From a virus, in the IMG/VR virus record IMGVR_UViG_3300017763_000123, positions 1 through 29,218 of that record: DNA of 29,218 nucleotides, one strand, 5' to 3'. Below the pieces are notes generated by a model. The model ran no database searches. It was not told the origin of the DNA and saw only the letters and a list, made by a program, of their open reading frames with translations. Numbering within the stretch: the stretch's first letter is position 1; each line of letters starts with the position of its first letter. Positions 1 to 29,218 of the stretch are shown here, one piece after another. Position numbers and translations under genes: made by a program.

Positions 1-21
1 TTCTTGTTTTGAGTTCATAGT

Positions 22-243
22 TCAGAGGGTTGTGCGGTTTCTGACAAAGTAGTAAAGGCCAACGATGCCGTCGGGAGTCAAAGATTCCTCCAGACGTTCG
101 CAGTGTGGTTCATCAGCAGTCCATCCCGTAGGATAGTACTGGATTGAGATTGTGTTGACGTGCCCAGAGAGGTTGACAAACCAGCATCCAGGTTTTTGTT
201 CGTGCGCGATGGCGCACAGGCTCATGAGGTTTTCGAGAGTCAT
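22..243 (-). CDS. Small protein of unknown function (73 aa)
   Basis: I do not recognise the family. The ATG at 243-241 overlaps the stop of the upstream microprotein frame in a TAATG arrangement, which favours this start over a longer in-frame extension. The protein starts MTLENLMSLCAIAHEQ and is mixed polar/aromatic, with no obvious signal peptide or membrane span. It has three cysteines (two near the N-terminal third) and several aromatic residues. It is the last minus-strand gene before the left edge and shares its orientation with the genes at 438-800 and 948-1163, so it is probably part of a short leftward operon driven from the control region near 1200. Function cannot be assigned from sequence. 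Confidence 0.6.
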   Translation of the reverse strand: MTLENLMSLCAIAHEQKPGCWFVNLSGHVNTISIQYYPTGWTADEPHCERLEESLTPDGIVGLYYFVRNRTTL

Positions 244-404
244 TATTTTGAGAGTTTGAGTTTTAGATAAAATCCGAGGAACAACGAGAGTTCCACGACA
301 AGGAAAAGGACCAACGTGGGGTCCGACATTTGAGCGGTTATGGGTTCCATAGCTCGAGAGTTTTGTGTTAGTACATATGCCCCACACGGGGGCATTTCGT
401 CCAT
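243..404 (-). CDS. Candidate single-span membrane microprotein (53 aa, or 28 aa from a later start)
   Basis: An open frame fills most of the gap between the genes at 22-243 and 438-800. Starting at the ATG at 404 it gives 53 aa; a second in-frame ATG at 329 gives 28 aa. The C-terminal half is one hydrophobic helix (SDPTLVLFLVVELSLFLGFY) followed by a basic end (KLKLSK), as expected for a one-span inner-membrane protein with a cytoplasmic positive tail. Its TAA overlaps the ATG of the next gene (TAATG), the same coupling seen in the right-hand operon. No family is recognised. The short length makes a chance frame possible; the membrane pattern and the stop/start overlap are the arguments for it. 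Confidence 0.45.
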   Translation of the reverse strand: MDEMPPCGAYVLTQNSRAMEPITAQMSDPTLVLFLVVELSLFLGFYLKLKLSK

Positions 405-437
405 TCAGGACTCATCAGTGCACTTTGTCGCGTTGGC

Positions 438-800
438 TTATTCGATACCCATCGTCGTGAGTACCCAATCAATGGCCTGGTCAAATTCGTTCATCCTCCA
501 CGTCCCGTTGGACTTTGAGAATAGGCGCATATTCCCAAGCTGAGACATTTGCTCCATGACTTCGATGTCATGCCACGTGCCGTCGTACTCTTTGACGTCG
601 AACGTCAGGAGGTTTGTTGGTCGGATGCGTCCGATTCGGGCCCCGTCGATGACGCGTTGCGCCCCGTCCTGAGCCTTTTGAATTTGGACTGAGAGAGCTC
701 GAGAGAGAGCCGCGCGAGTTGGCACGTCCTCAGTGGTTGCACTCCATGCGAAGTTGGTCGCGCCTTTGTTGTCGCGGATGTTGATAGAAACTTTAAACAT
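438..800 (-). CDS. Hypothetical phage protein (120 aa)
   Basis: Unrecognised protein, soluble by composition. It starts MFKVSINIRDNKG and continues with an Ala/Arg/Gln-rich segment (residues about 28-58) that looks helical. A Trp/Asp-containing C-terminal half follows (DVKEYDGTWHDIEV, WRMNEFDQAIDWV). The ATG at 800 is preceded by an A/T-rich leader containing TATAATTTTT, typical of starts in this genome, which lacks strong Shine-Dalgarno sites. The gene follows the small basic ORF at 948-1163 and lies in the leftward unit. No catalytic or binding motif is visible, so no function is proposed. Confidence 0.7.
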   Translation of the reverse strand: MFKVSINIRDNKGATNFAWSATTEDVPTRAALSRALSVQIQKAQDGAQRVIDGARIGRIRPTNLLTFDVKEYDGTWHDIEVMEQMSQLGNMRLFSKSNGTWRMNEFDQAIDWVLTTMGIE

Positions 801-841
801 AACTAAAAATTATATGGGTTGAAAATATTTCGTTTGAGTAT

Positions 842-888
842 GGACGCGCGTACACGTTGCGGCTATGCGTTGCAATGCGTGCGCGTCC
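842..888. repeat. Inverted repeat GGACGCGC / GCGCGTCC
   Basis: Perfect 8-bp arms at 842-849 and 881-888 enclose 31 nt that hold a smaller TTGC/GCAA arm pair (857-860 and 872-875). It lies in the 147-bp gap between the leftward genes at 948 and 800. It could be a processing site, a weak terminator without a T-tract, or part of a structured leader for the 438-800 gene. On the minus strand the same gap also reads as an open frame after the stop at 948, so the repeat might instead lie in coding DNA. Confidence 0.35.
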
Positions 889-947
889 GTTGTTGTTTTG
901 GGTGTGGTCTCCACCCGTTGCCTTGTGGCCTGTATTTGGACTGGTTG

Positions 948-1163
948 TTATCTCTTCGCTTTGCGGGCGTTGCGTTGGTTGGTGCTACGTTCCATGCGGG
1001 CCCCGTACCTATCATGTAATGCGTCGGCCTTCACCTTGCATTCACTGCGGCGGTTGTTGCTGTTCTTCGTGCGGCACTTGTGCACCAACTGCGAAGGCAT
1101 GCGCCCGCCCGCCACCATGACTGGTCGCGACTTTTGGATTGGACATAATTCACCTGTTAACAT
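948..1163 (-). CDS. Possible small basic protein (71 aa)
   Basis: From the ATG at 1163 the frame encodes a strongly basic, hydrophilic protein with three cysteines (ELCP, HKCR, SECK) and a C-terminal Arg/Lys/Asn-rich stretch ending NARKAKR. Codons in the second half favour G/C at the third position, as in neighbouring genes. A Bacteroidota-type promoter box at 1219-1212 would start transcription near 1205, about 40 nt upstream of this ATG, so the TTG at 1214 is an unlikely start. A small basic protein first in a divergent unit could bind nucleic acid, but no fold is recognised. The opposite strand carries open but Cys/Pro-biased frames that look like shadows. Confidence 0.38.
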   Translation of the reverse strand: MLTGELCPIQKSRPVMVAGGRMPSQLVHKCRTKNSNNRRSECKVKADALHDRYGARMERSTNQRNARKAKR

Positions 1164-1200
1164 AACTGCTTCATTTTTCGTTTCTGGGGATTTCCTCCCC

Positions 1201-1216
1201 CTTTGATATCTCAAAG
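1201..1216. promoter_or_regulatory. Perfect palindrome CTTTGATATCTCAAAG, candidate operator
   Basis: CTTTGA-TATC-TCAAAG is a perfect inverted repeat with 6-bp arms and a 4-nt centre. It overlaps the TATCTTTG box of the leftward promoter and its expected start site. A protein bound here would block leftward transcription. This is inferred from position and symmetry only. Confidence 0.5.
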
Positions 1217-1242
1217 ATAGGTAAAGTATATCCCCCCCACAA
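1212..1242 (-). promoter_or_regulatory. Candidate Bacteroidota-type promoter, leftward
   Basis: On the minus strand a TTG (about 1242-1240) lies 20 nt upstream of TATCTTTG (1219-1212). This matches the known Bacteroidota primary-sigma consensus TTG-N19-22-TAnnTTTG. The interval includes a run of seven or so G residues. It would drive the leftward genes at 948-1163, 438-800, 243-404 and 22-243. The match is seen directly; activity is inferred. Confidence 0.5.
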
Positions 1243-1259
1243 GTTCACAGTGAAAATAC

Positions 1260-1292
1260 TTTGTAACTCATTGAGAATCAACCAGTTACAAA
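1260..1292. repeat. Inverted repeat TTTGTAAC / GTTACAAA
   Basis: Perfect 8-bp arms (1260-1267, 1285-1292) are separated by 17 nt that themselves contain TTGA-GAA-TCAA. It lies between the leftward promoter and the first TTTAGAA palindrome. It could be a regulator site or part of an origin; it is not followed by a T-tract. Confidence 0.45.
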
Positions 1293-1297
1293 CCTAA

Positions 1298-1314
1298 TTT
1301 AGAACCATTCTAAA
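1298..1314. promoter_or_regulatory. Operator-like palindrome TTTAGAA-CCA-TTCTAAA (copy 1)
   Basis: This is a perfect inverted repeat with 7-bp arms and a 3-nt centre. A near-identical site lies at 1431-1447, and the similarity extends to flanking bases (CTAATTTAGAA before, TAG after). Two copies of a 17-bp dyad in non-coding DNA are typical of binding sites for a dimeric regulator. Confidence 0.55.
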
Positions 1315-1430
1315 TAAGAAAAACGCTAACTAGCTGAGGCTCAGACACTTACGCCATAACCAGTCCAAATGCCTTCATCTATGGGGCGCGTATACAAAAA
1401 CGGGATGACATACGCAAGGCCTGAGGCTAA

Positions 1431-1447
1431 TTTAGAATCATTCTAAG
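1431..1447. promoter_or_regulatory. Operator-like palindrome TTTAGAA-TCA-TTCTAAG (copy 2)
   Basis: Second copy of the dyad at 1298-1314, 133 bp away, with 6 bp of each arm perfectly complementary. CTGAGGCT precedes it at 1421-1428 and is also found at 1334-1341, so the whole segment may be partly duplicated. Confidence 0.55.
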
Positions 1448-1467
1448 TAGCCCGCTCAGCTCTGTAG

Positions 1468-1520
1468 ATACTATGCACGCACAGCAAACAGGATTGGAAA
1501 TACTATGCACGCACAGCAAA
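1468..1520 (+). repeat. Two 21-bp direct repeats, 32-bp period
   Basis: Identical 21-bp copies beginning ATACTATGCACGCACAGC lie at 1468-1488 and 1500-1520, three turns of the helix apart. This spacing resembles iterons or cooperative binding sites. A recent duplication is the simple alternative. Confidence 0.6.
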
Positions 1521-1660
1521 TGCGCTACGCTCAAACCCCTAGCATTGCTCAAAATATGAGCACACACGTAAGGGGACCGGCGCCGGGGGGTCACACGCAT
1601 ACTTTATGGAGATTTTGGCAGGGGGGGTTATCTCACACGATTTCACCCTCTCATGCAGCT

Positions 1661-1806
1661 ATGTCACATCTATGTCACATGCCTAACTCTTTGATTTGCA
1701 ATGTATAGGGGGGTACAATGTGAGAAAGTGAGCAAGGAAGACAACAAAAAAATCTCAGAGACCAAAACAAAAAACTTTTAGCCATGTCACATGCTCTATG
1801 TCACAT
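1661..1806 (+). repeat. Four copies of ATGTCACAT in two pairs
   Basis: Copies lie at 1661-1669, 1672-1680, 1784-1792 and 1798-1806, with period 11 in the first pair and 14 in the second. Three of the four extend to CTATGTCACAT. The core is a near-dyad, ATGT-C-ACAT. The first pair lies just upstream of, and the second pair downstream of, the candidate promoter at 1691-1719. This suggests binding sites for a regulator of the late operon, or a looping arrangement. Confidence 0.6.
1691..1719 (+). promoter_or_regulatory. Candidate sigma70-like promoter for the late operon
   Basis: TTGATT (1691-1696) and TACAAT (1714-1719) are separated by 17 bp and sit upstream of the first late gene at 1877. No good TAnnTTTG box is seen nearby on this strand. 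The expected start near 1726 would leave a 150-nt leader containing the second ATGTCACAT pair. Functional status is inferred. Confidence 0.35.
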
Positions 1807-1876
1807 TGCTCGTACATAATCATCATTATACTCCTTACGCTTGGACCACTGATAATCAAGGCACTAACTTCATCGC

Positions 1877-2137
1877 ATGAGATTTATCTACCTACTCCCT
1901 GCGGTCTTGCTTGCCGGCTGTATGACTGTGCCCAAGAATGTTTACGTGCATCCAGAGAAGTACAACTGCGACCTAATTATCCCGACAATATGGGACGGCG
2001 AATACCCTGTCGACTACTTTGAGCACGAGATTGTGGTCGGGGCCACCTACTATGACTATCTGGGAATGAAGTATGAGCTGGTGAAGTCTGACCTTGAGAA
2101 CGTATTTGTCTTACGGGTTCGAGTGGTGAAGCCGTAA
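1877..2137 (+). CDS. Small lipoprotein (86 aa)
   Basis: The N-terminus MRFIYLLPAVLLAGC is a short lipoprotein signal: a basic residue, a hydrophobic core, and a lipobox LLAG-C with the lipidated Cys at residue 15. The mature part (about 72 aa) is polar, Tyr/Val/Asp-rich and without a further membrane span, so it would sit on a periplasmic membrane face. It is the first gene of the late operon. Phage lipoproteins of this size include superinfection-exclusion proteins that block receptors (T5 Llp type) and outer-membrane spanins (Rz1 type). Against a spanin, it is far from the amidase and is not Pro-rich. No specific family is recognised. Confidence 0.75.
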   Translation: MRFIYLLPAVLLAGCMTVPKNVYVHPEKYNCDLIIPTIWDGEYPVDYFEHEIVVGATYYDYLGMKYELVKSDLENVFVLRVRVVKP

Positions 2138-2167
2138 CCTTATTATGTAGCATATCGTATCATAGTC

Positions 2168-2326
2168 ATGTGGTCAACTTACATCATGGACTTCCTGTTG
2201 CTTTTGGTGAACTATGGCAATGAGGTATCAAAAGGCAGCCCCGCTTCGGCCTTTGACTTCAACCTTAACGGGAGCATTGATATGTATGACTTTTTGGAGT
2301 TCTTGTATCAGCAACCCCCCTTGTAA
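2168..2326 (+). CDS. Dockerin-like microprotein (52 aa)
   Basis: This short frame runs from the ATG at 2168 to the TAA at 2324-2326, three bases before the next ATG. It contains a complete dockerin-type calcium loop, D30-F-N32-L-N34-G-S-I-D-M-Y-D41, matching D-x-(D/N)-x-(D/N)-G-x-(I/V)-x-x-x-D. The helix DFLEFL follows. The N-terminal DFLLLLVNYGN resembles the helix that normally follows such a loop, so the protein reads as the end of one repeat plus a full second repeat. A closely similar motif occurs inside the 1313-aa tail protein (residues about 1090-1111). Dockerins bind cohesins or act as Ca-stabilised connectors; the partner here is unknown. The frame could be a fragment of a once larger gene. 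Confidence 0.6.
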   Translation: MWSTYIMDFLLLLVNYGNEVSKGSPASAFDFNLNGSIDMYDFLEFLYQQPPL

Positions 2327-2328
2327 TC

Positions 2329-2568
2329 ATGGCATTCACACCCAACAACGAGTACCATCAGATTGTCAAGGCAGTGGTGTCTAGGGACTTCAAGTTCATC
2401 CACATAGACGCGGGCATAGGTGATAACGGTCTGCAACGCATTACCACCGAAACAAGTGAGGAGGACATCGCTCATGTATTCCTGTATCCCATCATTGACA
2501 AGATGGTTCGCGCAGAGTTTCGCGACCTGAGTGACACTGCTCTGACAATTAAGATTACCTGGGTGTAG
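2329..2568 (+). CDS. Hypothetical protein (79 aa)
   Basis: Unrecognised small acidic protein starting MAFTPNNEYHQIVK. It has no signal peptide or membrane segment. It alternates beta-like segments (KFIHIDAGI, ALTIKITWV at the C-terminus) with an acidic helix (ETSEEDIAHVFLY). It begins 2 nt after the stop of the dockerin-like microprotein and ends 31 nt before the HNH gene, so it belongs to the late operon. The tight spacing and codon usage like its neighbours support a real gene. No function is proposed. Confidence 0.65.
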   Translation: MAFTPNNEYHQIVKAVVSRDFKFIHIDAGIGDNGLQRITTETSEEDIAHVFLYPIIDKMVRAEFRDLSDTALTIKITWV

Positions 2569-2599
2569 TCGCTCACTTAATTACTGGTAACTTGTCCGC

Positions 2600-3028
2600 A
2601 TGAACCTGAAGAGGAAGGCAAGACAGAAACCGTGGATGGCAAAGCGCAAGGGTCGCAATGTCAGGAGTCTGGACGATGGCACTTTGCAAACCGCCTACAA
2701 GGGCAGTGAGGCCAGCGTGGGCAATAAGCTGTACAAGACTGCGGAGTGGGAGGCTACTCGCCGCGCCGTCCTTGAGCGCGACCCGATATGTCAGTGGTGA
2801 CTTTACTGCGGAATGGTTACAGAAGCTACCGACGCCGACCACATAATCCCATCCCGATACCTTCACACTCACGCTGAGTTCTTTGACCAAGAGAACATTG
2901 TCGGTAGTTGTCGTTCGTGCAACAGCCGGAGAGCGAGCTATGAGGCCAAGGGTGTTTACTATGAAACAAAACAGGAGTGGCAGGATTTTCTCCGCCGCAA
3001 GTTTATCTCTAAACACAGCAGAGAATGA
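2600..3028 (+). pseudogene. HNH endonuclease interrupted by an in-frame UGA
   Basis: Read through one TGA (2798-2800), this frame encodes a 142-residue HNH nuclease of the type found beside terminase genes in cos phages. It has a basic N-terminus, then YKTAEWEATRRAVLERDPIC (C64 the first zinc ligand), the core D80-H81-I-I-P, and ENIVGSCRSCN with the second zinc pair C104/C107 and N108. The UGA falls exactly where the second Cys of the first CxxC pair is expected (C64-Q-W-stop), so one base change of TGT or TGC explains it. Other genes here use TGA as a normal stop, so the code is not changed. A true null mutation, readthrough (UGA followed by C), selenocysteine or a sequencing error are the options. 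HNH proteins next to terminases assist cos cleavage in HK97-like phages. Confidence 0.7.
2813..3028 (+). CDS. Possible separately translated C-terminal HNH half (71 aa)
   Basis: An ATG 12 nt after the interrupting TGA could restart translation and give a protein with the DHII catalytic core and the CRSCN zinc pair but without the first zinc pair or the N-terminal helix. Its end overlaps the start of the next gene by 4 nt (ATGA). Without the first Cys pair the metal site would be incomplete, so activity is doubtful unless the upstream fragment (2600-2800, 66 aa) complements it. Confidence 0.4.
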   Translation: MVTEATDADHIIPSRYLHTHAEFFDQENIVGSCRSCNSRRASYEAKGVYYETKQEWQDFLRRKFISKHSRE

Positions 3029-3417
3029 GCCTTTTACAAATTGTACCAGTGGCCTTACGTCTGGCTGACGAACAAACCTCAATCACCGATGAGCTTGGTT
3101 CTAACCCCGGACAACGAATATCATTTGCTCGCGCACCACAGGGACTTGCTAAACCTTACATTACCCTTAATATACAAGGCGCTGATTATGAGGCAACTAC
3201 AACAAGTTCTGAGGCGAGTGGCGTCTACAGAATTGATTACATCATTTACGCGGACACGGCACAGAAGGCCTTGACGATTCTTGATGCGTTGAAAACTGTT
3301 GCTGCCGCGTACACTAATGTTAACTACGATGTCCGTTTGCTTGATGAAGACTACTTCGTTGATGTCGATGGTGTGCACCGAGCTACACTCGCAACTACCT
3401 GGAGGACAGGAGTTTAA
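3025..3417 (+). CDS. Tail completion/terminator-like protein (DUF3168-type, 130 aa)
   Basis: Length and pattern resemble the small tail-terminator or tail-completion proteins that close the head-proximal end of a siphovirus tail. The N-terminus has a helical LRLADEQTSITDELGS segment, then PYITLNIQGADYEATTTSSEASGVYRIDYIIYADTAQKALTILDALK (strand, hairpin, strand, helix). It ends in an RLLDEDYFVDVDGVHRATLATTWRTG strand region. The central Y-x-(I/V)-D-Y-I-I-Y-A-D-T followed by an Ala/Leu helix is the characteristic part. Such genes normally lie between the gp10-like and tail-tube genes; here it lies upstream of the small terminase. ATGA and TAATGG junctions couple it to both neighbours. Confidence 0.55.
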   Translation: MSLLQIVPVALRLADEQTSITDELGSNPGQRISFARAPQGLAKPYITLNIQGADYEATTTSSEASGVYRIDYIIYADTAQKALTILDALKTVAAAYTNVNYDVRLLDEDYFVDVDGVHRATLATTWRTGV

Positions 3418-3899
3418 TGGATAAGACGTCCGCCCTTGATAAGATGAAGCTGGCGGTTCAGGAGATGAACTCTGACCCATCTCTTGACGGCATCAAAGGC
3501 CAACTTCAAGGCTCTAGCGAATTGGTTCCCATCTTCAAGCTTGATGGTGACGGAGAGCGGATGTTCACTATTGTGGTGGACTACCTCACCGACCGTGGCC
3601 TCATAGAGTCGGTGGACGTCATAACCATCACCATGCTTGCCAAGAGCCTCGCTCTTTACATCGCAGTGGCCCGCCAAGTGCATGGGCACGAGGACGTTAT
3701 ACAAATCTACCCTAACGGAACAAGCAACGTGAGCGGAATCTTTACGGCTCTAAGTAAGACGCAGGACCAAGTTCTGAAGCTAAGCGCGAAGCTGGGTCTA
3801 AGCCCTATGGACCGTTCTCGAATACTGGGGGCGGCAGCAAATGCTGATAGCGCCAAGGGCAAGAGCGCGGAGGGGGATGAAATTGACGAACTTACTTAA
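3417..3899 (+). CDS. terS: Terminase small subunit, P27-like (160 aa)
   Basis: The small terminase recognises phage DNA and feeds it to the large subunit. The protein has the usual P27-type pattern: a disordered N-terminus, then GERMFTIVVDYLTDRGLIESVDVITITMLAKSLALY, a helical block in which a late-stage Leu/Gly segment follows the helix. A central helix-turn region follows, then the C-terminal LGLSPMDRSRILGAA motif, a typical family signature. Length fits the family. It overlaps TerL by 1 nt (TAATGAG), so the two are translationally coupled. The acidic tail (EGDEIDELT) is probably unstructured. Confidence 0.8.
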   Translation: MDKTSALDKMKLAVQEMNSDPSLDGIKGQLQGSSELVPIFKLDGDGERMFTIVVDYLTDRGLIESVDVITITMLAKSLALYIAVARQVHGHEDVIQIYPNGTSNVSGIFTALSKTQDQVLKLSAKLGLSPMDRSRILGAAANADSAKGKSAEGDEIDELT

Positions 3900-5653
3900 T
3901 GAGTGTTGATGTCAGTTGCTTAAATAGAATGTTCTCCTACGTCGAAGGCGTGGGTGACAACTCTATTGTGGCTGGCAGATACATACAGCTTGCGTGCGAG
4001 AGGTTTGTCGCCGACTTAGAGCGCGAGGACTGGGGGTGGGAGTTTAGTCCAGTAGAGGGCGCTAGGTATGTGAACTTCATAGAGAGGGTATGCCGTCACA
4101 CCCGTGGTGAGCTGGCTGGTCAGCTTATGGTTCTAGAGCCTTGGCAGGTGTTTTTCATAGGCCAAGTGTTTGGATGGGTATCAAAGGAAGACCACAAGAC
4201 TCGTCGATTCAATACCGCACATCTCTTCGTAGCTAGGAAGAACGGGAAGTCTCAGCTTGCTGCGGCAATCGCTATTGCTATGGCAACCCTGGATGGTGAC
4301 GGTGCTCCTCAGTTAGTCACCGCAGCCACTAAGCGCGACCAAGCTCGCGAGGTTTTTGACGAGATACAGCGCTGCGTAAAAGGCAGTCCTTCATTAAGCA
4401 AGAGATTCCAAGTCCATAGGACTGAAATCAAATGCCCCAGAAACGGTGTCATCAAGCCGCTGTCCTCGGACGCTAACACCCTTGACGGTCTCAACTTGAA
4501 TTTAGCCTGTGTGGATGAATTTCACGCTATGAAGAATGCAGACCTGTACAGGGTGCTTGCCTCTTCTATGGGTAGCAGGAAATCTCCTCTAATGTTAGCG
4601 ATTACCACTGCGGGCTTTGTTCCTGATGGGCCGTGCGCACACTTCATGTCTGCTGGGAAGAGCATCCTGGACGGCATAAAAGATAACGACAGGTTGCTAA
4701 TCCTTCCTTACGAGATAGACGAGGGTGATTCTTGGGATGACCGCGATATTTGGTTGAAGGCCAACCCCAACCTTGATGTGAGCGTGAGCTCTCAACATCT
4801 TGAGTCACAGTACAAGAATGCCAAGCTTTACGGTAGTCGAAGCGTGACCGAGTTCATGGTTAAGCACCTTAACATATTTGTTGGTAGTGACAGCGTGTGG
4901 GTGCCTGATGATGACTGGATGAGTGAGGGAAATATGAGGTTGCCTTCAGATTTCAAAATAATTGATAACAAGACTGAGAAACCCATAGCTTATCTGGGGC
5001 TGGACCTTGCAGCAACGGATGATATCACGGCTCTTGCTGTGTGTACAGGGGGCGTTGAGGGGTGGGGTATAGACGTGCACTACTTCCTTCCCGAAAGAGC
5101 CATAGACAAGAGGCTTGACCGTGACGAGAACAGTGTGTACCTAAAGTTCAAAGAGTATGATAACGTGCATGTTACGCCCGGCAACGTAACCGACTACGGA
5201 GTGATACGTCGATTGATTAGTGGCAACTACCTTGTTGATGGTAAGGTAGAGTATGACCCCGACAACTTGATGGAGAAGTATTGTATCAAGGGCGTGGCCT
5301 ACGACCGATGGAACTCACTGAATCTTATCCGCGACCTAGAGGGTGATAGCGTTCCTTGCGACCCTTTCGGGCAGGGCTTTGCGTCCATGTCATTTCCGTC
5401 CAAGGAGTTTGAAAAAGCTGCTCTTGAGGGAACGCTTGCGCATGGTGGCGACGAGGTGCTGAGGTGGATGATGGGAAATGTAAGCTTGCGCTTTGATGCT
5501 AGTGGCAACATCAAGCCAGACAAGAGTAAAAGCGGTGACAAGATTGACGGTGTTGTAGCCGCTGTAATGGCAATCGGAGAGGCTCTGACCTTCGAGGAAG
5601 ATAGCGACACGGATTTCGAGTTCTTTATGGCTGTCGTTGGAGGCGTGAAATAG
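3899..5653 (+). CDS. terL: Terminase large subunit (584 aa)
   Basis: ATP-driven packaging motor and headful/cos nuclease. The Walker A-like segment is A112-R-K-N-G-K-S118 and the Walker B is L202-A-C-V-D206-E207-F-H, with E207 the likely catalytic carboxylate. A threonine/alanine coupling motif follows (LAITTAGF). The C-terminal RNase H-like nuclease has LGLD369-LAATDD as its first acidic strand and a late Asp in KIDGVVA (D550). Length and motif order fit HK97-type large terminases (Terminase_1 family). It begins on the last base of terS and is followed by a 30-bp gap with a small hairpin before the portal gene. Confidence 0.95.
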   Translation: MSVDVSCLNRMFSYVEGVGDNSIVAGRYIQLACERFVADLEREDWGWEFSPVEGARYVNFIERVCRHTRGELAGQLMVLEPWQVFFIGQVFGWVSKEDHKTRRFNTAHLFVARKNGKSQLAAAIAIAMATLDGDGAPQLVTAATKRDQAREVFDEIQRCVKGSPSLSKRFQVHRTEIKCPRNGVIKPLSSDANTLDGLNLNLACVDEFHAMKNADLYRVLASSMGSRKSPLMLAITTAGFVPDGPCAHFMSAGKSILDGIKDNDRLLILPYEIDEGDSWDDRDIWLKANPNLDVSVSSQHLESQYKNAKLYGSRSVTEFMVKHLNIFVGSDSVWVPDDDWMSEGNMRLPSDFKIIDNKTEKPIAYLGLDLAATDDITALAVCTGGVEGWGIDVHYFLPERAIDKRLDRDENSVYLKFKEYDNVHVTPGNVTDYGVIRRLISGNYLVDGKVEYDPDNLMEKYCIKGVAYDRWNSLNLIRDLEGDSVPCDPFGQGFASMSFPSKEFEKAALEGTLAHGGDEVLRWMMGNVSLRFDASGNIKPDKSKSGDKIDGVVAAVMAIGEALTFEEDSDTDFEFFMAVVGGVK

Positions 5654-5661
5654 TATTTATC

Positions 5662-5676
5662 TCACTGACTGAGTGA
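5662..5676 (+). other. Small hairpin TCACT-GACTG-AGTGA before the portal start
   Basis: A 5-bp perfect stem with a 5-nt loop lies 7 nt upstream of the GTG start of the portal gene. It could influence portal translation; it is too short and lacks a T-tract, so it is unlikely to be a terminator. Confidence 0.3.
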
Positions 5677-5683
5677 TACGTTT

Positions 5684-6922
5684 GTGCAAACTTTCCCCGT
5701 GAAGTCAAAGCCAAGTATATTCAGACGTATCGCAGATTCTTTCCGTGGAGGAGAGGAGCGTTCAGTATTCGTCAGCAGCAATAGTTCATTGCGACAGAAT
5801 TATGTGAGGATGTACGATGATGGATACGCTTATGGTTCTGATGCCCTTGAGGTTTCAGCAGTCTATGCGTGCGTGTCAAAAATCGCAGACACGATTGCTA
5901 GTTTGGAAGCTTCTGTCGTCCGGATTGGTAAGGATGGGTCTAGGGAAACCATTGACGCTCATCCAGTTCACAAGATAATCAGTCGCGAACCCAATGAGCA
6001 TATCAATGCTTACGAGTTCTGGCAGATGATTGTATCCGATGCCTGCCTTCATGGTACCGGTTACGCTTTTATCGACCGCTCTAGCAATGAGATGTACTAC
6101 ATCCCATCTGTTCGTATGAGTCACACCATTGACTCAAACACTGGTGAAAAGTTTTATAGTTATGACGGGGCTCCTGGTCCGGTGCCTCAGAAGGACATAC
6201 TTGAGATTAACGCATTCCGTGGTCTCAACCCGACCCATCAGCAGCTTCAGAACTTCCGCACTGCAAAGTCAGTGCAAGACTTCGGCGCCAGGTTCTTCGA
6301 CAACGGCGGAATGATGGGTGGAATCCTCTCTACTAAGGAGCACATGAGCCCGGAGCAAATTCGTCAGGCGCAGGAGATGTGGGAACGTGAGTACATGGGA
6401 AAGCACAATGCGCACAAGATTGCTATCTTGGGAGGAGGATTCCAATATCAACCTCTGTCGGTCTCTCTTGACCAGCTTCAATTCCTTCAGGTTAAGAAGT
6501 ACACGACAGAAGAGATTGCTCGTATCTACTCTGTTCCTCCGGCCATGATTGGCTTGGAAGGCAATACAGCATATAGCAACTATGAGCAGCAAGTACTTCA
6601 GTTTCAGCAGAGTACGATTCTGCCTTGGGTTCGTAGAATTGAGCAAGAAGTTGAAAGAAAACTTTTGCGTGACGACATGGAGCTTCATTGCTCATTTAAC
6701 GTCGATACCTTGCTTAGAGCAGATAGCACTTCTCGTGCTCAGTTCTATCACAACATGATTCAGGATGGAGTTATGAATATCAATGAGGTCAGGGCCAAAG
6801 AAGGCCTTGGTCCTGTTGAAGGAGGTTCTTCTCACCATATCCAACTGAACACCATCCCCCTCGACCGAATGCAGGACTATGCAGATAAGGTGACAGGTAA
6901 AGCTCCATCTCAAGATGAGTAA
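5684..6922 (+). CDS. Portal protein, HK97 family (412 aa)
   Basis: The dodecameric portal forms the channel at one capsid vertex and docks the terminase. The protein shows the family's order: an N-terminal FRRIADSFRG segment, then ALEVSAVYACVSKIADTIASL. The long central region includes HPVHKIISREPNEHINAYEFWQMIVSDACLHGTGYAFI and FFDNGGMMGGIL, and the C-terminal stem helix carries KKYTTEEIARIYSVPPAMIGL. These are hallmarks of Phage_portal proteins. No ATG precedes this segment and the next Met is at residue 43, so GTG at 5684 is the best start. Its last 8 nt overlap the next gene. Confidence 0.93.
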   Translation: MQTFPVKSKPSIFRRIADSFRGGEERSVFVSSNSSLRQNYVRMYDDGYAYGSDALEVSAVYACVSKIADTIASLEASVVRIGKDGSRETIDAHPVHKIISREPNEHINAYEFWQMIVSDACLHGTGYAFIDRSSNEMYYIPSVRMSHTIDSNTGEKFYSYDGAPGPVPQKDILEINAFRGLNPTHQQLQNFRTAKSVQDFGARFFDNGGMMGGILSTKEHMSPEQIRQAQEMWEREYMGKHNAHKIAILGGGFQYQPLSVSLDQLQFLQVKKYTTEEIARIYSVPPAMIGLEGNTAYSNYEQQVLQFQQSTILPWVRRIEQEVERKLLRDDMELHCSFNVDTLLRADSTSRAQFYHNMIQDGVMNINEVRAKEGLGPVEGGSSHHIQLNTIPLDRMQDYADKVTGKAPSQDE

Positions 6923-7532
6923 GACTTATGGAGGCTACCCCGATAGCGCGAAGGCAGCAGCTCGACGCGCTCTAAAGCATAAAGAGAAGAACGGAAGCAA
7001 GTGCGGGACCCCTGTGGGTTGGGAGAGAGCTAATCAGATTTCTTCTGGCGAAAAGCTTAGCATGTCCACCATCAAGCGGACCTTCTCTTTCCTTTCTCGT
7101 GCAGAGACTTACAATCAAGGCAAGTTCTTTAACGATGACGGAAAGGAGATTTGCGGTAGCGTGATGTACGCTGCCTGGGGTGGCACCACTATGCGTAGCT
7201 GGTGCAGTGGAGTCATCAACAAGGAAGAGGGTCGTGCTGCAATTACAGGCGCAGTAAAGAAGGGCTTGGCGAAGAAGGTTGAAGACCATAACGAATCGGT
7301 TGAAGCCTCTACTAAGAAAACTAATTTACGCACCCTTTCCGCTGTATTCAAGCGAGGCATAGGGGCGTACAAGACCAACCCGGGCTCTGTCCGGCCTAAC
7401 GTAAAGTCACCTGAGCAATGGGCGTATGCTAGGGTGAACTCGTTCCTTTACGCCCTCAAGAACGGACGCTTTCGGAGTGGCAAACACGATACAGACTTGT
7501 TTCCCAAAGGTCATCCCCTAAGCTCAAAATAA
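6915..7532 (+). CDS. Conserved two-domain phage protein between portal and protease (205 aa)
   Basis: Residues about 1-95 contain a motif I know from many phage proteins near head-maturation genes: GTPVGWERANQISSGEKLSMSTIKR then SVMYAAWGGTTMRSWC. The same elements occur as (R)VGWARANQL...LS..T(I/V)RRM and (A)WLLWGGD-G-W elsewhere. The C-terminal part (about 135-205) has FKRGIGAYKTN...SPEQWAYARVNSFLYALKNGRF...DLFPKGHP, a second recurring element. No enzyme activity is established to my knowledge; a role in head assembly is inferred from position. It overlaps the portal gene by 8 nt, which suggests stoichiometric production. Basic and Cys-containing; no membrane span. Confidence 0.7.
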   Translation: MSKTYGGYPDSAKAAARRALKHKEKNGSKCGTPVGWERANQISSGEKLSMSTIKRTFSFLSRAETYNQGKFFNDDGKEICGSVMYAAWGGTTMRSWCSGVINKEEGRAAITGAVKKGLAKKVEDHNESVEASTKKTNLRTLSAVFKRGIGAYKTNPGSVRPNVKSPEQWAYARVNSFLYALKNGRFRSGKHDTDLFPKGHPLSSK

Positions 7533-7537
7533 AATCA

Positions 7538-9481
7538 ATGGCGAAAAACGTAGAAAAGCGATTTGTTGACGCTGGTTTCGAGGTTCGTTCCGAGGATGGT
7601 GAGCCAATTACCGTAAGCGGTTACGCGGCTGTCTTTGAGGACGAGACTGTTATCGGCGGAGCATTCGCAGAGCGCGTAGCTCGCGGAGCATTTGAGGATT
7701 CTAACATGAGCAACACTGTTGCCTTGTTCAATCACGACATGAACAAGCCTTTAGCCCGAGTGGGTTACGGCTTGGAACTGACTGTGGATGAGCGTGGCTT
7801 GCGGTACAGCTTTGAGTTAGGCAATCAGAGCTACGCAAAAGACCTCGCAGAAAATATCCGTATGGGCAATGTCAGTACCAGCAGCTTTGGCTTCACAGTC
7901 GAGGATGATGACTGGGAGCGCCGCGACGATGGTATGAACTTGCGAACTATCAATAAGGTCGGACTCTTGTTCGACGTGTCACCCACAACCCAGGGGGCCT
8001 ATCCTACTACTGAAGTCGGCTTACGCTCGATGGAGATGGCTCTCAAAAACGAAGAAGTTTTGGAAATCGAAAATCAAGAAGTGCGAGTTGAACTCGACGA
8101 AGAAAATACCGTAGAGGAAGTTCGGGAGAAAATGACCGACGAGGAAGAGGAGGAAGAGACCGAAGAGGAGCGTGCTCCTGGAGTGGACTCTGACTACGAC
8201 GGAGTTAAAGACGAGGACGAAGAGGAAGAGGAAGAGCGTGAGCATGAAGATGGCCACGAAGAGGAAGAGGAAGAGGAAGAGGAAGAGGAAGAGCGCTCTG
8301 AGTCACATTGCAGTGACTGCGGATGCGAAGATGGATGTGTCAAAGATGAAAACCCTGAGCCGGAGGCTCGTAATTCTAATATCTCAAATTCTAATAACAT
8401 GAAAGAGAAAAATCCAGCCCCGGCCATCATTCAAGGCATGGGCGACACTGAGGGAAAGTTGCAAAAGCGCTATTCCTTCGGAAAGGCTATCCAGGAAGCT
8501 GCTCAAGGAAACTTGACAGGCTTGGAGGCCGAGATGAGCCAAGAGGCTCGCAATGAGTATTCTGAGGCGAAAGTAAACGTGAACGCGGGCGGTTTCTCCG
8601 TTCCTAGCATGATGCTTCGTGCTGACGAACCAATCGGTGTTGGCGCGACGTCAGATGGAGTCAATCACATTTTTGGTGGAACCATCGGTATTCAAGACAA
8701 CGGTTTCGTTTCAGCTTTCCGCCCCAACGACATCGCTACTCAGATGGGTGCTCGTACCATTGCCGGTACATCTGGAGACATCGTATTCCAGGTTCAAAAT
8801 GCTGAGGTAGACGCCTCCACGCCCGCAGAAGGTGCCGCAGCAACTCTCGACAACCCAACTTTCACAGCGGTTAAATTGCAGCCAAAGCGTTACGCTTGCT
8901 ATACTGCTGTATCTGAGCAGTTGATGGCTCAGTCTGCTCAGGACATGGGAGCATTCATTGCTGCTGATATCCGTAAGGCTATCGACGAGAAGTTCAATGT
9001 TGACGTCTTGGCTGTCATCGACGCTGCTGCTGACGGTGGTGGAACTATCACTGCTGACGGTTCTACTACTAACGCGACTGCTTTGGACGCTCTCCTCGGC
9101 TTGGAAGCTGACTTGATTGCTGCTGATGTGCCTCTCGAAAACATCAAGGCACTGTGCGGAGCTACCGCATACCGCGTGGCTCGTAAGGTGAGCATGGACG
9201 TAGGTTCGGGCATGATGATTGCCGACTCTCCTCTCGCTCGTCGCAACTTGTTGGGATACGATGCGATTGTGAACTCTAGCGTCACTGCCGCCAACATGTA
9301 CCTTGCTGATTCTCAGAATGTTGCGGTCGCAAACTGGGGTGGTTTGAACATCATGGTGGACCCATACACTTTTGCTGAGAAGGGCGTCATTCGCCTCATC
9401 ACTAATGTGTACAAGGACGTCAAGGTGTTGAACGCTACTGGCTTTGTTGGCTTGAGCAGCTTCGACTTCACTGGCTCATAA
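7538..9481 (+). CDS. Prohead protease fused to major capsid protein (647 aa)
   Basis: Residues 1-165 are an HK97-type (S78) prohead protease: SGYAAVF, a catalytic His in FNH66D, the Ser-containing VSTSS116FGF, and DVSPTTQGAYPTTEVGLRS. Residues about 170-287 form a very acidic linker with a (GAAGAG)6 tract (residues 241-252), a DSDYDG segment and four cysteines (C258, C261, C263, C267). Residues 288-647 are the HK97-fold capsid protein (SVPSMMLRADEPIG, TIAGTSGDIVFQ, a central VKLQPKRYACYTAVSEQL, a C-terminal domain near MVDPYTFAEKGVI). Fusions of protease and capsid occur in some phages; maturation would release the shell protein. The ATG at 8399 could give a separate capsid product. A strong terminator follows. 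Confidence 0.88.
   Translation: MAKNVEKRFVDAGFEVRSEDGEPITVSGYAAVFEDETVIGGAFAERVARGAFEDSNMSNTVALFNHDMNKPLARVGYGLELTVDERGLRYSFELGNQSYAKDLAENIRMGNVSTSSFGFTVEDDDWERRDDGMNLRTINKVGLLFDVSPTTQGAYPTTEVGLRSMEMALKNEEVLEIENQEVRVELDEENTVEEVREKMTDEEEEEETEEERAPGVDSDYDGVKDEDEEEEEEREHEDGHEEEEEEEEEEEERSESHCSDCGCEDGCVKDENPEPEARNSNISNSNNMKEKNPAPAIIQGMGDTEGKLQKRYSFGKAIQEAAQGNLTGLEAEMSQEARNEYSEAKVNVNAGGFSVPSMMLRADEPIGVGATSDGVNHIFGGTIGIQDNGFVSAFRPNDIATQMGARTIAGTSGDIVFQVQNAEVDASTPAEGAAATLDNPTFTAVKLQPKRYACYTAVSEQLMAQSAQDMGAFIAADIRKAIDEKFNVDVLAVIDAAADGGGTITADGSTTNATALDALLGLEADLIAADVPLENIKALCGATAYRVARKVSMDVGSGMMIADSPLARRNLLGYDAIVNSSVTAANMYLADSQNVAVANWGGLNIMVDPYTFAEKGVIRLITNVYKDVKVLNATGFVGLSSFDFTGS
8258..8293 (+). repeat. 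(GAAGAG)6 simple repeat encoding poly-Glu
   Basis: Six perfect GAAGAG units lie within the linker of the protease-capsid gene, next to looser GAGGAA runs from about 8138. Such a tract can change length by slippage in steps of two codons without breaking the frame, so linker length may vary between relatives. Confidence 0.85.
8372..8401 (+). promoter_or_regulatory. Candidate internal translation start for the capsid protein
   Basis: The in-frame ATG at 8399 (residue 288) is preceded by about 28 nt of A/T-rich sequence (AATTCTAATATCTCAAATTC and on to the ATG). This stands out from the G/A-rich surroundings and resembles true start regions at 7538, 9545 and 11382. The following codons are AAA GAG AAA. 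Initiation here would give a 360-residue capsid protein, a normal size for the family. Confidence 0.45.
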
Positions 9482-9499
9482 GGACTCTTAACCAAAACT

Positions 9500-9530
9500 G
9501 GGGCCGGGAATTGGCCTGGCCCCTTTTTTT
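9500..9530 (+). terminator. Intrinsic terminator after the capsid gene
   Basis: A 9-bp stem (GGGGCCGGG / CCTGGCCCC, one G-U pair) with loop AATTGG is followed by seven T. It sits 19 nt after the capsid stop and before a gene with no clear promoter of its own, so some readthrough is expected. Confidence 0.92.
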
Positions 9531-9544
9531 CTAAATCTATTTCA

Positions 9545-10570
9545 ATGGATATTAAGGTAACACGCGACACGACCAACAACTACACTCTTTTTAGCGACGG
9601 CGACGCTGTGGCTAAGACGTTGTTGCGCGACCATGTGCGTGCTATTGACGATAGTGAGGACGACCTCATTAAGATTTACCTTGATACGGCTATTGATTAC
9701 ATGCAGCAACTGAGCAACCGCTTGCTTGGTGTGCATCAGGTTGACGTCTACCTAGATAAAGACGAATCGAACTCTCCTGTTACAATCCATGGTATCCAGG
9801 ATATCGTCTCTGTTGGCGCCCTGTACTATCTGGCTGAAGACCCCGACAACGCGACTCCCTTTGCTGTGACCTACAAAGTCATGGGCGAGGACGCTATCGA
9901 CACGGGCGTGTCTTACACCTTCGGTACGGATACCGGCTTTGGAGTTGGGCAGGAATACACTATTGCGACAGATTCTCATGGATACGCTTGGACTCGCATC
10001 TACAACGTAAGCATTATCGACACCACTTATGGTGGGAGCAACGTAGATGACGTTCTCTTTACACCAGAGGCTCAAGGCTCGGATGGTGTGTATGCTTATT
10101 CAAATGTGAAGACCACCACTGGCGGCTCTCCTACGCCCTTATCAGTTTCTGCTAACGGCACGTCTGCCTCGCATGCGTTAGGCACACTACCTGCGGGCAA
10201 GTATCGCATCGTAGCTCAGCCACGCACATCTGGTTTTGCTATTACTGGCTCTCCGCTGTATCACTACTTCAATATCCATAACGGCAGAGACTTTGACAAT
10301 CAGATAGTTACGGACACTTACCCTATGTACATTGACATCAGAAAGGGGGCGGACAACCTTAGCGACGGAGCTGAGTATAACCGAGACTTCTGGAAGCTCA
10401 ACTTGGAAGCGGGCACTGCTCTAAATCTTCTACCAGCTCAGTATAAGCAGGCCGCCCTACTCTTAGTGGGTCACTACTACAACATGCGTGAAGCCGAGAG
10501 CATCGGCGGAATCACCACCGAAGTCAAGGAAGGTGTGCATCGTCTCATTCAAAGCGTAAGAAACTTCTGA
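9545..10570 (+). CDS. Head-tail connector (gp6-like) with a large inserted region (341 aa)
   Basis: The N-terminal part (RDHVRAIDDSEDDLIKIYLDTAIDYMQQLSNR) is the helical start of gp6-type adaptor proteins that bind the portal. A C-terminal helix (LPAQYKQAALLLVGHYYNMREAESIGG) completes the usual fold. Normal family members are about 100-110 residues; here some 200 residues of Gly/Ser/Thr/Asp-rich beta-like sequence separate the two parts (about 90-290). The insert contains DTGFGVGQEYT, TPLSVSANGTSASHALGTLPAGKY and GSPLYHYFNIHNGRDF, suggestive of an added beta domain exposed at the neck. It follows the capsid terminator and ends in a TGATG overlap with the next gene. Confidence 0.6.
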   Translation: MDIKVTRDTTNNYTLFSDGDAVAKTLLRDHVRAIDDSEDDLIKIYLDTAIDYMQQLSNRLLGVHQVDVYLDKDESNSPVTIHGIQDIVSVGALYYLAEDPDNATPFAVTYKVMGEDAIDTGVSYTFGTDTGFGVGQEYTIATDSHGYAWTRIYNVSIIDTTYGGSNVDDVLFTPEAQGSDGVYAYSNVKTTTGGSPTPLSVSANGTSASHALGTLPAGKYRIVAQPRTSGFAITGSPLYHYFNIHNGRDFDNQIVTDTYPMYIDIRKGADNLSDGAEYNRDFWKLNLEAGTALNLLPAQYKQAALLLVGHYYNMREAESIGGITTEVKEGVHRLIQSVRNF

Positions 10571-10929
10571 TGAAGGCAGGCTCACTCACAGAGAAGATTG
10601 ATATCTATCGGCGCAACAACGCTGTCAATTCTTTTGGCGACGTTGTTGAATCTTACGTCGCTTTTAAGACGGGGGTGCGTTGTCGCATCTTATCTCTCGG
10701 TACTCCATCGGCTGGTGCCAGTGAGTTTAGTGACGACAGGCAGACCTCTGGTGAGCTCAAGATTGAGTTCATCACTCGATGGGTCTCTGGCGTAGACTTC
10801 GATATGCGCATCACCTGGAATGGAGCCGACTTTGACGTTTACTCAATCCTTCCCTTCGGTCGTCGTGAGGGCATGCGCATCCGTGCACGTCGCCGCGATT
10901 TTGACGGGGGAACCAATCCTACAATCTGA
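10570..10929 (+). CDS. Head closure / head-tail joining protein (119 aa)
   Basis: Matches the small head-tail joining (H_T_j, SPP1 gp16/HK97 gp9-like) family. The start is MKAGSLTEKIDIYRR with a typical L-T-E-K-I-(D/T)-I-Y opening. A long beta barrel follows, with SAGASEFSDDRQTSGELKIEFITRW, then a conserved C-terminal RITWNGADFDVYSILPFGRREGMRIRARR segment. It plugs the portal-adaptor channel after packaging. It overlaps the connector by 1 nt (TGATG) and the gp10-like gene by 1 nt (TGATGG). Length is normal for the family. Confidence 0.8.
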   Translation: MKAGSLTEKIDIYRRNNAVNSFGDVVESYVAFKTGVRCRILSLGTPSAGASEFSDDRQTSGELKIEFITRWVSGVDFDMRITWNGADFDVYSILPFGRREGMRIRARRRDFDGGTNPTI

Positions 10930-11378
10930 TGGCTAGACCTGTTAGAACCACGGTAGGTAGGGGCACACGCGCCACTGTCATGCTCGACCCTGTAGCTCTA
11001 AGGCAGCTTCAGCGAGGCTTGGCTGGCGCTATGACTTTGGAGCGCAGGAAGATGGCCATCATTAAGATTATGAAGGAGAGCGCAGAGCCAGCAAGAGCGG
11101 AGATGAGCGCAAACGCTCCCGTGCGTACTGGTCTTCTGTCCAAATCTTTCCGTTCTAGAAAACTATTAAAAGTCCCCCCAGGTGTATTCGGAATCAGGGT
11201 AGGGGCTGTATCAGAAAGTAAGCTCGCTGGATGGCGTGCTCACTTCACCGAATTGGGCACTAAAAACCATTCCGCCCAACCTTTTATTCAGAGGGCCATT
11301 GCTAGAAATACGCCGCTCGTGCTTCGTAATCTACGTGTTGGTCTTCAAAGTTTGCTTAATACAATAACCAACAGCTAA
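10929..11378 (+). CDS. HK97 gp10-like neck/tail-completion protein (149 aa)
   Basis: The N-terminal tail (MARPVRTTVGRGTRATVMLD) is followed by a helix with KIMKESAEPARAEMSANAPVRTGLLSKSF, the recognisable A-P-V-(R/D)-T-G-x-L motif of the gp10-like family. The C-terminal part WRAHFTELGTKNHSAQPFIQRAIARN is the family's second hallmark (E-x-G-T-x-x-x-x-A-x-P-F). These proteins join tail to head in siphophages. Basic overall. The tail-tube gene starts 3 nt after its stop. Confidence 0.85.
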   Translation: MARPVRTTVGRGTRATVMLDPVALRQLQRGLAGAMTLERRKMAIIKIMKESAEPARAEMSANAPVRTGLLSKSFRSRKLLKVPPGVFGIRVGAVSESKLAGWRAHFTELGTKNHSAQPFIQRAIARNTPLVLRNLRVGLQSLLNTITNS

Positions 11379-11381
11379 AAA

Positions 11382-11948
11382 ATGGCACTTATCAATGCAA
11401 ATGCCCTCGCAGTCTACTATGTTGACGGGGGCTCCACTTCTCCACTGGACATCCAGGTTCTGACCGCAATCGGCGACTCAAGTCAGTCCGACACTTCCGG
11501 TGCTGTCAACCTTTTCGTAAAGGCTAACGACGACTTTCTTGCCGCCGGTACCTCTGACGGTAGCACAATCACCTCAAGTACCTTTGTGCTCGCGGCAGCA
11601 GCTACAAGCAGTACACTCGACTTCTCCAACTCCTTGGAGGAAGTTGTTTCTCGCGACGGACAGGGTGCTTCTACAAAGAACATCATCAGCTCCGCACAAG
11701 ACTGGAGTGTTTCCGCCGACGGATTGCTTCAGGACACTTCTGACACAGGTGTAGCTTTGACTGACCTCGCTCGTGCAGGCAACTACGTGGTCATCAAGTT
11801 CACAACAAAGAACGATGATACCGGCTCTGTAGAGTACGTCGGGCAGGCACTCCTCGAAAGCGCATCACTCACTGGTGGTGTAGACGAGATTGCTACCTAC
11901 TCTGTTACTCTTTCTGGTCACGGAAAGCTTTACAAGTCTATCGTATAA
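11382..11948 (+). CDS. Major tail (tube) protein (188 aa)
   Basis: Its position between the neck proteins and the tail chaperones, its length and its composition identify the tail-tube subunit: small residues, Ser/Thr/Asp-rich, beta-rich. Features include the N-terminal ALAVYYVDGG strand and SNSLEEVVSRDGQGASTKNIISSAQDWSVSADGLL, a region typical of TP901-1-like tube proteins (after a loop, S-W-S-x-S-x-x-G-x-x). The C-terminal domain has YVGQALLESASLTGGVDEIATYSVTLSGHGKL, which also recurs in the family. It is one of the most abundant virion proteins and is followed directly by a terminator. Confidence 0.82.
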   Translation: MALINANALAVYYVDGGSTSPLDIQVLTAIGDSSQSDTSGAVNLFVKANDDFLAAGTSDGSTITSSTFVLAAAATSSTLDFSNSLEEVVSRDGQGASTKNIISSAQDWSVSADGLLQDTSDTGVALTDLARAGNYVVIKFTTKNDDTGSVEYVGQALLESASLTGGVDEIATYSVTLSGHGKLYKSIV

Positions 11949-11955
11949 TCTTCAT

Positions 11956-11990
11956 GGGCGGGGGCACGGTGTCTCCGCCCTTTATTTTTT
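11956..11990 (+). terminator. Intrinsic terminator after the tail-tube gene
   Basis: An 11-bp stem (GGGCGGGGGCA / TGTCTCCGCCC, with two G-U pairs) and a CGG loop are followed by TTTATTTTTT. It lies 8 nt after the tube-gene stop. As with the terminator at 9500 there is no obvious promoter downstream, which points to partial termination. Confidence 0.9.
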
Positions 11991-12002
11991 AATCCAACCA
12001 CT

Positions 12003-12341
12003 ATGAATAATTTTCGCGGGGAGTTTGAAATCAAGTTGAACGGCAAGAAGTTTAAGGGCAAGCTTAGCATGAACGCATTGCGTATGCTATGTAAGCAGGA
12101 AAACATTGAGCTGGACAAGCTACACGATTGGATGAACAAAGACCCTATGACTGGCGTGTGTGCTATGACGTATCACGCAATTAAGAACAAGTCACTGGTC
12201 GATGGTAAGAAGTCTGAACTACCTCTCTTTGAGCGTTTCTGCGCATTGGCTCTCGATGACGTTGAGCAGTTTGAAGAGATGAGTAAGCTTGTGCTAGAAC
12301 AACTCATGCCCGAAGATGATGAGGACTCAAAAAAAGTTTAA
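12003..12341 (+). CDS. Tail assembly chaperone G (112 aa)
   Basis: In most siphophages this position, between tube and tape measure, holds a pair of overlapping chaperone genes that coat the tape measure during tail assembly. The protein starts MNNFRGEFEIKLNGKKFKGKLSMNALRMLC (a beta hairpin and a helix) and ends with an acidic helix and DEDSKKV. The zero-frame end contains the heptamer A AAA AAA at 12329-12335, just before the stop at 12339. Identification rests on position, size and the frameshift site rather than on family motifs. Confidence 0.75.
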   Translation: MNNFRGEFEIKLNGKKFKGKLSMNALRMLCKQENIELDKLHDWMNKDPMTGVCAMTYHAIKNKSLVDGKKSELPLFERFCALALDDVEQFEEMSKLVLEQLMPEDDEDSKKV

Positions 12342-12658
12342 GGGCGTCTGAGGAGAAGGCGCCCCTAGGTTTTTCGACGCTGTATCGCGACTCCATGGTG
12401 ATGGGTCTTATGCCAGACGATTTCTGGGACATGACGCTTCGCGAAGTGATATGGTACAACAACGGCTTTATGCGTAGGAACAAAATGATGTGGGACCATA
12501 CGTCTTCCCTCATGGCGCTCCAAGCGAATATAGCTCAACAGGGAAAGGGTAAGAAGTTCAGTCCCAGTGACTTCAATCCTTACTCAGACATGAACGAAGG
12601 AGCTGTCTCGTCCGCTGGTGAGGCAAGAGAGCTTCTTGAAAGTATGAAACATTTCTAA
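12003..12658 (+). CDS. Tail assembly chaperone GT fusion by -1 frameshift (218 aa)
   Basis: If the ribosome slips back one base on A AAA AAA (12329-12335), translation continues without a stop through SLRASEEKAPLGFSTLYRDS and then MVMGLMPDDFW to the TAA at 12656-12658. The product has 111 residues of G plus 107 of T. The T part (DDFWDMTLREVIWYNNGFMRR) has the tryptophan/tyrosine-rich helical pattern usual for such T domains. A free T protein starting at 12395 is unlikely, since the fusion is the functional form in lambda-like tails. Stop and next start overlap (TAATG), so the tape measure is coupled. Confidence 0.82.
12329..12364 (+). promoter_or_regulatory. Programmed -1 frameshift signal
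   Basis: The slippery heptamer A AAA AAA (12329-12335, in phase with the zero frame) is followed after a 6-nt spacer by an 8-bp stem (12342-12349 GGGCGTCT with 12357-12364 AGGCGCCC, one U-G pair) and a 7-nt loop. Spacer, stem and phase all match the canonical bacterial -1 signal. Confidence 0.85.
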
Positions 12659-15141
12659 TGCTAGGAGGTCTCAACAATCTGTACAGAATGTCTCTGCTTA
12701 TTACGGCAGACATTCGAGGTTTTACAACTGGTCTTGAACGCGCTGAACGTAAGCTTCTTCGCTTTTCCGGCACCGTAAATAAGTTTGGTCAAAGCCTTAA
12801 CAGAGGTGTAGGACTAGCTTTCGGTATCGTAGGAGCGGCAGCCGTTAGCGCTGCGGCAGAGTTCGATAGAGCGAACGCCACCCTTGGTCAGATTGTTGGG
12901 AAGACCAACCTACAACCTCTTACTGATGAGGCTAAGAGGTTGGGACGTGAGACTGTCTTTCTTGCTAAAGATGCAGCGGCGGCTCAACTGGAACTTGCCA
13001 AGCTGGGCTTCCGTGCTGATGAGGTCAACAGCGTACTTGATAAGAGTACCAAGCTTGCCACTGTCTTCGGTACTGACCTTGAGGCTACGGGTAAGACTAT
13101 TGCCGCTACACTCAGGCAGTTTGGCAAGAGCCTGAGGGGTGAAGAGGGCATTGAGAATGTAGCTGAGGTTACTGATATCATGGCCGTGGCCTTCCGTGAT
13201 TCGGCTCTGGACTTAACCAAGTTCAAGGAGTCCATGAAGAACGTCGGTCCTACTGCAAGGGCCACTGGCTTAGATTTGACTCAGACCACGGCGCTTCTCG
13301 CTGTCCTTGCCAACAACGCTGTAGACGGGTCTCTTGGTGGAACGAAGCTTCGCTCAACACTCTCTGACCTTGCCAGGAAGTTTCCCGATGTAGAGGAGGG
13401 CCTTAAAAAGCTTAACGACCAGACGCTGACTTACGCGGACTTGGTGGAGCTGTTGAATAAGAGGGCCGCACTTGTTGGAGCTATCTTCCAAGACAACGGG
13501 GAGGAGATTAAGGCTTTTGAGCAGACTCTACTTAACGCTAAGGGGGCGACAGACGAGATGGCTTCTGGTTTGGAGAAGAAGCTTTTCTTCCAAGTAGAGA
13601 AACTCAAGAACGCTTTTCAGTCTATCGGTATTGAGCTAGGTGACGCATTGGCTCCTACTATTGAGTCCATGGCTGGCACCTTGTCTCGTTTTGCCGTCTC
13701 TCTTGAGCAGGTAGACGAGAGAAAGCTGTCAAACATTGTGTCAATCCTTACGGGTATTGTGGGGCTTGGTGTAGGCGCTCAGGTACTGGGCTTCTTTGGA
13801 ATCACGATGGGTCGTGTCGCTGCTGCTAGTAGGGCGATGTCGGTCGCTCTGATTAAAAACACTTCAGCTACTGCTTCGTTTGCTCGCGGCCTGGGTCCTG
13901 CTATCGCAGCAGCAACTGCCCTGGCAGGTGTAATGGGTGGCATCTTCAAGCTGCTCCTTGGTGGTGATATAGGTGGGTTCAAACTTTTAGACGTCGAAAC
14001 CTCTGAGGAGAAAGCCTTAAAGGTTGCTGAACAAAGGCTTGAGAGGATAGCTTCTATTCAAAAGCGCCTCAATGATGAACGCGAGAGACCTTCTTTCCGC
14101 AGAGAAGACCTAGAGGCCTTCACTGGAAACACGACTCTGGAGGGAATCAACAAGGACCTTGGGTTCTATCGAGACCTTCTTGCTCGGGCTCAGGAGAAGA
14201 TGACGGCCTTGGTGGATGCTGGTGCTCAAAGGGACTCTTACTTCTTAAAGATAGAGAAGGTTATCTCAGACACAGAGCTAGAGATAGCAGCTAATGAGAG
14301 GCTTGCCAAGATACTGGCAAGGGTAGCTGAGGCCTCAGAGAAAATTAAGCTCGCAAAACAAGCCGAAGAAGATGCAAAGGCTCTTGCCAAAGCTCAGAAA
14401 GAAACTAGGGCTCTTCAACAGGTCACTGATGACTTGCGGGCTTCTCAGCTTGCACTGGTGCGGGGCACCGACATTCCCGCAGTATTCGGTCAAGGCTTTA
14501 TGTTCGACCAGCTTGATGCAGCCAAGCAGCTTGTTGCTCTACTGAATGGAAAGGCTATCGTAAGTGCTCAGGAGTTTGCAAATACAATAGACCTTATTGA
14601 GCTTGATGAAGAAGACATCAACTTTGAGATGTTTCAGGACCCTATTGATGACGCCACAAAGCAAATTGATAAGCTCGCCGAAAAGCTTATCTTAATTCGT
14701 GAAGGCTTGGTTGTGGCTCGTGTTGTTGCGCTGGAGTTTGCTCAGAGTCTTGGGCAGGCGTTTATCGAAAGCAGACAGGAGGGGGTGAAGTTCTTCGATG
14801 CCTTCAAAGAATCGTTCCTTAGGGCGTTTAGAGCTGTCATTGGAAAGCTCATCACTCTTATCGCTCTATATACCATCCTTGCTGTCGTGTCTGGTGGCAC
14901 GAGTGTGGCAGCGGGAGGTACATTTGCCGGAGGGTTCCAAGCGTTCACTGGAGCCAATCCTCTTGGAGCATTCCTTGGTGAAGGATTCGGTGTAGGCACC
15001 AGGGCCTCTGCCTCAGGCATTCCACTTAGCGGTGGTCGTGACAGCATGGCTCAGGTCAACGTCCGAGGGGCTGTGTCTGGAACCAATTTAATCATCCTCA
15101 ATGAGCGCGGAGCACGCGCTGTTGACCGTACATTTGGATAA
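12658..15141 (+). CDS. Tape measure protein (827 aa)
   Basis: The tape measure sets tail length and later crosses the membranes during DNA entry. Residues about 60-270 hold the TP901-type core (RANATLGQIVGKTNLQ, LAKDAAAAQLELAKLGF, GLDLTQTTALLAVLANNAVDGSLGGTKLRSTLSDL). Hydrophobic segments follow at about 360-385 and 405-435, then a long charged coiled-coil region (about 440-600), and a C-terminal membrane-like segment (VIGKLITLIALYTILAVVSGG) with Gly/Ala-rich sequence. At roughly 1.5 angstrom per residue the tail would be about 120 nm, an estimate only. It overlaps the chaperone stop and the next start by 1 nt each. Confidence 0.93.
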   Translation: MLGGLNNLYRMSLLITADIRGFTTGLERAERKLLRFSGTVNKFGQSLNRGVGLAFGIVGAAAVSAAAEFDRANATLGQIVGKTNLQPLTDEAKRLGRETVFLAKDAAAAQLELAKLGFRADEVNSVLDKSTKLATVFGTDLEATGKTIAATLRQFGKSLRGEEGIENVAEVTDIMAVAFRDSALDLTKFKESMKNVGPTARATGLDLTQTTALLAVLANNAVDGSLGGTKLRSTLSDLARKFPDVEEGLKKLNDQTLTYADLVELLNKRAALVGAIFQDNGEEIKAFEQTLLNAKGATDEMASGLEKKLFFQVEKLKNAFQSIGIELGDALAPTIESMAGTLSRFAVSLEQVDERKLSNIVSILTGIVGLGVGAQVLGFFGITMGRVAAASRAMSVALIKNTSATASFARGLGPAIAAATALAGVMGGIFKLLLGGDIGGFKLLDVETSEEKALKVAEQRLERIASIQKRLNDERERPSFRREDLEAFTGNTTLEGINKDLGFYRDLLARAQEKMTALVDAGAQRDSYFLKIEKVISDTELEIAANERLAKILARVAEASEKIKLAKQAEEDAKALAKAQKETRALQQVTDDLRASQLALVRGTDIPAVFGQGFMFDQLDAAKQLVALLNGKAIVSAQEFANTIDLIELDEEDINFEMFQDPIDDATKQIDKLAEKLILIREGLVVARVVALEFAQSLGQAFIESRQEGVKFFDAFKESFLRAFRAVIGKLITLIALYTILAVVSGGTSVAAGGTFAGGFQAFTGANPLGAFLGEGFGVGTRASASGIPLSGGRDSMAQVNVRGAVSGTNLIILNERGARAVDRTFG

Positions 15142-18100
15142 TGGCAGTGACATACAACTTCGACACAAAGTACTACGAGCAGAAGGTTGAGGGAGCCACT
15201 GACGAGACGGGCTATCGCATAGTCATTGGTAACAAGAGTGGCGATGTAGATGCGGCCAGTACGCAACTAGAGCTAATGAGCCCAGGGATGTCTCTGAGGT
15301 GGCAAGGTGGTGATGACCTTGCTAAGAACTCAACAATGGGGGGCTCCTTGTCCTTCACCGCAGTGTTGACAGATGCGCAGCTTGCTACTTGGGAGTCTTA
15401 CATGAATCATGTGGAGGGCGATGTGTTCGCTCTATTCTTTAACACTGATAGCGCTACAGCCGAACCATATTGGTACGGCCACCTCCTTCCTGAGTCTGTT
15501 ACTATTCGAGTAGAGAACGATAGGCACCTGATGGACGTTGAGTTCACTGACGGACTATCTCAGCTCAAGTTCATAGAGTGGGTAGACGATAACGACGGGC
15601 TTCCTTACGAAGGATTTAAGACTCTGCGATACTACTTGCACGAGCTTCTAGCGAAGCTGCCTGCATATCATGCCTACAAGGACTATGTAACTAATGTGCT
15701 GGGCAACGACAGGCTTGAGATTGTACGAGCTATCGCTTGGCCAGAGCCCAACCACGACGACAACGGTACTCAGCGCCTTTACAACGACAGGGACACCAAG
15801 CTAGACAACTTCCGCGTTAGAGCGGCAACCTTCAACAAGCCTAAGAAGCAACAGAATCGTGTCAGGGAGCTAGAGTCTGCCCTTGAATACTTCAGTGCTG
15901 GCGATGTCCTGGAAGACATCTGTAAAGCTTTTGGTGCCACTGCATGCTTGTACGGTAGCTGCTTAACTGTAGCGTGTAGGCTGGATGTCGCTTGGTATGG
16001 CGGCAGCTCAGTGCTTCAGCATCAGTATTGGTATCAGCCATCTACCGCTAGTTATCCTGGCACCTCCGGTGCTGGAGCAAACTCAAACCCATTTCGTTCA
16101 TTTGGAGACCTAGCTATAGGAACTGCTGAAAACAAGTACCATGTAGCTGCGGGGGCAACGAAAACCCATACTGTGCCAGTCAGGAGAGTGGATATCACTC
16201 ACGAGGAAGGGGGTAGCGACAACCTATACGCTGACGGATTCTTCTTAAATCCGAGCATCTCGTTCATCAACTACGATAGTGCTCAAAGCCTTCAGTCTCT
16301 TGTCAACTCAGGAATGAATCCGCTTGGTGCGTTGCGCAAAGACAAGTTCTTTGACTTCCAGGCTCCTGATAATAATAGCACAGGGGTTGTCAACTTGCCG
16401 GTGTATCAATATCCCGCCAATGCTTCGGGATATCTTGGTTTCCCTTCACGGACTGAAACAGACTTAGAATATCAGAGTGGTGAAAACCTTAGGCTTACAT
16501 TTGGTGGTAGCGCCAGATTCTTTGCTCGCAATGCCTTAAACCTTTTACCTTCCAACTATTTCAAGAAGGTCCATATAGGAGCCACGTTAATTATTCGAGT
16601 GAGGCTTCAGCTTACAACAACTACTGGCACTGGTTATCGCCTAAGTAGACCCGTTAAGACGCATGCTTTGTCTGGAGGCAGCCCAGACTTTATCACTATT
16701 GATAATGTTCAGCAATACTTTGACTCCAGTACCAACGACTTCTTCAATCAAGACAAGGAGTATTTTAGGAAGCTCTACGGAGACATGGTGTGGCTCAAGG
16801 ACAATGCCTCTAACTATGAAGACGACGGATGGTTTGAGATAATCGTGCCTCACGGAGATAATGAGAACAGCGGAGAAGGGTACGGCTCGACCATAACTCC
16901 TCTGACTCAACCGTATGGGGGGCAGGTTATTTATGCACCTATTGGCACTAAGATTAAGGGCGACGATAACGGTGTAGGTGTAGTCCTTGAGGAGTCAACA
17001 GACGACGAAACGCTGCTTCAATACTTCAGGGAAGATATCAACCTGTCTCTTCCTTATGGTAATGCCGCTGGGAGCGATGTATTGGACTTTGAGACCTTCT
17101 TCTTTGAGATGGGCGCTCAAGAATATGAACCTTCGACAGGTCCTCGGGAGGCTTCAGGAGGAGGAGCTACAGGGACATGGGAAGGAGACCTGCCTCTATG
17201 GAAGAGCGCCAAAGCTGACGGCACAGCTTATGCTGGACGATACGACGGTGACGCTGGAGAGCACCTTACTAGACCAGACTACATACACTTTACTGGCATG
17301 AGGGTGACTGTAGGAGACGGAAGCGAGTCTTCGGACCTCACCACAAAGGCTACTGGCACTAATGGATATGAGATTGTAAACCTTGGCTCTTCACGGATTG
17401 GCTCACGCAAGAGATACGGGACTCAACATGTGTCTGGTGTTGTGGGAGTAAAAAAGAAAACAGGAGATGCCGAGGGTGCTTTTGCTGACCCAGTAGTTTA
17501 CATTGACACTATTCAGTGGAGGGGGCACAGGGCTGGTGACTTTGGTAGTCCAGGGTTCTTGGGAAGCTCAATCTTAACGACTGACTACGACTCTATTCAC
17601 AGGTATGTAGCCGAGTCGTATTTGAATATATTTGGTAAGTCAAGGATGGTTTACAACCTCAAGCTTATCTCAAAGGACTCTAGCATGAGGAGTCTACAGA
17701 CACCTCTATCGGTGGTGCAAACTACGGCACTAAGTGACGGGGGTAGCACGCGACTATATCTTCAGCCTCTTAGCTACAGGTGGACACTCAATGATGGTGT
17801 GCAAGGAAGCTTCCTAGTATCTAGACAGGCAAGGGACTTGAGCACAGTGACTTCTGATGAGGGCAGGCCTATTAGAGGCGGAGGAGGCATCGTAGGCATC
17901 GGAACAGGTGTAGACGGGGTGGCCCCAGCTTTAGAATCCAAGTTCGTAACGGACACCATCACTGTTGATGTTGATACTGGTGATGTCACGGGTATTGCAG
18001 TGAAGTCTGGCGCTACACTCTTTACTGCTAGTACTATAAGCGATTTCAGTACGGCAGTAGCAGCGGTAAGCGAGGTGGCGACAAACACCTTGAAAACATC

Positions 18101-19082
18101 CTTCCCTGGATTTGGGACAGGAGCCGGAACCGCATTAGAGGGCACCACCGATACCCTAGGAGACATTAGCGGGTTAGGCTCTGTCTTGCGTACTGATGGC
18201 TCTGGAACTGCGGTAGAGGGCATTAAAGAACACGCCAATCAGCTCACTCTTGTAGCCGACAGCACAATTCCAGGTCAAACTGGGTCAAAGCGGTTTACCA
18301 TCCAAGACTTCTTTACCGCCATCGTTACTTCAGGTCTTGAGGAAGCGGATAGTGGCGGGTTTGTAGATATAGCTGATTACGTTGGGGCGACCAGTGGCGT
18401 TGTTGGTGACTTCAATGATGACGGGCAAGTAGGTAGTGCAGACCTACTTCAATTCTTGATTCTTTATGGTCAGATATTTGAGGGCGACAACGGGGCATTC
18501 GCCAATTCTTATCTTCAAATACAATCAAACAGTCAGACAGTAAATTTCCCTGATACAACCGCTCGAACTCTTACATGGAGCAACTCTAACGTCCCTGCCA
18601 ACTTGGTGGTTCAGAGTGGAGTAAGCATTAACATCTTGGACGCGAGTGACGAAATAGAGTTTGTTAGTGGTGCAACTACTCAGTACCCAATTACAGCATG
18701 GACGCATAAAAGGGTTATCCTTCGCAGTGGAGGAACTCAGAGTAATCAATTAGACTTTTTGACAGTTACAGTGACATTTCCCTCTACTGCGATAAACATA
18801 GGAGTCAGCATAAAAGCTTTGAAGGCCGATGGGACGGAGGCACAGCCTGAAGCAGTAGAGTTAATGGGGGTAGTTTTTGTGGGACCAGCAAATACTGGGC
18901 GTATCATTGGTTTTAGTTCTTTAGTTGGCTTAAACAAATGGACAAGCTCAACAGACTTGTCCGACCCTTTAATTGAGAAAGTCAGAGTGTCGATATTTGC
19001 CCAGCCTGTTGATAACAGTGATGTGCTTTGCAACGTCAGCTTAAAAAATGTTCGAATAGGATTAGAATCAGTATCTTCATGA
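15141..19082 (+). CDS. Large tail protein with dockerin-like module (1313 aa)
   Basis: Position after the tape measure makes this the distal tail/hub protein or a hub-fibre fusion. The N-terminal region (about 1-170) reads as a beta domain (GYRIVIGNKSGDVDAASTQLELMS, WESYMNHVEGDVFALFF). It is followed by VLEDICKAFGATACLYGSCLTVACRL, which resembles tail-hub segments. The middle (about 250-900) is beta-rich with aromatic residues and may bind a surface receptor. Residues 1090-1101 form a dockerin-type Ca loop (D-F-N-D-D-G-Q-V-G-S-A-D) with helix DLLQFLILYG. The C-terminal about 190 residues form another beta domain. Family-level identity is uncertain; the ATGA overlap couples it to the fibre gene. 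Confidence 0.7.
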   Translation: MAVTYNFDTKYYEQKVEGATDETGYRIVIGNKSGDVDAASTQLELMSPGMSLRWQGGDDLAKNSTMGGSLSFTAVLTDAQLATWESYMNHVEGDVFALFFNTDSATAEPYWYGHLLPESVTIRVENDRHLMDVEFTDGLSQLKFIEWVDDNDGLPYEGFKTLRYYLHELLAKLPAYHAYKDYVTNVLGNDRLEIVRAIAWPEPNHDDNGTQRLYNDRDTKLDNFRVRAATFNKPKKQQNRVRELESALEYFSAGDVLEDICKAFGATACLYGSCLTVACRLDVAWYGGSSVLQHQYWYQPSTASYPGTSGAGANSNPFRSFGDLAIGTAENKYHVAAGATKTHTVPVRRVDITHEEGGSDNLYADGFFLNPSISFINYDSAQSLQSLVNSGMNPLGALRKDKFFDFQAPDNNSTGVVNLPVYQYPANASGYLGFPSRTETDLEYQSGENLRLTFGGSARFFARNALNLLPSNYFKKVHIGATLIIRVRLQLTTTTGTGYRLSRPVKTHALSGGSPDFITIDNVQQYFDSSTNDFFNQDKEYFRKLYGDMVWLKDNASNYEDDGWFEIIVPHGDNENSGEGYGSTITPLTQPYGGQVIYAPIGTKIKGDDNGVGVVLEESTDDETLLQYFREDINLSLPYGNAAGSDVLDFETFFFEMGAQEYEPSTGPREASGGGATGTWEGDLPLWKSAKADGTAYAGRYDGDAGEHLTRPDYIHFTGMRVTVGDGSESSDLTTKATGTNGYEIVNLGSSRIGSRKRYGTQHVSGVVGVKKKTGDAEGAFADPVVYIDTIQWRGHRAGDFGSPGFLGSSILTTDYDSIHRYVAESYLNIFGKSRMVYNLKLISKDSSMRSLQTPLSVVQTTALSDGGSTRLYLQPLSYRWTLNDGVQGSFLVSRQARDLSTVTSDEGRPIRGGGGIVGIGTGVDGVAPALESKFVTDTITVDVDTGDVTGIAVKSGATLFTASTISDFSTAVAAVSEVATNTLKTSFPGFGTGAGTALEGTTDTLGDISGLGSVLRTDGSGTAVEGIKEHANQLTLVADSTIPGQTGSKRFTIQDFFTAIVTSGLEEADSGGFVDIADYVGATSGVVGDFNDDGQVGSADLLQFLILYGQIFEGDNGAFANSYLQIQSNSQTVNFPDTTARTLTWSNSNVPANLVVQSGVSINILDASDEIEFVSGATTQYPITAWTHKRVILRSGGTQSNQLDFLTVTVTFPSTAINIGVSIKALKADGTEAQPEAVELMGVVFVGPANTGRIIGFSSLVGLNKWTSSTDLSDPLIEKVRVSIFAQPVDNSDVLCNVSLKNVRIGLESVSS

Positions 19083-20332
19083 GTGTAGTCAAAGTATATG
19101 AAAAAGAAGGGCGAGTTTACGTCATTTTGCCTGGCGACGTTCAATTTGTGTTTGAGCAAGATGGCGATATTGAAGCAATCAACGGCACCGCTTCTGATGA
19201 GGTCACGCTTCGATATGTACAAAATCAGGAACTCTTTATTCATGATTTATCATACCTCAACTTCTACCAAGCAAACGGAATTGCTCTAATTGCCGGGTCA
19301 AGACATTTGCTTGTGGCCGCTCTAAATGACCTGTTCAATGCCCCTCCAAAGTTGCGAGACCATCTTGACGTAAATGGCAAGAACATCACAAGCTCAAGCA
19401 ATGGAGATGTGACTCTTGACCCTGACGGTACTGGTTCTATTATACTCAAGTCTGACGACATTCAGTTCCAAGCGGCAGCGGCAGCGTTTACCTCTGGCAC
19501 AATAAGACTCTACGAAAGCAGTATTTTAACACCACAGCATTACATTGCTATAGCGTCACCAGCATCTGTAACTGCTGACACAACGCTCACTCTTCCTGAC
19601 GGAGCTGGTTCTAATGGACAAGCTCTTAAAACAGATGGGTCGGGAACTTTGTCTTGGGGTAATGTGTTAGGTGACACCGCAGTTACACTCTTCGGAGTTA
19701 CATCCTTAAAGCACGTTGGGACCAGCGATGCGACGCTTGCTTTCTATGACCAAAACGCTTCAAACTTTGTTGCCCTTACTGTACCGAGCGATATAGCTTC
19801 CGATGTGACCTTCCAGCTTCCAGTTGCGGACGGTACGAGTGGACAAGTACTTAAAACTGACGGCTCAGGGGTACTATCTTTCGTTGACCAGTCATCAGGA
19901 GGCGGCAGTAGTAGCGATGGTTGGCACGGACACACAACCAAAATTAAGGTTATGCCTTCAGAGTTTGTAGGCAATGATGTGGGACGTACGGTTACACAGG
20001 TTAGAATTGAGGACGACACGAGCAACAGACTTGGGGCGGCTATCAGTCAATCAACGGGGTCGTGTTTTGCTTTTGTGCCAATCCCTACTGGATACAAGGC
20101 CACAGCTTTAAGGGTCAATGCCTCAAGCACAGTAACTAACGCGGTCACTGCATCTCATTACGCCATTACAACAGGCACGGTGTCGAACAGCCAAACTTTT
20201 AACACGAATGTTCACACGTCATTATCAGTTCAACTGACCTCAAGCGATACCACTGTCTTGGTAATTGAAGTGACGCCCGCTAACACTGCTGTGCTCATTT
20301 ATGGAGCCTCAGTTACTATTGCAACAGTATAA
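19079..20332 (+). CDS. Tail fibre protein (417 aa)
   Basis: The ATG at 19079 overlaps the stop of the large tail gene (ATGA), so it is preferred over upstream alternatives. The protein has a short N-terminal region (MSVVKVYEKEGRVYVI) and an ITSSSNGDVTLDPDGTGSIILKSDD segment. Two copies of a fibre repeat follow: TLTLPDGAGSNGQALKTDGS-GTLSW and TFQLPVADGTSGQVLKTDGS-GVLSF. This L-P-x-(A/D)-D-G-x-x-G-Q-x-L-x-T-D-G-S-G repeat is widespread in phage tail fibres. A Gly/Ser linker (SSGGGSSSDGW) leads to a C-terminal beta domain, probably the receptor-binding tip. Confidence 0.82.
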   Translation: MSVVKVYEKEGRVYVILPGDVQFVFEQDGDIEAINGTASDEVTLRYVQNQELFIHDLSYLNFYQANGIALIAGSRHLLVAALNDLFNAPPKLRDHLDVNGKNITSSSNGDVTLDPDGTGSIILKSDDIQFQAAAAAFTSGTIRLYESSILTPQHYIAIASPASVTADTTLTLPDGAGSNGQALKTDGSGTLSWGNVLGDTAVTLFGVTSLKHVGTSDATLAFYDQNASNFVALTVPSDIASDVTFQLPVADGTSGQVLKTDGSGVLSFVDQSSGGGSSSDGWHGHTTKIKVMPSEFVGNDVGRTVTQVRIEDDTSNRLGAAISQSTGSCFAFVPIPTGYKATALRVNASSTVTNAVTASHYAITTGTVSNSQTFNTNVHTSLSVQLTSSDTTVLVIEVTPANTAVLIYGASVTIATV

Positions 20333-20334
20333 TT

Positions 20335-20544
20335 ATGATTGAAAACCTAACACATTTTGAGTTTCTCACCGTTGCAGGCGCGTTAGTAGCGGCTTGGGTC
20401 AAGTTTCAGAGCGACTACTCAAGGCTTAGCACACGAGTACGGGTGCTAGAGAACGACAACGCCGAGTTCAAGGCAGATGTAAAGCAGCTTCTCCAAGATA
20501 TTCAGGAGATAAAGCTCTTGCTCGCTAAGAACAAGGTAGAGTGA
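20335..20544 (+). CDS. Small membrane/coiled-coil protein, holin-like candidate (69 aa)
   Basis: The N-terminal hydrophobic stretch (FLTVAGALVAAWVKF) could span or insert in the membrane. It is followed by a charged heptad-like helix (YSRLSTRVRVLENDNAEFKADVKQLLQDIQEIKLLLAK). This membrane-plus-coiled-coil layout occurs in XhlA-like and spanin-like phage lysis proteins. It starts 3 nt after the fibre stop and its TGA overlaps the ATG of the amidase (TGATG), which supports a lysis role. It is shorter and less hydrophobic than classical holins, so holin, pinholin and inner-membrane spanin all remain possible. Confidence 0.5.
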   Translation: MIENLTHFEFLTVAGALVAAWVKFQSDYSRLSTRVRVLENDNAEFKADVKQLLQDIQEIKLLLAKNKVE

Positions 20545-21083
20545 TGAGAGACATAAACACTATAATCATTCACTGCTCAGCCACCCCGCCTAGCATGGAT
20601 ATCGGCGTTCAAACCATAAGGGAATGGCATGTGAATGAGAGGCAATGGTCTGACATCGGGTATCACTATGTAATCAAAAGGAATGGAGAAGTTCAAGAAG
20701 GCAGGCCTGTTCAAAGGCCGGGTGCCCACGTTAAACATTACAACAGTGATTCGGTTGGTGTCTGCTGGGTTGGTGGTGTTGCGCAGGGTACGTCGAATCC
20801 AGAAGACAATAGAACGGCTGAACAAAGTGAGAGTCTTTTTGCGCTCATACAGAAACTTCAAGAAGAATACCCGGGCGCGGCAGTCCTCGGACACAGAGAC
20901 ATCAAGGGCGTCAAGAAGGCGTGCCCGTCGTTCGACGTAAGAACCTGGTACACACAATCATGTATAGACCTAAGAAAAAATCAAAAGGCAAGCGCAACGG
21001 TAGTCCAGAGCACGACCTGCAAGTCCAGCTCGTCGACTATCTCGACACTATGGACCCTGCTCCTCTCTATTCTGCGACGGTAG
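20544..21083 (+). CDS. N-acetylmuramoyl-L-alanine amidase (endolysin, 179 aa)
   Basis: Zinc amidase of the Amidase_2/PGRP family that cleaves the MurNAc-L-Ala bond. Ligands are H10 (TIIIHCSAT), H117 (LGHRDI) and C127 (KKACPSFD), with Y40-H41 and K125 at the expected active-site positions, as in T7 lysozyme. The catalytic domain ends near residue 136. The last about 45 residues are Ser/Thr-rich and end in a hydrophobic segment (TLWTLLLSILRR), all encoded by DNA that also encodes the start of the VRR-NUC gene. ATG at 20544 is preferred to the GTG at 20541 because it overlaps the upstream TGA. It lacks a signal peptide, so a holin is needed. Confidence 0.93.
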   Translation: MRDINTIIIHCSATPPSMDIGVQTIREWHVNERQWSDIGYHYVIKRNGEVQEGRPVQRPGAHVKHYNSDSVGVCWVGGVAQGTSNPEDNRTAEQSESLFALIQKLQEEYPGAAVLGHRDIKGVKKACPSFDVRTWYTQSCIDLRKNQKASATVVQSTTCKSSSSTISTLWTLLLSILRR

Positions 21084-21355
21084 GAGGTGTTCGTGTGGCT
21101 ATGCACACGGCTCTTAGGATGAAAAGGGCTGGATACAGAAAGGGAATCCCTGACCTGTTAATCTTTGAGCCAAGAAATGGATATGCTGGCTTAGCCTTAG
21201 AAGTAAAGACCAAAACCGGTCGCGCAAGTGAACATCAACTCAAGTGGCAGAAAGAGCTTCAGGAGAGAGGGTGGAAAGCTGAGATTCGCAAGGGATTAGA
21301 GGAGTGCCTCGAAGCCATTGACGAATACTTTGACGTGAATAAAGCGGTTCTGTAG
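20960..21355 (+). CDS. VRR-NUC family nuclease (131 aa)
   Basis: Small stand-alone VRR-NUC (virus-type replication-repair nuclease) domain of the PD-(D/E)xK fold. Visible motifs are SPEHDLQVQLVDYL (E17), VGGVRVAMH, the catalytic G-I-P-D65-L-L-I-F with GLALE81-V-K83-T-K-T-G-R, and Q93 with K95 and W96. VRR-NUC proteins act on branched or flapped DNA in replication or recombination. Here it is the last late gene. It starts 124 nt inside the amidase gene in another frame, and the ATG at 20960 is the best start since upstream GTG codons would overlap the amidase domain further. Strong terminator-like hairpins follow. Confidence 0.88.
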   Translation: MYRPKKKSKGKRNGSPEHDLQVQLVDYLDTMDPAPLYSATVGGVRVAMHTALRMKRAGYRKGIPDLLIFEPRNGYAGLALEVKTKTGRASEHQLKWQKELQERGWKAEIRKGLEECLEAIDEYFDVNKAVL

Positions 21356-21383
21356 CATTCACTGTGGTTGGTGAAGCCGCTTT
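21341..21383 (+). other. Nested inverted repeats at the end of the VRR-NUC gene
   Basis: AAAGCGG (21341-21347) pairs with CCGCTTT (21377-21383), and between them TTCAC (21358-21362) pairs with GTGAA (21371-21375). The structure spans the stop codon. It may protect the 3' end or add to termination at 21394. Confidence 0.45.
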
Positions 21384-21393
21384 CGGGCGGTAG

Positions 21394-21421
21394 AGGGAGG
21401 ATTCGCGTCCTCCCTTGTCTT
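21394..21421 (+). terminator. Terminator at the convergent junction
   Basis: An 8-bp stem AGGGAGGA / TCCTCCCT with loop TTCGCG is followed by TTGTCTTA. It lies between the plus-strand late operon and the minus-strand operon, which ends at 21420, so it may act in both directions although the T-tract is only present for the plus strand. Confidence 0.7.
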
Positions 21422-21716
21422 ACCATAAAGTGTCGTACACGTAATCTAAGAGCTCTTCTTTTCTCTCCTCACCATCACCGTGGACACAGTACATGTAGAT
21501 AGGAGTGCTAGGGCCCATATAAGCGCTCCATACGTTGTATTCTAGAAACTCAACCGCATCCTCGAAGCTGCAATCGCACTCAGAGCGGTAGATGTTGACC
21601 ATTGCCCACTTATCATATACCGTTCTTACCTCCCCATCAATGTTTAAGGCTCCAACGATTGCTTCATCAAAGCCGTCTGCCAGGACAACATTTTTATCTT
21701 CATCTTCTTCGTTCAT
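21420..21716 (-). CDS. Conserved phage protein of unknown function (98 aa)
   Basis: After an acidic start (MNEEDEDKN), residues 11-40 read VLADGFDEAIVGALNIDGEVRTVYDKWAMV, followed by CSFEDAVEFLEYNVWSAYMGPSTPIYMY. The D-G-F-D-E-A-x-x-G pattern together with E-x-x-x-x-N-V-x-x-A-Y-x-G-x-x-T-P-I is a combination I recognise from small uncharacterised proteins in many marine phages and large viruses; no function is known to me. It is acidic and soluble. It lies 1 nt downstream of the metallophosphoesterase gene, at the promoter-distal end of the minus-strand operon. Confidence 0.75.
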   Translation of the reverse strand: MNEEDEDKNVVLADGFDEAIVGALNIDGEVRTVYDKWAMVNIYRSECDCSFEDAVEFLEYNVWSAYMGPSTPIYMYCVHGDGEERKEELLDYVYDTLW

Positions 21717-21717
21717 C

Positions 21718-22467
21718 TTACAAAATTATGTTGTTTACTCTGACTACTCCGCCCTTTGACACGTCGACTATAGCGTGGCCATGCTGCCATTCGTTTCTTG
21801 GCCAATACCTAGGGTTGGGTTTGCCTAAGTGCCCGACTACGTGACACTGCATTAGCTTGCCAGCCCCGTCACGAGTAAAAAAACTCTCGGGTCTATGCAG
21901 GTGTCCACACATGGCGCTCTTCTTCATTTTTGCAAAGAGCTTTCTTGATGGATTCACACCACCTATGCCTGGAATCTCATGTCCATGCAAGAAACTCATG
22001 TCTCCGCAATGTATGAATCCGTTCTGCAAGAAGTCAATCTCTAACTTGTCCAAGCTGAGTAGGAAAGACAGCTCCAAACTGTCTAACCCGCTCAACTCTG
22101 CTGCGTTTCTCTGGATATAGTGAGCCAGTCTTACTTCATGATTTCCTTCAATGTAGTAAAACTCGGAATTTGGGAAGCTCTGTCTGAAGTAGTTGAGGAG
22201 CTCAACTCCAACCTTGATTTCGTCGGCAAAGCTCAGCGTCCCCTCGTCATTTGGATACCTGCTAATGCGGTGGAAGTCCATAATGTCTCCCATTAGGATG
22301 ACGACATCAGGATTTACCTTCTGAGCATTGTAAACACTCTCTTTTACTGCACCAATATCGTGATATGGTGCGTGTATGTCGCTGAAAACTGCGATTGTCT
22401 TGCCCCGAGAGAGCTTAACATCGTCTTTATTACTCTTGTAGTAACTCTTAGGAATCGAATGCGTCAT
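21718..22467 (-). CDS. Calcineurin-like metallophosphoesterase (249 aa)
   Basis: Two-metal phosphoesterase with all signature blocks in order: SD30-I-H32 (DxH), G60-D61-I-M-D64 (GDxxD), E107-G-N109-H110-E (GNHE), H161-G-H163, and G188-H-L-H191. The likely products range from cyclic-nucleotide or nucleotide phosphodiesterase to nucleic-acid or protein phosphatase; the sequence alone does not decide. Phage-encoded members include lambda PPase and Mre11/SbcD-type nucleases. This one lacks the extra domains of SbcD and is closest in layout to small stand-alone enzymes. It overlaps the 22448-22996 gene by 20 nt. Confidence 0.88.
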   Translation of the reverse strand: MTHSIPKSYYKSNKDDVKLSRGKTIAVFSDIHAPYHDIGAVKESVYNAQKVNPDVVILMGDIMDFHRISRYPNDEGTLSFADEIKVGVELLNYFRQSFPNSEFYYIEGNHEVRLAHYIQRNAAELSGLDSLELSFLLSLDKLEIDFLQNGFIHCGDMSFLHGHEIPGIGGVNPSRKLFAKMKKSAMCGHLHRPESFFTRDGAGKLMQCHVVGHLGKPNPRYWPRNEWQHGHAIVDVSKGGVVRVNNIIL

Positions 22468-22996
22468 TGCTTTGGATACGGAAGTTCTTTACGATTGCAT
22501 CTGCCATCCAGCCGTCGCGGGGTAGGCCTAAAATCGACAACAGTTCTTTTGCGAGGCCAATCTGAGTCAAGTCGACACCAGCATCCTCATAATACTCGGA
22601 GGCTTTCTGACCCTCCCATATCAAGTACGACTTCTCAGTTTCACTGGTGCACGAGCTAAGCTCAACATTGCGACACTCGTAATACTCACGAAGTACATCG
22701 TCTAAATACTCAATGAACTCTCTGTAGCCCAGATTCATAGTCACGGGCAGCCGCGTTTCATTGGCGGCAATCTTCATTCGTTCGATTGTTTGGTTGACAT
22801 GCCACGGCTTGCGCCCCACAATCTTGGCAATGAAGGTGTTGGGAAGGTACATGTATTCCCTCATAAAATATTGCAGAGCCGCTCTGTCCTTGCGAGACAG
22901 TTGAGTGTATGGCCCTCTGTCTTTGCAGACAAGCCCGAAAAAATCGTAGGCACTGTCGACATCAAAGAATTTGCAGTTCTCGATTCTTTTTCTCAT
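22448..22996 (-). CDS. Hypothetical protein with possible HTH (182 aa)
   Basis: ATG at 22996 is chosen because it overlaps the previous stop (TGATG); an upstream TTG is less likely. A helix-turn-helix-like stretch is visible at about residues 55-73 (NTFIAKIVGRKPWHVNQTIERMK), preceded by an aromatic/Arg-rich region (DRAALQYFMREYMYLP). The C-terminal half is acidic and helical. The DNA-binding reading is an inference from the pattern. It sits between the metallophosphoesterase and a small unknown gene in the presumed early operon and could be a regulator or replication accessory. Confidence 0.6.
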   Translation of the reverse strand: MRKRIENCKFFDVDSAYDFFGLVCKDRGPYTQLSRKDRAALQYFMREYMYLPNTFIAKIVGRKPWHVNQTIERMKIAANETRLPVTMNLGYREFIEYLDDVLREYYECRNVELSSCTSETEKSYLIWEGQKASEYYEDAGVDLTQIGLAKELLSILGLPRDGWMADAIVKNFRIQSNDAFDS

Positions 22997-23235
22997 CAAC
23001 TGTAGTGTATTGTTGGGTCTCCAAACAGGTTGTGATAGCCTGCCCCAGGAGTGACTTCAACCATACAGAAGTCCTTGCGCCGCAATACTGTGTAGTTGAG
23101 AAATCCGAAACTGCTCACGTAACGTCCAGGGTTTGGGTATGCGTCAGCAATGGTCATGGCCATTTGCCTAACTTCAAAGAGACTCATTCCGAGATGGTCT
23201 GGCTCTACATAAATGCAAACCTTTACAGAACTCAT
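22996..23235 (-). CDS. Hypothetical protein (79 aa)
   Basis: Unrecognised; starts MSSVKVCIYVEPDHLGMSLFEVRQMAM. The ATG at 23235 is favoured over a longer reading starting MFGILGA that would reach back 21 nt. The N-terminal strand plus an EVRQMAMTIADAYPN helix and the C-terminal VEVTPGAGYHNLFGDPTIHYS give an alpha/beta appearance. There is no signal peptide. It overlaps the next gene by 1 nt and lies 46 nt downstream of the helicase gene. Confidence 0.6.
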   Translation of the reverse strand: MSSVKVCIYVEPDHLGMSLFEVRQMAMTIADAYPNPGRYVSSFGFLNYTVLRRKDFCMVEVTPGAGYHNLFGDPTIHYS

Positions 23236-23281
23236 TGCCCCCAATATACCAAACAATACTTGCTAAGGGGCTTTCGCCACG

Positions 23282-24748
23282 CTACAGAACCAATCGCAAC
23301 TTCTTGAGCCTCAGTAAGTCATTGCATTTCATCACGTACTTGTGCTTCCTGCTACCCGCGTCATGCTCTGTGATTCCAAGCTCTCTCAGGCGACTCTTGA
23401 ACTTGCGAATGCTCCATTCTTTGTAGCCATTATCGGAACAGAAAAGCTTGAACTCGTGATAAAGTTTGTCCTGATGTATCTCCACTTTGTTGCATAGTGC
23501 GTCAATTTCTGTGCCCAGAGACAAATGGTCAAGGTAGCTTTGCAGAGGGTCTCCCTCTCGACGCAGTGAGTCGAGCTCTTCTTGAAGGCTTACAGGCCTC
23601 CGAAGCTTGTTCTTATTCTGCTTCATTATTTCAATCAATGCCTCAGCCAGGCTCTTTCCAATGCCAGCTCTGTTGTCCTTGGTCGCAAGCTTATTTGGCA
23701 ACGACGGGTCTCTTTTGCTGTACTCTTTGGCCGACTTAAAGGTGATGATATCAAACCGACGAGCCACACCAGGGTCGCTAAGTGCATGGGACAAAGACAT
23801 CTGATTGGAAGCTACAATGAGAGAAGCCCGAGGTAAAACCTCAATGGGCTCACTGTAAAGCTTCCTTGCAATGATTCGCTCCTTTGACACTATCATCTTG
23901 AGGCTGTCCTTGTCACCTAGGTTGGCGCTTGCATCAGCGCTGACGCAGAGCGTGGCGTGAGCCAGCTTCATTCGGTGCCTGCTGTCGTCCCTAGTTATTT
24001 GACTAAGGTTGTCGCTGCGCATCACATTGTGGTTGCCAATACACCCAGCGATGGCCTCAATCATAGTTGACTTACCAGCTCCTGCCGCTCCTATCAACAG
24101 TAATATCTTCTGCGCCTTGAGAGGGTCAGAAGCAATGGCATTGCCAAAACTCGCCAGCACATATTTCCGTATCTCTTCGTTGGGGATGGCCTCCTCCATG
24201 AACTTATTCCAAATGTCACTACCCTTTGAGCCCTTCCAACGTCCTGGTATACAGTAAGTTGTGAGGTCTTCGGGCTCATGACCTGGACGGAATGTGTGCC
24301 CATCGGTCGTGAAGATGAGTAAGCCGTCGAGGAAGTTGATTCCCTGTACGGGCCTATGCCCAAATCCAAAGAGTGCCTCGGGCTGCCCTGCGCACTGCAA
24401 GGCTTTTCCGAGCTCCTTCTTAAATTCAGATGTCATAATGTTTGGCTTGAGAAGAAGAGCCTTCTTCGCTACCATCTTGACTATCTCAAAGCGCTGCTGC
24501 TCAGAGATAGGCTCGTAGTGTGTGCCCACCCAGACGCTCGCTGTGCCTCCAAGCTCGACGACAGGATATCCCATTGACCGGCAGCAAGCCGGAATCACAT
24601 TACCGATAATGGCCGCACTGCTTTTAGCAGGCGTCTTGTCGGGGCTGTAGGGAATCTGTGTTATCTCCTCAACAAACTGCGGGTTGAGGAGCTCATCGAG
24701 CAGGGTACAGAGCTTCTTAATTACCTCATTGACCTTGCCTTCGTTCAT
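23282..24748 (-). CDS. SF3 replicative helicase, D5-like (488 aa)
   Basis: Phage replicative helicase of the poxvirus-D5/SF3 group. The N-terminal about 200 residues resemble the D5 N-domain region, without a visible primase active site. The ATPase has Walker A G220-A-A-G-A-G-K226-S-T228, an acidic LCVSADAS segment, the SF3 motif C-like strand I311-V-A-S-N315-Q with sensor Asn, and R330/R331 as candidate arginine finger. The C-terminal about 100 residues (KLYHEFKLFCSDNGYKEWSIRKFKSRLRELGI) look like a winged helix. It probably unwinds DNA as a hexamer. No stand-alone primase is visible in the window. Confidence 0.88.
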   Translation of the reverse strand: MNEGKVNEVIKKLCTLLDELLNPQFVEEITQIPYSPDKTPAKSSAAIIGNVIPACCRSMGYPVVELGGTASVWVGTHYEPISEQQRFEIVKMVAKKALLLKPNIMTSEFKKELGKALQCAGQPEALFGFGHRPVQGINFLDGLLIFTTDGHTFRPGHEPEDLTTYCIPGRWKGSKGSDIWNKFMEEAIPNEEIRKYVLASFGNAIASDPLKAQKILLLIGAAGAGKSTMIEAIAGCIGNHNVMRSDNLSQITRDDSRHRMKLAHATLCVSADASANLGDKDSLKMIVSKERIIARKLYSEPIEVLPRASLIVASNQMSLSHALSDPGVARRFDIITFKSAKEYSKRDPSLPNKLATKDNRAGIGKSLAEALIEIMKQNKNKLRRPVSLQEELDSLRREGDPLQSYLDHLSLGTEIDALCNKVEIHQDKLYHEFKLFCSDNGYKEWSIRKFKSRLRELGITEHDAGSRKHKYVMKCNDLLRLKKLRLVL

Positions 24749-25112
24749 TGATTCTTTTCTTAAACTCTGTTTCCAACTCGTTTATTCTGGTGTTCAGAGC
24801 ATAGATACAAGCCTCAAGAAGCTCTATTCTAACCAGCGGGTCCATGCTGTCCAACATGCCCGTATCGAAATGCGAAGCAAAGTCGTATGCGACGTTAAGA
24901 CCGTCCTCCGCGTCAACAACGCCTATCTTTTGTTCTTGACCACCACCATTCTCATCCCGATTGGGAGCATCGGAACGGTTCATGTGATTGCGAACAATGT
25001 CCATGACGGCTTCCATATCGGAACGCCCCTGAGGGTCGCCATGTGCATTAAAATAGGCGCTCAAAGCAGAGCGCAAGGCTGAATAGAACTCCCTGAGGTT
25101 GTTATCTTTCAT
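24726..25112 (-). CDS. Hypothetical protein (128 aa)
   Basis: Unrecognised. The N-terminal helix (REFYSALRSALSAYFNAHG) is followed by a disordered Asn/Gly/Gln linker (about 50-65) and a C-terminal coiled-coil-like segment (DPLVRIELLEACIYALNTRINELETEFKKRI). It overlaps the helicase start by 23 nt and is preceded directly by the SSB-like gene, so a role as helicase partner or loader is conceivable but not shown. Confidence 0.6.
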   Translation of the reverse strand: MKDNNLREFYSALRSALSAYFNAHGDPQGRSDMEAVMDIVRNHMNRSDAPNRDENGGGQEQKIGVVDAEDGLNVAYDFASHFDTGMLDSMDPLVRIELLEACIYALNTRINELETEFKKRINERRQGQ

Positions 25113-25430
25113 TTAGAATGGCAGGTCATCTGATTTTCTCTCACCTACATCTTGTGGAGGCGGAGGTGTTGTGTCTTGGTCACGCGATGAGCGACCGTCT
25201 GCGATTTGCCAGGCCCGGGCGTTGCCCAGGATAGGCCCATCTAACCTTTTACCGTCAGCACCCTTAGGTCCCTGCTGCGCGACTAGGTAGTCGTCTCCAT
25301 AGGCGGACTCTGGGGTGTTTTGACAGCGCAAGTTAAGGTACAGCTCACCATTTTTTCCTTCGATAAGCATGCTCTTATCAATCTTACTTGTTGCGACACT
25401 CAGTGTCAATGCTTTAGGAATCTGATTCAT
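25113..25430 (-). CDS. Single-stranded DNA-binding-like protein (105 aa)
   Basis: The C-terminal end is RKSDDLPF, the acidic Asp-Asp-x-Pro-Phe tip that SSB proteins use to recruit partners. It follows a Pro/Gln/Asp-rich flexible tail (DTTPPPPQDV). The N-terminal about 65 residues alternate strands (ALTLSVATSKIDKSMLI, LYLNLRCQN, DYLVAQQGPK), as in a small OB fold. A protein of this size has room for one OB domain. Together with the neighbouring SF3 helicase and the possible annealing protein it forms a replication/recombination module. The fold is inferred. Confidence 0.62.
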   Translation of the reverse strand: MNQIPKALTLSVATSKIDKSMLIEGKNGELYLNLRCQNTPESAYGDDYLVAQQGPKGADGKRLDGPILGNARAWQIADGRSSRDQDTTPPPPQDVGERKSDDLPF

Positions 25431-25741
25431 GTGGTTGATTTTTTGTGTCGGTCAAGAGCCATTGCGGTCTTCACCCACTCGTTAATATCTGTTTTACTCA
25501 TGTTTGCGTTCTCACGCGGGTTCATCTGATTTACTTGTACAGCGACAATGAAGTCCTGTATCTCGTCCGGAGTGATGTGGATAGAGTCGTCCTCCAGCCA
25601 CATTATCAATCGGTCCTTGTTGTCTGGCGTGTCCACCGAGTTGCGAACCAGCCTTGCTGCATAGCTTCTTGCGCTCTGCATCTCAGGGCTAATCTTACCC
25701 GGCTTGTCGTCATCAAACAAGTCGTCAATCCAGCTACTCAT
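25427..25741 (-). CDS. Hypothetical protein (104 aa)
   Basis: Unrecognised, acidic N-terminus (MSSWIDDLFDDDKPGK), helical middle (SARSYAARLVRNSVDTPDNKDRLIMWLEDD), and a basic C-terminal helix (INEWVKTAMALDRHKK). No membrane segment. It overlaps both neighbours by 4 nt, the SSB-like gene downstream and the possible annealing protein upstream, so it is probably part of the same replication module. No catalytic motif is visible. Confidence 0.6.
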   Translation of the reverse strand: MSSWIDDLFDDDKPGKISPEMQSARSYAARLVRNSVDTPDNKDRLIMWLEDDSIHITPDEIQDFIVAVQVNQMNPRENANMSKTDINEWVKTAMALDRHKKSTT

Positions 25742-26124
25742 TTCTTAAAGTCGCCTTCGTCCTCACCATAAACTCCAAGCTCGTACATGTCAGCCATCTT
25801 CAAGATGACTCGCGACAGTGCTCGCTTCTCAGCCATAGCTACAGGGTATTGGTTTCTACAATTCTTGGGGCTCGCCTCGCCGTAAGACTCGACTTGCTTG
25901 TCCTTGTTATACCCAACGGCTTTGACAACATAGAGACCCGATGAGACATCACTAAATTCTGGCACGACTTCGTACTTTACCTCAACACCAAGTGAACGCT
26001 GAACCTTTTCAATGCCCGTCCTGGTGATAATCACAAATCCTTGTGATGCCTTCCAGAAGTCGTCGGCAATTAGTCCATGCTGCTCGGCTAGGGTGGTAAA
26101 CCTTGCTTTCTGTGATTTTTTCAT
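25738..26124 (-). CDS. Possible single-strand annealing protein (128 aa)
   Basis: The C-terminal half carries VESYGEASPKNCRNQYPVAMAEKRALSRVILKMADMYELGVYGEDE, a combination I associate with a recurring phage family: G-E-A, then A-E-K-R-A-x-x-R-x-(I/V)-L, then G-x-Y-G/S-E-D-E. Its closest analogues are Erf/Rad52-like annealing proteins, in which an A-x-K-R-A helix precedes a G-(I/V)-(G/Y)-x-(Y) element. Its neighbour is an SSB-like protein, typical for recombination modules. The assignment is tentative: it is short, with no clear ATP site, and I cannot run a profile search. Overlaps the SSB-side neighbour by 4 nt. Confidence 0.4.
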   Translation of the reverse strand: MKKSQKARFTTLAEQHGLIADDFWKASQGFVIITRTGIEKVQRSLGVEVKYEVVPEFSDVSSGLYVVKAVGYNKDKQVESYGEASPKNCRNQYPVAMAEKRALSRVILKMADMYELGVYGEDEGDFKK

Positions 26125-26378
26125 TGTGTCAATAAGCTTTCTATGTGTTTCCGAGAGACGTCACCTTCCCTCTTGTAAGTAAGAAGAAGGTGGGATAGGA
26201 TGTCACACTTCTCAGCGTAAAAGTTGACAAGCTCTTCGGCCTCTTCAAGTAGCTCTGCAATCTCAAGAAGGTTTTCAGCGCGACCCTTAGGAAAGTCGTT
26301 CTCTTCGATAGCAGTTCTAATATTCAAGGCGGTGCAGTGCATCCTAAACCCTACTGTAATCTTCTTCGCTGTGCTCAC
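26121..26378 (-). CDS. Hypothetical helical protein (85 aa)
   Basis: Starts at GTG (26378), which overlaps the stop of the 57-aa membrane protein (GTGA). After a short N-terminal strand with Cys (GFRMHCTALNI), the rest is helical and acidic (GRAENLLEIAELLEEAEELVNFYAEKC), with a coiled-coil look, and a basic end (KREGDVSRKHIESLL). No family recognised. It overlaps the next gene by 4 nt. Confidence 0.55.
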   Translation of the reverse strand: MSTAKKITVGFRMHCTALNIRTAIEENDFPKGRAENLLEIAELLEEAEELVNFYAEKCDILSHLLLTYKREGDVSRKHIESLLTQ

Positions 26379-26548
26379 TTGCGCTTCTTGCGACGGTCGC
26401 CAGTTACCGCAGTAATGATTTTGTCAAACACACCGAAGACAGCGTTGTCAGCTTGAGTCGGTGTCAAGTTGACCACGATTTTCAAAAAGGCCATGAGGCC
26501 GATGAGCAACTCTGCCCAGTGGGTTAGGAAAAAAGATAATTCCATCAT
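26375..26548 (-). CDS. Holin-like small membrane protein (57 aa)
   Basis: Reads from ATG ATG at 26548 to TGA at 26375. One hydrophobic segment (AELLIGLMAFLKIVVNL) is followed by T-P-T-x-x-D-N-x-V-F-G-V-F-D-K and a strongly basic end (DRRKKRK). Small proteins with a single span, the NLTPT-x-x-D-N pattern and a Lys/Arg tail are common in phages and often annotated as holin or hypothetical membrane proteins. The 4-nt overlaps with both neighbours (start ATGATG over a TGA, end over GTGA) support it as a real gene. Its location in the presumed early operon is unusual for a holin. Confidence 0.6.
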   Translation of the reverse strand: MMELSFFLTHWAELLIGLMAFLKIVVNLTPTQADNAVFGVFDKIITAVTGDRRKKRK

Positions 26549-26895
26549 GTAAGTATTTCTCCGCGACGATTAAACAAGGCGTCGAACCCGGAGTCAATTC
26601 CGTCGCCCTGTGCCGAGACTCTAATGCACCATGTAGGTACTTTCTCGTGTTCTTGTAAGATAGGTATTGCTTCTGCCTTGAGAGTGTATTCCTCACCCTC
26701 AGGAAGCCATTGGCTGAGTGCTGCCTTCATATCTGAAGGTATCATCCCTGCGTTTATCTCCTTTGTTCTGTGAATAATGAACTTCGGTACGCCATCATAG
26801 GAACGCTCTTCGCGAGCAGTACGATAGGAATATAGAGCAAGATTCATGAAGCCAAGAGCTGCTGCTGATGCTTGTACCTTCCAGAAAAAATTCAT
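26545..26895 (-). CDS. Hypothetical protein, possible membrane-anchored (116 aa)
   Basis: The N-terminus MNFFWKVQASAAALGFMNLALYSYRTAREER has a moderately hydrophobic stretch that could be a signal-anchor or an amphipathic helix. The rest is soluble alpha/beta (KFIIHRTKEINAGMIPSDMKAALSQWLPEGEEYTLKAEAIPILQEH). No family or active-site motif is recognised. It overlaps the 57-aa membrane protein and the upstream gene by 4 nt each. Confidence 0.55.
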   Translation of the reverse strand: MNFFWKVQASAAALGFMNLALYSYRTAREERSYDGVPKFIIHRTKEINAGMIPSDMKAALSQWLPEGEEYTLKAEAIPILQEHEKVPTWCIRVSAQGDGIDSGFDALFNRRGEILT

Positions 26896-27185
26896 GCTAG
26901 TTGTTCTTCTTTATGAATTGAGTACATTATGCTAATGCCTTGCTGATAGTTACAGTCGACATCTACCTGCTGACATGCGTGCATCAATCTAAGGATTGTC
27001 CTGCTCAAGCATATCCACCAGAAGTCAACTTGGTCAGAAAGAGCAACATCCTTTTCTATTCTTGTAAGGTAGTGAAAGCACTGGCGAGTAAGGTCGGCCA
27101 CTCTCATGCCTTCTTCATCTGGAACAGACAGCATATTAAATGACCAGCCGTTCAGCCAGTTGCGAACTACTTGCGTGTCTCTCAT
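26892..27185 (-). CDS. Hypothetical protein (97 aa)
   Basis: Start chosen at the ATG at 27185 (overlapping the upstream TGA), not the GTG one codon earlier. The sequence is rich in aromatic, Cys and His residues (RNWLNGWSFNMLSV, CFHYLTRIEKD, FWWICLSRTILRLMHACQQ). It is probably a helical globular protein. It overlaps its downstream neighbour by 4 nt. No function is assigned. Confidence 0.55.
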   Translation of the reverse strand: MRDTQVVRNWLNGWSFNMLSVPDEEGMRVADLTRQCFHYLTRIEKDVALSDQVDFWWICLSRTILRLMHACQQVDVDCNYQQGISIMYSIHKEEQLA

Positions 27186-27424
27186 CACTTCTTCAGCATA
27201 TTAAGGATGAACGAGGATACTCGCCCATCTTCATTTCTTCCTAGGCGACGCTCGCCGTAGTTCCAGTTATTCAGACCAAGCTTAGCCCTCTGATTCGCGA
27301 TTGCGGCAGGAGTCCTTTTAAGCTTCTTGGCCATCTGCTCATTAGACATCTTCTTGTAGTTGTCGACAATGAATTGGTAGTCGTTGTCTGTCCAACGGCT
27401 ACAGTGTTTTTTAGTTTTGCTCAT
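27185..27424 (-). CDS. Myb/SANT-like HTH DNA-binding protein (79 aa)
   Basis: Residues 9-52 fit a Myb/SANT-type three-helix unit: a Trp in RWTDNDYQFIVDNYKKM (helix 1), SNEQMAKKL (helix 2) and RTPAAIANQRAKLGL (recognition helix). This pattern is common in small phage and GcrA-like DNA-binding proteins. The basic N-terminus (MSKTKKHCSR) and C-terminal RRLGRNEDGR fit DNA binding. It could regulate phage or host genes; the target is unknown. It overlaps the downstream ATG by 1 nt and the upstream gene's stop by 4 nt. Confidence 0.7.
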   Translation of the reverse strand: MSKTKKHCSRWTDNDYQFIVDNYKKMSNEQMAKKLKRTPAAIANQRAKLGLNNWNYGERRLGRNEDGRVSSFILNMLKK

Positions 27425-27774
27425 ACGTCATAGATTTGTCCGTCAGCATAGACGGGGATTTGACAAAATTGTGTTGGTTTTGATTCTGCTGATTCTTTGA
27501 AGCCAATGACAAGCTGCCACACGGCCTCTCCGTTTACGTTGTAAGGCTTGATGGCGCAAGTTAGGCGACCAGGTACCTTACAATAGTGACTCGTTGCCCT
27601 TGGCTCATAAGCGCGAAGGGTGTGATGAAACTTTCGAGGAGGCTTTCCAAGTAGAAAGCGGTTCTTTATTTCGACTAGCCTTGGAGGATAATCCCCACCG
27701 CCAGTAATCATAATAAGCTCCAAGAAAATCCGATAGGAAAAATAACAACATGCTAGGAGGTTAAGAATTATCAT
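27421..27774 (-). CDS. Hypothetical protein (117 aa, or 96 aa from a later start)
   Basis: From the ATG at 27774 (overlapping the upstream gene by 14 nt) the protein begins with a hydrophobic stretch (MIILNLLACCYFSYRIFLELI), possibly a signal-anchor. An internal ATG at 27711, with GGAG about 7 nt upstream, would give a 96-aa soluble protein (MITGGGDYPPRL). The rest (KNRFLLGKPPRKFHHTLRAYEPR, LTCAIKPYNVNGEAVWQLVIGFK) is beta-rich. No family recognised; the start is uncertain. Confidence 0.55.
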   Translation of the reverse strand: MIILNLLACCYFSYRIFLELIMITGGGDYPPRLVEIKNRFLLGKPPRKFHHTLRAYEPRATSHYCKVPGRLTCAIKPYNVNGEAVWQLVIGFKESAESKPTQFCQIPVYADGQIYDV

Positions 27775-28045
27775 AGTGTGTCATGTAAACTTGTTGATTG
27801 TAGTCGGCAAACTTGTGCCTCTCGTACATGTCGATGGGCATTGCGCCAATCGAACGAACTAGCCATGGTGTTTGACCACGGCACCTTTCTTCTAATAACT
27901 CCATAGTTTGCCATTTTGAGGTTTGTTCGGGGAACATGCAGTAGTGTTTCCCTAGGTTAATGTGTCGTACAGAGGCGTCTACCTTGTTGACCTGCTCGTA
28001 GAAGAAGACGTACATCTTCTTAGGACAGTCTATTGCTGTTTTCAT
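27761..28045 (-). CDS. Hypothetical protein (94 aa)
   Basis: The ATG at 28045 overlaps the stop of the upstream gene (ATGA), so a longer frame beginning at 28096 inside that gene is not preferred. The sequence KTAIDCPKKMYVFFYEQVNKVDASVRHINLGKHYCMF gives a strand-rich start, and the middle has KWQTMELLEERCRGQTPWLVRSIGAMP. No motif recognised. It overlaps the next gene by up to 14 nt. Confidence 0.55.
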   Translation of the reverse strand: MKTAIDCPKKMYVFFYEQVNKVDASVRHINLGKHYCMFPEQTSKWQTMELLEERCRGQTPWLVRSIGAMPIDMYERHKFADYNQQVYMTHYDNS

Positions 28046-28614
28046 TGTAAGAATTTTTTCAGAGGGAACAGAGACCACTTTATTCCGTCTTGACATATCA
28101 ATCCGAGAGAGTTACTGTCGATGCTCCTGAAGACATTGTTCACTACATCGGTCCAGTCAAATTCAAGAACCTTAAACTCTGCGTGGTTGCGCTGCTCCAT
28201 CGCTGTGTGAGCAATCAGGAGCTTTAGGTCTACGACACCACGGTAAAACGTGGCGGTCTCGGCAACGTGGTCGTAAAGCATCCAGTCGGGCTCGCACCAC
28301 CTGTTCCTCCTTGAGTCGTACATCTCTTCCACGGGAATCATCCTTATGTCTCGACACACTGGCTTTTCATCCAAGTCGGGCTCGATAAGCTTCATGCCCC
28401 ATCGAGTTCTGTCGTAGATGTTCATCCTTCTGTTCTCACCACGGTTGGCATAGGTCCTGTGATGCACGAAGCCCTTACGCTCAAGCTCCTGGACTTGCTT
28501 TACAGCATTCCTATTTGCTTCGGTTTGGTTGTGCTCAACTTGATAATATCTGTTGAACACCCATGCGTCGTCGTCAATGGGCGACACGCTCATTACTACA
28601 TAAGGTCTTTTCAT
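28042..28614 (-). CDS. Hypothetical protein (190 aa)
   Basis: Starts MKRPYVVMSVSPIDDDAWVFNRYYQVEHNQTEANRNAVKQVQELERKGFVHHRTYANRG. This could be a winged-helix-like N-terminal unit (helix with KQVQELERKG, then an RTYANRGENRR wing), followed by a basic/aromatic middle and a C-terminal IKWSLFPLKKFL. The family is not known to me. ATGA overlaps couple it to both neighbours. Moderate length and codon use consistent with neighbours support a real gene. Confidence 0.65.
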   Translation of the reverse strand: MKRPYVVMSVSPIDDDAWVFNRYYQVEHNQTEANRNAVKQVQELERKGFVHHRTYANRGENRRMNIYDRTRWGMKLIEPDLDEKPVCRDIRMIPVEEMYDSRRNRWCEPDWMLYDHVAETATFYRGVVDLKLLIAHTAMEQRNHAEFKVLEFDWTDVVNNVFRSIDSNSLGLICQDGIKWSLFPLKKFLQ

Positions 28615-28916
28615 GACGTTAGTTCTGATAGGTTATCGAGTATGTACTGATTTATGTCCACATTGCCATAGCCTTCGATGTACACCTCTTCACCCCACTT
28701 GTCAGCAAACTCAAAGGTGTCCACGCGAACCTCGTTACCATCGGCACAGCGAACAGTGTAAGCCCATACCTCAACCTCTGGCGTGTCGTCAGGCACGTCT
28801 CGGTCGTTGCTCTTGAGCCCGCCCCATGCCTTGAAGTAGCACACGATTTCGTTTCCATCGTAAGTCTTCTCAGTAACAAAGGAATGGGTCTCGTAAAACT
28901 TGAGTTCTTTATTCAT
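28611..28916 (-). CDS. Hypothetical protein (101 aa)
   Basis: ATG at 28916 overlaps the stop of the 31-aa membrane microprotein (TAATG), which fixes the start. A beta-rich acidic protein: FYETHSFVTEKTYDGNEIVCYFKAWGG, VEVWAYTVRCADGNEVRVDTFEFADKWGEEVYIEG, and a C-terminal helix. No family recognised; soluble. Confidence 0.65.
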   Translation of the reverse strand: MNKELKFYETHSFVTEKTYDGNEIVCYFKAWGGLKSNDRDVPDDTPEVEVWAYTVRCADGNEVRVDTFEFADKWGEEVYIEGYGNVDINQYILDNLSELTS

Positions 28917-29011
28917 TATGTGTTGATAATAAACATTAAAGATAGAATGGAAAGGAATGCAAGGTAAGCACAAAAAAGCATTACCGTAATGTTTGGTCGA
29001 TTATTTTTCAT
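28916..29011 (-). CDS. Membrane microprotein (31 aa)
   Basis: ATG at 29011 overlaps the stop of the upstream gene by 11 nt, and its TAA overlaps the next ATG (TAATG). The sequence is a polar basic start (MKNNRPNIT), one long hydrophobic helix (VMLFCAYLAFLSILSLMFII) and NT, so it is a one-span membrane protein. Stop/start overlaps on both sides are what one expects of a genuine gene in this packed operon. Function unknown; similar small phage membrane peptides act on host enzymes or membranes. Confidence 0.6.
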   Translation of the reverse strand: MKNNRPNITVMLFCAYLAFLSILSLMFIINT

Positions 29012-29218
29012 GATTACTTGAGATATTACTGGTCAGCATCACTCGCGAGATAGCATTGAGCTCGCAAATGTTTTGATGATGAGATGGCGGAATAACTTTC
29101 TTGTTTCTAACTTTGTCCTTGGGGTGCCTGTCTTTAATGACATCCTTGAGCACATAAGAGCCCTTCACTGCGGTCATAGTCAAGGTCTTGAAGAAACTTT
29201 TTCGTAGCGTCAGGACAA
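29001..29218 (-). CDS. Hypothetical protein, possibly 5'-incomplete (60 aa or longer)
   Basis: The frame is open to the right edge, reading LRKSFFKTLTMTAVKGSYVL near the edge, so the start may be an ATG at 29183 or 29177, or may lie beyond the window. The visible part is basic (KDRHPKDKVRNKKV) and ends with a helix (CELNAISRVMLTSNISSN). No function recognised. Its stop at 29001 overlaps the microprotein start. Confidence 0.5.
   Translation of the reverse strand, partial: VLTLRKSFFKTLTMTAVKGSYVLKDVIKDRHPKDKVRNKKVIPPSHHQNICELNAISRVMLTSNISSNHEK

Follow-up and report, generated by a model that had tools for sequence, protein, structure and literature searches.

The fused gene at positions 7538 to 9481 (+ strand) of the window, the 29,218-nucleotide stretch of marine phage DNA analyzed here, encodes an S78 protease, an acidic linker, and an HK97-fold capsid protein in 647 amino acids (70.0 kDa). 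Judged from its sequence, it is probably a nested head-assembly gene with two products, the 70-kDa protease-linker-capsid chain and a 37.6-kDa capsid protein initiated at an internal methionine codon of the same frame. Two products are proposed because this codon, Met288, is conserved in a start-like context, because a constrained hairpin accompanies it, and because homologous junction Mets in several other phages are preceded by Shine-Dalgarno (SD) sequences. Three elements are new, all of them computational: a proposed internal start that is conserved in several fused clades and has signals suited to the host, a hairpin under codon constraint, and a disordered acidic segment of changeable position that takes the place of the delta coil.

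The Peptidase_S78 domain (PF04586) occupies residues 14-167 (7577..8038, + strand), where it scores 136.6 bits against a Pfam cut-off of 21 and covers profile positions 3-161 of 165. The protease part also matches NCBIfam TIGR01543 with 92.5 bits. In the alignment with relatives, its candidate active-site residues His66 and Ser115/Ser116 are invariant. Phage_capsid (PF05065) matches residues 402-639 (67 bits, cut-off 24.2), and the modeled capsid part matches HK97 prohead I (Z 16.1, 245 residues, rmsd 3.6), indicating an HK97-type fold. Together with the single open frame of 647 codons from 7538 to 9481, the Pfam profiles confirm that an S78 protease is joined to a capsid domain in one gene, as the preliminary description of this DNA had proposed. 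The fusion is not an assembly accident, since the S78 and capsid domains share one frame in dozens of related contigs from many metagenomes (L001-L013, L015, L017-L022, L045, and L082-L116, partial contigs excepted). In the isolate collection searched, no phage covered at least 80% of the fusion.

For comparison, 37 non-redundant complete relatives with 48-100% identity to the window protein were used. The same general fused plan is found in a second clade, B (L024 and its kin), in a third, pelagic clade, C (L057-L080), and in many isolates, including ep3, Arya, Alexa, Mica, Murka, MQ-4, S-CBS3, S-LBS1, CRP-811, and CRP-821. Separate protease and capsid genes in relatives, which the preliminary description had regarded as evidence against its reading, are present only in more distant relatives (L036-L051, part of L142-L155, and L158), while close relatives are fused. 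On the S78 tree, the fused clades A and B are set apart by unfused lineages, so fusion or splitting has occurred more than once. A fusion of this kind is nothing unusual among tailed phages. It has been recognized in many isolates and in Pseudomonas phage MD8, for which a single gene for protease, scaffold, and capsid is described (PMC8508860; PMC9855967). The host of the window virus may belong to the Bacteroidota, a tentative assignment suggested by its mostly SD-free starts and by a relative on one Flavobacteriales MAG contig. A genome scan with the fusion alignment, intended to reveal the host via a prophage, gave no matches, and a scan with the neighboring 205-aa protein returned that contig and one Burkholderiales MAG contig.

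The junction between linker and capsid is marked by an in-frame Met, located 5-8 residues before the conserved (A/T)PA...Q motif at the beginning of the capsid part. This Met is invariant in 37/37 relatives, and both of its flanks are variable. In the window this is Met288, the proposed internal start ATG (8399..8401, + strand), from which translation would yield the capsid protein alone as a second product of 360 aa and 37.6 kDa (8399..9481, + strand). Its leader (8370..8398, + strand) is AT-rich and weakly structured, with A at -3 and -6. Among the relatives, which are not independent samples, the 30 nt before this Met average 69% A+T, and the folding energy of the surrounding 60 nt is -5.4 kcal/mol. 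The other Met codons in these genes, 570 in number, have 46% A+T and -13.4 kcal/mol. A is found at -3 of the junction Met in 70% of the 37 relatives (22% elsewhere) and at -6 in 54% (21% elsewhere). The Bacteroidetes do without Shine-Dalgarno sequences. In Flavobacterium, the structure of the mRNA and certain bases, among them a favorable A at -3, govern initiation (PMC6847099).

Part of this signal follows from the encoded peptide. When the junction peptide was recoded with the genes' own codon usage, the controls had 57.7% A+T, as against the 69% observed, so the junction codons lean to A/T beyond what the peptide demands. Folding energy at the junction, on the other hand, did not differ from that of the recoded controls. 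The recoded Asn/Ser-rich peptide folds as weakly, and weak folding was dropped as independent evidence for a start. When synonymous constraint was scanned in sliding windows over the full set of 37 relatives, no distinct peak appeared at the junction, and codon constraint there emerges only when the EP(T)EAR codons are considered in the 29 relatives having this peptide. By sequence signature, the window gene fits the plan of nested protease genes, with a conserved in-frame internal start and initiation signals. No paper on an internal capsid start in such fusions was found in the literature, of which subscription journals were covered in part.

Start signals at the junction Met are also found in other fused genes. 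Behind the protease of clade B, 37 contigs retain the classical capsid start (MNLNDLKALR and variants) in frame, here too in a weakly structured context, with a folding energy of -4.7 vs. -15.5 kcal/mol. Ten annotated Proteobacteria phages carry protease and capsid in one gene, and their junction Met, picked by alignment and not by signal, has an SD match (at least 4 bases, spacing 4-11) in eight cases, while the other internal Mets have one in 6 cases out of 166 (Fisher p 6.5e-9, with four of the ten phages being close kin). CRP-811 and CRP-821 possess AAGGAG at this position, the best anti-SD pairing among all their internal Mets. MD8 and F10 possess AGGAG at spacing 9 before Met220, directly behind the protease. 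In clade C, 23/23 members have the junction Met, which is preceded by neither an SD match nor an excess of A+T, and the junction Mets of two cyanophages have no SD, so the rule may not hold everywhere. It is offered tentatively, as slightly less likely than not, that fused protease-capsid genes are nested and yield two products in a wide range of tailed phages. Start signals adapted to the host might then, through initiation at the junction Met, set the protease:capsid ratio. In the marine clade a stem-loop might help to set the rate, and the long product might double as a disordered polyacidic scaffold in place of the delta coil.

The stem-loop is a small hairpin, GAGCC-GGA-GGCTC (8357..8369, + strand), that ends 29 nt upstream of the internal ATG. 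The GAGCC-loop-GGCTC pattern, with a loop of 3-6 nt, is present in 29/29 relatives encoding EP(T)EAR, and the remaining 8 of the 37 are without it. Of 131 conserved amino-acid columns in these 29 relatives, just 4 use a single codon, and 3 of the 4 are stem codons, namely two Glu codons and an Ala codon whose third bases lie inside the stem. The loop Pro codon and the outer Arg codon vary. Such codon-level constraint would be expected of an RNA or DNA element beside a start. No compensatory changes in the stem were seen in the relatives compared. A second GAGCC-loop-GGCTC is located at window positions 8536-8549, inside the capsid part and directly after Met333. The window thus contains two such motifs, compared with 0.07 expected by chance.

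The principal alternative is that every subunit is made as the 70-kDa fusion, with a protease:capsid ratio of 1:1 and a linker that acts as both spacer and scaffold and is degraded in every subunit. The junction Met would then be a relic of a former capsid gene. This reading agrees with the description of MD8-type genes as protease, scaffold, and capsid in a single gene (PMC8508860; PMC9855967), and a rough volume estimate, with the interior of a T=7 procapsid 37-66% filled, indicates that it is not impossible. A relic Met should drift, yet this one persists in 37/37 relatives together with a start-like context and a codon-constrained stem upstream, and the SD sites are specific to junction Mets (8/10 vs. 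6/166). In addition, the T4 head has only about 55 protease copies (PMC9958956). On balance, a single polyprotein seems unlikely. The earlier statement that protease and capsid form one polypeptide is correct with regard to the open frame but probably incomplete, since the conserved internal start predicts a second, shorter capsid product.

It is considerably less probable that the hairpin and the AT-rich block represent a recombination joint or an mRNA-processing site instead of a start, with capsid modules being swapped at this point. The hairpin and the pre-ATG block are near-identical in DNA while linker and capsid diverge, and L012 combines a protease segment of 87% identity with a capsid of 49% (94 and 84% in L015). 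A joint, however, needs neither an in-frame ATG in 37/37 relatives nor SD sites in unrelated phages, and the L009-like relatives have kept the stem despite an extra codon inserted in the loop.

The acidic linker comprises residues 168-287 (8039..8398, + strand). Its 120 residues include 46 Glu and 11 Asp, or 57 acidic residues in all, with only 4 Lys and 6 Arg. Its most acidic 100-aa segment carries a net charge of -46. Nowhere else in the 29-kb record does a segment of this length go beyond -16, which places the linker far outside chance for this genome. A poly-Glu tract is encoded by a GAA/GAG hexamer repeat (8208..8293, + strand) whose length varies among relatives, as expected from replication slippage. 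The DSDYDG at residue 217 within the DSDYDGVKDEDE motif (residues 217-228; 8186..8221, + strand) and the CxxCxCxxxC cluster of C258, C261, C263, and C267 (8309..8338, + strand) are located where the preliminary description had placed them. In 35/37 relatives the linker is 83-149 aa long with 29-53% Asp/Glu. The net charge per residue is -0.21 to -0.46 in the long-linker members, in contrast to -0.04 to -0.17 in clades B and C, and a strongly acidic linker is special to the clade of the window. L091/L092, in which the internal Met is likewise retained, have a linker of only 23 aa that is not acidic. Instead, these two have an acidic stretch between the 205-aa-type domain and the protease. This arrangement indicates that a long protease-capsid linker is not required and that the acidic segment tracks the protease-bearing chain and not the capsid chain from Met288.

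The structural prediction for which the preliminary description had called suggests that the linker is largely disordered. In the AlphaFold2 model, the folded protease is followed by a helix at residues 159-187, predicted disorder at 188-300 (pLDDT ~30), helices at 301-343, and then the capsid fold. Its alignment with HK97 prohead I begins at residue 309 of the fused protein, equivalent to HK97 residue 76. The coiled-coil towers of HK97, which serve as a scaffold and hold the portal, are built from residues 2-66 (PMC10275583). The distance from Met288 to the conserved RYSFGK motif is 22 residues, compared with about 90 in unfused relatives and clade B, in which the coiled coil is included. The window capsid thus lacks an HK97-type delta domain, which would be a coiled coil of some 65-90 residues at the N-terminus of the capsid chain. 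The suggestion that the linker substitutes for the delta domain as a built-in scaffold gains from the missing coil and the retained acidity, which fit a scaffold role without proving it. Supplied by the few long chains, the linker may serve as a disordered scaffold that repels by its charge, or as a filler of the interior.

There is hardly any likelihood that the linker is instead a metal-binding element, with a calcium-loop-like DSDYDG and a zinc-type Cys cluster regulating the protease or cross-linking the shell: on inspection, DxDxDG is spaced like a calcium loop and a metal might be bound by CxxCxCxxxC, but the DSDYDG-type motif occurs in only 10/37 relatives, linker Cys are absent in 20/37 and at varying places in the rest, the region is predicted to be disordered, and no thrombospondin type-3 calcium repeat or other metal domain matched the segment in Pfam at E up to 10. 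Because neither the cysteines nor DSDYDG are conserved, zinc binding or cross-linking by the cysteines, as suggested in the preliminary description, and metal binding by DSDYDG were rejected as core functions.

The sequences themselves show the fusion, a conserved Met in a start-like context, a hairpin under constraint, the absence of the delta coil, and an acidity that has been maintained. That both products are made, their ratio, the scaffold role, and the cleavage sites are inferred. Translation from 7538 would yield the 70-kDa protease-acidic linker-capsid chain, and translation from the internal ATG at 8399 the 37.6-kDa capsid chain. The long chain would be scarce and the short chain abundant, so that the shell would consist mostly of the latter. 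A minority of long chains would co-assemble via their capsid domain and carry a limited number of proteases into the procapsid, with the linker on the inner face as a scaffold-like filler replacing the HK97 delta coiled coil. After assembly, the protease would remove the linker, itself, and a short N-terminal extension, leaving a mature subunit of about 300 aa, whose processed N-terminus is predicted near residue 346 by analogy with HK97, and removal of the cleavage products would empty the interior for DNA. Fused genes pose a puzzle of stoichiometry, as a head needs hundreds of capsid subunits and just tens of proteases. A conserved internal start is a simple, testable answer that would extend to many phages annotated solely as having a "major capsid protein." In addition, the window linker may exemplify how a disordered acidic segment can take over the task of a folded scaffold.

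Directly upstream of the fused gene lies a conserved 205-aa protein (6915..7532, + strand), predicted to be all-helical and with a DUF5824-like C-terminal part. Its relatives are fused to the protease in 23 loci and to the protease-capsid in 35 loci. The 205-aa-type domain is joined to S78 in L158, L142, L148, and L150, to S78-capsid in L024, L057-L080, and L091, and to the capsid gene in CRP-811/821. Based on these fusions, it is probably a head-assembly partner and not an unrelated gene. Its predicted structure had no credible match in the PDB, and the viral protein models that it did match include those of XkdF-like and prohead-protease proteins. On the Flavobacteriales MAG contig (L158, 1185-3751), the 205-aa-type domain is fused to the protease, a separate capsid gene overlaps the protease stop, and the junction of the 205-aa-type domain with the protease likewise retains a Met (KRNAMSDIE). 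In L059, L062, and CRP-811 (L157), whose capsid genes are of the clade C type, the 205-aa-type domain and the protease are separated by an additional domain, KVGDFVSWNSSGGRARGKIDRI. This additional domain resembles the hypervirulence-associated TUDOR domain. Elsewhere in the window, at 15141-19082, a 1313-aa tail-region protein without a Pfam match contains GDFNDDGQVGSADLLQFL, by its look a dockerin-type calcium-loop repeat.

Several known systems share parts of this arrangement. The Pseudomonas phages MD8 and F10 likewise possess protease, intervening region, and capsid in one gene, and their authors treat protease-scaffold-capsid as one gene, with no internal start discussed in the accessible part of that paper (PMC8508860). 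Unlike the window gene, theirs encodes a ClpP-like protease and not an S78 protease, and it has no acidic tract. The roseophages CRP-811 and CRP-821 also have a single gene, with a 205-aa-type domain, a protease-like middle, and a capsid part, and the junction Met bears AAGGAG. They differ from the window gene in their annotation, which names nothing but a major capsid protein, in the fusion of the 205-aa-type domain as well, and in the lack of an acidic tract. In HK97 (gp4/gp5), an S78 family protease and an HK97-fold capsid protein adjoin behind the portal, as in the window, and scaffold function is tied to the capsid N-terminus. HK97, however, has two genes and a delta coiled coil (residues 2-66), in place of which the window has a disordered acidic linker and a covalently attached protease. 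Precedents for the nested plan are lambda C/Nu3, the Mu protease/scaffold pair, and herpesvirus UL26/UL26.5, in which an in-frame internal start gives a shorter assembly protein from the 3' part of the protease gene. Their short product is a scaffold, while that of the window would be the capsid protein. With regard to acidity, some core proteins of T4 are strongly acidic. The T4 interior core proteins gp22, gp67, and gp68 are degraded by the head protease gp21 before packaging (PMC9958956), but they are separate proteins, whereas the acidic segment of the window is a linker inside a capsid precursor.
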